Made by a program: the position numbers and the translations under genes
Assembly (NCBI GenBank): GCA_017414535.1
Contig: JAFQMA010000026.1
Location: 1-49,589, forward strand
Source: Clostridia bacterium
Lineage (GTDB): Bacteria; Bacillota; Clostridia; Oscillospirales; SIG627
Reading direction: 5' to 3'
Length of the DNA: 49,589 nt
In this document: piece by piece, positions 1 through 49,589 of the stretch
How positions within the stretch are numbered: position 1 is the stretch's first letter
Layout of the letters: each line of letters begins with the position of its first letter
Notes under the pieces: generated by a model
The model's input: the letters and a program-made list of their open reading frames with translations, nothing else
Database searches by the model: none
What the model was told of the DNA's origin: nothing

Positions 1-258
1 AAAAACCTGCTTACCTCAGGCTTTTCGGAAATGATCGAGCTTTCGGATGAAGTGTCTAGGGTAGAAATCGACGTAAAAGATGAGTGGGTTGGCAAAACGC
101 TGATAGAGCTTAGCCTTCGCAAAAAATATTCTGTTAACGTTGTTGCAATACGAAACGGTGATAAGATCGGTACAACGGTTGATCCTTCACTCCCTCTTGA
201 AAAAGGAATGCAGCTTATCGTTATTGCGAACACCTCGAAATTGCAAAAATTGAAATAA
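1..258 (+). CDS. K+ uptake regulator TrkA/KtrA family, C-terminal part (cut by window start)
   Basis: The frame is open from base 1 and ends at TAA 256-258, so only about 85 C-terminal residues are visible. They match the RCK_C (TrkA-C) ligand-binding domain: a V-x-WVGKTL-x-EL-x-LR-x-KY stretch, then VNVVAI and a closing hydrophobic strand (QLIVIAN). In this family the RCK_N NAD-binding domain precedes RCK_C, and the cytoplasmic protein gates a Trk/Ktr membrane subunit in response to nucleotides such as ATP or c-di-AMP. The N-terminal domain and the usual partner trkH/ktrB would lie upstream, outside the window. Family assignment is fairly sure; the exact paralogue is not. Confidence 0.8.
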   Translation, partial: KNLLTSGFSEMIELSDEVSRVEIDVKDEWVGKTLIELSLRKKYSVNVVAIRNGDKIGTTVDPSLPLEKGMQLIVIANTSKLQKLK

Positions 259-270
259 CGCGGTGATTGT

Positions 271-495
271 ATGAAAGAACATAAGAAAAAACTGATCGCA
301 CCGATTATAGTAACCGCTATTACGGTTTTGTATTACATTGCTTACTTTGGCTTTTTAATATCACTGATAGACGGCATTTGGAAATGGCTATTGGGAATCA
401 TTCCCCTTGCTTTTACTGCTGTTATGCTCAAGGTTTGCATAGAAAGAATAAAAGAAATCAAGAAAGGTGAAGAAGATGATCTTAGTAAATACTGA
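271..495 (+). CDS. Small two-helix membrane protein of unknown function
   Basis: A 74-residue protein with a lysine-rich cytoplasmic start (MKEHKKK), two hydrophobic segments (about residues 8-32 and 37-56) and a charged tail (ERIKEIKKGEEDD). The start is ATG 271 with GGTGAT just upstream. It begins 12 bases after the TrkA-type gene and its end overlaps the next gene by 20 bases, so the three genes are probably co-transcribed and translationally coupled. I do not recognise a named family. A helper of the neighbouring UPF0145 protein or transporter is possible from position only. Confidence 0.6.
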   Translation: MKEHKKKLIAPIIVTAITVLYYIAYFGFLISLIDGIWKWLLGIIPLAFTAVMLKVCIERIKEIKKGEEDDLSKY

Positions 496-790
496 TTACA
501 TCAGCGGCAAGGAACTCGAAATGTTAGGTCTTGTAAAAGGAAGCACTATTCAGTCAAAGCACATCGGAAAGGATATTGCCCAAAGCTTTAAGACCTTGGT
601 CGGAGGCGAACTTAAATCCTATAACGAGATGATGAACGAGGCTCGTGCTCTTGCTACCAAGAGAATGGTCGCAGAAGCTGAAGAACTCGGTGCAGATGCT
701 ATAGTCAATATACGCTATGCTTCCTCTGCTGTTATGCAGGGCGCTGCAGAAGTTATTGCATACGGAACGGCAGTAAAATTCATTAAATAA
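476..790 (+). CDS. UPF0145 / YbjQ-family protein
   Basis: About 104 residues starting MILVNTDYISGKE. The family hallmark is an early T-T/D-x-I-x-G-K-E followed by LGLVKGSTI, a central block of conserved small residues, and a C-terminal LGADAIVNIRY strand; all are seen here. The family forms ring-shaped oligomers of unknown biochemical role. I prefer ATG 476 over the in-frame GTG 467 because AAAGGTG (463-469) lies six bases upstream and the shorter start fits the family N-terminus. It overlaps the upstream small membrane gene and ends directly before a terminator. Confidence 0.85.
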   Translation: MILVNTDYISGKELEMLGLVKGSTIQSKHIGKDIAQSFKTLVGGELKSYNEMMNEARALATKRMVAEAEELGADAIVNIRYASSAVMQGAAEVIAYGTAVKFIK

Positions 791-791
791 G

Positions 792-826
792 AAAAAAGCG
801 TTGCTTCGGCAGCGCTTTTTTTATTT
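792..826 (+). terminator. Intrinsic terminator of the UPF0145 operon
   Basis: A 13-bp stem (A-run plus GCGTTGC pairing with GCAGCGC plus T-run, one G-T pair) closed by a TTCG loop and followed by TTTTTTT-ATTTT. It starts two bases after the stop codon. Confidence 0.92.
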
Positions 827-865
827 TATATTGAAAAACGATGGATTTGCGAAATGTGTTTGTAG

Positions 866-898
866 TATGTGTTTTTAAAGGTTCAGAAAAAACACATA
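866..898. repeat. Inverted repeat between convergent genes
   Basis: TATGTGTTTTT (866-876) is repeated in inverse as AAAAACACATA (888-898), an 11-bp perfect stem with an 11-base loop. It lies between the plus-strand terminator at 792 and the minus-strand SDR stop at 933. It could weakly terminate the minus-strand operon, but no T-run follows. Nothing else is seen between 827 and 932. Confidence 0.5.
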
Positions 899-932
899 GC
901 AAAATCTCAGTGGGATCCTCATTATGACAGGT

Positions 933-1667
933 TCACTCAGTTCCTTTGAGATTAAGCCTCCAGCCATAATCGTTGTGATAGATCATCTGACGGGTCATGC
1001 CGCCGTCGATGCAAATATTCTCACCATCGATAAAGCCCGCAAGATCCGAACAAAGATATAACACCATGCCTGCAATATCCAAAGGATTCCCTACCCTACC
1101 GGACGGCTGTTGGAAGGCGTCGGGACCGCTGTAAACGGTAAAGCTCGTATCGATCCAGCCGGGAGAGACGGAATTGACGCGCACCTTCCCCGCCAGACTT
1201 GCTGCAAGGGCGTGGGTCAAGGCTGAAATGCCGCCCTTGGCGGCGGTATAGCTTTCCGTTTGCGGCTGGCTCATTCTGTCTCTGGAGGAGGAAATATTCA
1301 CGATGGCCGAGCCGTCGTTAAAATACGGTAAAAGGAGCTTTGTAAGATAAAAGGGAGCAGTGACGCCTACCTGCATGGCATATTCAAAGTCCTCATAGCT
1401 CGCCTGCCCAATGCCACACACAGCCGGCGGAGCGTTGTTGATCAAATAATCCACTCTGCCGAACTCAGAGACGACCTTTTCCGCAAAGCGCTCAAGATCC
1501 TCCTTTTTTGCCAGATCTCCTACGAAATAACCGTTATCCGAAAGATCGATCGTACAAACGGAAGCTCCGGCAAGACGAAATTGCTCACAGATACACTGTC
1601 CGATGCCTCTTGCACCACCGGTCACAACGGCAACCTTGCCTTTAAAATCAAACGTGCTTTTCATCAT
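933..1667 (-). CDS. Short-chain dehydrogenase/reductase (SDR)
   Basis: A 244-residue classical SDR, a cytoplasmic NAD(P)-dependent oxidoreductase. Visible motifs: TGGARGIG nucleotide loop (about 16-23), acidic Asp at the end of beta-2 (CTIDLS, favouring NAD(H)), NNAPP in place of the usual NNAG, the catalytic Ser block NISSS, YTAAK with catalytic Tyr and Lys, and SPGWIDT. The C-terminal DGG matches the FabG/glucose-dehydrogenase branch. Start: two adjacent ATGs (1667, 1664) preceded by AGAGGAG; the TAG of the upstream CPBP gene is one base away, so the pair is translationally coupled. Substrate cannot be inferred; the unusual NNAP is a subfamily trait rather than a defect. Confidence 0.85.
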   Translation of the reverse strand: MMKSTFDFKGKVAVVTGGARGIGQCICEQFRLAGASVCTIDLSDNGYFVGDLAKKEDLERFAEKVVSEFGRVDYLINNAPPAVCGIGQASYEDFEYAMQVGVTAPFYLTKLLLPYFNDGSAIVNISSSRDRMSQPQTESYTAAKGGISALTHALAASLAGKVRVNSVSPGWIDTSFTVYSGPDAFQQPSGRVGNPLDIAGMVLYLCSDLAGFIDGENICIDGGMTRQMIYHNDYGWRLNLKGTE

Positions 1668-1668
1668 T

Positions 1669-2430
1669 CTATTCTCCTCTGTTACTTCGTTTCATGGAAA
1701 GAGCGAGGTACAGCGCGTAGCCGCCCGTGACAACGGTGAGATACAGTGCGGGTACGATCTGAACAGCGGCGGAAGCGGAAGCATATTCGGTGAAAACCCC
1801 GAGGCCATTGAAAATGCCGTGAGCGACAATGCAGAAAACAAGGCTTTGGCTTTTCAAATAGATCATAACAAACATAAAGCCGGCTGCGGTGGCGTAGACC
1901 ACCTGCAGCAGATTGGGAAGGAGCTCCGCGCCCGAACCATTGATCAGATTGATGATGTGCCCAATGCCGAAGGTAACGCTTGACACGATCACGGCGGCAG
2001 TAAGGCTATCCTTTCGCATAGCTTCAAAAAGCAAGCCGCGGAATATGATTTCCTCTAAAAAGCCAACGCAGAGCATAGACAGCACGGAAAACACGGCCTC
2101 CGTCGTACTCATCGGAATAGCAAGGCCCGGCCAGAGATTGGATGCAAACATGAGCAACACGGGTACGTAGAAAAGCATTGAGCGAAAAGATGCTTTGGGG
2201 CGGCAAAGGCCGAGTGCGACGGTCAAGCGATTCTTCTTTAAAAACAGAAGAAGAACTGCAGAAAGAAGTAGTCCAATGATGAGCGTGATCAGTTTTTCCA
2301 CTCCGAGCATTTCGGATAACCCGTCCCCAACGGACATGAGAACACAATAGGCCACGATCCAAAGGATAGCAAAGGCAAGGGGACTTTTATGATACAGTTT
2401 TTTCAACATAACGCTCAAAATCCCTTTCAT
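1669..2430 (-). CDS. CPBP-family intramembrane metalloprotease (CAAX protease-like)
   Basis: A 253-residue polytopic membrane protein with about eight hydrophobic segments. All three glutamate/histidine motifs of the family are intact: EEIIFRG (EExxxR), FGIGH (FxxxH) and HGIFN (HxxxN/D), so it is probably active. Bacterial members cleave membrane peptides or act in bacteriocin self-immunity; the target here is unknown. The ATG at 2430 has no clear Shine-Dalgarno, but its ATGA overlaps the TGA of the decayed hydrolase gene upstream, which supports this start by translational coupling. An in-frame ATG at 2409 is the alternative. The SDR follows one base after its stop. Confidence 0.85.
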   Translation of the reverse strand: MKGILSVMLKKLYHKSPLAFAILWIVAYCVLMSVGDGLSEMLGVEKLITLIIGLLLSAVLLLFLKKNRLTVALGLCRPKASFRSMLFYVPVLLMFASNLWPGLAIPMSTTEAVFSVLSMLCVGFLEEIIFRGLLFEAMRKDSLTAAVIVSSVTFGIGHIINLINGSGAELLPNLLQVVYATAAGFMFVMIYLKSQSLVFCIVAHGIFNGLGVFTEYASASAAVQIVPALYLTVVTGGYALYLALSMKRSNRGE

Positions 2431-2641
2431 TTATTCGGCAAATCGGCAAATCCATTTTGCATAAGCTTGATCCGTGTTTCAACGGCATCCTTACTGACGG
2501 AGGCTTTTTCCACTGCATCAAAACCGTGCATCGTGCCGTGCGTTTCATTTTTAAACCAAGCCACCCTACCATATGAACACTCGCAATGGGTGGCTTAAGG
2601 CAGGAGAATGAAAAAAGCTCTTTCCTGATCTTATATTTCAT
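2427..2641 (-). pseudogene. Gutted alpha/beta-hydrolase (esterase-type) gene remnant
   Basis: A good ribosome binding site (AGAGGAG) and ATG at 2641 begin a reading frame MKYKIRKELFSFSCLKPPI that looks like the start of a clostridial alpha/beta hydrolase. About 25-30 codons later the sensible reading jumps to another frame, which reads NETHGTMHGFDAVEKAS and ends FADLPNK at TGA 2427-2429. HGTMHGF is the catalytic-His region near the C-terminus of esterase/lipase-type hydrolases. The central 200 or more residues, including the GxSxG region, are missing. So this is an internally deleted, frame-shifted remnant that kept its operon position: its TGA overlaps the CPBP start as ATGA. Family identity is by motif only. 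Confidence 0.6.
2558..2596. repeat. Inverted repeat at the deletion junction of the hydrolase remnant
   Basis: AAGCCACCC (2558-2566) and GGGTGGCTT (2588-2596) form a perfect 9-bp inverted repeat with a 21-base loop. It sits where the N-terminal frame and C-terminal frame of the hydrolase remnant meet, and may mark the deletion junction. Confidence 0.6.
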
Positions 2642-2683
2642 TATTTCTCCTCTTAACACCGTTTGACAATGAATAAACAGAAG

Positions 2684-2707
2684 AAGCACCGCAGATCCAC
2701 GGTGCCT
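2684..2707 (-). terminator. Probable weak terminator after the flippase gene
   Basis: On the minus strand AGGCACCG and CGGTGCTT form an 8-bp stem with an 8-base loop, followed by CTTCTGTTTATT. The T-run is imperfect and no promoter is seen before the hydrolase remnant, so read-through into the CPBP/SDR pair is likely. Confidence 0.5.
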
Positions 2708-2714
2708 CTCATTC

Positions 2715-4115
2715 TTAAAAAATACTCTTATTTCGGATAATACGTCCCAAGGCTGCGGCGGCAGCAATAGCAAACAAAACCCAACGGAGCCATAACAGAT
2801 CGGCGATCAAATAATACACACCCGTGAAGACCAGCAGCACCGCCAGATAGAAGTAGAAGAATTTATAGGGATAATGGTATTCTTCTTTGATGACATATCG
2901 AGCCATAATAAGATGGAACAGATACAGCGCCCCGTAGGAAATCATAGTAGCAACAGCAGCACCAATCATACCAAAGAGTCGGACAAAAACAAAGTTGAGC
3001 CCGATATTGATGAGCGCGGCACAAATAGTTCCCAACGCAATGTTCTTGGTCTTCTTATAGTAAAATTCGAAATTGACAGGGAAGGTATAAAGAAAGGCCA
3101 AATAAATGCCGACAACCAAAATGGGAATCACGTCAATACTGCCCCAAAAATCCTTTTGCACGAAGAGCTTTACCACCTCGGGCATAGCCATAATAAAACC
3201 GATCGCCATACACGTGGCAAGAAAAACGTAGTTGTTAGTCTTGCGCTTCAAGCGTTCCATATGATTTTCACGGATATCGTCGTGATAAAAGGGTACCCAA
3301 GTAGTATTCAGCGCGTTATAAATGATGTTCAAAACGTTCACAAAGGAAACGGCAAAGCCGTACACACCAACCGCCGCATCGTTCGTCATTTTTTGCAGCA
3401 TGATCTTATCGCTTTGGTGAAGCACAATATTGGACAGCGCATGAAAGACCACCGGCAGACAAAGTGACAACATAAAGCGCCAGTGTTTTTTACAAAACAG
3501 GCTTTTTCCCTTCCACAGGAAAAAGACGATAAAAGCCAGTCCAAATACGGCATACGGAATGGCATGCCCCCAAATGTAGCCCACATAAGGCTCGGAGTCG
3601 CGCATCCAAAAAAGAATGAAAAGCAAGGACAGGAGAACACCGCTCAGAGCAATCACGATGGAGAAGAAGAAATTGGTTTTCGCCTTTTTATGATAGGTGA
3701 AGCTTGCCAGTGCAAAATCCACAGCGTTTACACCAACACACTGAATCAGCATAATGCCGATGATCAGCGGAGTCAATTCCATAGCGGCAGAAATGGGACC
3801 GATAAACAAGAAAACAAATAAAACAAAAATCAGTGAGGAAACCAGAGAAATGCTCATAGCATTGGAGGCACAGCGCTCCCTCTCTTTCCCTTCGTGATAA
3901 AGATCGATCGCACCGATTCCCGCATTCATCTGCATGCCCATAATCGTGGCAAACAGAGTTTGATAGGTGGCATACACGGTATAGATACCGTAATTCTCAG
4001 CCCCCAGCAACCGAACAAAAACGGGAATGGTAAAGAAGCTGATTCCCTTCATTATGATCGGTCCTAACAGGTTAAAGAACACCACCTGATTCAATTTCTT
4101 ATTACTGTTATTCAT
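2715..4115 (-). CDS. Wzx-type polysaccharide flippase (MOP superfamily)
   Basis: About 466 residues with 12-14 hydrophobic helices. The N-terminus has the family pattern: lysine-rich start, then FFNLLGPIIMKGISFFTIPVFVRLLGAENYGIYTV (key residues LG-x-E-x-YG). Flippases of this kind move undecaprenyl-pyrophosphate-linked repeat units across the membrane. The start is ATG 4115 because GTAGGGA lies five to six bases upstream; the in-frame TTG 4142 lies inside the upstream gene and has no ribosome binding site. Last gene of the core exopolysaccharide operon, 13 bases after the GT52 gene, next to the polymerase with which it works in the Wzx/Wzy pathway. Confidence 0.88.
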   Translation of the reverse strand: MNNSNKKLNQVVFFNLLGPIIMKGISFFTIPVFVRLLGAENYGIYTVYATYQTLFATIMGMQMNAGIGAIDLYHEGKERERCASNAMSISLVSSLIFVLFVFLFIGPISAAMELTPLIIGIMLIQCVGVNAVDFALASFTYHKKAKTNFFFSIVIALSGVLLSLLFILFWMRDSEPYVGYIWGHAIPYAVFGLAFIVFFLWKGKSLFCKKHWRFMLSLCLPVVFHALSNIVLHQSDKIMLQKMTNDAAVGVYGFAVSFVNVLNIIYNALNTTWVPFYHDDIRENHMERLKRKTNNYVFLATCMAIGFIMAMPEVVKLFVQKDFWGSIDVIPILVVGIYLAFLYTFPVNFEFYYKKTKNIALGTICAALINIGLNFVFVRLFGMIGAAVATMISYGALYLFHLIMARYVIKEEYHYPYKFFYFYLAVLLVFTGVYYLIADLLWLRWVLFAIAAAAALGRIIRNKSIF

Positions 4116-4128
4116 AGTATCCCTACTG

Positions 4129-5190
4129 TTACTGATCGTCAATGATCCCTTTTAAATCCTCCACGGTTTCTGCAACAATAACTTTGCCGGGATCTTGATA
4201 GAGGGAGCGAAGATCAGCTATCATTTGCGGTCCATCGGGAAAATCGTATCCGAAAAGCGGATAAATAAATACAACGGTAGGCTCCTTGCCGAACAGTATT
4301 TTCGGAGTAAACTGTGCAGTGGAAAAGAAACCGATTAAAACGTGAGAATCACGAATCTTCAAGGCGCACTCCAGCTCCCAAAGATTGTTGGTCCGATCCA
4401 AGGTAAGGCCTTCATAGCAGGCAAGTTCCTGTCTCGGATGAGCTCGTACCAAGGTGTGATCGGCAATAGTGGAAAGGAGCTGCTTTTCCCTCTCGGGGGC
4501 GTTCTTGCTAACCTCCTCCATGGGCTCGCCAAGCCAGATCACCCTTTTACTATCGTAGTCCGGATTATCCACATAGGAAAAAACTTTTTTAGCCGCCTCC
4601 GTCACCTCTGAGCATGGCTTAAGGGCGGGAAGCTGAACGATGGTATCGCAGAGAGTGCTTCGGCAGGTCTTTTTGTTATTGATATAAAGTTTCTTAATAT
4701 CGTAACTCATGGGGCCGCGATGGAACACCCGATCGAAAATGCGATATAAGAAGGTATAACCAGCTTGACGAATATCTCCCCAGTATGAGCCGGTACCATC
4801 GTCGATAAAATACACTTGAAGATCCTTAATACAGCTATACAAATTGATGGCAAAAAGATTATTGCCTGCTACCACAAGCGTTTTATAGCCTTGCTTTCTT
4901 ACGTCAATATCTGCGCGAAGATAGCGGCGAATGGTGTGATACGGCATCAAAAGACGCTTGATCTTATTGAATTTTGAATACCAGATCTTGCGTCGCTTAT
5001 CATAGATGCTTACGTCATATACATGGCAAAAGATACCGGAGTCTTTCAACTTGCGGGAGAACGCTTCGGAATTGCGAAAATCATGATAGATGTAAATATC
5101 CGCATTCCCTCGGGCTCCTTCCACATCACTGAGCACGAAATTGATTGCATTGAATATCTGATACGGAGTCCAACAAACGAACACAAACAT
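4129..5190 (-). CDS. Glycosyltransferase family 52 (sialyltransferase-type fold)
   Basis: A 353-residue cytoplasmic protein. The opening CWTPYQIFNAINF and the DDGTGSYWG motif at residues 130-138 match GT52, a GT-B family known for bacterial sialyl- and galactosyltransferases of lipooligosaccharides and capsules. A later HPR (residues in VRAHPRQ) and the segment SHVLIGFFSTAQF fit the C-terminal nucleotide-sugar domain. Start ATG 5190 follows AAAAGGAGGAAAGACT. It lies between polymerase and flippase genes. No CMP-sialic acid synthase or sialic acid pathway gene is in the window, so the donor sugar is open; sialylation is only one option. Confidence 0.75.
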   Translation of the reverse strand: MFVFVCWTPYQIFNAINFVLSDVEGARGNADIYIYHDFRNSEAFSRKLKDSGIFCHVYDVSIYDKRRKIWYSKFNKIKRLLMPYHTIRRYLRADIDVRKQGYKTLVVAGNNLFAINLYSCIKDLQVYFIDDGTGSYWGDIRQAGYTFLYRIFDRVFHRGPMSYDIKKLYINNKKTCRSTLCDTIVQLPALKPCSEVTEAAKKVFSYVDNPDYDSKRVIWLGEPMEEVSKNAPEREKQLLSTIADHTLVRAHPRQELACYEGLTLDRTNNLWELECALKIRDSHVLIGFFSTAQFTPKILFGKEPTVVFIYPLFGYDFPDGPQMIADLRSLYQDPGKVIVAETVEDLKGIIDDQ

Positions 5191-5204
5191 AGTCTTTCCT
5201 CCTT

Positions 5205-6287
5205 TTAGGACTTAATAAAGTACAGGACCTGATGCAAAAACAATAGCACGACTACAACGCAGAACGCGGCATAGTAAACAGCGCGCAGCCAGCCTCTGCT
5301 TTCCCGATGGAGCATCGACAGCACGGGCGGCGCCGTAAAAGCAATAAAAAAGCAAAGGCGGTCTGCGATAAAGGGTGTTTGAAAAGAGCCGATCGCCACC
5401 AGACATGTTAACTCAAAAAGAGAAAAATACTTCTTTTGCGAATCACTCACACGTTTTTGATAGGCTTCCATTAGGAAGACGAGAAGAGCAAAAAACGCAA
5501 GCTTTACAAAAAGAATTTTGTAATTGCTGAATTCCATATTTCCCATGTAATCCTGCAGTTTCCAGCCGATCCCCTGCAAAAATGCATTAGGAAGCGCCAG
5601 CAGGATCTTGGTCATGATTTCCGCAAACAAGGACCAAAGCACCGCAACAATGCCAAGCAATTTCCACTTGCGGAAAATGGGCAACAAAAAGCACAAGCCC
5701 AAAATTACCAGCGCAGAAGGGTGAATAAAGACCGCGATAAAGGAAAACAGGATGGAAAAATACTTTTTCTTGTCGTAATGCTCCTTATAGACACCAAAGG
5801 CGCAGAAGGCGTAGGCTAAAACGTTACGAATTCCGCTGACCATATGAAAATAGGGGCAGAGGGCAAGATTAAAGAGGAAGCATAGCATCATAGTCTGAGT
5901 GCTGATCTTCTCTTTTTTATGGAAGTCCCACAGCATGTAGGAAAGCATGCCGTAGCAAGCTATAACCGTAATGCATGGCAAAAGTCCCGGAACACCGATC
6001 CAAGCCACTAGAGCATACAGAAGATTGACGACGGGCAGATGGGTATAGATGCTCTCCGTAAAAATGTATCGATGTCCGCCCTGCTGCATTTGCTCCAGCA
6101 ATTCATAATGACGATAAAGGTCCCAGGATTCGGGAGGCTCCACAGTCACACAGGCCAAGGCAAGACCGCCGATAAGCACAGCGGAAAACAGGATCCATTC
6201 ACGCAAGCCCATCTCCAAGCGACGAAATAGGGCGGCGATCATGAAAACAAGGCCACACAAAATCAAAACAAGGCCGATATAAAACAC
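5205..6287 (-). CDS. EpsG/Wzy-type exopolysaccharide polymerase
   Basis: A 360-residue membrane protein with about ten hydrophobic segments. It carries the EpsG family signs: a periplasmic-side WDLYRHYE-type stretch early on, SGIRNVLAYAFCAFGVY in the middle, and FIHPSALV (conserved His) after it. These proteins polymerise lipid-linked repeat units outside the membrane. The start is GTG 6287, whose first base is the last base of the upstream TAG (TAGTG), with GGAAGG seven bases upstream, so translation is coupled to the GT4 gene. Its position between GT4 and GT52 genes fits a Wzx/Wzy-dependent cluster. Confidence 0.82.
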   Translation of the reverse strand: MFYIGLVLILCGLVFMIAALFRRLEMGLREWILFSAVLIGGLALACVTVEPPESWDLYRHYELLEQMQQGGHRYIFTESIYTHLPVVNLLYALVAWIGVPGLLPCITVIACYGMLSYMLWDFHKKEKISTQTMMLCFLFNLALCPYFHMVSGIRNVLAYAFCAFGVYKEHYDKKKYFSILFSFIAVFIHPSALVILGLCFLLPIFRKWKLLGIVAVLWSLFAEIMTKILLALPNAFLQGIGWKLQDYMGNMEFSNYKILFVKLAFFALLVFLMEAYQKRVSDSQKKYFSLFELTCLVAIGSFQTPFIADRLCFFIAFTAPPVLSMLHRESRGWLRAVYYAAFCVVVVLLFLHQVLYFIKS

Positions 6288-7393
6288 TATTCAAACCTTC
6301 CGTTTCGATAAAAGTTTTCCAGTTTTTTAGCTTCGGTATCAATATCAAAGCCGGAACGAATCATCAAATCACGGTGATCTCTTCGAGACAAATCGCAATA
6401 TTTTAAAACCGCATCGCTCCAAAGAGCGGGATCGGCAGTAATGGAAAGCTGCTCCACCTTATCGGAGATACAGATCATACTCGTTACGGTATCGGAGACA
6501 ATGCAAGGAAGATCGCAGGCTACCGCCTCCGCGATCACTACAGGAAAGCCCTCAAAAAAGGAGGGCAGGAGGAAGACATCCATCGCCTGAAGAAGGCGGG
6601 GAACGTCGTCGCGCTTGCCAAAAAAGCGCACACTGTCGGCAATACCGAGGGCTTCGGCCTTTTGCTGCAAAAGGGAAAGATCCTCCCCCTCTCCAATCAG
6701 CCAAAGCTGAGCATTTGCCCGTTTTCTTTTCAGAGAGGCGAGCACGTCCAACAAATAGGATTGATTTTTGGGATACCCCAAATTGCCCACATGACCCAAT
6801 ACCAGTTGATCTTGGACACCCAGCATTTCCCGCACCTCGCAACGCACTTGAGCATCGAACACAAAGCGTTGTGTATCCACTGCATTGGGAACGATGGTAA
6901 AAGGACGCTCGCCATAATACCACTTACCCGCAAGATCGGAGCAGGCAAAAAAGTCGGTGGCGTAAGAAGGGATGCGCTTTCTACCGTATTCATTGATCAT
7001 AAGGCGAATACGGCTTTGAGTTCCGTGCCCGGTGCTATGCGCATGAGAGATGCGCACCTTAACGCCGCATTGTTTGGCAATCTTCACGGCAGAGCAGATA
7101 CCCGCCGCATTCAAATTGGCGTGAAACACATCGTACTTTTCCCGCAGAAGAAGCTTCTTCATTGCGCGCTTACTTTTGAGGGGATGTTTTCCTTTAATGG
7201 GCAGATGAAAAATACGGCCGCCGTGAGAGCGGATCTCATCATCATAAAGGCCTATGCCTTCTCCGAAAAAGCAGAAGTCAATTTGAAATGCATCCTTATT
7301 GAGACGGCGATAATAGTTGATCACCATGCTTTCAATGCCACCGACCCCCATCGCGCTGCCGCCCATGACGATCAATACTTTTATTTTATCCAT
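6287..7393 (-). CDS. GT4-family glycosyltransferase (EpsF-like)
   Basis: A 368-residue GT-B enzyme. It has the N-terminal glycine-rich GGIESMVINYYR acceptor-side loop, the hinge VPNAVDTQRF (about 168-177), LGHVGNL opening the C-terminal Rossmann domain, and the retaining-GT E-x7-E motif at Glu281 and Glu289 in FEGFPVVIAEA. It adds a sugar to the growing lipid-linked oligosaccharide on the inner membrane face; sugar and linkage are unknown. Start ATG 7393 overlaps the end of the GT2 gene by eight bases, preceded by TTAGGAG. The closest named relatives are EpsF-type transferases of Bacillus-like clusters; that match is inferred. Confidence 0.9.
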   Translation of the reverse strand: MDKIKVLIVMGGSAMGVGGIESMVINYYRRLNKDAFQIDFCFFGEGIGLYDDEIRSHGGRIFHLPIKGKHPLKSKRAMKKLLLREKYDVFHANLNAAGICSAVKIAKQCGVKVRISHAHSTGHGTQSRIRLMINEYGRKRIPSYATDFFACSDLAGKWYYGERPFTIVPNAVDTQRFVFDAQVRCEVREMLGVQDQLVLGHVGNLGYPKNQSYLLDVLASLKRKRANAQLWLIGEGEDLSLLQQKAEALGIADSVRFFGKRDDVPRLLQAMDVFLLPSFFEGFPVVIAEAVACDLPCIVSDTVTSMICISDKVEQLSITADPALWSDAVLKYCDLSRRDHRDLMIRSGFDIDTEAKKLENFYRNGRFE

Positions 7394-8381
7394 TCTTACT
7401 CCTAAGCAATTTTCGTCTGAGTGTCAGAGGATATTCCACCAGTCGATAGTTCATGCACATCATTAAAAGCAAAACCTTTCTGTTGAAAGGTAGTTTTCCC
7501 TTGATAAGTGGGAGAAAATTTTTGCGCACGGAAGCCAGTAGCGTCTTGCGAATGGCGGCATGATCCTGTGCGTTTTCGCGACAACCGAATTTGAACATTT
7601 TACAAATCAAGCCAAAGTCCGCACGCTTGCGGTTAAACTGCGCCCAAGGCAAATACTCCGGCGTATGCGTCTTTGAAAGCTCAATAATGTTATCCCAAAC
7701 ACCTTGCAGCTCCAAATCCTTTTTGCGGAAGGAATTGCGGCTGATGCCTTCGGGGTTTTTGAAATAGTAATACCCGATCTTATCGGTCTCTACGATGCGC
7801 CTTGCGTGGATCAGCACGCGATAGTTAAAATCAATATCCTCAAAAATAATTCCTTCGGTAAAGCGAACCTTTTCAAACAACTCTCTTTTGAAAATCTTAT
7901 CGCACACACAGTAATTAATGTCCGGCTTGGAAATGCGAAAGAAAATATCCAGCGCACCCTTTTGCTCCAGAAGCTCCGTCTTGTTGCGAAAAGGAAGTTC
8001 TACAAATTCGCGCTGAGAGATCTCAATCATATCGCAGTCGACAATATCCGCGTCATGAGTGCAAGCAAGCTCCAGAAGATGAGCGAACATATCCTCCTCT
8101 ACCCAATCATCGCTATCTACAAATCCAAGATAGTCTCCCGTCGCTACGTCAATTCCCGCATTTCTGGCAGAACTGAGACCGCCGTTTTCCTTATGGATCA
8201 CACGAATGCGTTCGTCCTCAGCAGCCAGACGGTCACAAATGGCACCGGAAGCGTCGGGACTCCCGTCATCCACCAAAATGATCTCAATATCCCGAAGTGT
8301 TTGCTTTCTTAGAGAAGCTACGCAAAACTCCAAATAAGTCTCCACATTGTAGACGGGAACTATGATGCTGATTGAAGGCAT
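7386..8381 (-). CDS. GT2-family glycosyltransferase
   Basis: A 331-residue GT-A inverting transferase. ISIIVPVYNVE opens the fold, VDDGS (residues 37-41) binds the nucleotide, NGGLSSARNAG is the usual mid motif, and the metal-binding D-x-D variant is DSDD at 89-92. The last third (basic, no membrane helix) resembles the C-terminal part of EpsJ-like capsule enzymes. Start ATG 8381 has AAAAGGAGC upstream. It follows the Wzz-like gene after 12 bases and overlaps the GT4 gene, so it is the second gene of the exopolysaccharide operon. Donor and acceptor are unknown. Confidence 0.9.
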   Translation of the reverse strand: MPSISIIVPVYNVETYLEFCVASLRKQTLRDIEIILVDDGSPDASGAICDRLAAEDERIRVIHKENGGLSSARNAGIDVATGDYLGFVDSDDWVEEDMFAHLLELACTHDADIVDCDMIEISQREFVELPFRNKTELLEQKGALDIFFRISKPDINYCVCDKIFKRELFEKVRFTEGIIFEDIDFNYRVLIHARRIVETDKIGYYYFKNPEGISRNSFRKKDLELQGVWDNIIELSKTHTPEYLPWAQFNRKRADFGLICKMFKFGCRENAQDHAAIRKTLLASVRKNFLPLIKGKLPFNRKVLLLMMCMNYRLVEYPLTLRRKLLRSKNG

Positions 8382-8393
8382 AATAAGCTCCTT

Positions 8394-9548
8394 TTAAATA
8401 AACAAGATTCCGGCAACGGGAACATTGATCTCGGAATAAGTATCCAGCCATTGGCGAACACTGCGGCTACTGTCTTCGAAGCGCTTCACCACAAAAATAA
8501 CCTTTTCATGATCGCTCCAAGCAGAAAGCTCCAAAGCATCCTCGCTGAGCAAGGGGCGCGTATCAAAGGATATGCCTTCAGACGATGCCTGTAAGAAAAG
8601 CTCCTTCACACGGTCCAATTCTTCTTCCTTAAGACCGGTAAATACGTAGGTTTCCCCGCGCTCCAAGCGACGGATGATGAGCTTGAGCTGTCCTTGCAGA
8701 CTGAAGTAGTGACGCTTAATAAACGCACGGTACAAAAATCGGTCAATCTTTCCTTTCAAATTCACAAAGGACAGATCGCCCAAAAGCAATTCTTCCCTCT
8801 CATCGGAAAGCTGACGGAAGCTATAAACACGGTCCTTTGCAGTATCGATCACCAGGAACCAAACAGCAAACAGGAAATCGGAAACCACGGCAAACAAGAA
8901 ACCAAAAATAACAAATTTCTTTTTGGAAAAGCCTACAAATTCCTGCACACTTTTTTCGTCCTCATTCAAAGCGGCATATACCTGCTCAAGCCACTGCTCT
9001 GAAGAAGCATCGAAGTCCTTGGCAACCGCGGTATCAACCAAAATGACACGATGATCCCCTACAGCAGCAGTTACACTTTCGCCGTAGGATCTAACGTATT
9101 CTTCTATATACTGAGCAAACTGCTTGCAAATCGCCTCGTCATAATGTATCAACTGGATGCAAAGGCCGGTATCAGTGGATCCTGCTCCAACGCGAAAAAT
9201 ACTGCTAATATAATTCATGGAGTCATGCTGGAGAGAAATCTGCTGTGCAAGCTGCGTTTTAAAGGTAACACTGCTCAAGTGGAGAATATAAGCATCTCGC
9301 GGTGCTTTACCCAAATGCTCTTCTCCACCGATAACGATATAATTTAAAGAAGCAACGTAGTAATCCTCTGCCTCCTGCCATTTCGAGGAAAGCTCAGTGG
9401 CTTGGGTAAGCTCAGTCTCTCCGCTTTGATCGGACGTCAAATACCCAACCGTGTAAACGCCGGCACCGAAAAGTCCCATAACCAGCGTCAATATCAAAAA
9501 AATTCTCCATCGCTTGATGATGGAATAAATCAAATCCTTGATCAGCAT
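8394..9548 (-). CDS. Wzz-like chain-length protein with a C-terminal degenerate kinase-like domain
   Basis: About 384 residues. An N-terminal membrane helix (FLILTLVMGLFGAGVYTVGYL) and a second one near the middle (FVIFGFLFAVVSDFLFAVWFLV) bracket an extracellular region, as in Wzz/CapA chain-length regulators. After the second helix about 150 cytoplasmic residues follow, ending with a hydrophobic strand, a helix and VPVAGILFI. This resembles the end of tyrosine-kinase CapB/CpsD domains, but the Walker A loop is absent (FTGLKEEEL stands there) and no tyrosine tail is seen. Start ATG 9548 has AAAGGAG nine bases upstream; the in-frame ATG 9620 lies at the predicted transcript start with no usable site. 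First gene of the operon. Confidence 0.7.
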   Translation of the reverse strand: MLIKDLIYSIIKRWRIFLILTLVMGLFGAGVYTVGYLTSDQSGETELTQATELSSKWQEAEDYYVASLNYIVIGGEEHLGKAPRDAYILHLSSVTFKTQLAQQISLQHDSMNYISSIFRVGAGSTDTGLCIQLIHYDEAICKQFAQYIEEYVRSYGESVTAAVGDHRVILVDTAVAKDFDASSEQWLEQVYAALNEDEKSVQEFVGFSKKKFVIFGFLFAVVSDFLFAVWFLVIDTAKDRVYSFRQLSDEREELLLGDLSFVNLKGKIDRFLYRAFIKRHYFSLQGQLKLIIRRLERGETYVFTGLKEEELDRVKELFLQASSEGISFDTRPLLSEDALELSAWSDHEKVIFVVKRFEDSSRSVRQWLDTYSEINVPVAGILFI

Positions 9549-9632
9549 TTTAACGTTCTCCTTTATATCCAAATAGCGAAAGGATTTCAAATATAGATAG
9601 GTTCGCCCCAACAAGAGCATCCCCTTTTAAAC

Positions 9633-9661
9633 ATTATACTACTTTTTTTTGGTAATTGCAA
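9633..9661 (-). promoter_or_regulatory. Sigma-A promoter of the exopolysaccharide operon
   Basis: On the minus strand TTGCAA (9661-9656), a 17-base spacer and a perfect TATAAT (9638-9633). Transcription would start near 9626, giving a leader of about 78 bases before the Wzz-like ATG at 9548. From 9662 to 9782 nothing further is seen. Confidence 0.85.
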
Positions 9662-9782
9662 GCCAAAGTTATTCTACCCGTGCCACATGAAAAAGTATGC
9701 GATAAAATATCAAAAAAACGATTCTGCCCCCCTTTCATCATCACGAACAACCCCGCCGCCAACGTAAAATCTACCAGAAAGC

Positions 9783-9816
9783 AAAAAAGCTCCGATGAGA
9801 GAAAATCTCATCGGAG
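9783..9816 (-). terminator. Terminator of the CoiA-like gene
   Basis: CTCCGATGAGA and TCTCATCGGAG form a perfect 11-bp stem around a five-base loop, followed on the minus strand by CTTTTTT. It lies ten bases past the stop codon and isolates the CoiA-like gene from the exopolysaccharide operon. Confidence 0.92.
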
Positions 9817-9825
9817 TTCTTTTGC

Positions 9826-10857
9826 TCACTTTGATAACTTTTGATAGTCCCGAAAAGATACTCTTCCTTTCTTATCGCACCTTACTGAAAATTTGCAATA
9901 TGGCTCGTTCCTGCAATCAAGACTCGATCGATAACGTCCATGCTTTTCTAATAATTCTTCACCACAATAGGGGCAAAATAGTATTGCATTTTTAGTATCT
10001 TTATTAGGGTTTTCTTTTTTCCACTTTTCTAATCGCTGTTCATATGATACATTAAAATCTTTAATAGTTGATATTCTCCTTTTTCCGGAACAAATTATCT
10101 CTTCACTATTTGCATCAATTAAAAATTTGCAATTCAGACAATCTTCCTTAAAATATGCATATGACTTCTTTTTCCAAATTCTCAAATCAATCGGACAATC
10201 ATCTATCTTTGGATCATTATCCGAAGAATCAATTTTTAATCGTTCGGAAACAGAATAAAATCTATTCAATTTCTCGTTTGCAGAAGCATTATATTTCCAA
10301 ATTTTAAGGTCACTATTTCTAAGAAGAATTTGCGAAAGATCTTCTTTCGTTATAGTTTTGTCTTGCTTGCTTAAGTCGATCTCTATTGTTGAAATATTCG
10401 CATTTTTAATTTTTTCAAGTTTAATATCATCTATTCTGTGTGTTACAAATATTTCAACTATTAATACTTTCTCTCCCGATACCAACACAATATCAGGAAT
10501 CATATCACAATATCTCTTTTCAAGTTTCACATTATCAATCGGGATTCTCCTTGCAGACGATAGCAGTTGCTTTTCTTTATTTGAATTTGGAAACTCAACA
10601 AAAACCTCCGGAAGCATGAATTCCTTGGCGTTGGATAAAATATCCTTTGCAGCAAGGTGCAGAGAGGTTTCATACCCATATTCGCAATTATGACCACTTC
10701 GATGCGCAAAATGATGAACTCGCTCTGTTCCCTTTTTAGCCACAAGATTTTCTTCGCACGAAGGACAAACGCATCCGCACTTTAATCCGCTTTCGACTTC
10801 CGAAATATGAACTACCTCTCCATTTTTTATAGCATATATCAGATTATTTTCGCTCAT
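9826..10857 (-). CDS. CoiA-like protein: zinc-finger plus PD-(D/E)xK-type nuclease-like domain
   Basis: About 343 residues. The N-terminus carries CGCVCPSCEENLVAKKG followed by HHFAH, the zinc-binding start of CoiA-type competence proteins. Next comes a restriction-nuclease-like core: MIPDIVLVSGEKVLIVEIFVTH, where D, then E-x-F fit the PD-(D/E)xK acid pattern. Two more Cys pairs follow (CLNCKF, and FCPYCGEE with a late CR-N-x-x-YCKFSVRC), so a C-terminal zinc ribbon is likely. Start: ATG 10857 is preferred; the GTG at 10881 lacks a Shine-Dalgarno. Base use is clearly AT-richer than the neighbours, with own promoter and terminator, which suggests acquisition. It could serve in DNA uptake, phage defence or a mobile element; I cannot decide. 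Confidence 0.65.
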   Translation of the reverse strand: MSENNLIYAIKNGEVVHISEVESGLKCGCVCPSCEENLVAKKGTERVHHFAHRSGHNCEYGYETSLHLAAKDILSNAKEFMLPEVFVEFPNSNKEKQLLSSARRIPIDNVKLEKRYCDMIPDIVLVSGEKVLIVEIFVTHRIDDIKLEKIKNANISTIEIDLSKQDKTITKEDLSQILLRNSDLKIWKYNASANEKLNRFYSVSERLKIDSSDNDPKIDDCPIDLRIWKKKSYAYFKEDCLNCKFLIDANSEEIICSGKRRISTIKDFNVSYEQRLEKWKKENPNKDTKNAILFCPYCGEELLEKHGRYRSSLDCRNEPYCKFSVRCDKKGRVSFRDYQKLSK

Positions 10858-10899
10858 CAACTTGCCACAACCTTTCGACACTCATTTAATATTTGTTTT

Positions 10900-10908
10900 A
10901 TTATAACA
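10900..10908 (-). promoter_or_regulatory. Extended -10 promoter of the CoiA-like gene
   Basis: TGT-TATAAT on the minus strand (10908-10900), an extended -10 element. No good -35 is present at 16-18 bases. Confidence 0.6.
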
Positions 10909-10986
10909 TAGACAATATCCAATAAAAGGACTTTGTCGGTATTTTGTGAAAAAAATGCAATTCTTAAATAATAAAAATGAGATAAA

Positions 10987-11021
10987 GCAATAAGCCGCGA
11001 CCATTGATCGCGACTTATTGC
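10987..11021. terminator. Stem-loop, terminator-like in both directions
   Basis: GCAATAAG (10987-10994) pairs with CTTATTGC (11014-11021), and inner CGCGA with TCGCG, around a seven-base loop with one mismatch. A T6 run follows on the plus strand and TTTATCTC on the minus strand. No plus-strand gene ends here, so it more likely backs up the lysS terminator on the minus strand. Confidence 0.55.
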
Positions 11022-11067
11022 TTTTTTGAAAACATCGCCCTATTTTGCCTAAATTCACTCCGGTAGA

Positions 11068-11163
11068 CTTACGGACAATAGCGAGACCCCCGTAAGCTGA
11101 TATCGTTTGGCGTAGATTTGGCGTACTTTAAAGTTTTTTGAGATCTGCAGTTTCTCAAAAAAC
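11068..11163. repeat. Cluster of direct and inverted repeats, possible old attachment site
   Basis: Three nested signals: CTTACGG (11068-11074) inverted as CCGTAAG (11090-11096); a direct repeat TTTGGCGTA at 11106-11114 and 11117-11125; and a perfect 11-bp inverted repeat GTTTTTTGAGA (11133-11143) with TCTCAAAAAAC (11153-11163). The stretch between 10909 and 11192 has no coding signal. Such a core palindrome with adjacent short direct repeats resembles recombinase core and arm sites, but no integrase gene adjoins it. Confidence 0.4.
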
Positions 11164-11186
11164 CGCATAAAATAAGGCTTTTTTGG
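11157..11186 (-). terminator. Probable lysS terminator
   Basis: Minus strand: an A-run ending in CC, a short loop, then GGTTTTTT, giving a hairpin whose descending arm carries the T-run. It starts a few bases past the lysS stop and overlaps the inverted repeat at 11133-11163, so alternative foldings exist. Confidence 0.5.
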
Positions 11187-11192
11187 ACTTTT

Positions 11193-12692
11193 TTAGTCGA
11201 TTGGCTTCATCGTAGGGAACAGGAGGACGTCGCGGATGGAGGCGGAGTCGGTAAGGAGCATGACCAGGCGGTCGATGCCGAAACCGAGGCCACCCGTGGG
11301 GGGCATGCCGTATTCCATGGCGGTGACGTAGTCGTAGTCCACCTCTGCTTTGGTGTCGGGCTCGGCGGCGCGCTTGGCGGCAACCTGAGTTTCAAAGCGT
11401 TCCTTCTGGTCGATGGGATCGTTCAGCTCGGAGAAGGCGTTGCCGAATTCCGTAGCGTTGATGAAGTACTCAAAACGCTCGGTAAAGCGGGGATCCTCGG
11501 GCTTCTTCTTCGCCAAGGGGCTATTTTCTACGGGGTAATCGTAGATGAAGGTGGGCTGAATGAGGTTTTCCTCCACGTAGGCGTCGAAGAACTCAATGAG
11601 GACGGTGCCGCGGGTAGCATCCTTGGGGATCTCCACGTGATGCTCCTTGGCGCAGGCACGGGCTTCCTCGTCGGTTGCCCAGGAATGATAGTCGACGCCG
11701 GCATACTTCTTGACGGCTTCTACCATGGTCATTCTTTCCCACTTGCCCATATTGATCTCTTTGCCCTGATAGGTAATGGTGGTAGAGCCGCAGATCTTCT
11801 GTGCCAGAAGGGTGTAAAGCTCCTCCACCAGATCCATCATACCGTGATAATCGGTAAAGGCCTGATAGAGCTCAACGGTGGTAAATTCGGGATTGTGCTT
11901 GGTATCCATGCCCTCGTTACGGAAGATACGGCCAACCTCATAGACACGGTGCATACCGCCCACAATGAGACGCTTCAAATAAAGCTCGGTCTCGATACGG
12001 AGGTACATATCCATATCCAAGGTATTGTGATGCGTAGCAAAGCTTCTGGCGGCGGCGCCGATCTCCATGGGGACGAGGATGGGGGTATCTACCTCCAAAA
12101 AGCCCTTGGAATCCAGATAAGCGCGAACCTCCTTCAAGATGGCGGAGCGCTTATAGAACACGTCCTTCACCTCGGGGTTCACGATGAGATCCACGTATCT
12201 CTGGCGGTAACGCATATCGGTATTGGTCAGACCGTGGAACTTTTCGGGCAGGGGGATGAGAGACTTAGAGAGAAGGACGATCTTCTCGCAATGAACACTC
12301 ACCTCACCGGTACGGGTGACGAACACAAAGCCCTCCACGCCGATGATATCGCCGATATCCCACTTCTTGAAATCGGCATAGACCTCTTCGCCCACGTCGT
12401 CGCGCTTTACGTAAAGCTGGATATTGCCTTTTTCGTCTGCCAAATTGCAGAAGGAGGCCTTACCCATGATGCGGCGGCTGAGCATTCTGCCTGCGATCTT
12501 GACGCGTCTTTCCTGTCCCTCTTCATAAGATTCCTTGATCTCGGCGGAATAGGCGTCGAAATCAAATTTTGTGATCTTATAGGGATCCATTCCACGGCTT
12601 TGCAGATCGAAAAGCTTTTCGCGACGGATCGCTACCTGCTCACTGAAATTTTCTTCGGTACTGACTTCTTTTACTTGCTGATTCGTATCCAT
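11193..12692 (-). CDS. lysS: Lysine-tRNA ligase (class II)
   Basis: A 499-residue class IIb synthetase that charges tRNA-Lys. The N-terminal OB-fold anticodon domain runs from about residue 60 to 145 (KIAGRMLSRRIMGKASF, then a typical strand set). Motif 2 is FRNEGMDTKHNPEFT (257-271) and motif 3 is GLGFGIDRLVM near the C-terminus. The ATG-proximal loop reads IGAAARSFATHHN, where most bacterial LysRS have GGAxARPF. Start ATG 12692 follows AAAAGGAAAAGC. It lies 16 bases after greA, a pairing common in Clostridia, and is the last gene of a seven-gene operon; no T-box leader is present. Confidence 0.97.
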   Translation of the reverse strand: MDTNQQVKEVSTEENFSEQVAIRREKLFDLQSRGMDPYKITKFDFDAYSAEIKESYEEGQERRVKIAGRMLSRRIMGKASFCNLADEKGNIQLYVKRDDVGEEVYADFKKWDIGDIIGVEGFVFVTRTGEVSVHCEKIVLLSKSLIPLPEKFHGLTNTDMRYRQRYVDLIVNPEVKDVFYKRSAILKEVRAYLDSKGFLEVDTPILVPMEIGAAARSFATHHNTLDMDMYLRIETELYLKRLIVGGMHRVYEVGRIFRNEGMDTKHNPEFTTVELYQAFTDYHGMMDLVEELYTLLAQKICGSTTITYQGKEINMGKWERMTMVEAVKKYAGVDYHSWATDEEARACAKEHHVEIPKDATRGTVLIEFFDAYVEENLIQPTFIYDYPVENSPLAKKKPEDPRFTERFEYFINATEFGNAFSELNDPIDQKERFETQVAAKRAAEPDTKAEVDYDYVTAMEYGMPPTGGLGFGIDRLVMLLTDSASIRDVLLFPTMKPID

Positions 12693-12708
12693 TTGCTTTT
12701 CCTTTTTT

Positions 12709-13179
12709 TTACAAAATCTCGAGAACCTTCATTTTGATAGCGCCGCCGGGAGTGTCGGCTGTGACCTCTTCCCCGGGCTTCTTACCCAGGAGAGCCTTGC
12801 CGATGGGACTTTCATCACTGATCTTATTGGCCATGGGGTCGGACTCGGTGGAGCCGACGATGGTATAGGTCACTTCTTCGTCAAAATCCAGATCGTAAAC
12901 CTTTACGCAGGAGCCTACGTGGATCTGATTTTTCTTACCGCTCGCCTTGATGATCTCAATATTGGCAAGGGTATCCTCAAGCTCGGCGATGTGGCGCTCC
13001 ACCTCTGCCTGCTCGTTCTTTGCTTCGTCGTATTCGCTGTTTTCGGAAAGGTCACCGAAGGCCTTGGCCTGCTTTAATGCTTCGGCCACCTCCTTACGCT
13101 TGGTCAGCTTCAGATATTCCAACTCGTCCTTGAGCTTCTGAAGTCCCTCTGCAGTCACAAAAGTGGGTTTGGATGCCAT
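12709..13179 (-). CDS. greA: Transcription elongation factor GreA
   Basis: A 156-residue protein of the usual length. The N-terminal coiled coil carries the loop-tip signature [13 protein letters not shown] (42-54), whose acidic residues reach the RNA polymerase active site and trigger cleavage of backtracked RNA. The C-terminal FKBP-like domain contains the VGSTESDP and [17 protein letters not shown] motifs. Start ATG 13179 follows AGAGGAGT. It sits 39 bases downstream of the M23 peptidase gene and 16 upstream of lysS. Confidence 0.97.
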
Positions 13180-13218
13180 ATCGTTTACTCCTCTGAAATA
13201 TATATTTTAAATTTTGAG

Positions 13219-14409
13219 TTATCTGGGGTAGGAAATGTAGTTCATGGGATCGGTACGGATGGAAGCGCCGCCTGCGCCCACGGGGGCATAGATCACCAGA
13301 TGAAGGTGAGGTCCCGTTGAGTCACCGGTGGAGCCGATCTTGCCCACCTGCTGGCCCTGAGATACCTTCTGACCGTAGGAAACGCTGATGCTGTCCAAAT
13401 GGGCGTAATAGGAAAGGTATCCGCCGCCGTGATCCACCACGACCAGATTACCCCAGTCCCAATAGCTGCCCACGCGCACGACTGTACCTGCGGCAATGGA
13501 AAGAGCGGGAATCTTACCGTTATTGACCCAACCTCCGACAGCAATATCAAGACCTGAATGGCCGGAATGGAAGTGCTGGCTGATCCAGCCGGGGCTATGA
13601 ACGGGTAAGGGCCAGATAAAATCGCCGCTATAGGAGCCCTGCGATTTGTTGGCTATATCCTGAATGACCTTATCCAGACGGTTTTCGATCTCTTTTTTAC
13701 TGTTCTGGTTACGGTTATAGGCAGCCTGCTGGGCGGCTTGGTTATCCTTTAGCTCCTTCAGGCGAGCCTCCAGCTCAGCCCTCTTCTGATTGAGGATCTT
13801 AAGCACCGCGGTGTATTCTTCCTGCTTTTCCTTGCAGGTCTTCAAAGCAACGTCGATCTCCTCTTTCGCCTTTTCGATGGCCTCGCGGTCCTCCTTCAGG
13901 CTTTGGATGATCTTGCGGTCATACTCCAGCATATCGTTGATCACCTCCGAGCGGGAGATGATATCTGACAGATCGGTGGAGCCCAAAAGGAAATCGATAT
14001 AGCTCATATTACCGCTTTCCTGAGCAAAGACGAGACGCTCCTTGAAGAGCTTGTAATTCTTTTCCATTTGCTCGTTGAGGCGGTCGATCTCCTCCTCCTT
14101 GGCCTCAGCCAAAGCGGAATACTCGGCAACGAGGGTGGATAGGGTCTCCACCTGCTCCTGATAGGTACCGATCTCGTCGTAAAGGAGGTTGACCTCCTTT
14201 TCGGCGGCGGCAACGTCGTTTCGTGCGGCGGTCAGCGCGGCGGAGATCTGCTTTCTTTTTTCTTCCAGCGCCTTCAGCTGGCTTTCCAATTCATTTTTGG
14301 TGGCGATGTCCTGGGAAAGAGTGGTGGCACCCGCTCCGGTAAACATCAGACACGTGGTGAAAAGCAGGGTCATGGAAAGCAAAAGTGCTGTGATCCTGAT
14401 TTTTTTCAT
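13219..14409 (-). CDS. Secreted M23 peptidase with coiled coil (EnvC-like, probable FtsEX effector)
   Basis: About 396 residues: signal peptide (MKKIRITALLLSMTLLFTTC), a long coiled coil (about 35-240) rich in K/E/Q, and a C-terminal M23/LytM domain. The zinc site is complete: HSGHSGLDIAV (H and D) and HLHLV, with the YYAHLDS strand between. Members cut peptidoglycan cross-bridges. In Gram-positives, coiled-coil hydrolases of this layout are activated by FtsEX across the membrane, and ftsE/ftsX are two genes upstream, so that partnership is likely. Start: ATG 14409 with AAAAGAGA upstream; ATG 14427 lacks a binding site. A Cys at the end of the signal (TTC-LMF) is not a clear lipobox. Confidence 0.88.
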   Translation of the reverse strand: MKKIRITALLLSMTLLFTTCLMFTGAGATTLSQDIATKNELESQLKALEEKRKQISAALTAARNDVAAAEKEVNLLYDEIGTYQEQVETLSTLVAEYSALAEAKEEEIDRLNEQMEKNYKLFKERLVFAQESGNMSYIDFLLGSTDLSDIISRSEVINDMLEYDRKIIQSLKEDREAIEKAKEEIDVALKTCKEKQEEYTAVLKILNQKRAELEARLKELKDNQAAQQAAYNRNQNSKKEIENRLDKVIQDIANKSQGSYSGDFIWPLPVHSPGWISQHFHSGHSGLDIAVGGWVNNGKIPALSIAAGTVVRVGSYWDWGNLVVVDHGGGYLSYYAHLDSISVSYGQKVSQGQQVGKIGSTGDSTGPHLHLVIYAPVGAGGASIRTDPMNYISYPR

Positions 14410-14430
14410 CGTCGTTTCTCTTTTCATATA

Positions 14431-15624
14431 TTAGTTTTCACAAAGGAAGGGGATGATCTCCTGCAGCTGCTTATCCTCCTCGTGAGAGAGCAGATACAGG
14501 TTGTCAGCGCCCAGAGGCACCTCGATATCGGGCACGAGGCCGACCCCGTCGAAGGAATCGGACACGGGCGGCGAGAAGGAGGAGGTAGACAGAAAGAGAG
14601 CGGAGCCGTCATCCATTTGGATAATGCTTTGGGTGACGCCCTTTCCATAGGTACTGTCCCCTACCAGCATGGCAAGATCGTTATCCCGCAGGCTGGCGGC
14701 AAAGAGCTCTGCCTCAGAAGCAGTATTGCCGTTTACGAGTACGGCGTATTCAAAATGAACGCAATCGGAATCGGACCAGATCTTAGTCTCATTTCCGTTT
14801 TTATCGAAGGTGCGTGCAGATACGCACTGGGGAAGCAATCGGTCAAGGAAGCGGATGACGGTATCAAAATCGCCGCCGGTATTGTTACGGACGTCGAAGA
14901 TGATGCCTGTAGCATCGGAGAGCACCATAGCATTCAGAGCGGCGGAAAACTCGTCAAAGGCGGCACCGCGGAAGGAATGAATGGCAATATAGCCCACGCC
15001 CTGCTCCAGCATTTCGTAGGTCACCTCGGGAACGGTGACGGTACGGCGGGTCAGTGACAGATTCATTTCCAGAACACGGGTTGCAACCTCGCGCTGAACC
15101 ACAAGATCAACGGTCGTTCCTTCATCACCGGACAGAAATTCCACAGTTTCGTAGAAGCCAAGATCGGCGGCAAAGACCTCACCGATACGATAGATCACAT
15201 CCCCCTTGCGGATACCCGCTTCGTCGGCGGGGGAACCCTTTACCACGCTGTAAACCACGATCTCGTTTTTGGCAGTGTCATAAGTAAGACGGACACCGAT
15301 CCCTGCCACGCTCTGATTCTGACTCTTTTGATAACGGCGGTATTCGTCAGAGGTCATGTAGTAGGAATACTTATCGTCCAGCGATTCAAGATAGCCTCGG
15401 ATCAAGCCGTTTTCAACGGCTTCATCGTCCAGATCCCCGCTGAAATACTGGCGGATCAAAGCGTCGGCCTGTGCAAGCTTTGAAAAATCGGACTGCGTCT
15501 TAACTAAAGCATCTACTTTGCTTTGGTACTGACCGCTGACCAGATGGAAGGTCACTTGGAAGGTCAATATAGCGGCGAACAGCATCAAAACGACGGCCGT
15601 CGCCAGGGTGATCTTCTTTTTCAA
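14431..15624 (-). CDS. S41-family C-terminal processing peptidase (CtpA-like)
   Basis: A 397-residue membrane-anchored serine protease: one N-terminal helix (residues 5-30), a PDZ domain (about 105-190, VAGIGVRL through GDVIYRIG), and the S41 catalytic core with Ser in NGNTASEAELFA and Lys in STYGKGVTQS. The enzymes trim or degrade extracytoplasmic proteins, often murein hydrolases or spore signalling proteins. The start is TTG 15624 with a strong AGGAGG seven bases upstream. It lies between ftsX and the M23 hydrolase gene, an arrangement common in Firmicutes, so it may process or turn over the hydrolase. Confidence 0.92.
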   Translation of the reverse strand: MKKKITLATAVVLMLFAAILTFQVTFHLVSGQYQSKVDALVKTQSDFSKLAQADALIRQYFSGDLDDEAVENGLIRGYLESLDDKYSYYMTSDEYRRYQKSQNQSVAGIGVRLTYDTAKNEIVVYSVVKGSPADEAGIRKGDVIYRIGEVFAADLGFYETVEFLSGDEGTTVDLVVQREVATRVLEMNLSLTRRTVTVPEVTYEMLEQGVGYIAIHSFRGAAFDEFSAALNAMVLSDATGIIFDVRNNTGGDFDTVIRFLDRLLPQCVSARTFDKNGNETKIWSDSDCVHFEYAVLVNGNTASEAELFAASLRDNDLAMLVGDSTYGKGVTQSIIQMDDGSALFLSTSSFSPPVSDSFDGVGLVPDIEVPLGADNLYLLSHEEDKQLQEIIPFLCEN

Positions 15625-15644
15625 AGGAGCACCTCCTCTCTAAA

Positions 15645-16556
15645 TCAGTCGCGATTGTATTTGCGCAGGGACAGAAGACTTCCGATAACGCCGAGGCCGA
15701 TACCGACGCCGGCAAAGAAGATAACGTACTCGCGGAGCATGGAGCTGAAGGGTAGAACGGTAATCAGACCACTGTCTCCGATCGCCTTGGAGAGGAGCTG
15801 ATATCCGTAATACATGATACCGAAGGACGTCAGAGAAGAGAAGGCACCGAGGATAATACCCTCCAATACAAAAGGAAAGGCAACAAAGAAGCCCGAGGCG
15901 CCCACGTAGCGCATGATGGAGACCTCTTCCCTGCGGCTGAACACGGCCAGCTTGATGGTATTCATAATGATGAAGACGGACACGACGAACAGAAGTGCCA
16001 TAAGCCAGGTGCAGACCAGCACCACCACGTTCTTCACACTGTCGATCTTCTCGGCAACCTCGCGACGGTCGTTGATCTTATCCACCACGCCGAAGGTCTC
16101 CTCCTCTTCGTTCATAGCGTTGATCTGATAGGTCAGATCCGTCACACGGGAGGAATCGGTGTAGGTGATGATGAGCTCATCCTTGCAGGGGTTATCATCG
16201 TCGTACATTTGGAGAATATCACCATAATCCCCGTAGTTTGCGGCAAGATCTTTGAGGACCTCGTCCTTGGTGACCCATTCCACGCTTTCCACAGAAGGAA
16301 GCCGTTGGATCTTCTCCCGCAGCAGGCTCGTAGTGTGATCCTCCGTCTCACGGGTGATGAAAACGACGATCTTATTATAGGTATTGATCTCCTGCAGATT
16401 ATATTCAATATTGGTGGTCAGTGCCCACGTGCTCCCCATCACGATCAGGGTGGAGATCAGAACGAACACAGTGGTCAAGCTCATAATGCTATTGCGGAAA
16501 ATGCCCTGGAAGGCAAGGCGGAAGAAGTAGCCGACGTTATAGAATCTAAACTTCAT
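15645..16556 (-). CDS. ftsX: Cell division protein FtsX (permease-like)
   Basis: A 303-residue membrane protein with the FtsX layout: N-terminal helix (IMSLTTVFVLISTLIVMGSTW), an extracellular domain of about 120 residues, then three C-terminal helices, ending RKYNRD. The linker shows the conserved SVKNVVV and SRREEVSIMRYVGASGFFV segments. With FtsE it forms an ABC-type mechanotransmitter that opens peptidoglycan hydrolases during growth or division. ATG 16556 overlaps the end of ftsE by 11 bases, with a G-rich site (GGGGGATG) upstream. Confidence 0.95.
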   Translation of the reverse strand: MKFRFYNVGYFFRLAFQGIFRNSIMSLTTVFVLISTLIVMGSTWALTTNIEYNLQEINTYNKIVVFITRETEDHTTSLLREKIQRLPSVESVEWVTKDEVLKDLAANYGDYGDILQMYDDDNPCKDELIITYTDSSRVTDLTYQINAMNEEEETFGVVDKINDRREVAEKIDSVKNVVVLVCTWLMALLFVVSVFIIMNTIKLAVFSRREEVSIMRYVGASGFFVAFPFVLEGIILGAFSSLTSFGIMYYGYQLLSKAIGDSGLITVLPFSSMLREYVIFFAGVGIGLGVIGSLLSLRKYNRD

Positions 16557-17229
16557 CGAACATCCCCCCCTGCTTATCGCTGACGACCTGTCCCTCTTTC
16601 ATGGTAATAACACGCTTTTTATAGTAGTTGACCAGGTTCACGTTATGGGTGATGACGATGACGGTCTTGCCAAGCTGATTGACCTTCAGGAGAAGCTCGA
16701 TGATCTCGATGGCCATATAGGGGTCCACGTTGGCAGTGGGCTCATCGGCAATGACTACGTTGGGATTGTTGACCAGTGCGCGGGCAAGGGCCACACGCTG
16801 CTTTTCACCGCCGGAAAGCTCACCGGGCTTACAATCTGCCTTATGCTCCAGCCCCACAAGACGCAAAAAGTTTGCCACACGAGCTTTGATGGTCTTTTTG
16901 GACTCACCCAAAACGTGCATGGCAAAGGAGATATTTTCTGCGGCTGTCATATTGGGAAGGAGGCGGAAATCCTGAAAAACGATGCCGATGGTGCGGCGGA
17001 GCTTGGGAATCTTGAACTTGCTCATGCGGGACAGGTTGAACTTATCGATCATGATCCTGCCGCCGGAGGGGCGCTCCTCGCAAAGGAGAAGCTTGGTCAG
17101 CGTAGTTTTACCTGCGCCGCTGGCACCCACCACGAACACGAACTCACCGTCCTTGATCTCAAGATCCACATTTTTCAGAGCCTTGGTTCCGTTGGGATAG
17201 ACCTTGGAAACGTTGTTAAACTCGATCAT
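16546..17229 (-). CDS. ftsE: Cell division ATP-binding protein FtsE
   Basis: A 227-residue ABC ATPase. Walker A is GASGAGKTTL, the Q-loop is VFQDFRLL, the signature LSGGEKQRVALARAL, Walker B VVIADEPTANVD with catalytic Glu, and the H-loop VIVITHN. The opening IEFNNVSKVYPNGTKALKNV is typical of FtsE. It powers FtsX on the cytoplasmic face. Start ATG 17229 with AAAGGATG upstream, 24 bases after the PucR-type regulator gene. Confidence 0.97.
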   Translation of the reverse strand: MIEFNNVSKVYPNGTKALKNVDLEIKDGEFVFVVGASGAGKTTLTKLLLCEERPSGGRIMIDKFNLSRMSKFKIPKLRRTIGIVFQDFRLLPNMTAAENISFAMHVLGESKKTIKARVANFLRLVGLEHKADCKPGELSGGEKQRVALARALVNNPNVVIADEPTANVDPYMAIEIIELLLKVNQLGKTVIVITHNVNLVNYYKKRVITMKEGQVVSDKQGGMFDEV

Positions 17230-17253
17230 TGGTGCATCCTTTATCTTTCAAAA

Positions 17254-18339
17254 TTAGAATTTTCCGGGCTTGGAGGAAAGGTATTTCTTAACCATAAGCG
17301 CTACCTTAAAGGTGATGGCGTGCTCAAACTCGCGCAGGTCAAGTCCCGTGATCTTACGGATCTTCTCCAAGCGATAGACCAACGTGTTTCTGTGCACAAA
17401 CAGCTTTCTGGAGGTTTCGGATACGTTGAGATTATTTTCAAAGAAGCACTGGATGGTCAGCAGAGTCTCGCGGTCCAGGCTTTCCAAAGCCCCCTTCTTG
17501 AACACCTCGTTCAGGAACATATCGCAGAGGGTGGTGGGGAGCTGATAGATCAAACGGCCGATGCCAAGATTCTCATAATTGACCACGCTCTTTTCGGTAT
17601 CGAACACCTTACCGACCTCGATGGCAACCTGCGCCTCCTTATAAGAACGGGCCAGCTCCTTGAGAGTGGAAACAACGGTGCCGAGTCCAACGATGACCTT
17701 CAAATAGAACTCGCTCTGGATGGTATCCACAATACTGCGAGCCAGCTTTTCGGTCTGTGCTCTCTCTTGGGGCGAAGAGAGCTCGTGAATGAGCACCACG
17801 TCGTTTTCGCCAACGCTGATCACGTGGTCGCGGTTACGGTCGGGATACATGTTCTGAAGGACGTCAATGGGGATCAGCTCGCCCTTATTGGAGAAGCGAA
17901 CGAGCAGAACGACGCGATCCACGTCGTTAGACACGTGAAGCTCCTTGGATTTGACGTAAATATCACTGGGGAGGATGTTATCCAGGATGATGTTCTTGAT
18001 AAAACTGGACTTATCGTATTTCTCGTCGTAAAGAGCCTTGATCTGACCGAAGGAAATACAAAGAAGGCCGGAAACAAATTTGGCTTCGTTGTCGTCCCCT
18101 TCCACAAAAACGTAATACTCGGTCTTGCCGTAGGCACCTACGGGACGGAAGAGATAGCCGGAGGAAAGGAAGGTCTCGCCGGTATAAAACAGCTCCTCCT
18201 TGACTCCCTCGATCACCTCGCCGATGCGATTGAGCTCACTGCAGGCGATAATGATACCATCCACGTCCACCACGCCGATGACGCGGTTTACCTCATCCTT
18301 CATCTGATGAACGACACTCTGGAATAAACGGTTAGACAT
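17254..18339 (-). CDS. PucR/CdaR-type transcriptional regulator
   Basis: A 361-residue protein. The N-terminal 130 residues form a CdaR-like sensory domain (MSNRLFQSVVHQMKDEVN, then GVVDVDGIIIACSE) as in sugar-diacid regulators. The middle carries a degenerate GGDEF-like cyclase fold (VIVGLGTVVSTLKELARSYKEAQVAI). The C-terminus is the PucR_C helix-turn-helix with FFENNLNVSETSRKLFVHRNTLVYRLEKI. Start ATG 18339 follows AAGGAGAAG. It is the first gene of the ftsEX operon, behind a strong promoter, so it may regulate that operon; ligand and targets are unknown. Confidence 0.87.
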   Translation of the reverse strand: MSNRLFQSVVHQMKDEVNRVIGVVDVDGIIIACSELNRIGEVIEGVKEELFYTGETFLSSGYLFRPVGAYGKTEYYVFVEGDDNEAKFVSGLLCISFGQIKALYDEKYDKSSFIKNIILDNILPSDIYVKSKELHVSNDVDRVVLLVRFSNKGELIPIDVLQNMYPDRNRDHVISVGENDVVLIHELSSPQERAQTEKLARSIVDTIQSEFYLKVIVGLGTVVSTLKELARSYKEAQVAIEVGKVFDTEKSVVNYENLGIGRLIYQLPTTLCDMFLNEVFKKGALESLDRETLLTIQCFFENNLNVSETSRKLFVHRNTLVYRLEKIRKITGLDLREFEHAITFKVALMVKKYLSSKPGKF

Positions 18340-18409
18340 TTTCTTCTCCTTCTTCTGGATGCGAAAAAATTATCGTTAAAATCTACAAAAGCATAGAAAA
18401 ACCATTAGC

Positions 18410-18438
18410 ATTATACACAAGGTTGAACATATTTTCAA
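18410..18438 (-). promoter_or_regulatory. Sigma-A promoter of the regulator-ftsEX-ctpA-M23-greA-lysS operon
   Basis: TTGAAA (18438-18433), 17-base spacer, TATAAT (18415-18410), minus strand. Transcription would begin near 18403, a 64-base leader. No other promoter is evident before lysS. The bases 18441-18550 upstream hold nothing I can recognise. Confidence 0.85.
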
Positions 18439-18550
18439 TAGAAAATCATAATTTTTAACAAATATTTTTGTCTTTTTTGACCAAGAGGGCAAAAATCCAC
18501 GAAAAGATTTCCCGGAATTGACAAACAAATCGTGAATAAGGAAAGAAAGC

Positions 18551-18580
18551 ATAAAATTACCGCCCGAAGAAACGGGCGGT
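18551..18580 (-). terminator. Terminator of the MATE gene
   Basis: ACCGCCCG and CGGGCGGT form a perfect 8-bp GC stem with a six-base loop, followed on the minus strand by AATTTTATG. It begins six bases past the stop codon. Confidence 0.85.
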
Positions 18581-18586
18581 GAGGGA

Positions 18587-19936
18587 TCAATCCGTAAGCT
18601 TTTTCATCCAGTGTCCGAAGTTGACCTTGATAAAGCCGGGCACAGCCTTGAAGATCTGGTCGGCATTGAGACAGGCAATGACCCAGACGGGAGGCCATTT
18701 CAGCCAAAAGGCGGCAAGGAAGGAGGCGGGCAGAACGATACACCAGATGCTGATAATATCCAAACGCATGATAAACTTGGCGTCTCCTCCGCCGCGCACG
18801 ATGCCCACGTTAACGGGCATCTGATAGGAGGTACCGATGCAGGTAACGCACAGCACCAAGAGGAATTGATTGGCAAGAGACTTTGCCTCGGGACTGATCT
18901 CGTACATGCCGATGATGGGATCCTTCAAGAAGAACAGGAAGGCAGAGGTCAAAAGACCGACACCCACGAAAATGACCTGCAGAGTGCGAGCATATTCCTT
19001 GGTTTCTTCGCGCTTCCCTTCCCCTACGGAGCGACCGATGATAACGGAGGCCGCACCGGCGGAGCCAACGGCGGCGACCTTCAGAACCTGAAACAGCGTA
19101 GAGGCTACAGAATTGGCGGAAATAGCGGCGGCATCCATGTGTCCGAGGATGACCGTTTGCAGGGCGGTGGAAAAGCCGAACAGACCGTCGGTAATCATTA
19201 CGGGGAGGCAAGAGCGCAGAAAACGACGAAAAAGAGAGCCTTCGAAGAGCTTAAAATCGCGAAGCTTAAAGGACAGCTTTTTATCGGCAAATACCATAAA
19301 GAGGATCACGACGGCAAGCTCTGCCATGCGCGCAGCAAGGGTCGCAAGAGCAGCACCCTCGCTCCCCATGGCGGGAAAGCCGAAATGTCCGAAAATAAAA
19401 ACGTAATTGAGAGAAACGTTGATCACCAGGGCGGTAACGGATACCCAAAAGCCGATCTTTACGCTTTCCACGGAGCGCAACGCAGGAAGAAGCAGATTGG
19501 TCAGGGCAAAAACGGGGTAGGTATATTTTATGATGCGAAGGTACTTAACGCCCTCCTCGATAATGGGCTCGGAATCGGTAAAGATGCGAAGGATGCCTTC
19601 GGGAAAAAAGGCGGCAAGGAGAAACATAACGGCGGAAAGGATCATTCCCACGATCAGGGCGCAAACGGTAACGCTTTTGACCTTTTCGCAGTTTTTTTGA
19701 CCCCAATACTGACTGCCCAGCATGACCGTGGCACTGCCCACACCCAAAATAAATTGAGAAAAGATGAACTGAATCTGGTTGCAGGCCGTGGCTCCCGACA
19801 GGGCGGCTTCGCTGAAGTTTCCCAGCATGATATTATCCACCAGGTTCACACCCAAAAGGATCACGTTATTTAAAACGAGCACATACCAAAGGGAAAAGAA
19901 ATTGCGGTAAAAGCTCTTTTCTTTCGTCAGGATCAT
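18587..19936 (-). CDS. MATE-family efflux transporter
   Basis: A 449-residue membrane protein with 12 hydrophobic helices in two homologous halves. Each half begins with the family pattern: NVILLGVNLVDNIMLGNFSEAALSGATACNQ in the first, and ITDGLFGFSTALQTVILGHMDAAAISANSVAS in the second. MATE proteins export drugs or metabolites against Na+ or H+. Start ATG 19936 follows AGAGGAG. It is a single-gene unit with its own promoter and terminator, divergent from the CoA-transferase operon. Substrate unknown. Confidence 0.93.
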   Translation of the reverse strand: MILTKEKSFYRNFFSLWYVLVLNNVILLGVNLVDNIMLGNFSEAALSGATACNQIQFIFSQFILGVGSATVMLGSQYWGQKNCEKVKSVTVCALIVGMILSAVMFLLAAFFPEGILRIFTDSEPIIEEGVKYLRIIKYTYPVFALTNLLLPALRSVESVKIGFWVSVTALVINVSLNYVFIFGHFGFPAMGSEGAALATLAARMAELAVVILFMVFADKKLSFKLRDFKLFEGSLFRRFLRSCLPVMITDGLFGFSTALQTVILGHMDAAAISANSVASTLFQVLKVAAVGSAGAASVIIGRSVGEGKREETKEYARTLQVIFVGVGLLTSAFLFFLKDPIIGMYEISPEAKSLANQFLLVLCVTCIGTSYQMPVNVGIVRGGGDAKFIMRLDIISIWCIVLPASFLAAFWLKWPPVWVIACLNADQIFKAVPGFIKVNFGHWMKKLTD

Positions 19937-19975
19937 GGGTCTCCTCTTTCAATCATACAAAAAATACCAAAGCGT

Positions 19976-20004
19976 AGATTATCATAAGGAAGAAAAAAAG
20001 TCAA
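19976..20004 (-). promoter_or_regulatory. Promoter of the MATE gene
   Basis: TTGACT (20004-19999), 17 bases, TAATCT (19981-19976) on the minus strand. GATAAT with a 15-base spacer overlaps it as an alternative -10. Confidence 0.6.
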
Positions 20005-20067
20005 TAATTGAGATTTTTTTGCCTTACAGCTGGTATAGATCAATAACAGTTTATTATGGAAAAAGCA

Positions 20068-20096
20068 TTGACTATCACCATAAACATAACTATAAT
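20068..20096 (+). promoter_or_regulatory. Sigma-A promoter of the CoA-transferase operon
   Basis: TTGACT (20068-20073), 17-base spacer, TATAAT (20091-20096). Transcription would begin near 20103, about 45 bases before the first ATG. It is divergent from the MATE promoter, with 63 bases between the two -35 elements. Confidence 0.88.
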
Positions 20097-20147
20097 GAAA
20101 TTGCTTAGGTGTTATTCGATACCGAAATAAATACAAGGAGTACAATA

Positions 20148-21374
20148 ATGACAAAACCCTTAGAAGGCATTAAGGTGCTTGACCTGACCACCTTCGTTGC
20201 CGCACCCGTATGCGCCAGAATGCTTGGTGAAATGGGTGCCCAGGTCATCAAGATCGAGCATCCCAAGGGAGACGGCTGGCGCGAATTCGGCATGAACTTT
20301 AACAGCCGCTTCAGCCACGACGAAAACCCTGTGTTTGACATTTACAATTCCGGCAAAAAGCTCATCGCTCTCAACCTGAAAAGCGAGGAAGGCAAAGAGA
20401 TCTTCTGGAAGCTTCTGGAGGAGGCTGATGTGTTCGTGACCAATACCCGCCCCGATGCGCTGAAGCGTCTCGGTATTGATTACGACAGCGTCAAGGAGCG
20501 TTGCCCTTCTCTGGTTTACGCTATCGTACTGGGCTTCGGCGAACAGGGACCCGAGGCAGGCAGACCTGCCTTCGATACCACCGCCTTCTGGACCAGAAGC
20601 GGCTTTTTGAGAGATCTTGCCCCCTTGACCGATTCCTACGTGCCGATCTCTCCCCCCTCCGGTGTGGGTGATACGGTCATCGGCTATAACCTGACGGCGC
20701 AGGTCTGCGCCGCTCTCATCGGAAGAATGAAAACGGGCAAGGGCGATTTTGTCAGAGCCGGTCTTTACCATACGGGCATCTTTACCAACGGCACCATGGA
20801 GATCGTTACTCAGAGACCCTGGGGAAGAGATTACCCCATGTCCCGCGAGCAGGTTGGACCTCCCGGCGGCTGCTATCTGTGCAAGGATGGCGAATGGCTC
20901 TTTTTGGCAAACGGTCAGCTTTCCGTGTCCCTACCGAAGATGTTTACCATGATCGGCCGCGAGGATCTGATCGGGGACGAGCGCTACGCCACCCGCGAGG
21001 CGAGGATCGCCAACTCCAAGGAGCTGTACGAGCTTTTTGTGGAAGCTTATAAGACCAAGACCTGCGACGAATGGATCGAGCTTTCCAAAAAGGTAGATCT
21101 GCCGCTGGTGAGAATGAATCATTACAGCGACGTAACGAGCGACGAGCAGGCCTGGGCCAACGGCTATCTGGAAAAAATGGAATGCCGCAGCGGCGAGACA
21201 GTCATTATGCCCAGTGTGCCGATCGAAATGGACAGTGTCGGCGAGATCAAGACCGTACCCGCGCCCAAGGTGGGCGGCGATACTGAGGAGGTACTGCTTT
21301 CTCTGGGCTACACCAAAGAAGAGATCTGTGCTATGGAAGAGCGCGGTGCCGTATATACCGGCGAAAAAAACTGA
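20148..21374 (+). CDS. CaiB/BaiF-type (class III) CoA-transferase
   Basis: About 408 residues of a cytoplasmic family III CoA-transferase. The N-terminal KPLEGIKVLDLTTFVAAPVCARMLGEMGAQVIKIEHP is typical, and Asp143 in GRPAFDTTAFWTRSG is the expected catalytic aspartate that forms the acyl anhydride. The FDxxxFWxRSG form is close to HadA/FldA-type 2-hydroxyacid CoA-transferases. Start ATG 20148 has AAGGAG; the in-frame ATG 20109 lies at the transcript start without a site. First gene of an operon with an SDR and a thiolase; no 2-hydroxyacyl-CoA dehydratase is nearby, which argues for another acid, for example a 3-hydroxy acid. Confidence 0.9.
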   Translation: MTKPLEGIKVLDLTTFVAAPVCARMLGEMGAQVIKIEHPKGDGWREFGMNFNSRFSHDENPVFDIYNSGKKLIALNLKSEEGKEIFWKLLEEADVFVTNTRPDALKRLGIDYDSVKERCPSLVYAIVLGFGEQGPEAGRPAFDTTAFWTRSGFLRDLAPLTDSYVPISPPSGVGDTVIGYNLTAQVCAALIGRMKTGKGDFVRAGLYHTGIFTNGTMEIVTQRPWGRDYPMSREQVGPPGGCYLCKDGEWLFLANGQLSVSLPKMFTMIGREDLIGDERYATREARIANSKELYELFVEAYKTKTCDEWIELSKKVDLPLVRMNHYSDVTSDEQAWANGYLEKMECRSGETVIMPSVPIEMDSVGEIKTVPAPKVGGDTEEVLLSLGYTKEEICAMEERGAVYTGEKN

Positions 21375-21392
21375 TGAAAAAGGAGCAGAACA

Positions 21393-22142
21393 ATGGGTAA
21401 ATTAACGGATAAATTCGCAGTGGTTACCGGTGCCGGCAAGGGCATCGGCAGAGCCATCGTAGAACGCTTTTTAGAGGACGACGTCAAGGGCGTTGCCATT
21501 CTTGAAATGGACATTGTCCTGGGCGAGTCTACCGCAAAAGAGCTGGATCCCACCGGAGAGCGTGTGATCGCGGTCAAGTGTGACGTTTCCTCTCAGGCAG
21601 AGGTCCACGCCGCCTTTGAGCAGGTATTCGCAAAGTTCGGCCGCGTAGATATTCTCGTAAACAACGCAGGCATTACCCGCGACGCCATGTTCCACAAGAT
21701 GGGTGTTGATATGGCAAAGCTGGTCATGGACGTACATTTCTTCGGCACCTTCTATTGCTGTCAGGAGGTCATCCCCGGCATGCGCGAGCGCGCTTACGGA
21801 AAGATCGTAAACATTTCTTCCGTTTCCGCTCTGGGTAACGTGGGCCAGGCTAACTACACCTCCGCCAAGGCGGCCATTGAGGGCTTGACCAGAACGCTGG
21901 CACTGGAGGGCGGCAGAAAGAACATTACGGTAAATGCCATTTCCCCCGGTATGATCGATACGGACATCCTTAAGACGATTCCCGAAGACATTATGAAGCA
22001 GAAGATCGCTTCCGTTCCCATGCAGAGACTGGGTAACGTGTCCGAGGTGGCAAGCGTCGCTTCCTTCCTGGCCAGCGACGATTCCTCCTGGGTGACCGGC
22101 AACGTAATCCTTTGCTGCGGCGGTCAGAAGATCAAGGCATAA
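21393..22142 (+). CDS. FabG-like short-chain dehydrogenase (3-oxoacyl/3-hydroxyacyl type)
   Basis: A 249-residue classical SDR. TGAGKGIG (12-19), NNAG (90-93), Ser142/143, Tyr155 and Lys159 (YTSAK), SPGMIDT and the end TGNVILCCGG match the FabG/PhaB branch, although the usual final DGG is CGG here. Glu38 at the end of beta-2 (AILEM) argues for NAD(H) over NADP(H). Start ATG 21393 follows AAAGGAG and lies 18 bases after the CoA-transferase. With the downstream thiolase it probably acts on acyl-CoA rather than acyl-ACP, interconverting 3-oxoacyl- and (R)-3-hydroxyacyl-CoA; this is inference from context. Confidence 0.9.
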   Translation: MGKLTDKFAVVTGAGKGIGRAIVERFLEDDVKGVAILEMDIVLGESTAKELDPTGERVIAVKCDVSSQAEVHAAFEQVFAKFGRVDILVNNAGITRDAMFHKMGVDMAKLVMDVHFFGTFYCCQEVIPGMRERAYGKIVNISSVSALGNVGQANYTSAKAAIEGLTRTLALEGGRKNITVNAISPGMIDTDILKTIPEDIMKQKIASVPMQRLGNVSEVASVASFLASDDSSWVTGNVILCCGGQKIKA

Positions 22143-22153
22143 AGGAGGCAAAC

Positions 22154-23344
22154 ATGAAAAACGTAGTGATCGTAGACGGTCTGAGAACGCCCTTCGGACG
22201 CTTGGGCGGCGGTCTGCGTCAGTTTCATACGGTAGACCTTGGTGCCATGGCCATTCGTTCCTTAATGGAAAAAAGCGGTCTGGATCCCAAGGATCTGGAT
22301 GCCGTATACTTCGGCACGGCAAACGGTGATGCCAAGTGCCCCAACCCCGCCCGCTTTGCTTCCCTGCAAGCCGGACTTCCTTACGAAACGAGCGCCGTAG
22401 CAGTGGAAATGCAGTGCGGCTCCGCCATTGCCAGCATCAACCACGCAGCATATCGCATCGCCATGGGCGATGCCGATGTGATCCTGGTGGGCGGTGCTGA
22501 GACCTTCAGCCAGCGCTTCGTCAAGTTTTCCACCTCCGTGGAGCCTTACAAAATGATCGCGCCTGCGGCCATCCCCCCTTCCCTTGCCCCGGCACCCGAG
22601 GACAACCTGATCATGCTTCAGGTTTCGGATCTGATGGCCAAGCGCTGGGAGATCAGCCGTGAGGCCTGCGACGAATTTGCACTCCGTAGCCAGATGCGTG
22701 CCAAAGCGGCAGATGAAAGCGGCTTTTTGGCAAAGCGCATTGCACCCGTTGTGATCCCCGCAACGAAAAAGACGCCCGAGGTCATCATTGAAAAGGACGA
22801 GCATCCCCGTCCCCAGACCACGGCAGAGGCACTCGCCAAGCTGAAGCCCGTATACGAGGGCGGCGTTACCACGGCAGGCAATGCCAGCGGCAGAAACGAC
22901 GGAGCCTCCATGCTTCTCATGATGAGCGAGGAAAAGACAAAAGCGCTGGGCTACACCCCCCTGGTGCGCTGGGTGGGCGGCTGTGACGTCGGATGCGATC
23001 CCAAATACATGGGTATCGGCCCTGCCTATTCCAACTTAAAGCTTTTGCAGAAAAACGGACTTCGAGTCAGCGACGTGGACGTATTCGAATGCAACGAAGC
23101 CTTTGCGGCGCAAAACCTTTCCGTTATCAAGGAAATGGAGAACCTCAGCGGCGAAAAGATCGATCAGGCCAAATGGAACCCCAACGGCGGTGCCATCGCC
23201 TTCGGTCACCCCAACGGTGCCAGCGGCGGCAGAGTAGCTCTCTTTGCCATTCAGCAGCTTTTGGATACCGATGGTAAATACGGTATCATCTCCTCCTGCT
23301 GTGGCGGTGGATTGGGTGTATCCTCTCTGTTTGAGAAGATCTAA
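22154..23344 (+). CDS. Thiolase (acetyl-CoA acetyltransferase family)
   Basis: A 396-residue thiolase II. The nucleophile is Cys88 in EMQCGSAIAS, the second-half residues are NEAFA, His352 in GHPNGASGG and Cys382 in SSCCGGGLG. The usual GHPxGxSG has Leu where Asn stands here, and the usual LCIGGG is SCCGGG, so it is a slightly diverged but probably active member. It condenses two acetyl-CoA or cleaves 3-oxoacyl-CoA. Start ATG 22154 follows AAAGGAGG; the distance to the SDR is 11 bases. Last gene of the operon, followed by a strong terminator. Confidence 0.92.
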   Translation: MKNVVIVDGLRTPFGRLGGGLRQFHTVDLGAMAIRSLMEKSGLDPKDLDAVYFGTANGDAKCPNPARFASLQAGLPYETSAVAVEMQCGSAIASINHAAYRIAMGDADVILVGGAETFSQRFVKFSTSVEPYKMIAPAAIPPSLAPAPEDNLIMLQVSDLMAKRWEISREACDEFALRSQMRAKAADESGFLAKRIAPVVIPATKKTPEVIIEKDEHPRPQTTAEALAKLKPVYEGGVTTAGNASGRNDGASMLLMMSEEKTKALGYTPLVRWVGGCDVGCDPKYMGIGPAYSNLKLLQKNGLRVSDVDVFECNEAFAAQNLSVIKEMENLSGEKIDQAKWNPNGGAIAFGHPNGASGGRVALFAIQQLLDTDGKYGIISSCCGGGLGVSSLFEKI

Positions 23345-23354
23345 AATCAATGAG

Positions 23355-23389
23355 AAAAAGAAGTCAAGCTTGGCTTGACTTCTTTTTTT
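23355..23389. terminator. Bidirectional terminator between thiolase and rsmE
   Basis: AAGAAGTCAAGC and GCTTGACTTCTT form a perfect 12-bp stem with loop TTG, with A-run before and T-run after. It serves the thiolase operon on the plus strand and rsmE on the minus strand. Confidence 0.93.
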
Positions 23390-24137
23390 ACAGTTCTATT
23401 TCGTAGAGAAACATAGAAAGGACTGCAGAGGCGGCGGTTTCAGTACGGAGGATGCGGCGTCCCAGCGTTACGGTAGGGATCGAAGCCCTGCGGAACAGTT
23501 CCACCTCACGCTCGGAAAGACCGCCCTCAGGACCGATGAAGAAGGAGGCGGTATGATACTCCCCCTCCCGAAGCAACATCTTCAGGGTTTTTTCTCCCTC
23601 CTCCTCCCAGCAGGCAAAGGCAAGGTCGTCCTTTTTCATTTCCTCCACCGCAAGCTCTACGGAGGGAAGCATGGTGACTTTGACCAGCTTTCCTCTACCG
23701 CATTGCTTGGCGGCCTCCTCGCAGATGCGGGTAAAGCGATCCAGCTTATTATCCTCCGAGGAGGGGGTGGGAATGCTTCGATCGGAATAAACGAACACCA
23801 CGCGATCCACGCCCAGCTCCGTACACTTTTGCAAAATGGAATCGGTCTTTTTTCCCTTGGGCATTCCCTGATACAGCGTAATGGAGACCGAGGATTCACT
23901 ACGACTCTCAGAGGCACTGACAGGGGTAAGAGATGCCTCCGGATTCTTTTTTCCGCCCGAAAGAGATGAAACGGTACAAAGGATCTCAAGGCCGTTCTCG
24001 GTGCAAAGGATCACCTCATCGCCCACTCTTGCTCTGAGGGACACGGACAGATGGAAGGCATCTTCTCCGCGTAGGAAAAGGGTCTCGGGCAGGCGATCGA
24101 CCTCGATCCCCTCGCCTTTTATAAAAAATCTTGGCAT
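23388..24137 (-). CDS. rsmE: 16S rRNA m3U1498 methyltransferase
   Basis: A 249-residue SPOUT methyltransferase. The N-terminal PUA-like domain (PRFFIKG through VGDEVILCTENG) is followed by the knotted SAM-binding domain with FIGPEGGLSEREVE and LGRRILRTETAASAVLS, the two strongest family motifs. Start ATG 24137 has GGAGGATCCT upstream; the frame is open further but the upstream part includes the promoter. It is a single-gene unit with a near-consensus promoter. Confidence 0.96.
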   Translation of the reverse strand: MPRFFIKGEGIEVDRLPETLFLRGEDAFHLSVSLRARVGDEVILCTENGLEILCTVSSLSGGKKNPEASLTPVSASESRSESSVSITLYQGMPKGKKTDSILQKCTELGVDRVVFVYSDRSIPTPSSEDNKLDRFTRICEEAAKQCGRGKLVKVTMLPSVELAVEEMKKDDLAFACWEEEGEKTLKMLLREGEYHTASFFIGPEGGLSEREVELFRRASIPTVTLGRRILRTETAASAVLSMFLYEIEL

Positions 24138-24171
24138 AGGATCCTCCAAAACAGTAAAAACTACTTCTTTT

Positions 24172-24199
24172 ATTATACCGAAAACCCCTGACTTGTCAA
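24172..24199 (-). promoter_or_regulatory. Consensus promoter of rsmE
   Basis: TTGACA (24199-24194), 16-base spacer, TATAAT (24177-24172), minus strand; both hexamers are perfect. Confidence 0.9.
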
Positions 24200-24227
24200 C
24201 GAAGTGTCGCTTTGTTTTTCTTTTCTC

Positions 24228-24256
24228 TTGATTATGGAAGAAAAATGTGATAAAAT
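24228..24256 (+). promoter_or_regulatory. Promoter of the PLP-enzyme/gpmI operon
   Basis: TTGATT (24228-24233), 17-base spacer, TAAAAT (24251-24256), starting about 18 bases before the ATG at 24281. It is divergent from the rsmE promoter. Confidence 0.75.
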
Positions 24257-24280
24257 AGGTGGAATTGAGCTGGAGGTAAT

Positions 24281-25537
24281 ATGTTAGAATTTCAACCAAA
24301 GCTAATGGAGCTGGCAAGGAAAGCGGAAGAGCGCATTCGTCCCGTCTTTGACGAGATCGATGCCCGTGCCTTTGTCAATCAGAAAAAAGTGTTGGAGGCT
24401 TTTCGCGAGGAACGCGTTTCCACGGAATGCTTTAACTTCACCACAGGCTACGGCTATAACGACATGGGCCGTGAGGTGCTGGATCGCATTTTTGCCCGCG
24501 TCTTCGAAGCGGAGGAGGCCTTTGTCAGACACAGTGTTTTATCGGGCACTCACGCCCTGACGGTGGGCCTGTTCGGTCTGCTTCGTCCCGGTGACACCAT
24601 GCTGGCGGTCACGGGAACTCCCTACGATACGTTGAAAAGCGTGATCGGCATCAAGGGAGAAAAGGGTAACGGAAGTCTTGCTGATTTTGGTATTCGCTAC
24701 GAAGAGATCGAGCTGACGGAGGAAAGCCGGCCCGACCTTTCCGCCATTGCGGAGCGTCTGAAAAAAGAAGACGTGAAAATGGTCTATATGCAAAAGAGCC
24801 CCGGCTACAGCACGCGCCGCCCCCTGAATAACGATAGTGTACGACAGGTGGTGGAGCTGGTTCGAGGCATAGGAAGCCGCGCCTTCGTGGTAGTAGATAA
24901 CTGCTACGCCGAATTTTGCGAGGAGCACGAGCCCTGCTATTACGGTGCTGATCTTTGCATCGGGTCGCTGATCAAGAATCCCGGCGGCGGTATGGCCGAA
25001 TGCGGGGGATATCTGGCCGGCACGAAGGAAGCCGTCGAGCTTTGCGCCCAGCGCTACTCTTGCCCCGGCATCGGTCTTGAGATCGGTGCTACACTGGGAC
25101 AGACGAAAAATATCTACAAGGGCTTATTTTACGCCCCTCATACCGTGGCACAGGCACTGAAGACCGCCGTGTTTGCGGCCGCACTTTGGGAGGAGATGGG
25201 CTACGACGTGATCCCCGGATCCCTGGAGGTGCGGGCGGATATCGTCCAGCAGATCCTTCTGAGAAGCGGTGACAAGGTGCAGGCCTTCTGCAAGGGCTTA
25301 CAGAGTGCATCCCCCGTGGACAGCCACGTGCTTCCCATTCCGTGGGATATGCCCGGTTATCAGGATCCCGTCATTATGGCGGCAGGCGCCTTTACGCAGG
25401 GCTCGTCCATTGAATTGAGTGCCGATGCTCCCATGCGCGACCCCTTTACCGTTTATATGCAGGGCGGTCTGACCTACGAAAGCGGTAGACTGGGCATCCT
25501 TGCGGCAGCGGCAGAGGTTTTGAATTTAGAAAAATAA
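24281..25537 (+). CDS. PLP-dependent Met-gamma-lyase/aluminium-resistance family protein
   Basis: A 418-residue fold-type I PLP enzyme of the family often named 'aluminum resistance protein' or methionine gamma-lyase family. Visible signs: FNFTTGYGYND near residue 50, SGTHALTVGLFGLLRPGD (cofactor phosphate region), KSPGYSTRRPL, VVVDNCYAEF (Asp that pairs with the pyridine nitrogen) and the Schiff-base Lys region GSLIKNPGGG. The biochemical substrate is not settled; C-S lyase activity is likely. Start ATG 24281 follows GGAGG. gpmI follows after 24 bases and shares the promoter. Confidence 0.87.
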   Translation: MLEFQPKLMELARKAEERIRPVFDEIDARAFVNQKKVLEAFREERVSTECFNFTTGYGYNDMGREVLDRIFARVFEAEEAFVRHSVLSGTHALTVGLFGLLRPGDTMLAVTGTPYDTLKSVIGIKGEKGNGSLADFGIRYEEIELTEESRPDLSAIAERLKKEDVKMVYMQKSPGYSTRRPLNNDSVRQVVELVRGIGSRAFVVVDNCYAEFCEEHEPCYYGADLCIGSLIKNPGGGMAECGGYLAGTKEAVELCAQRYSCPGIGLEIGATLGQTKNIYKGLFYAPHTVAQALKTAVFAAALWEEMGYDVIPGSLEVRADIVQQILLRSGDKVQAFCKGLQSASPVDSHVLPIPWDMPGYQDPVIMAAGAFTQGSSIELSADAPMRDPFTVYMQGGLTYESGRLGILAAAAEVLNLEK

Positions 25538-25561
25538 AGTAAATTTACGGAGGTTGATACT

Positions 25562-27208
25562 ATGGAACTGAAAGAAATGAAGAAAAAAGTCAATATTCCC
25601 GGCCCCGTCGTGGTGCTGGTACTGGACGGTGTTGGTCTGAACCCCTGCGAGAGAGGCAATGCCGTTTGCTGCTCCAACACCCCAACGCTGGACCGTTTGC
25701 TGTTGGAGTACCCCTCCTGCACTCTGAAGGCACACGGCACTGCCGTAGGTCTGCCCTCCGATGAGGATATGGGCAACTCTGAGGTCGGACATAACGCCCT
25801 CGGCTCCGGCCAGATTTTCGCACAGGGTGCAAAGCTTGTCACCAATTCCATCGAGAGCGGAAAGATCTACGAAGGAAACGGCTGGAGGAGCGTCAGCGAA
25901 AACTGCAAGAAGAACGGTTCAACCATGCATTTTCTGGGTCTTTTCTCCGACGGTAACGTGCATTCCCACATCGATCATCTGAAGGCTATGATCGCTCACG
26001 CCAAGGAGGAGGGCATTTCCCGCGTTCGCATTCACATCCTGCTGGACGGCAGAGACGTTGCGGAGACCAGTGCCTTGGATTACACCGAGCCCTTTGAAGA
26101 ATATCTTGCTCAGCTGAACGGCAACGGCTTTGATGCCAGGATCGCCTCCGGTGGCGGAAGAATGAGCATTACCATGGACCGCTATGAAGCTAACTGGAAG
26201 ATGGTGGAGGCGGGATGGAAGATCCACGTGCTTGGTGAGGGCAGAGCCTTTGCCAGCGCCAAGGATGCCATTGAGACCTACCGTGAAGAGCTCCACGTGA
26301 TCGACCAAGATCTTCCCGGCTTTGTGATCACAGAAAACGGAAAGCCGGTCGGTACTATCGAGGATGGCGACAGCGTTGTCTTCTTCAACTTCCGCGGCGA
26401 CAGATCCATTGAGATCTCCAAGGCCTTTACCGAAGAAAATTTTGACCGCTTTGATCGTGTACGCTTCCCAAAGGTTGCATACGCAGGTATGCTGGAATAC
26501 GACGGAGATCTGCACATTCCTCCCGTATATCTGGTCAATCCCCCCGAGATCACCAACACCATGGGCGAATATCTTGCCAAGGCGCCCTTCCGTTCTCTGG
26601 CTGTCAGCGAGACCCAGAAATACGGCCACGTGACCTACTTCTGGAACGGCAACAAGTCCGGAAAGTACAGCGAAGAGAAGGAGACCTATCTTGAGATCCC
26701 CTCCGACGTGGTACCCTTTGAGCAGAGACCCTGGATGAAGTGTGCCGAGATCACCGACGTGCTTGTGGACGCCATCCTGGGCGGCGAGTACAAATTTATC
26801 CGCGCCAACTTCCCCAACGGAGATATGGTAGGCCACACCGGCTCTATGAAGGCCACCCGCATCAGCATGGAAGCGCTGGATCTTTGTCTTGACAGGATCC
26901 TTGCCGCCGTGGACGAAGCAAGGGGCGTTGCCCTCATTACTGCCGATCATGGAAATGCCGATGAAATGATGGAGCTGGACAAGAAGACGGGCCTTCCCAA
27001 GACCAACAAGGACGGCTCCTTGAAGAGCAAGACCAGCCACACCCTGAACCCCGTTCCCTTCATCTTCTACGATAACGTAGCAAAGGATCAGTACAGCGTC
27101 AATACCGCAGGCTCCTTCGGTCTGGCCAACGTTGCCGCCACGACCGTGAATCTCCTCGGTTACGAGGCACCCGACATGTGGATGGAGAGCATGATCGAGG
27201 TAAAATAA
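25562..27208 (+). CDS. gpmI: 2,3-bisphosphoglycerate-independent phosphoglycerate mutase
   Basis: A 548-residue Mn-dependent alkaline-phosphatase-fold enzyme that interconverts 3- and 2-phosphoglycerate in glycolysis. Asp22 in LVLDGVG and the phospho-acceptor Ser73 in DMGNSEVGHN are present; DGRDV, FFNFRGDR and TADHGNADEM supply the remaining metal and substrate ligands. It is some 30-40 residues longer than the usual form of about 510, from an N-terminal lead and scattered insertions. Start ATG 25562 follows GGAGG. It has no glycolytic neighbours. Confidence 0.97.
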   Translation: MELKEMKKKVNIPGPVVVLVLDGVGLNPCERGNAVCCSNTPTLDRLLLEYPSCTLKAHGTAVGLPSDEDMGNSEVGHNALGSGQIFAQGAKLVTNSIESGKIYEGNGWRSVSENCKKNGSTMHFLGLFSDGNVHSHIDHLKAMIAHAKEEGISRVRIHILLDGRDVAETSALDYTEPFEEYLAQLNGNGFDARIASGGGRMSITMDRYEANWKMVEAGWKIHVLGEGRAFASAKDAIETYREELHVIDQDLPGFVITENGKPVGTIEDGDSVVFFNFRGDRSIEISKAFTEENFDRFDRVRFPKVAYAGMLEYDGDLHIPPVYLVNPPEITNTMGEYLAKAPFRSLAVSETQKYGHVTYFWNGNKSGKYSEEKETYLEIPSDVVPFEQRPWMKCAEITDVLVDAILGGEYKFIRANFPNGDMVGHTGSMKATRISMEALDLCLDRILAAVDEARGVALITADHGNADEMMELDKKTGLPKTNKDGSLKSKTSHTLNPVPFIFYDNVAKDQYSVNTAGSFGLANVAATTVNLLGYEAPDMWMESMIEVK

Positions 27209-27224
27209 AATTACAAATGCAGAA

Positions 27225-27260
27225 CAAACTTCCCTTTTCGTAAGGGAAGTTTGCTTTTTT
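27225..27260 (+). terminator. Terminator of gpmI
   Basis: CAAACTTCCCTT and AAGGGAAGTTTG form a perfect 12-bp stem around TTCGT, followed by CTTTTTT. Confidence 0.93.
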
Positions 27261-27266
27261 CTTCAC

Positions 27267-27295
27267 TTGTTTTTTTCCATTGCCTTTGTTACAAT
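27267..27295 (+). promoter_or_regulatory. Promoter of the DegT-AraC operon
   Basis: TTGTTT (27267-27272), 17 bases, TACAAT (27290-27295) preceded by TGT, an extended -10. It begins directly after the gpmI terminator. Confidence 0.65.
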
Positions 27296-27327
27296 TGTTT
27301 TAGATTTTAAAAAATAAGGAGGATATC

Positions 27328-28518
27328 ATGTTCCCCATTGACAGAATTAAAGAAAATGAAAGAAAATACGTGAACGAAGTGCTGGACGATGCCTTTCGCA
27401 CCTCCTGCGGCTACAAAATGACAAGACGGCTGGAGGAAGCCTTTGCCGAGAAATTCGGAAGCCGCTACGCCGTCGCTTTTTGCAACGGAACGGCCACACT
27501 GCACATTGCCTTAGAAGCGGCAGGGGTCGGCATGGGAGACGAGGTGATCGTACCGCCTCTGACCATGAGCTCCACCACCTTCGGCGTTTTACACACCGGT
27601 GCTACACCCGTTTTTGCGGACGTAGATCCTGATACCTTCCTGATCACGGCAGAGGCTATCGAGCGCTGTATCACGCCACGCACCCGTGCCATCATCGCAG
27701 TTTCCCTCTACGGGCTTAGTCCCGATATGGATCCTATCATGGCACTGGCGAAAAAGCACGACCTAACCGTCATAGAAGACGACGCACAGTGCTTTCTCGG
27801 CAAGTACAAGGGCAAAACGGTGGGAACACTTGGCGACATGGCAAGCTTCAGTTTTCAAGCCTCCAAGCATATGACCAGCGGCGAGGGCGGCATGCTCATT
27901 ACCGACAGCGAGGAGTTGGCCGCCAAGATTCGTCAGTATTCCGGATTGGGCTATGCAGGGATTACGCCCTCCAAGGGTAAAATTTCCAAGAATGATATTC
28001 AGAATCCTAACTATTCCAGACACGTATCTTTAGGATGGAACTACCGCATGAGCGACGTGGCCAGCGCCGTTGCACTGGGGCAGCTGGAGCATTTGGATGA
28101 GCTTGTTGAAGCGAGGATCGCCTGCGCCAAGCGCTTTGATGAGGCGATCAGCGGAACAAGCCTCCTTGCCCGACAGAAGGAAGGAAAGGAATACGTAAAC
28201 TCTTATTGGGCCTACACGGTAAAGCTGACTGACGACTGTATTACATGGGCGGATTTCAGAGAAAAATTCATTGCATTCGGCGGCGACAGCGTTTACGCCG
28301 AATGGAAGCTGACCTACCTTGAGCCCATGTTTCTGGACAAGGTCTTTTTGGGTAGAGAGGCGCTTCTCAACGACTCCGTCTCTTATGAAAAGGGGATTTG
28401 TCCCGTGGCAGAGAAGCTACAGGGCAGGCTTCTTCAATTTAAGACCAATTACTATGACGCCGACGAGCTGGAGGCAGCCGCGCAGGCCTTGGAGAAGACC
28501 GTCGCATATTTTAAATAA
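27328..28518 (+). CDS. DegT/DnrJ/EryC1/StrS-family PLP aminotransferase
   Basis: A 396-residue sugar-aminotransferase-type enzyme. NGTATLHIAL is the phosphate-binding loop, VIEDDAQCFLGKYKGKTVGTLGD supplies the pyridine-N Asp, and the Schiff-base Lys is in FSFQASKHMTSGEGGML. Such enzymes aminate keto-sugars or scyllo-inosose, or dehydrate deoxysugars. Start ATG 27328 follows AAGGAGG. The AraC gene follows 15 bases on; no nucleotide-sugar gene is adjacent and the exopolysaccharide cluster is 18 kb away. The substrate is unknown. Confidence 0.9.
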   Translation: MFPIDRIKENERKYVNEVLDDAFRTSCGYKMTRRLEEAFAEKFGSRYAVAFCNGTATLHIALEAAGVGMGDEVIVPPLTMSSTTFGVLHTGATPVFADVDPDTFLITAEAIERCITPRTRAIIAVSLYGLSPDMDPIMALAKKHDLTVIEDDAQCFLGKYKGKTVGTLGDMASFSFQASKHMTSGEGGMLITDSEELAAKIRQYSGLGYAGITPSKGKISKNDIQNPNYSRHVSLGWNYRMSDVASAVALGQLEHLDELVEARIACAKRFDEAISGTSLLARQKEGKEYVNSYWAYTVKLTDDCITWADFREKFIAFGGDSVYAEWKLTYLEPMFLDKVFLGREALLNDSVSYEKGICPVAEKLQGRLLQFKTNYYDADELEAAAQALEKTVAYFK

Positions 28519-28533
28519 AAGGGAGGCCTATGC

Positions 28534-29403
28534 TTGGAGGACAAGGAAACAAGGCGTGATTTTTCCTACGCACTGACTGAACTTTTCCATTCCGATCTAA
28601 AGATCCTATTCATCACCGATGACAAAGCAACCGCTGTGGATAGCGTTTCACCCGTTCACGTGCATTCCTTCTGGGAATTATTCTACGTAGAAGGGGGCGG
28701 CATGACTTTTGCCGCGGAAAAGGAAGTGATACAGGTCCGAGAGGGGCAGCTTTTACTTGTCCCCCCTTCCCTCTATCACGCTACCTTGGGCAACGGAAAA
28801 ACCGAAAAGCACAGTGTGTTCTTCAGTGTCGAACGCATCAAAAACAAGGCAACAGATCCGCTGTACGATCGGTTTCTTGCTGCTTTTTCCGTCGAAAAGG
28901 CCCTTGTTTTCAATGACGGAGACGGTACGGGCAGATTACTAAAGGGCATTCTACGCCTTTCCGAGAATTCGGATAGTACGGCACGCTGGAGGGAACAAGC
29001 TCTGATGACGGAGCTGATATTCCGCTTGTGGGATCGCTTGGAAAAGGGAGAACGGAAAGCAACTCCATACCTTCCTTTGGAAAACAGTGAGCCCGTTTAC
29101 AAATATGCCATTGAACGCCTGATGGATCTGCACCTTAACCGCGACATCGGCCTTGATTTTCTGAGCGATAAGCTATGCATTTCACCCAATGCTTTGGCTC
29201 GCATCATACGGAAGACGTACGGAAAAAGCTTTCAGGAACTGAAAACGGAGCTTAAAATGCGCAATGCAAAAAAGCTTCTGCAGGAAACTCAGATGACCGT
29301 CGGGCAGGTCTCACAAGCTATTGGATACAATACGGAGCGCGGGTTTCTTTCGGCATTTAAAAAATACGAGGGCATTTCTCCTACGCAATACAGAAAGAAA
29401 TGA
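28534..29403 (+). CDS. AraC-family transcriptional regulator
   Basis: A 289-residue regulator. N-terminal cupin-type sensing domain (VHVHSFWELFYVEGG, then GQLLLVPPSLYHAT), a linker, and two C-terminal helix-turn-helix motifs (LDFLSDKLCISPNALARIIRKTYG and TVGQVSQAIGYNTERGFLSAFKKYEGISPTQYRKK). The last helix keeps the family signature G-x-SPTQYR. The start is TTG 28534 with GGGAGG seven bases upstream; the nearby ATG 28529 runs into a stop after nine codons. Co-transcribed with the DegT enzyme, which it may control. Confidence 0.92.
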   Translation: MEDKETRRDFSYALTELFHSDLKILFITDDKATAVDSVSPVHVHSFWELFYVEGGGMTFAAEKEVIQVREGQLLLVPPSLYHATLGNGKTEKHSVFFSVERIKNKATDPLYDRFLAAFSVEKALVFNDGDGTGRLLKGILRLSENSDSTARWREQALMTELIFRLWDRLEKGERKATPYLPLENSEPVYKYAIERLMDLHLNRDIGLDFLSDKLCISPNALARIIRKTYGKSFQELKTELKMRNAKKLLQETQMTVGQVSQAIGYNTERGFLSAFKKYEGISPTQYRKK

Positions 29404-29404
29404 T

Positions 29405-29440
29405 AAAAGAAGTCCCCACCAATCGGTGGGGACTTCTTTT
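29405..29440. terminator. Strong bidirectional terminator
   Basis: A perfect 16-bp stem: AAAAGAAGTCCCCACC with GGTGGGGACTTCTTTT, loop AATC. It ends the AraC operon on the plus strand and the DUF3789-like gene on the minus strand. Confidence 0.95.
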
Positions 29441-29458
29441 CTGCACGCCGATGCAGAT

Positions 29459-29539
29459 CTATTCTCTCGTGACCTGAAGCATACACATAAAAAACACGCC
29501 GACGATGCCTCCGATCACCATACCTAAGAGAAATTCCAC
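29459..29539 (-). CDS. DUF3789-like 26-residue membrane peptide
   Basis: A GTG at 29539 with AAGGAAGG six bases upstream opens a 26-codon frame ending TAG 29459-29461. The peptide reads MEFLLGMVIGGIVGVFF then MCMLQVTRE: a single glycine-zipper membrane helix with a short charged tail, in the pattern FLLG-x3-GG-x2-G-x3-MC of DUF3789 micro-proteins. It lies 48 bases after the recombinase gene on the same strand and ends before the bidirectional terminator, so it is probably co-transcribed. Function unknown. Confidence 0.65.
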   Translation of the reverse strand: MEFLLGMVIGGIVGVFFMCMLQVTRE

Positions 29540-29587
29540 TCTGATCCTTCCTTCTTTTTTTCGTAGTATGCACAAAGGATCGCTTTT

Positions 29588-30550
29588 TTATTCCTTTTCG
29601 TTCAAAGGATTGGTCGCCATGGCACTGCGCATTTGATCGTTACTTAAATGTGTATAGATCTGGGTGGTATTCAACTGCTCGTGGCCGAGGATATCCTTCA
29701 GCACGCGCACGTCAACCTTACCGGTTCCGTACATCAAAGTAGCGGCGGTATGGCGAAGCTTATGAACAGAAAGGTTTCTGTCGCCAAGGCCTGCCAGCTC
29801 CAAATATTTATATACCAATGCCTGGATCATTTTCACCGACAAACGACGGGAGACACGGCTGACAAACAAAGCATTTTCATCCTGACAGTGTATTCCCCGG
29901 CGTTCCTCAAGATATTCGCGAAGAGCATCAACGCACGTATCATTCAGATAGATCATGCGCTGTTTGGCTCCCTTTCCGGTAACGATCAGCTGCTTCATAT
30001 CAGAAGATAAGTCGGACAGCGATATTCCTTGAAGCTCGGAGACTCGCATGCCGCAATTCAAGAACAGCGTAAGGATTAAGTAATCACGCTTTGTATTGGG
30101 TCCGCCGTGCTGCTTCACTGCTTTTAAAAGAAGGCGGCTTTCCTCCAGACTCATGAATTTTGGCAAAGCCTTTTTGACGGAAGGAGCATCGATCTCAAAA
30201 GCAGGACTTTCCTCTATGACCTTTTCCTTCACAGCAAGAAATTTGTAAAAGCCTTTAATGGCAGAAAGCTTTCTCGCACGGCTGGCATTATGATTACCGC
30301 GACGGGTCGCTACGAAAAGAAGATATTCATAAATATCCTGCGAGCGCACGGATGCAACGTCGTGATCCGTGATAGAAGACAGATCTACGTTACCGTTTTC
30401 ATCGGCACGGGAGCGAAAAATATAACGGAAAAAGCCCGCAAGATCGATGCTGTATTCATAGCAGGTCTTCTCGCTGGCTCCCTGGATGGAAAGCTTATAG
30501 GAAATAAACCGCGCTACGGCAGGCGGAAGCTGCTCCATGTGGATATTCAA
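29588..30550 (-). CDS. Tyrosine recombinase (XerC/XerD-like)
   Basis: About 320 residues. An N-terminal SAM-like core-binding domain (PPAVARFISYKLSIQGASEKT, about 5-110) precedes the catalytic domain with the complete set Arg (GMRVSEL), Lys (GKGAKQR), His-x-x-Arg (HKLRHTAATLM), His (ILGHEQLNTTQIYTH) and Tyr in the last. Start TTG 30550 has AGGAGG seven bases upstream; a later ATG 30538 has no site. It resembles chromosomal XerC/D more than phage integrases by length and catalytic spacing, but its xer status is inferred. The DUF3789-like gene follows. Confidence 0.85.
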   Translation of the reverse strand: MNIHMEQLPPAVARFISYKLSIQGASEKTCYEYSIDLAGFFRYIFRSRADENGNVDLSSITDHDVASVRSQDIYEYLLFVATRRGNHNASRARKLSAIKGFYKFLAVKEKVIEESPAFEIDAPSVKKALPKFMSLEESRLLLKAVKQHGGPNTKRDYLILTLFLNCGMRVSELQGISLSDLSSDMKQLIVTGKGAKQRMIYLNDTCVDALREYLEERRGIHCQDENALFVSRVSRRLSVKMIQALVYKYLELAGLGDRNLSVHKLRHTAATLMYGTGKVDVRVLKDILGHEQLNTTQIYTHLSNDQMRSAMATNPLNEKE

Positions 30551-30570
30551 AATTTCACCTCCTTTTCTTA

Positions 30571-30598
30571 ATTGTATCAAAGATACGAAAAAAATCAA
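30571..30598 (-). promoter_or_regulatory. Promoter of the recombinase gene
   Basis: TTGATT (30598-30593), 16 bases, TACAAT (30576-30571), minus strand, 20 bases before the TTG start at 30550. Confidence 0.75.
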
Positions 30599-30601
30599 TA
30601 A

Positions 30602-30632
30602 AAAAATAAAGCGGCAAAGCCGCTTTATTTTT
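30602..30632 (-). terminator. Terminator of secreted protein A
   Basis: A perfect 14-bp stem AAAAATAAAGCGGC with GCCGCTTTATTTTT and a three-base loop, next to the recombinase promoter. It ends the 30640-32199 gene. Confidence 0.93.
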
Positions 30633-30639
30633 AAACGTG

Positions 30640-32199
30640 TTATCTGGAGGTTCTCTTCTTCATGGCCACTACAGTGAAGGCGGCAACACTGGTCAGCATA
30701 ACGCCTACACCGAGGATCAGAAGAGCAGTATTATCACCGGTCTGAGAAGAGCCCTGTGCAACAGTCCCCTTTACGCTTCCGGTAATGGTGAAGTTACGGG
30801 AAAGGTTCTTAGAAACGTCGGTATCCGTCCACTGACCGCCGAGATAGACCTGCTCAACAAAGGTTACAACCAAGGTGTTAACACCTACGGGAAGACCTGC
30901 AGTAGAGAAGGAAGCGGTGGCATAGTCCGCATTGAAAGAACCGGTCAGCTTGGTGCTGTCGCCGTTACGAACACGGAACTTGGCGGGGACTGTGCGACGG
31001 TCGTACTCGTTGGGGGAGGTGTTATCCACACCGTCGGGTGTAACAGAGAACTTCACGGTCTCGCCAACCTTGTAAATGGACTTCATCACGCCGAACTCGT
31101 AACCGGTGGTTACCTTGCCGGGCTGAAAAGAGGTTGCGGAGGGAAGGCGGAAGGAAAAGTCACCGTTAGGATCATAGGTACCCATGAACTGGATGGGAGT
31201 GGGAACGTAGGGGATAGACAGGCTGTCGCCGTCGTTAGCAGTCCAATACTTGCTGACAGCATCGGCCCAAGTGGTGGAGGCACCACCGGCAAGAGGAGAC
31301 AAGGGAGTGTTTCCACCAAAGCCGGTAGAAAGGAACACCTGAGTCTTGGAGTTGGCACCGGAGCTTCTGGAAACGGCAACCTGGAAGAAGTAGGAGCCGT
31401 AGATCTGAGACAGAGCCATCAGCTTTGCAGCGTTACCGTTATCAAAGTTGCCGTAGTTGGAATAAGCAATATCACCGATCGGGATCTTGTATTCAAACAC
31501 GTAAACGTGCTCGTTACCGTTTTGCGTATAATTAAGAACGGTGTTATCCTTGTACTTGGCACGGTTCCAATCGCCGTAGAGACTATCGTCCAGCGTAGCG
31601 GTCTTAGAGATCTCGCCGTCAATCACCTTATAGGTTCTGTTGCCGGAGGAGCAAGCATAAGGAGAAAACTCACTGCCGTCCCAAGCGTAAGAATAGCTGT
31701 TGGAAAGACGGGACGCTGCCTCAGGAAGCTCGGGAGACTGGTTCATACCGATACGAACGCTGGCATTCAGAGTGGACTGACCGTTGGGAGTCATAATGCT
31801 GATCGCACGGTCACCCTTTACCTCCTCAGCGATATAAACGTACTCATCGTCATACGCCAGATAGGAGGCGATGGAAAAGTTCATAAATTCGGCGGCAAAT
31901 GCAGAATAATCTGCAGTACCGGAGGAGTTGGTCATGGTAAGGCCGCTACCGATCTTAGCAACGTTCATCGCGCCGGTGGAGCCATATTCGCCGGGAGTGA
32001 TGCTACCGTCAAGAGCGGGAGCACTGGATACCTCGTATGCGAGATAAATAGGCAGACCATACGCCCTCAGGTCGCGAGCAGTTGTGCCGTACTGAATGTA
32101 GGCGGTGGAGATATAGTCCTGATACTTTGCTCCAACGGGGAGACAAAGCAAAGACATAACGAGGACTACAGCCATCAAAAGAGATAAGATTCTTTTCAT
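30640..32199 (-). CDS. Secreted anchored protein A with DOMON/CBM9-like N-terminal domain
   Basis: 519 residues: signal peptide (residues 1-24), a beta-rich domain that starts DLRAYGLPIYLAYEVSSAPALDG with GSITPGEYGS and a later SYLAYDDEYVYIAEEV strand, a region GTYDPNG, a second beta domain (about 360-480) and a C-terminal helix. The tail ends QTGDN, a hydrophobic helix and KKR, like a sortase signal without the usual proline. The opening D-G-x-I-x-x-x-EY resembles CBM9-like/DOMON domains. Function unknown; carbohydrate or ligand binding on the surface is a guess. Start ATG 32199 with AAGGAG, and a promoter with three consensus elements suggests high expression. It shares motifs with B and C downstream in the sequence. 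Confidence 0.75.
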   Translation of the reverse strand: MKRILSLLMAVVLVMSLLCLPVGAKYQDYISTAYIQYGTTARDLRAYGLPIYLAYEVSSAPALDGSITPGEYGSTGAMNVAKIGSGLTMTNSSGTADYSAFAAEFMNFSIASYLAYDDEYVYIAEEVKGDRAISIMTPNGQSTLNASVRIGMNQSPELPEAASRLSNSYSYAWDGSEFSPYACSSGNRTYKVIDGEISKTATLDDSLYGDWNRAKYKDNTVLNYTQNGNEHVYVFEYKIPIGDIAYSNYGNFDNGNAAKLMALSQIYGSYFFQVAVSRSSGANSKTQVFLSTGFGGNTPLSPLAGGASTTWADAVSKYWTANDGDSLSIPYVPTPIQFMGTYDPNGDFSFRLPSATSFQPGKVTTGYEFGVMKSIYKVGETVKFSVTPDGVDNTSPNEYDRRTVPAKFRVRNGDSTKLTGSFNADYATASFSTAGLPVGVNTLVVTFVEQVYLGGQWTDTDVSKNLSRNFTITGSVKGTVAQGSSQTGDNTALLILGVGVMLTSVAAFTVVAMKKRTSR

Positions 32200-32228
32200 T
32201 ATAAATGTCTCCTTATAGTTCTATGGAC

Positions 32229-32257
32229 ATTATAGCATTTTAGTTTTGCAGTGTCAA
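32229..32257 (-). promoter_or_regulatory. Full-consensus promoter of secreted protein A
   Basis: TTGACA (32257-32252), 17-base spacer, TATAAT (32234-32229), plus the extended -10 TGC just before it (minus strand). All elements match the sigma-A consensus. Confidence 0.93.
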
Positions 32258-32282
32258 TAGAAATTGCAAGACTTTTCTCCTC

Positions 32283-33662
32283 TCATTTGTCTTTTTTTAA
32301 CGATTTTTTTGTCTTTTCTTCCTTTTTTTCCCGTATCCTGAACAAAATGGCTGCAGCTATGACGGAGAGAAAAAGCAGGATACTCGCTGCAACGGTAACA
32401 ATGCTGCCGAAAATACTGCTCTCTTCCCCATTCTTGGAGTTTGATAAGTCCGATTCATCATAGAGGATTTCTTCATTCTCAGGCAATACAGCATCCGGAT
32501 CAGGCAAATTTGATAAGAATTCGTCGGAAAGAGTCGAAGAGGAATCGGAGGGGATGTCCGTTGAAGCGGTAACGGAAGGAGACGGAATCGCAGGGTCGTC
32601 CTTCCCTACCGACCCAGGAGGCACTTGATCCGTAGGCAGAATCTTTGAAGGGGGACTTCCGACAAGGTAAACGGCAAGGGGCAGGACAGGGGTGCAATTG
32701 GCGGAATTAGGCTCGAGGCGCAACAAATATTCCTGCCAGGACTCACCGTTTTCACTGTAGGGGCAAATGTCCGTTACGGGAAAGCCAAGGCACAGAGCAA
32801 AGGGAGCCTCTCCCTTGGCAGGTCCGGCCAGTTCAGCCAGAGAGAATTCAGAGGTGAAGCTTACAAAATAAGGATCCCTTTCACTGTCAAGAATCGACGC
32901 AACGGCGGACGCGTCGCGGGAGGATAGAGTACGCATAAGATCTCCCCGTGGAACTCTGGCCTCCAAGATAATGTGGCAACAGTCTCCCTCCCGCACCAGA
33001 GAATAGGCCACGTCGTCACGGTAACGAGACGAATCCCAACAAGCACCCCGGTCGTCGGTATACGCGTTTTCTGCGGGATCGTTCAGGCGGTACAAGGCCT
33101 GCTTCTCCCCGTCCGATGCACGGCGAATTCTCGTGCCCGACATTGCAAGGCATCGATAATCACCGACAGAAAAGTAATATTGATTAGTCAGATATGCCGT
33201 CTTTTGATACAAATCTCCATGGGGAGAAATACCAATGCTGAAGGAAACATAATAGCAATCACCAAAGCGAGGATGCCGATATGGTGTGAGAAGCGCGGAA
33301 GATGAAAGCTGCAAGGAAAGACCTATGTAAAAATAAGAACCGTCGTAGCTCAAGCAGACGGTTTCCTCGGCAAGAAAGCCGGAAGCGGAAAGAGAGCTCG
33401 GATCCTGCTTATAATCACCGCCAAAGGAGGTAAGGGTCAGCCCTTGACCAAGAGGCACGACGCTCGTGCTAACATATTCATCGGCAGTAATGGCACCGTC
33501 CTGCGTCGGTGCCTGAACCTGTCTGCCGCCCTGCAGAAAAACGTTGGACAAAAGAGCGGAGCCTCCCTCAGGCAAGGCTGCGGCAGAAGTATTTATAACA
33601 AAAATCGACAGAAGCAGCATCACGAGAAGCCGCCTTATAGCAGAATAAATCATATATTTCAT
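32283..33662 (-). CDS. Secreted anchored protein B, diverged paralogue
   Basis: 459 residues: signal peptide (1-28), a beta-rich domain opening QAPTQDG with AITADEYVS and later VCLSYDGSYFYIGLSL, the ILEARVPRGDLMRTL block, then an acidic Ser/Pro/Asp linker (about 335-410) and one C-terminal helix with a Lys-rich cytoplasmic tail. It lacks the TGDN motif of A and C, so it is a transmembrane-anchored, not a sortase-like, relative. The ribosome binding site is weak (CAGAGC) at ATG 33662 and no good promoter lies in the 57-base gap, so expression may rely on read-through from C. Function unknown. Confidence 0.7.
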   Translation of the reverse strand: MKYMIYSAIRRLLVMLLLSIFVINTSAAALPEGGSALLSNVFLQGGRQVQAPTQDGAITADEYVSTSVVPLGQGLTLTSFGGDYKQDPSSLSASGFLAEETVCLSYDGSYFYIGLSLQLSSSALLTPYRHPRFGDCYYVSFSIGISPHGDLYQKTAYLTNQYYFSVGDYRCLAMSGTRIRRASDGEKQALYRLNDPAENAYTDDRGACWDSSRYRDDVAYSLVREGDCCHIILEARVPRGDLMRTLSSRDASAVASILDSERDPYFVSFTSEFSLAELAGPAKGEAPFALCLGFPVTDICPYSENGESWQEYLLRLEPNSANCTPVLPLAVYLVGSPPSKILPTDQVPPGSVGKDDPAIPSPSVTASTDIPSDSSSTLSDEFLSNLPDPDAVLPENEEILYDESDLSNSKNGEESSIFGSIVTVAASILLFLSVIAAAILFRIREKKEEKTKKSLKKDK

Positions 33663-33673
33663 AAGCTCTGACG

Positions 33674-33708
33674 AAAAAAGGCGGTCCGCTATTCACGGAC
33701 CGCCTTTT
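33674..33708 (-). terminator. Terminator between secreted proteins C and B
   Basis: GGCGGTCCG and CGGACCGCC form a perfect 9-bp stem with a seven-base loop, then TTTTTT on the minus strand. It lies between the C stop (33720) and the B start (33662) and would limit read-through. Confidence 0.9.
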
Positions 33709-33719
33709 GGCATTTTATT

Positions 33720-35078
33720 TTAACGATTGCGAGCGCTGCGCTTCTTCATCACGAAGAGAACTACGGCAGCGGCGGCGCAAAGAAGCATCACGACGGCCAA
33801 AACCACAGTCAGGGTCAGATTATCTCCGGTCGCACCGGAAGCGTTGGTAGCAAGACCGACCACACGGTTGTTAACACCGCGGATTCCACTGGTAAGCACA
33901 TTAGGGATAGTACGGGTAACACGGGTGCTGTAGGTGATTTCGTTGGGAGTGGTGGGAACACCGGTAGAGTAATCGAATCCGGGCGTATAGGTGCCGAGAA
34001 AATGCACAGGGTTCATCAAATAGTTGGCACCACGACCGAAGGCGGTGGTCAAAGCCTGCTGAATGGTGTTGTTGTACATGACTCCCTTGATCACGCTGTT
34101 GGCATTGGTATAAGCGATACCGTATGCGGGAAGCATGGTCTGAGCAAATACAAGCTCGCCCTCAACCAGGCTGTAATCATCACCGTTGGGCAGGACGAAA
34201 TCAACGTCCTTGGAGGATTCCAGCTGCATAGCCACGCCCCAAGCGCCCCACTCGGGAACATAGTCCAGAGGTGCACCGTCTTCATACTCAACGTCGGTGA
34301 TACGGAGGATGTCGCCCAAAGGCTGACGGCCCTCCAAGGTAACGTCCCATCTGCCGCTGGAAAGAACCTTTACGGTGTGCTTGGAATTGTTCTCCTTGAG
34401 CATGGTGGCATCATCCCAAACAACGCCTTCTTCATCAACATAATTGTCCTTGTAGAAGGACACAATGCTGAAGGAGCTTCCGTTGTAGAGAGCTACCTGA
34501 CGGCCGTAGGTCTGCACGTCAACGGAAACCTTGCGCAGAGGAGCGGTAGGATCGTTATACAGATGGTAACGAAGCCATGCCACACTGTTGGAGGAGGAAG
34601 AAGCAACGATGTTGCTGTTCTGAGAGAAGGCACAACGAGTGTCGATAAACCAGTTGGTGCGGGTAGGCTCGTTAATAACGGTATTCACGGCAAAGTAAAG
34701 AAAATCGTTATCATAGGTCAAGAAGGACTTGACGTAGGCGGGCTCGTCTTCCTTCGCGGTGTAGCCGCTGATATCATAATAGGAGCCAAAGCCCTCGGTG
34801 CCGTCGGAATGAGCGGACATCCAAAGGTTATCGCCCACGGCGGCGGAAAGGGAGCAGCCGTTGTTGGGGCCGGGGTACTCACCGTTGCCGACCTGACCGT
34901 CGATGACGGGGGCAATCTCCGTAGAAAATACATTCATGGTGTGAAGGCCGTAAGCCTCCAGATTGTGAGAGTCGGTATCCTTAGCGAAGCCAAGGATATA
35001 CTCCGTTGCAGATGCGGGCACAGTGAAGAGGGAAACCAGCATCATCACTGCGAAAAAGACCGATAAGATTTTTTTCAT
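33720..35078 (-). CDS. Secreted anchored protein C with DOMON/CBM9-like domain
   Basis: About 452 residues: signal peptide (MKKILSVFFAVMMLVSLFTVPASA), the same block as in A (AYGL, then IAPVIDGQVGNGEYPG), SFLTYDNDFLYFAVNT, VTLEGRQPLGDIL, and GTYTPG near the end of the fold. The C-terminus is ATGDN, a long hydrophobic helix and KKRSARNR. Many Ser/Asn patches and several Cys-poor strands fit a secreted surface protein. Start ATG 35078 has AAGGAG six bases upstream; the in-frame TTG 35093 lies upstream of that site. Near-consensus promoter at 35143. Function unknown; A is the closest paralogue. Confidence 0.75.
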   Translation of the reverse strand: MKKILSVFFAVMMLVSLFTVPASATEYILGFAKDTDSHNLEAYGLHTMNVFSTEIAPVIDGQVGNGEYPGPNNGCSLSAAVGDNLWMSAHSDGTEGFGSYYDISGYTAKEDEPAYVKSFLTYDNDFLYFAVNTVINEPTRTNWFIDTRCAFSQNSNIVASSSSNSVAWLRYHLYNDPTAPLRKVSVDVQTYGRQVALYNGSSFSIVSFYKDNYVDEEGVVWDDATMLKENNSKHTVKVLSSGRWDVTLEGRQPLGDILRITDVEYEDGAPLDYVPEWGAWGVAMQLESSKDVDFVLPNGDDYSLVEGELVFAQTMLPAYGIAYTNANSVIKGVMYNNTIQQALTTAFGRGANYLMNPVHFLGTYTPGFDYSTGVPTTPNEITYSTRVTRTIPNVLTSGIRGVNNRVVGLATNASGATGDNLTLTVVLAVVMLLCAAAAVVLFVMKKRSARNR

Positions 35079-35137
35079 TGTGCGCTCCTTCAAAACATTG
35101 ATCCAAAATGAGTAAAGGTATACTCATATCCGTTATC

Positions 35138-35166
35138 ATGATACCATCGCTTTCAAAATTTGTCAA
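35138..35166 (-). promoter_or_regulatory. Strong promoter of secreted protein C
   Basis: TTGACA (35166-35161), 17 bases, TATCAT (35143-35138) with TGG before it (extended -10), minus strand. Confidence 0.88.
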
Positions 35167-35228
35167 CAATTTTTCCAAATGAATTTCGCCAAATTCAGGA
35201 AAAAAGGAATTTTTTAACAAATTTGCAC

Positions 35229-35257
35229 TTGAAATACAGCCCCTGCTCCGATAAACT
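35229..35257 (+). promoter_or_regulatory. Promoter of the membrane-protein/CwlD operon
   Basis: TTGAAA (35229-35234), 17 bases, TAAACT (35252-35257), plus strand. Divergent from the promoter of secreted protein C. Confidence 0.6.
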
Positions 35258-35315
35258 AAGATAAAGTCCAAGGAACGCAAACTTCAAGAGTGACAAAAAA
35301 CGAAAGGAAACAGAT

Positions 35316-35885
35316 ATGGATTTCATGAAGCGAAACTACGGTCTGATCCTCAAGACCTTTCTCTACCAGGTTGTCATGAGCCTTTTCGGCTTTATGATGT
35401 ACGGAGCCATTCGCACCATCCCGCTCCTCAGCGTTGTGGGTGCGGCCACCATCATTCTATTCTTTCTGTTTATAATGGGCTCGCAAATGTATCAAAAGGC
35501 CGCAAAGAATTGCGAATTTGACAGAGCTCACGGAACAAAGTCCTCGCCTCTTGCCGGATTCCTGCTTGCTCTTCTCGGCTTCATACCCGCCATCCTCGTG
35601 AGTCTTTACGGCTTCGTCTTTCCGCCCTATAACGCCGACGGTACCGCCGCCCATGCTACTCCCTTCCTTTTAAACAAGACCTTTTTGCAGGGCATGTATA
35701 TCAGCGTAGTGCAGGCGCTTTTCAAAACCACCTCTCAGGGAGCCTCTGCTACGGTAGCCGCAGAAAATGCCCTCGCCCTCAATGGGCAGGCAAGGCTTTT
35801 CCTATTCACCTCCCTTCCCGGCATCATTACAAGCGGGATAGGCTATCTCATGGGTTACCGCAGCTTTTTGAAGGAAAAGAAATAA
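35316..35885 (+). CDS. Four-helix membrane protein of unknown function
   Basis: 189 residues with four likely membrane helices (about 10-34, 38-55, 80-102 and 163-180) and a polar loop between helices 3 and 4 (PPYNADGTAAHATPF through QALFKTTSQG). Start ATG 35316 follows GAAAGGAAAC. I do not recognise a family. It lies first in a unit with the CwlD-type amidase gene, 63 bases apart and with no terminator between, so a cell-envelope role is possible. Confidence 0.65.
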   Translation: MDFMKRNYGLILKTFLYQVVMSLFGFMMYGAIRTIPLLSVVGAATIILFFLFIMGSQMYQKAAKNCEFDRAHGTKSSPLAGFLLALLGFIPAILVSLYGFVFPPYNADGTAAHATPFLLNKTFLQGMYISVVQALFKTTSQGASATVAAENALALNGQARLFLFTSLPGIITSGIGYLMGYRSFLKEKK

Positions 35886-35896
35886 AAACGCGTTCG

Positions 35897-35940
35897 CCTC
35901 GGGCATGGAGCGGCGCTTCGGCGCATATCCTTACCCGAGG
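35897..35940 (+). promoter_or_regulatory. Stem-loop that hides the amidase ribosome binding site
   Basis: CCTCGGG (35897-35903) pairs with CCCGAGG (35934-35940) and an inner GCGC-TTCG-GCGC hairpin (35913-35924) stacks inside. The outer 3' arm contains the GAGG of the Shine-Dalgarno for TTG 35949. No T-run follows, so this is not a terminator. It may lower or regulate translation of the amidase. Confidence 0.5.
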
Positions 35941-35948
35941 TGATTTAT

Positions 35949-36701
35949 TTGTCCAAGCACGCTCAAGCTATGCATTTTACTTTGAAAATGGCACTGTTTG
36001 CCTTGCTCTGCATAGGAGCGATCCTTCTTTTGTCTCTTGCATTCGGATTATCTCCCCTTCGCGGGACAGGCACAGACCTTTCCGTACAGGCGCGCGGCGA
36101 TTTCTCTCCCCTGCCCGTGGTGATCCTGGATCCGGGACACGGCGGACGGGACGGCGGAGCCGTTTCGATAACGGGAACGTCGGAAAAGCATCTGAACCTT
36201 GCCGTTGCAAAGAAACTTGGAGATTTTTTAGAGGCGGCGGGAATGCGCGTGATCTATACCCGTACGGAGGATATCGCATTGACCGATCCCGAGGGCGGCA
36301 CGAAAAAGACCGCCGATCTGCTGGCACGGGTCAAGATCGCAAGAGGTGAGGAGAATCCGCTGTTCGTCAGTCTGCACATGAACACTCTTCCTCAGGAGCA
36401 ATACAGCGGTCTGCAGGTATTTTACACGGAAAGCAACGCCTTAAGCCACGCCGTTGCCTCCACGATCCAAAGAGACATTCGTATGATGCTGCAAAAGGAA
36501 AACAGACGGGAGGCAAAGAACGCAGGTCACAGCATCTACGTGCTGGATCGGCTGGACTGTCCTGCCGTTCTGGTGGAATGCGGTTTTATATCCAATCATA
36601 CCGAAGCGCGCCTTCTGGAAACGGAATCGTACCAAAATCAGCTTGCTTTCGTTCTGTCCCGTTCTATCCTGGAGGCGGCGGAGGAAATGGCGATTATTTA
36701 A
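35949..36701 (+). CDS. cwlD: N-acetylmuramoyl-L-alanine amidase, Amidase_3 family (CwlD-like)
   Basis: About 250 residues: N-terminal membrane helix (16-40) and a zinc amidase domain. Ligands are His in ILDPGHGGRDGG, Glu in the TSEKHLNLAVA segment, and His in FVSLHMN; the catalytic Glu is in VLVECGFISN. Single-domain size plus a membrane anchor fits CwlD, which cleaves stem peptides to allow muramic-delta-lactam formation in spore cortex. Start TTG 35949 with GAGG eight bases upstream; GTG 35940 lacks a site. The cwlD name is probable, not certain. Confidence 0.82.
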   Translation: MSKHAQAMHFTLKMALFALLCIGAILLLSLAFGLSPLRGTGTDLSVQARGDFSPLPVVILDPGHGGRDGGAVSITGTSEKHLNLAVAKKLGDFLEAAGMRVIYTRTEDIALTDPEGGTKKTADLLARVKIARGEENPLFVSLHMNTLPQEQYSGLQVFYTESNALSHAVASTIQRDIRMMLQKENRREAKNAGHSIYVLDRLDCPAVLVECGFISNHTEARLLETESYQNQLAFVLSRSILEAAEEMAII

Positions 36702-36742
36702 AAATTGTTTATAAATTATAAGAAAAAAAGTTTTTTTTGCTA

Positions 36743-36771
36743 TTGATTTTTGCAAAAGCTTGTGTTATGAT
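36743..36771 (+). promoter_or_regulatory. Promoter of rpmE
   Basis: TTGATT (36743-36748), 17 bases, TATGAT (36766-36771) with TGT before it, an extended -10. Leader of about 60 bases to ATG 36838. Confidence 0.8.
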
Positions 36772-36837
36772 AGATTGCAATGTCGTTGAAAGATGATTTC
36801 ATCGCAACGTAAATAAAAACAGAAAAAGGTGAAAAGA

Positions 36838-37035
36838 ATGAAAGAAGGACTTCATCCCTCCTACAAAGACACCGTGATCATTTGCGCTTGCGGTGCGGAA
36901 TATCCCACCAGATCCACCAAGGAGAACATCCACGTGGACATTTGCGCAAAGTGCCATCCCTTCTATACCGGCAAGCAGAAATTCGTTGATGCCGGCGGTC
37001 GCGTTGATAAGTTCAACAAGAAGTTTGGCAGATAA
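36838..37035 (+). CDS. rpmE: 50S ribosomal protein L31 (zinc-binding form)
   Basis: 65 residues, the normal size. The opening MKEGLHPSY and the end [17 protein letters not shown] are typical. Cys16, Cys18, Cys36 and Cys39 (CACG and CAKCH) are intact, so this is the zinc-containing C+ type. Start ATG 36838 has AAAGGTG six bases upstream; the in-frame GTG 36829 overlaps that site. Confidence 0.97.
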
Positions 37036-37070
37036 GCTGTCGGGCTGTTTGCCCGCGTGAAAACGGGTAG

Positions 37071-37107
37071 AAGCGGTTGCACTTTTCCGGGTGTTACCGC
37101 TTTTTTT
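37071..37107 (+). terminator. Terminator of rpmE
   Basis: AAGCGGT pairs with ACCGCTT, extended by CAC/GTG across a small internal loop, followed by TTTTTTT. hflX begins 22 bases on and may also be fed by read-through, since no clear promoter lies between. Confidence 0.8.
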
Positions 37108-37128
37108 CTATATTCGAGAGGTGAATGC

Positions 37129-38448
37129 ATGTTTGACAAAGTACCTACGGAGAAAACGGTCCCCACCGAGGATCAGACTCCGGAGAAGGCCATTCTCGTC
37201 AGCGTCGTGCTGGATGACGGCGACCTGATGGACACGGACGCAAGCCTTGACGAGCTGGAGGCTCTTTTGGAGACCGCCGGCGGCGTTTGCGTGGCCCGCA
37301 TGGTCCAGTCTCGCCAGAAGCCCGAGCACGCTACCTACATCGGCACGGGAAAGCTTTTGGAGTTGAGAGACCTTTGTATGGCACTGAGTGCCGATCTGGT
37401 CGTCTTTGACTGCGAGCTTTCCCCCTCCCAGATCCGCAACGTAGAGAGCGTGCTGGAGGACGTGCGCGTCATTGACAGAACGGTATTGATCCTCGACATC
37501 TTCGCCCGTAACGCAAAAACCGGTGAGGGCATGCTGCAGGTCGCCATCGCCAACCTGAAATACACCCTGCCCCGTCTGTCCGGTCAAGGAGAGGCCCTGT
37601 CCCGTCAAGGCGGCGGAATCGGCACGCGCGGCCCCGGCGAAACGAAGCTGGAGACCGATCGCAGACACGTCAAGCGGAAGATCGCAAAGCTGGAGGAGGA
37701 GCTGGCGGAGCTGAGTAAAAAGCGTCGCACCCAGCGCAAGAGCCGCGAGAAGAGCGGCATCTTCCGGATCTCCCTTGCAGGCTATACCAACGCGGGAAAA
37801 AGTTCTCTTTTAAACTACGTTTGTCAAGACTCGATCTTGGCTGAAAACAAGCTCTTTGCCACGCTGGATCCCACCACAAGACGCTGGAGAATGCCTGAAT
37901 TCGGCGAGGTGCTCCTCACCGACACGGTTGGCTTTATCAATCGCCTGCCTCACCATTTGGTGGAGGCCTTTCAGTCCACTCTGGACGAGGTGGTCTTCAG
38001 TGATCTGATCCTTTTGGTTCTGGACGCTACGGATCCGAAGTTTTTGCAAAAAACGGAGATCTGTGAAAGGATCCTGCAAGAGCTTTTCAACAGGAGAGAT
38101 CTCGTGCCCGCCCCCATTCTGTACGTACTCAATAAAACGGATCTGGAGGAAAGCCGCTTCAACGTAGCCTCTTTCCCCAAGGGCAAAGAGTCCGTTTGCG
38201 TTTCCGCAAAGACCGGCAAGGGCGTCGAAGCTCTTGTGAAGCGAATCGAGCAGCTTCTGAAGGAGGCAAAGAAGGAATACTGCTTTCTGCTTCCGCACAG
38301 CCAAGGGGGGAAGCTTTCTATTCTGTATCAGACGGCAAACGTTAAGGAAGTAGAATACGAAACGGAGGGCATCCGCGTGACGGCCGTTTGCGACAGCAGG
38401 ACCGCAGGCTCCCTCTCCGCATACGAAATAACATCACAAGGACGGTAA
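37129..38448 (+). CDS. hflX: GTPase HflX
   Basis: About 439 residues. The N-terminal nucleotide-binding domain includes MVQSRQKPEHATYIGTGK, the glycine-rich GGGIGTRGPGETKLETDRR block is the HflX hallmark, then a coiled coil and the TrmE-like G domain with G1 GYTNAGKSSLLN, DTVGFINRLPHHLVEAFQSTL (G3), and NKTDLE (G4). HflX splits stalled or hibernating 70S ribosomes. Start ATG 37129 follows AGAGGTGA; an earlier in-frame ATG at 37057 lies before the rpmE terminator. parC-like gene follows after 3 bases. Confidence 0.95.
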   Translation: MFDKVPTEKTVPTEDQTPEKAILVSVVLDDGDLMDTDASLDELEALLETAGGVCVARMVQSRQKPEHATYIGTGKLLELRDLCMALSADLVVFDCELSPSQIRNVESVLEDVRVIDRTVLILDIFARNAKTGEGMLQVAIANLKYTLPRLSGQGEALSRQGGGIGTRGPGETKLETDRRHVKRKIAKLEEELAELSKKRRTQRKSREKSGIFRISLAGYTNAGKSSLLNYVCQDSILAENKLFATLDPTTRRWRMPEFGEVLLTDTVGFINRLPHHLVEAFQSTLDEVVFSDLILLVLDATDPKFLQKTEICERILQELFNRRDLVPAPILYVLNKTDLEESRFNVASFPKGKESVCVSAKTGKGVEALVKRIEQLLKEAKKEYCFLLPHSQGGKLSILYQTANVKEVEYETEGIRVTAVCDSRTAGSLSAYEITSQGR

Positions 38449-38451
38449 ACC

Positions 38452-40692
38452 ATGGCAGAAAAGAAAAAGCGCTCCAAAAAGGAAGCGGTGGAGGAGATCA
38501 AGCCCGCCGTGATCCACGAGCAACCCATTACCAGTACCCTGCGGGAAAACTATATGCCCTACGCCATGAGCTCCATCATTTCCCGTGCCATTCCCGAGAT
38601 CGACGGTCTCAAGCCAAGCCACCGCAAGCTTCTTTACACCATGTATCGCATGGGACTTTTGAACGGTTCTCTGACGAAGAGTGCCAAGGTAGTGGGCGAT
38701 ACCATGAAGCTGAACCCTCACGGTGACGCCGCCATTTACGAAACGCTGGTGAGACTGACCCGCGGCAATGAGGCCCTGCTTCACCCCTTTGTGGAATCCA
38801 AGGGAACCTTCGGTAAGCAGTTTTCCAAAATGGCCTATGCCGCCAGCCGTTACACCGAGGTAAAGCTGGCTCCCATCAGCGCCGAGCTGTTCGGCGGGAT
38901 CGAGCGAGATGCGGTGGACATGATCGACAACTACGACTCCTCCATGAAGGAGCCGGTTCTTCTCCCCTCCTCCTTTCCCAACGTTTTGGTATGTCCCAAC
39001 ACGGGCATAGCCGTAGGTCTTGCCAGCTCCATCTGTTCCTTTAACCTAAACGAGACCTGCGACGCCTCCATTGCGCTTATGCGGGATCCTACGGCAGATC
39101 TGTACGAGATCATGAAGGGGCCCGATTTTTCCACAGGCGGGGAGTTTCTTTACAACAAAGAGGAGATCAGTCAGGTCTACGAAACGGGTCGCGGCTCCTT
39201 CACGGTACGCGCCGTATGGTACAGCGTCCCCAAGGAAAATCGCATCATCGTAACTCAGATCCCGTATAACACCACGGTGGATCAGATCATCGAAAAGGTC
39301 GTTGCCTTGATCAAAGAGGGCAAGCTCCGTGAAATCAACGACATTCGTGACGAGATCGACCATACGGGCAAAAAGCTCATCGGCATCGACTTAAAGCGCG
39401 GCAGTGACCCCGAAAAGGTGATGGCAAAGCTCATGAAGAGCACCGACCTGGAATGCCGCTTTTCCTGTAATTTCAACGTGCTCATCGGCGGCTCGCCACA
39501 TCAGCTGGGTGTGCGGGAGATCCTACAGGAATGGCATGCCTTCCGCTGTGAATGCCTCAAGAGAGAATTCTATTTTGAATTGGGGCAGAAGGAAGCAAAA
39601 CTCCACCTTTTGCAGGGTCTGGAAAAGATTCTGGTGGACATTGACAAGGCCATCGCCATCATCCGACAGACGGAAAACGAAAAGGACGTTATTCCAAATC
39701 TGTGCCGTGGCTTTGACATTGATGAAAAGCAGGCGGAATACATTGCCGAGATCAAGCTGCGTCATCTGAATCGCGAATATATCATCAACCGCACCTCCGA
39801 GAAGGAAAAGCTCATCAAAGAGATCGCAGAGCTCGAGGCCCTGCTCTCCAGTCCCAGAAAGCTTGACAACTACATCATCAAGCAACTGGAGGGGATCAAG
39901 AAAAAATACGGTCAGGAAAGAAAGACTAAGATCGTTTACGAATTTGCCAGTCCCACCGAGAGCCTCAAGGAGGAAGAGGAGCCGGAATATACCGCTCACG
40001 CAGTAATCACCAAGGGCGGATACCTGAAAAATATTCCTCTGAAGTCCATCATGATGAGCGACAACCAAAGACTCAAGGAGGACGACGAAATCGTCTTTTC
40101 CGGAGAAATGTCCTCCCGCAGAGAGTTGTTTTTCTTCACGGACAAGGGACAGGTCTACAGAGCTAAATTCGGTGATTTTTCCACTACAAAGGCCTCGGAG
40201 CTGGGTGACTTCGTCCCCGCAAAGCTGGGCATGGACAAGGAAGAAAGGGTGGTCTGCACCCTGCCCGTTGAGGATTACAGCGGAAGCTTGGCGCTGGTCT
40301 TTGAAAACGGCAAAGGTGTTGTGTTCCCCATGGCAAGCTACGAAACCAAATCCACCAGACGCAAGTTGACGGGTGCCTTCAGCACACTCTCCCCCGTGAA
40401 GGGCATGTTCCTGATCCCCAAGGGCGAGATCCGCGAGGTCTTTCTGAAAACAAAAACGGGCAGAGCCTGCATCCTACGTACCAGCATCTTCCCTCAGAAG
40501 ACCACCCGTACCAGTCACGGTTCTCAGCTGATGGCACTGAAAAAGAACGACGGCGTGGAAACGGCCTTTCTGACCGATACGACAAAGGAGCCGAGGCTTG
40601 CGGTGTACAAAAAGCCCCGCATTCCTACCCCCGGCATTCTGGTCAGTGACGTAGATCTGGCCGAAGCACAGGGAACCATGGATCTGAACTAA
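38452..40692 (+). CDS. Type IIA topoisomerase subunit A (ParC/GyrA-like)
   Basis: 746 residues. N-terminal WHD domain with the active-site Tyr134 (AASRYTEVKL), tower domain, coiled coil and C-terminal beta-pinwheel with six diverged blades. It cuts and rejoins DNA with a GyrB/ParE ATPase. Divergent from usual GyrA, so nearer to ParC; no GyrA-box is obvious in the C-terminal domain, which also favours topoisomerase IV. In the quinolone region, PHGDAAIYE, Ala93 stands at the E. coli GyrA Ser83 place and Glu97 at Asp87. No parE/gyrB neighbour is present. Start ATG 38452 follows AAGGACGG, 3 bases after hflX. Confidence 0.9.
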   Translation: MAEKKKRSKKEAVEEIKPAVIHEQPITSTLRENYMPYAMSSIISRAIPEIDGLKPSHRKLLYTMYRMGLLNGSLTKSAKVVGDTMKLNPHGDAAIYETLVRLTRGNEALLHPFVESKGTFGKQFSKMAYAASRYTEVKLAPISAELFGGIERDAVDMIDNYDSSMKEPVLLPSSFPNVLVCPNTGIAVGLASSICSFNLNETCDASIALMRDPTADLYEIMKGPDFSTGGEFLYNKEEISQVYETGRGSFTVRAVWYSVPKENRIIVTQIPYNTTVDQIIEKVVALIKEGKLREINDIRDEIDHTGKKLIGIDLKRGSDPEKVMAKLMKSTDLECRFSCNFNVLIGGSPHQLGVREILQEWHAFRCECLKREFYFELGQKEAKLHLLQGLEKILVDIDKAIAIIRQTENEKDVIPNLCRGFDIDEKQAEYIAEIKLRHLNREYIINRTSEKEKLIKEIAELEALLSSPRKLDNYIIKQLEGIKKKYGQERKTKIVYEFASPTESLKEEEEPEYTAHAVITKGGYLKNIPLKSIMMSDNQRLKEDDEIVFSGEMSSRRELFFFTDKGQVYRAKFGDFSTTKASELGDFVPAKLGMDKEERVVCTLPVEDYSGSLALVFENGKGVVFPMASYETKSTRRKLTGAFSTLSPVKGMFLIPKGEIREVFLKTKTGRACILRTSIFPQKTTRTSHGSQLMALKKNDGVETAFLTDTTKEPRLAVYKKPRIPTPGILVSDVDLAEAQGTMDLN

Positions 40693-40694
40693 AT

Positions 40695-40731
40695 AAAAAA
40701 GACGGTTTTTCTGAAAAAACCGTCTTTTTTT
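40695..40731 (+). terminator. Terminator of the rpmE-hflX-topoisomerase unit
   Basis: A perfect 16-bp stem of A6-GACGG-T5 with A5-CCGTC-T6, loop CTGA, ending in T-run. It is also a weak terminator in reverse. Confidence 0.93.
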
Positions 40732-40796
40732 ATGCTAAGGTTACCTTTTGCCGCGGTCATTTGCATATAATATCAAATATTATAAAGGAAAACATC

Positions 40797-40825
40797 TTTA
40801 CAAAAAGGAGCTTTGGTGATATAAT
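40797..40825 (+). promoter_or_regulatory. Promoter of the gdpP-rplI-dnaB-tilS-ftsH-gpsA run
   Basis: TTTACA (40797-40802), 17 bases, TATAAT (40820-40825). A 7-bp inverted repeat ATAATAT/ATATTAT (40767-40783) sits just upstream and could be an operator. The leader of about 100 bases to ATG 40931 has a small CGGCA/TGCCG hairpin (near 40871-40885) and no riboswitch I recognise. Confidence 0.75.
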
Positions 40826-40930
40826 CATTTGGATTATAAGGAAAAGTTTACTCACAGTTTAAAAGTGCGGCAAGATCTGCCGAGCCGAAGTCGCAACACA
40901 AGACATAACACACAGGAGAAAGGACAAACC

Positions 40931-42955
40931 ATGAAGCGAAGATCAAACGGAAAAGCATCGGTCTTTGACAAACTCAGACCGAGTGTCGTGATCGGCGTAT
41001 CCGCCGTATTGTTGGCGTTGTTTTCTGCGGCCGTCTCCTTTTTTACGGAAAATCTTTTATACCTGACGCTGGGAATCAGCTTTCTGCTGTTGGAATGTGC
41101 CCTCTTCTGGGCCTTCGGCATATTAAGCACACGCCGTCGAAGTCATCGCGGAGAAAGACTCAGCCTGATCTCCACGCCTACGCTGGATTTCTTGGCCGAT
41201 CTGGCTCAGCCCGCTACGGTTCTGAGTGAGGATGGCAGGATCCTATGGCACAACGCCTCCTTTGAAGCGGCCGTCCCCGAGGAAAAGCAGGGCCTCCAAA
41301 TGCTGGAGGAGTTGACGGATGAGCCCGTCGCGCTGACAAGACTGATACAGGAGGAAAGCGATGAGCTTGCTCTCTCTCCCGTAGAGGCCTATCTTTCCGG
41401 CATCAAGTACGAGCTTGTATCTTACCGCATTATCGGCGAAGGACGAACCTGCCTCGTGGTGCTCTGGACCTCTCAGGAAAGAGCACAGGAGCTGGAGGCA
41501 CTTCTTGCGGACCGAAACGCCGTGGTATCCTATATTGCCGTAGATAACTACGCGGAGGCGGCCGGCTTCCTGCAGGGCAACTATCGCACCATCGCCGCAA
41601 AGATCTCCATTCTTTTAAAGGAATGGGCAGAAGAAATGAACGGCATCCTGCAGGAAGTGGACAGCGACCGCTACATCCTCATCATGGAAGAAAAGCATCT
41701 GGCCGGCGTGAAAGAGAAGCGCTTTGACATTCTCGACCGCGTCAGAGAACTGAGTGAGGGAGACGTTGAGATCCCCGTGACCATTTCCGTGGGCTGTGCC
41801 TGCGTAAGCGGAACCATGCAGCAAAAGGAAAATGCGGCCCATCAGGCGCTGGATCTTGCCTTGCAGCGTGGCGGTGACCAGGCCGTCTTGAAAATGTGGG
41901 ACAACGCAACGGAATATTACGGCGGCAAGACCAAGACCGTACAGAAGAGGACCAAGATCCGCAGTCGCATCGTAGCCTCACGCGTGGAGAATCTGCTGAA
42001 GGAGGCCTCCAACGTTTTGATCATGGGTCACCGCTTTGCCGATCACGACTCCATCGGCTCAGGCATCGGTATGGCTCGCTTTGCCATGCATTACTGCGAC
42101 CGCGTCAACATCGTGGTCAACGTGCACGACAGCAACCTGAAGGGCGTATTCCAGAAGCTGGGCGGACTTGCCGATTACAAAAACATCTTTATCGACGGCC
42201 CCACGGCGCAGGATATGATCTCCTCCTCCACCCTTCTGATCATTACCGACGTCAATAACACCCGTCAATTTGAGGCACCGGAGCTGTTCGAGAACATTTC
42301 CAAGGTGGTCATCATCGATCATCACAGACAGAGCGCAGAATTTATGGTAAAGCCCACCGTTACCTACATTGAGCCAAGCGCCTCCAGCGCCAGCGAGCTG
42401 GTGGCGGAAATGCTGGAGCAGCAGCTCCCTCCCGGAAGCCTTCTGAAGGAGGAGGCGGAGCTTCTCTTTGCAGGCATTATCCTGGATACCAAGCAGTTCA
42501 CCAACAACACGGGTCCGAGAACCTTCTCGGCGGCACATTTTCTCCGTTCCGAGGGCGGCAGTCCCGCCGAGGCACAAATGCTGTTCCGTTCGGAACTGGA
42601 GGATTTTAAACGGGAGATCAAATACGAGGCAAACGCCTTTATCTACCGCGATATCATTGCATTCTCCTACATCGAGGAAAATGCCACACAGGACGACAAG
42701 ATCGCCGCTTCCAAGGCGGCTGACCGCCTTCTGACACTGGACGGCGTGCTGGCAAGCTTCGTGCTCTGCCGCATGGACGATACGGTCCACATTTCCGCCC
42801 GCTCATCGGGCACGGTCAACGTACAGCTGATCACGGAAAATCTCGGCGGCGGCGGCCACTTTGATATGGCAGGCGCTCAGGTGCGCGGCTCTACCATCAA
42901 GGAGGCCTTCGTCCGACTCAAGGAAGTAATCGACACCTATTTAAACGAAGCGTAA
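40931..42955 (+). CDS. gdpP: Cyclic-di-AMP phosphodiesterase GdpP
   Basis: About 674 residues in the order two N-terminal membrane helices (residues 21-65), PAS-like domain (about 75-170), degenerate GGDEF domain (about 190-320, no intact GGDEF), and DHH/DHHA1 phosphodiesterase domains. [15 protein letters not shown] holds the DHH-type metal motif, VIIDHHR is the second metal motif, and [12 protein letters not shown] is the DHHA1 GGGH. It hydrolyses c-di-AMP to pApA. Start ATG 40931 with AGGAGAAAGG upstream; the frame is open from TTG 40829 but that start has no binding site. rplI follows after 19 bases, the classic gdpP-rplI-dnaB order. Confidence 0.94.
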
Positions 42956-42974
42956 ACCAAAAAGGAGCAAAACC

Positions 42975-43415
42975 ATGAAAGTAGTATTAAAGCAAGACGT
43001 AAAGGGCCAGGGCAAAAAGGGCGAGATCGTAAACGTATCCGATGGATATGCAAGAAACTTTCTTTTTCCCAAGGGCCTTGCCGCTCCCGCCGATGCCAAG
43101 GCGGAAAACGAATTGAAGAACCAGATCTCCTCCAAGGAATATAAGGCCAAGGTAGACCTGGAAAACGCAAAGGCCATGAAGGAGGTGCTGGAAAAGATCG
43201 AGGTCCGTGCTAAGGCGAGCGCAGGTACCGACGGTAAGATCTACGGCAGCATTACCAACGCCCACATCAGCGAACTTTTGGAGGCCCAGCACAAGATCAA
43301 GATCGACAAGAGAAAGATCAGCTGTGACGCTATTAAGAATTTCGGCACCTACCATGCCGAAATCAAGCTCTCCTCCGGCATTTCGGCCGAATTGAAGGTC
43401 ATTGTAGAAAACTAA
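42975..43415 (+). CDS. rplI: 50S ribosomal protein L9
   Basis: 146 residues, usual length. N-terminal RNA-binding domain [36 protein letters not shown] is the family signature, then the long connecting helix and the C-terminal domain with [15 protein letters not shown]. Start ATG 42975 follows AAAAGGAGC. Confidence 0.97.
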
Positions 43416-43430
43416 ATCAAAGGATTGGAT

Positions 43431-44798
43431 ATGGACAACACCAAAAGTAACATGAGTGCCATTTTGGGCAGACAGCTCCCCTACTCCGTAGAAAACGAGC
43501 AGGCACTTTTGGGCGCATTGATTCTGGACAGCGAGCGCATCGGCGACGTGACCGCCATTCTCGGCTCGGACGATTTTTATATCAAGGAACACGCAGAGAT
43601 CTTCTCCTGTCTGGTGCAGCTTTCCACCGAGAGCCGCGGCATTGACGTTGTGACTCTGCTGAACCATCTGGTGCGAAACGGCGTTTACACGGAGCAATCC
43701 GGATCGGCCTACATCCGTCAGCTGGCAGAGAACGTGCCCAGCCTTTCCAACATTCTTGACTACGCCAACATCATTCATGAGAAGGCGCTGCTCCGCAGTC
43801 TCATCAGTGCCTCTGAAGAGATCATGCAGGAGGCCTATGAGGGGGCAGACGAGACTCAGAATATCATCGATCGCGCCGAGCAACGCATTTACAGTCTGAC
43901 CCAAGGCGCCATCAAGCAGGATTTTTCCCGCATTGACGAGATCATCCAACAGTTTTACGCCGAATTGCAGGTGCTGGCCAGCGGCAAGGAGAACACCTCC
44001 ACCATTCAGACCTATTACAGCGATATCGACCGACTGCTGGTGGGCATGAACCCCGGTGACTTTATTCTGATCGGCGCCCGCCCCGGTATGGGTAAGACCA
44101 GCTTTGCCCTGAACATCGCCTCCGAAGTGGCAAAAAAGCGCAAGGACAAGGCCGTGGCCATCTTCTCTCTGGAAATGTCCAAGACCCAGCTTGCCTCCAG
44201 ACTTCTATCCTCCGAGGGCGGTATTGACAGCCGCAAGTTGCGCGACGGCCAGCTTGCTGACGAGGATTATTCCAATCTGTCCGAGGCCGCCGTGGCCCTT
44301 TCGGAAACCAATATTTATATCGACGATACCTCCAACGTGACTCCCATGCAAATGAGAACCAAGCTACGCAGGATCAAGAATCTGGGGCTTGTCATTCTGG
44401 ACTATCTGCAGCTGATGCACTCGGACAAAAAGATCGAAAACCGCGTGCTGGAGGTAGCGGAGATCACAAGAAACCTCAAGATCATGGCAAAGGAGTTGGG
44501 TTGTCCCATCATCGCCTGCTCTCAGCTGGCCCGTATTTCTCAGGATCGCAAGGACAAGCGTCCTCAGCTGACTGACCTGCGCGACTCCGGTGCCATCGAG
44601 CAGGATGCCGACGTGGTCATGTTCCTGCACAGAGACTTCTATTACGACCGCGACAATGCCGAGGCGGCAAATCTTGCGGAATGCATTATCGCAAAGAACC
44701 GTCACGGCGAACCCGGTACGGTGAAGCTGGGCTGGGATGGCCAGCACACCCGCTTTCTCACCATCGCCAAGCAATACGAAGGAATGCCCGCAGAATGA
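43431..44798 (+). CDS. dnaB: Replicative DNA helicase DnaB
   Basis: About 455 residues. The N-terminal dimerisation domain (PYSVENEQALLGALILD) precedes the RecA-like motor with Walker A GARPGMGKTSFALN, Walker B VILDYLQLM, and the DLRDSGAIEQDADVV region. A linker of the normal size is present. Start ATG 43431 follows AAAGGATT; the TTG six bases upstream is less likely. Its end overlaps tilS by four bases (ATGA). Confidence 0.97.
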   Translation: MDNTKSNMSAILGRQLPYSVENEQALLGALILDSERIGDVTAILGSDDFYIKEHAEIFSCLVQLSTESRGIDVVTLLNHLVRNGVYTEQSGSAYIRQLAENVPSLSNILDYANIIHEKALLRSLISASEEIMQEAYEGADETQNIIDRAEQRIYSLTQGAIKQDFSRIDEIIQQFYAELQVLASGKENTSTIQTYYSDIDRLLVGMNPGDFILIGARPGMGKTSFALNIASEVAKKRKDKAVAIFSLEMSKTQLASRLLSSEGGIDSRKLRDGQLADEDYSNLSEAAVALSETNIYIDDTSNVTPMQMRTKLRRIKNLGLVILDYLQLMHSDKKIENRVLEVAEITRNLKIMAKELGCPIIACSQLARISQDRKDKRPQLTDLRDSGAIEQDADVVMFLHRDFYYDRDNAEAANLAECIIAKNRHGEPGTVKLGWDGQHTRFLTIAKQYEGMPAE

Positions 44799-46240
44799 GC
44801 TCCTCCCTTCCACAGCGCTTTCTCAGAAGTCTGCGGGGCAAGAAGCTGATCCGAAGAGACGAGCGCGTGCTCGTTGCCTTTTCCGGCGGGAAGGACTCCT
44901 TATGTCTTTTACAGCTTCTGCATGAAAACCGCGTGCTTCTCGGCATTTCCCTCGGGGCATGCCACGTACATCACGGACTGCGCGGAGCGGAGGCAGAGCG
45001 TGACCTTGCCTTTTGCCGTAACTTCTGCGCAGAAAGAGACCTCCCCTTTTACGAAAGGCGCGTTGATGTTCCCTCTCTATGCCAAAAAGCGAAGCTTGGC
45101 ACAGAGGAGGCGGCACGGATCCTGCGCTACGAGGCTCTGAGAGAGGTTGCCGCCAGGCACGGCTTTACAAGTATTGCCGTGGCTCATACGGCAGACGACC
45201 AGGCAGAGACCGTATTATTCCGCCTGCTTCGGGGCAGCGGCATGCAGGGTGCATCGGCCATGGAAGAGCGCCGCGGTGATCTGATCCGCCCGCTTCTCCC
45301 CTTCACGTCCGCAGAGATCCTGCAATTTCTTAAAGACAGACACCTTTCGTTCACAGAGGATTCAAGCAATTCTGATACGGTATACACCAGAAATCGCATT
45401 CGTCGGGAGATCTTACCCGATTTGGAAACGGTCCACCCCGGCGCCACCGCTTCTCTGATCCGCTTCGCGGAAGAGGCACGGCAACAAAATGAACTGAACC
45501 GTCGCTGTGCTGAGATTTGGGAAAAGCAGGAGGGGGTAGACCTTACCGAAGGGCGCGCTCCCTTGAAGGCGCTCTCTTCCCTGGCGGAGGACGACGCTTT
45601 TTCTCCCATTTTGCATGAGATTTTAACGCGCATGTGTGCGGCGGAAAAAATTGTTATTGATTTTGAACGCTTCAACGCAATAAAGGCGCTGTTAAAAAAG
45701 CCTTGCGAGGGCAAAATAATTGAAATAAACGCAGGCTTTGCTTTTACCGCAAAAAAAGGCGAGCTGATCTTCGGCAAGTATGAAAAGAAGCCGGGCGGCA
45801 TAGAGTACAGGGTAGAGCTTCGTCCCGATCAAAGAGTCACTCTTCCCACGGGAATCACGCTGACCTTGGCAAGCAAAGCTCCCGCCGACGGCAGGCGCTG
45901 TCTGCTTCTTCCCTTCTCTTCCCGCGGAACCAAGGGATGCCTTTACGCAAGAAGTCCACAAAACGGCGACCGACTGCTGAGCGGCGGTTTGAAAAAAAAT
46001 GTTCGCGAGCTATGGAGAAGCGGCGGCATTCCCTGCGAGCTTCGCTCGCAGCTTCCCGTGATCTGTGACGATGACGGGATCCTGATCCTTCCGCCCACGG
46101 CTGTGGCCGATCGGATCAAAGGAAAAGCAGAGCAGGACCTTTTCCTCATTTTTGAGGGGCAGGAGCTGATCGATGATATAACGGGTATTCCCCGCAACAC
46201 AGTATTTTACCTCTTTGAAGGAGATTATTCGCAGATATGA
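44795..46240 (+). CDS. tilS: tRNA(Ile)-lysidine synthase TilS
   Basis: About 481 residues. The PP-loop is [17 protein letters not shown], followed by the N-type ATPase core with [20 protein letters not shown], then a TilS substrate-binding domain and a C-terminal domain. It converts C34 of the tRNA-Ile CAU anticodon to lysidine, which is essential. Start ATG 44795 overlaps the dnaB stop (ATGA), so it is translationally coupled; the ATG at 44681 lies well inside dnaB and would add 38 residues. ftsH begins at its end. Confidence 0.95.
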
Positions 46241-48243
46241 AGAAAAACAATTTTAAGATCGTCATTTTCTATGCCATATTGATCTTGCTGGTGATCCTTG
46301 TATCCACCTCGCTATTCAACATGTCTTCCGCTGACGATCAGACCACCAGCACCATCCTTTCCATGTTTGAAAAGGATCAGGTCAAGGCCTTTAACGTATC
46401 GTCCGGCGGTGAGCTGACTATCACCACCATCGATAACAAGGAGGTCATCTTCCAGCTTCAGAGCATCACCCATTTCCGTGAGGACGTGAAGCCCTACGTT
46501 GAAAAGAATCTGAAGAAGGAGGACGGCACGGGCGGCAGTCTTGAGAAATACAATTACGAGGCACCCAAGGAATCCCCCTGGTGGCTCTCCTTCCTGCCTT
46601 ACGTTTTGGTATTTGCCGTGATCATCGGTCTGTTTGTTTACGCCATGAACCAGGCCACGGGCGGCAAGGGCAGTCGCATCAACTCCTTCGGCAAAGCCAA
46701 AGCAAAGATGGCCAACGATGAAAAAAAGAAGGTCTTTTTCGCCGATGTGGCAGGTGCTGACGAAGAAAAGGAAGAGCTGGCCGAGGTCGTAGATTTTTTA
46801 AAGAATCCTACCCGCTTCCAGGAGCTGGGTGCCAAGATCCCCCACGGCGTACTGCTGGTGGGACCTCCCGGTACCGGTAAGACCCTGCTGGCTAAGGCTG
46901 TAGCAGGCGAGGCAGGCGTTCCCTTCTATTCCCTTTCCGGCTCCGACTTTGTGGAAATGTACGTGGGCGTAGGCGCATCCCGCGTGCGCGATCTGTTTGA
47001 GACCGCAAAGAAAAACTCTCCCGCCATCATCTTCATCGATGAGATCGACGCCGTGGGCAGACACAGAGGTGCAGGCCTCGGCGGCGGACACGACGAAAGA
47101 GAGCAGACCTTAAACCAGCTACTGGTGGAAATGGACGGCTTCGGCTCCAACGAGGGCATTATCATCATTGCCGCCACCAACCGACCCGACATTCTCGACC
47201 CCGCCCTTCTTCGTCCCGGTCGTTTCGACCGTCAGATCACCGTCAATTATCCGGACATCAAGGGCCGCGAGGCCATTTTGAAGGTACACGCCAAGAACAA
47301 GCCCTTTGAAGAAGACGTTGATCTGAATACGCTTGCAAAATCCACTCCCGGCTTTACGGGTGCAGATCTTGCCAATCTGTTGAACGAGGCAGCTCTGCTT
47401 GCCGCAAGAAAGGGCAAAAAGCTCATCGGCACCACTGACCTGGAGGAGGCCACCATCAAGGTGATCGTGGGTCCTCAGAAGAAGAGCAAGGTTGTTTCCG
47501 AGAAGGATAAGAAGCTGACCGCTTACCATGAAGCAGGCCACGCCATCGTGACCCATTTTCTTCCCACACAGGATCAGGTCCACCAGATCTCTATCATCCC
47601 CTCCGGCAGAGCAGGCGGTTATACCCTTTCCCTGCCCGGTGAGGATAAGAGCTACTATTCCAAGATCGAAATGAAGGAAGAGATCGTTTCCCTCTTAGGC
47701 GGCCGAGTGGCGGAAAAGCTGATCCTCGGCGATATTTCCACCGGTGCCTCCAACGATATTCAGCGCGCTACCAACATTGCACGCGATATGATCACCAAAT
47801 ACGGCATGAGCGACAAGCTCGGACCCGTGGTATACGGCGGCGGCAGCGGCGAGGTGTTCCTCGGACGCGATTTCAGCTCCACCCCTAACTATTCCGATAA
47901 GGTTGCCTCTCAGATCGACGAGGAGACCCTTAATCTCATCAATCAAGCCTTTGATCAGGCGGCCTCCATCCTTACCGAGAACATGGAGAAGCTCCACTTC
48001 GTGGCAGGCTTCCTCATGGAGCACGAGGTCATGGACGAGGAGCAATTTGCTCTGGCCATGAAGGAAGGCACTACCAAGGAAGAGGTCCTGGCCATCAAGG
48101 AAGAAAAGATTCGCAAAAGCATCGATGAGAACGCTAAGAAGCGCGAAGAAAATGCCAAGAAGGAAGCGGATACCATTGCGGAAAAGCTGGCCAACCAAGC
48201 CGCCGATGCAGCACGAAGGGCTGAAGACCGCGAGGACAACTGA
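46237..48243 (+). CDS. ftsH: ATP-dependent zinc metalloprotease FtsH
   Basis: 668 residues. Membrane helix at 6-28, an extracytoplasmic domain, a second helix (about 120-140), then the AAA+ module with Walker [14 protein letters not shown], Walker [11 protein letters not shown], and the arginine-finger region RPGRFDR, and the M41 protease motif HEAGH (His431 and His435, Glu432) plus the later Asp-bearing GASNDI. The charged tail from about 620 is long but normal. ATG 46237 overlaps the tilS stop (ATGA). Confidence 0.98.
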
Positions 48244-48291
48244 GTTTATTACTTGAAGAAAGAAAAGCCGCATGGCTTTCGGTGATTTAGC

Positions 48292-49254
48292 ATGAAAATT
48301 ACAGTGATCGGTTGTGGCAGATGGGGTTCTTTTATCGGCTGGTATCTGGATCATATCGGCCAGAACGTAAGCTTTTACGGCCCCGCCGATTCCCCCCATA
48401 TGCAGGCATATCTTACCACCAGAACCAACGGACTCGTGACCTTAAACGACTCCATCGGTCTGGAAACGGAGCTTGAAAAGGCCCTGGAGGCAGAGCTGAT
48501 CGTGATCTCCGTTCCCTCTCAGTCCCTGCGCGGACTGCTACATGAAATTCAGGATTCCGGAATCAATATTTCAAGAAAGACCTTTATCCTTTGCATGAAG
48601 GGCATCGAGATCGAAACGGGCAAACGCCTTTCCGAGGTATTCGAGGAGATTCTGGGCGATAAGATCAATCTTGCCGTATGGCTGGGTCCCGGGCACGTAC
48701 AAGAGTTTCTCAAAGGTGTTCCGAACTGCATGGTCATTGACAGCAAGAGTGTAGCGCTGAAGGAGCATTTGATCGAATCCTTTAAGGGCGATCTGATCCG
48801 TTTTTATTACGGAACCGACCTGATCGGCAACGAGATCGGTGCCGCCGCCAAAAACGTCATTGGCATTGCCGCAGGCGTACTGGACGGTATTGGCAGAAGC
48901 TCCCTGAAGGGAGCCCTCATGTCCCGCGGGTGCCGCGAGGTAGCAAGACTTATTGAGGCTTGCGGCGGAAAGGGTATTTCCGCCTACGGTCTGTGTCATC
49001 TCGGTGATTACGAGGCTACGGTCTTTTCACAGTTCAGTCACAATCGTGCCTTTGGAGAGATGTACGCAAAGGGCGAGACCTTCCCCAGCCTTGCGGAGGG
49101 CTACTACACCGCAAAGGCCATCCATAATCTTGCTAAGGCCAAGGGCGTTGAGCTTCCCATTTGCGAAGCGGTCTACGCTATGCTCTACGAGAAGGCGGAC
49201 ATTGCAGATTGCCTCAACGGATTGTTTGAAAGATCCCTGAAGCAGGAATTTTAA
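48292..49254 (+). CDS. gpsA: NAD(P)-dependent glycerol-3-phosphate dehydrogenase
   Basis: 320 residues. Rossmann GxGxxG is VIGCGRWGSF, and the substrate part shows WLGPGHVQEF, IGNEIGAAAKNVIGIAAGVLDG (catalytic Lys) and LMSRGCREVARL. It makes sn-glycerol-3-phosphate for phospholipid synthesis. Start ATG 48292 with GGTGATTT upstream. The 48-base gap from ftsH holds a small AAAGCC/GGCTTT hairpin, no terminator, so the gene may be co-transcribed. Confidence 0.94.
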   Translation: MKITVIGCGRWGSFIGWYLDHIGQNVSFYGPADSPHMQAYLTTRTNGLVTLNDSIGLETELEKALEAELIVISVPSQSLRGLLHEIQDSGINISRKTFILCMKGIEIETGKRLSEVFEEILGDKINLAVWLGPGHVQEFLKGVPNCMVIDSKSVALKEHLIESFKGDLIRFYYGTDLIGNEIGAAAKNVIGIAAGVLDGIGRSSLKGALMSRGCREVARLIEACGGKGISAYGLCHLGDYEATVFSQFSHNRAFGEMYAKGETFPSLAEGYYTAKAIHNLAKAKGVELPICEAVYAMLYEKADIADCLNGLFERSLKQEF

Positions 49255-49257
49255 TAT

Positions 49258-49293
49258 AAAAACGGAGAGAACGCTTTGTTCTCTCCGTTTTTT
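49258..49293 (+). terminator. Terminator of gpsA
   Basis: AAAAACGGAGAGAAC and GTTCTCTCCGTTTTT form a perfect 15-bp stem with loop GCTTT, four bases past the stop codon, ending in six T. Confidence 0.95.
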
Positions 49294-49314
49294 CATAAGA
49301 AAAGCCGACCCAAG

Positions 49315-49346
49315 GTTGGTTGCGATAAGGGATGATCGCAACCAAC
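49315..49346. repeat. Outer 12-bp hairpin of the array
   Basis: GTTGGTTGCGAT (49315-49326) and ATCGCAACCAAC (49335-49346) form a perfect 12-bp inverted repeat with an eight-base loop AAGGGATG. It has no heptamer of its own and appears to bound the array on the left. Confidence 0.8.
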
Positions 49347-49354
49347 AATGATAT

Positions 49355-49467
49355 TTTTCCTTACGGAAAAGCGAAATTTTTCCTTACGGAAAAGCGAAAT
49401 GTTTCCTTGCGGAAACGTGAAATATTGCTGTCGCAATGTGAAATATGCCCGAAGGGCATGTTGATGT
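49355..49467 (+). repeat. Left half of hairpin array: five hairpins with GTGAAAT-type spacers
   Basis: Five short hairpins follow one another with no slack. Arms, loop and spacer: TTTTCC, TTAC, GGAAAA, then GCGAAAT (49355-49377); an exact 23-base copy of that (49378-49400); GTTTCC, TTGC, GGAAAC, then GTGAAAT (49401-49423); ATTGC, TGTC, GCAAT, then GTGAAAT (49424-49444); ATGCCC, GAA, GGGCAT, then a degraded GTTGATGT (49445-49467). The stems differ among units but remain perfectly complementary, while the spacer stays nearly constant. Confidence 0.92.
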
Positions 49468-49468
49468 A

Positions 49469-49503
49469 AAAAATACTCCGTTGTTTTTCAACGGAGTATT
49501 TTT
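49469..49503. terminator. Central 15-bp hairpin of the array, terminator-like both ways
   Basis: AAAAATACTCCGTTG and CAACGGAGTATTTTT form a perfect 15-bp stem with a T5 loop, with A-run before and T-run after. It has the form of a bidirectional terminator and separates the two halves of the array. Confidence 0.9.
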
Positions 49504-49511
49504 ATTCCTTC

Positions 49512-49589
49512 ATATTTTCGAAGAAAATATTTCACGGGCAAAGCCCATTTCACTCGTCGCAGACGAATTTCACAGATTTGCACGGCAAA
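49512..49589 (-). repeat. Right half of hairpin array with ATTTCAC spacers, open at window end
   Basis: Hairpins ATATTTTC/GAAAATAT (49512-49530), GGGC/GCCC (49536-49546), TCGTC/GACGA (49554-49566) and a cut-off TTTGC/GCAAA (49577-49589) are joined by ATTTCAC at 49529-49535, 49547-49553 and 49567-49573. ATTTCAC is the reverse complement of GTGAAAT, so this half has the same grammar on the minus strand and converges on the central hairpin. The array continues past the window end. Confidence 0.9.

What the first reader, a model, noticed from the sequence alone, without database searches (positions are those of the whole stretch)
49355..49589. Array of perfect mini-hairpins with changing stems and a constant GTGAAAT spacer
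Nine short hairpins (the last cut by the window end) have stems of 4-8 bp and loops of 3-4 bases. Neighbouring stems share little sequence, yet every arm pair is perfectly complementary, and the linker is GTGAAAT or GCGAAAT each time. Compensating changes in stems with a fixed linker are what selection for structure plus a recognised heptamer would leave. It is not a CRISPR, since no repeat is conserved apart from 7 bases and there are no spacers of constant length. I know of no named family. Roles could be a binding array for a protein, a DNA cruciform or replication/segregation site, an RNA tail element, or a MITE-like element.
Basis: partly seen in the sequence, partly recalled or inferred. 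Interest (0 to 1): 0.82.

Follow-up and report, generated by a model that had tools for sequence, protein, structure and literature searches.

The report
Hairpin-array element tied to four-helix-bundle genes
The hairpin array at the end of this contig is part of a repeated DNA element of the known 'Gut-1' family, and its relatives carry a gene for an unexplained four-helix protein (the one found in ribosomal RNA inserts), which points to one unrecognised kind of mobile element that settles inside DNA/RNA hairpins.

Summary
The array is real: 5 linker-hairpin-linker units against 0.023 expected. It is not unnamed: the left arm is Rfam RF01706 Gut-1, and the right half is a second, reversed Gut-1 arm. 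The window ends inside a multi-copy element. Copies in at least four places are ~99% identical; in the three whose flanks can be paired, the element sits in the loop of an intrinsic terminator. New here: such arrays lie directly upstream of four-helix-bundle genes (PF05635/TIGR02436, S23/IVS family, Avd-like fold): 5.07 units/kb within 500 bp upstream against 0.19/kb far away, 55/83 loci positive. The 7-nt linker differs between loci but follows the protein tree (18 changes against 47 shuffled). Hairpins covary almost without G-T pairs, with C-GNA-G or C-GNNA-G loops on one strand only. Related genes without hairpins, including those in 23S rRNA and RNase P RNA, have flanking inverted repeats of period 7. 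Best reading: a non-autonomous, hairpin-armed, IVS-like element that colonises hairpin loops. That the protein recognises the heptamer and helps mobility is inference.

The parts
48292..49254 (+).
   Evidence: ORF; orthologues in 13 other genomes of the family
49258..49292 (.). Terminator of the neighbouring gene (AAAAACGGAGAGAAC / GTTCTCTCCGTTTTT)
   Evidence: inverted repeat I1; annotated
49300..49310 (.). Left arm AAAAGCCGACC of a second terminator whose right arm GGTCGGCTTTT lies on contig C19 beyond the window end; the element sits in its loop
   Evidence: 11-bp complementarity unique to the C4-C19 pair; synteny of the C19 gene with the gene downstream of gpsA in two congeners
49315..49346 (.). 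Outer (terminal) hairpin GTTGGTTGCGAT..AGGGATG..ATCGCAACCAAC of the element
   Evidence: inverted repeat I4, 12 bp perfect; a hairpin of the same kind closes the other end in the C44, C19 and C43 copies
49355..49459 (.). Left arm: five hairpins (49355-49370, 49378-49393, 49401-49416, 49424-49437, 49445-49459) joined by GCGAAAT/GTGAAAT
   Evidence: Rfam RF01706 Gut-1 at 49369-49449 on the + strand, 60.6 bits
49371..49444 (+). Four heptamer linkers GCGAAAT, GCGAAAT, GTGAAAT, GTGAAAT (starting at 49371, 49394, 49417, 49438)
49469..49503 (.). Central 15-bp terminator-like hairpin between the two arms
   Evidence: inverted repeat I2
49512..49589 (.). Right arm in reverse orientation: hairpins 49512-49530, 49536-49546, 49554-49566, 49574-49589 (cut) joined by ATTTCAC (starting at 49529, 49547, 49567)
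   Evidence: Gut-1 on the - strand at 49502-49575, 49.5 bits (cut-off 50)

Best explanation
The window holds most of a ~300-bp non-coding, multi-copy DNA element of the Gut-1 family. Its layout is an outer hairpin, a linker-hairpin array, a central terminator hairpin, a reversed array and a second outer hairpin. It is a non-autonomous relative of elements that carry one gene, a four-helix-bundle protein of the S23/IVS family. Proposed mechanism: (1) the protein, a probable pentameric ring by homology, binds the element's 7-nt unit, and perhaps the C-GNA-G / C-GNNA-G mini-hairpins on the strand where the unit reads ATTTCAC; (2) the bound arrays, extruded as hairpins or cruciforms, bring the element to another hairpin; (3) host enzymes copy it into the loop or edge of that hairpin (intrinsic terminators, tRNA/tmRNA tails, 23S rRNA helices, RNase P RNA). 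Shown: the arrays, their two-arm layout, multiple copies, location in terminator loops, genetic linkage to the protein gene, linker-protein correspondence, covariation, loop rule and the shared 7-nt period. Inferred: protein binding, DNA rather than RNA as the acting form, and the integration steps.
For: Gut-1 match and reversed second arm. Near-identical copies in at least four places of the same genome. Flanks pair uniquely as terminator arms, 10-12 bp against at most 7 for other pairs; a contiguous copy of a sister type in another genus lies in a terminator loop (L108). The same gene junction lacks the element in two congeners. Array units are 27-fold denser within 500 bp upstream of four-helix-bundle genes than >1 kb away, 55/83 loci. 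The linker follows the protein tree, 18 against 47 changes, minimum of 200 shuffles 43. In 34 non-redundant arrays the outer pairs are Watson-Crick in 27-34 of 34 (shuffled ~11), G-T in 2 of 408. Among 402 oriented hairpins GNA 116 against TNC 2, GNNA 92 against TNNC 1, closing pair C-G in 201/214 triloops. Period-7 repeats flank genes that lack hairpins, including 23S rRNA inserts. Protein fold: 2rld/2gsc S23 family and DGR Avd. DGR targeting needs a DNA hairpin whose stem sequence is free (PMC3240598).
Against: No insertion or excision event was seen between strains; the empty sites are in other species. Linker-protein correspondence is expected from physical linkage alone and does not prove binding. 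The protein family has no known nuclease or recombinase motif, so an unknown partner must do the chemistry. No cognate (GTGAAAT-class) gene was found in this incomplete genome. About a third of the four-helix-bundle loci show no array by this detector. The complete window element was inferred by pairing contig ends of a fragmented assembly.
Confidence: 0.55

Rival explanations
1. Gut-1 is an expressed non-coding RNA (the Rfam label): the hairpins act in the transcript, for example as a stable tail or protein-binding RNA, and the element is not mobile as such.
For: Rfam types it as sRNA; Weinberg 2010 rates it as a likely RNA. Gene-bearing arrays follow tRNA/tmRNA genes on the same strand. The covariation is real.
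Against: G-T pairs are not favoured among non-pairs (6 of 47; 2 of 408 cells), unlike RNA helices. GNNA loops do not clearly prefer a purine in the third place as RNA GNRA loops do. Near-identical copies at unrelated sites and two mirror-image arms do not suit a single RNA.
Confidence: 0.17
2. A host-useful or autoregulatory site: the arrays are the 5' leader to which the four-helix-bundle protein binds to control its own expression; solitary arrays are decayed or captured copies.
For: The arm nearest the gene lies between terminator and start codon; linker follows protein.
Against: Does not explain dozens of arrays per genome (46 Gut-1 hits in G000), terminator-loop insertion or inverted heptamers on both sides of the gene.
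Confidence: 0.13
3. REP/BIME-like elements moved in trans by a Y1 (HUH) transposase, or retro-elements moved by a group II-type reverse transcriptase.
For: Inverted pairs of hairpins resemble BIMEs; one outer hairpin begins GTAG, as REP feet do (own knowledge); group IIC introns also seek terminators (PMC3240598).
Against: No Y1 transposase was found in G000, G012, G007 or G019, all rich in arrays; no array beside any of the 14 Y1 loci; reverse transcriptase in 1 of 22 family genomes. The genomes are incomplete.
Confidence: 0.08

Closest known systems
Gut-1 RNA (Rfam RF01706; Weinberg 2010)
   Same: Same hairpin-GUGAAAU array; both arms of the window element match it
   Different: Filed as a non-coding RNA known only from gut metagenomes; here it is one arm of a two-arm repeated element linked to a protein gene, with sister arrays that use other heptamers
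23S rRNA intervening sequences (IVS) with S23 protein, e.g. Coxiella (PMC4990558)
   Same: Protein family PF05635 in the gene-bearing relatives; insertion in a hairpin loop; inverted flanks; tandem heptamers before the ORF (GACAGAT in Coxiella; period 7 here)
   Different: IVS sit in rRNA and are cut out by RNase III; the window element is non-coding, sits in a terminator and has hairpins between the heptamers
REP/BIME/REPIN elements with RAYT transposases
   Same: Dispersed, inverted pairs of small hairpins between genes
   Different: Constant heptamer rather than constant stem; no Y1 partner found
Diversity-generating retroelements (Avd, hairpin target)
   Same: Avd-like fold of the partner protein (TM 0.75-0.85); target hairpin with free stem sequence and G..A loop
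   Different: No reverse transcriptase partner: RVT_1 in 1 of 22 genomes
Heptameric simple repeats of Xanthomonas and Nostoc (PMC4692102)
   Same: 7-nt unit, intergenic, sometimes as inverted pairs
   Different: Described without a partner gene and said not to be tied to mobile elements; here period-7 repeats flank four-helix-bundle genes, a Nostoc plasmid included

Membership tests
Gut-1 RNA (RF01706) | Covariance-model score over the gathering cut-off of 50 bits | tested here: met
   60.6 bits at 49369-49449; the right arm scores 49.5, just below
Gut-1 RNA (RF01706) | Expressed as a non-coding RNA | not testable with these tools
   No transcript data
23S rRNA IVS / S23 elements | Insertion in the loop of a hairpin | tested here: met
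   Terminator arms of 10-12 bp on either side in three copies, and L108
23S rRNA IVS / S23 elements | Location in rRNA | tested here: not met
   The window copy lies behind gpsA; the rRNA cases belong to other genomes
23S rRNA IVS / S23 elements | Encodes a PF05635 protein | tested here: not met
   No ORF of that family in the window copy; relatives with the same array type do have it
23S rRNA IVS / S23 elements | Heptamer repeats around the ORF | tested here: met
   In related loci: period-7 signal; Coxiella. In the window the heptamer is the linker between hairpins
REP/BIME with RAYT | Y1 transposase linked to or present with the repeats | tested here: not met
DGR | Reverse transcriptase | tested here: not met
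   RVT_1 in 1 of 22 family genomes
DGR | Template repeat and variable repeat | not tested
   Not searched for
CRISPR | Conserved direct repeats with unique spacers of constant length | tested here: not met
   Only 7 nt are constant; unit spacing varies from 18 to 23 nt

The most novel reading that the evidence does not exclude
A widespread, unrecognised class of transposable element whose only protein is an S23/Avd-like four-helix bundle that recognises a 7-nt unit and helps the element colonise hairpin loops. Gut-1 arrays, 23S rRNA IVS, RNase P inserts and many bacterial heptamer repeats would be its forms.
Probability: 0.45. Interest if true: 0.92.

Novelty: new variant of a known kind. Interest (0 to 1): 0.78.

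Why it matters
Three orphans get one testable frame: the Gut-1 'RNA' of unknown role, the S23/IVS protein whose function has stayed unknown since IVS were described over 25 years ago, and heptameric repeats whose abundance in bacteria is unexplained. If the protein binds the heptamer, it would be an unusual minimal mobility or binding system. The rule (free stems, fixed heptamer, C-GNA-G loops on one strand) is simple enough to test in vitro.

Tried and rejected
CRISPR: no conserved repeat beyond 7 nt. Y1/RAYT mobilisation. Reverse-transcriptase mobilisation. RNA-only selection: too few G-T pairs, no clear GNRA preference. Using two-copy four-helix-bundle genes in complete genomes to define element ends failed, because those copies lie in rRNA operons, though this showed the rRNA link. 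Literature searches found no paper that links these proteins with hairpin arrays, but only open-licence papers are held; a 2008 paper on small mobile repeats in cyanobacteria that I remember was not held. An early count of perfect hairpins was biased by its own detector and was replaced.

Full report
What is in the window. A blind grammar (7-mer, perfect hairpin, same 7-mer within one mismatch) finds five units there against 0.023 in dinucleotide shuffles, maximum 1 of 1000. The layout is two arms facing each other: the left arm uses GCGAAAT/GTGAAAT, then comes a 15-bp terminator-like hairpin (49469-49503), then an arm with ATTTCAC. Rfam identifies the left arm as Gut-1, RF01706, 60.6 bits. 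The right arm is a reversed Gut-1 just under the cut-off (49.5 bits), and right arms of other copies score 64.9. So the feature has a name, although the Rfam entry sees only one arm.

A repeated element in a terminator loop. The window ends where contig C4 ends. Seven contigs of the genome carry parts of the same sequence at ~99% identity. Laid side by side, the copies show an outer hairpin at each end (GTTGGTTGCGAT.. and GTAGGTTGG..). Outside these, three left ends and three right ends pair uniquely by 10-12 bp: C4-C19, C14-C43, C5-C44; all other combinations give at most 7. The pairs read as intrinsic terminators with the element in the loop. For C4-C19 the pairing is confirmed by synteny: the gene on C19 matches the gene downstream of gpsA in two congeners, where only ordinary terminator-like hairpins lie between. 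A complete contiguous copy of a sister type in another genus (L108) is also enclosed by terminator arms. A genome of another genus has a different array (GTGATAT type) behind its gpsA gene (L276).

Distribution. Gut-1 matches occur in 20 of 22 genomes of the family, up to 46 per genome, and, under stricter filters, in one of about 198 other genomes drawn across the phylum. Other arrays in the same genomes use GTGATAT, ATGATAT and further heptamers.

The partner gene. From memory I suspected four-helix-bundle genes, and tested it. PF05635 occurs in 17 of 22 family genomes, often many times, and several hits sit directly behind double arrays. In 80 loci from named genomes and 11 viral contigs, a detector that does not know the linker finds 216 units within 500 bp upstream (5.07/kb), 0.41/kb downstream and 0.19/kb more than 1 kb away; 55 of 83 loci with enough sequence have two or more units. 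41 of 65 classified arrays are visibly two-armed. The linkers differ between loci (ATTTCAC, ATTTCAT, ATATCAC, ATTTAGC, ACATCAC, ACATCAT, AATTCAT, ACTTCAC, GCTTCAT and others) but are nearly constant within an array and follow the protein tree: 18 changes for 14 states against a mean of 47 and a minimum of 43 in 200 shuffles. Physical linkage alone could give this; the telling point is that stems turn over while the heptamer stays. 29 of 56 such loci lie within 360 bp behind a tRNA or tmRNA gene, always on the same strand. The outermost linker abuts a perfect hairpin of 8 bp or more in 24 of 65 loci, against 10 of 1300 random points.

Hairpin rules. In 34 non-redundant GTGAAAT-class arrays the outer four pairs of each hairpin are Watson-Crick in 27-34 of 34 (about 11 when the 3' arms are dealt anew), all four pair types occur at 11 of the 12 positions, and G-T is 2 of 408. 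In loci found mostly by the covariance model, which tolerates wobble, G-T makes 6 of 47 non-pairs, no more than chance. With all hairpins turned so that the linker reads like ATTTCAC, GNA triloops number 116 against 2 for the complement, GNNA 92 against 1, and the closing pair is C-G in 201 of 214 triloops. This is strong strand asymmetry. Sheared G-A loops of this kind are known in very stable DNA mini-hairpins (own knowledge), and the BPP-1 DGR target depends on a hairpin loop of the form GRNA. Scarcity of G-T and the lack of a clear purine rule suggest DNA hairpins rather than RNA; this is an inference.

The wider class. Among all four-helix-bundle genes, tandem repeats of period exactly 7 stand beside those without hairpin arrays: 13.65 per kb upstream and 10.68 downstream against 0.35 far away, with periods 6 and 8-12 near zero, and lag-7 identity of 0.37-0.41 against about 0.25-0.28. 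They occur in Treponema, Bernardetia, Nostoc, Planktothrix and Euhalothece plasmids. In other genomes of the phylum sample the gene lies inside 23S rRNA (five loci from four genomes) or RNase P RNA (L307), with the same period in the flanks of the rRNA cases and heptamers visible by eye in L307. Left and right flanks are inverted copies (median longest match 11 against 6 shuffled). The Coxiella IVS paper reports tandem heptamers (GACAGAT) before the S23 ORF and recalls an old suggestion that IVS were mobile.

Protein. The ATTTCAC-class protein is modelled as four helices at pLDDT 94.7; the best fold matches are the S23-family structures 2rld and 2gsc, then Avd and the DGR ribonucleoprotein. 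NCBIfam names the family 'four helix bundle protein', TIGR02436. No catalytic motif is known in it (own knowledge).

Interpretation. The window element is best read as a non-autonomous member of a class of loop-inserting elements; its Gut-1 arrays are heptamer arrays with hairpins between the heptamers. What moves it is not shown. Y1 transposases and reverse transcriptases were not found in several array-rich genomes, though these genomes are incomplete.

Noticed in passing
L307 (G105), about 1229-2003: An RNase P RNA gene appears to be interrupted by a four-helix-bundle gene with inverted heptamer flanks.
   Followed up: partly
L300, L305, L318, L320, L322: Classical 23S rRNA inserts in genomes of the phylum sample carry PF05635 genes flanked by period-7 repeats.
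   Followed up: partly
L282 (Monoglobus), L286 (Planktothrix): Four-helix-bundle genes sit between genes of restriction or DISARM defence systems on plasmids.
   Followed up: no
L276 (G018), behind gpsA: A different array type (GTGATAT) lies behind the orthologous gpsA gene in another genus, apparently an independent insertion at the same kind of place.
   Followed up: partly
loci: The terminator next to the outermost linker tends to close with G..C for ATTTCAY/ATTTAGC types and with C..G for ACATCAY types, so the terminator edge may belong to the element.
   Followed up: no
L012, 1627-1815, minus strand: Weak 6S RNA match beside an array (32 bits, cut-off 46.4).
   Followed up: no
G000 contigs C3 and C21, first bases: Both contigs begin inside four-helix-bundle genes, as expected if their upstream parts are repeated in the genome.
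   Followed up: partly
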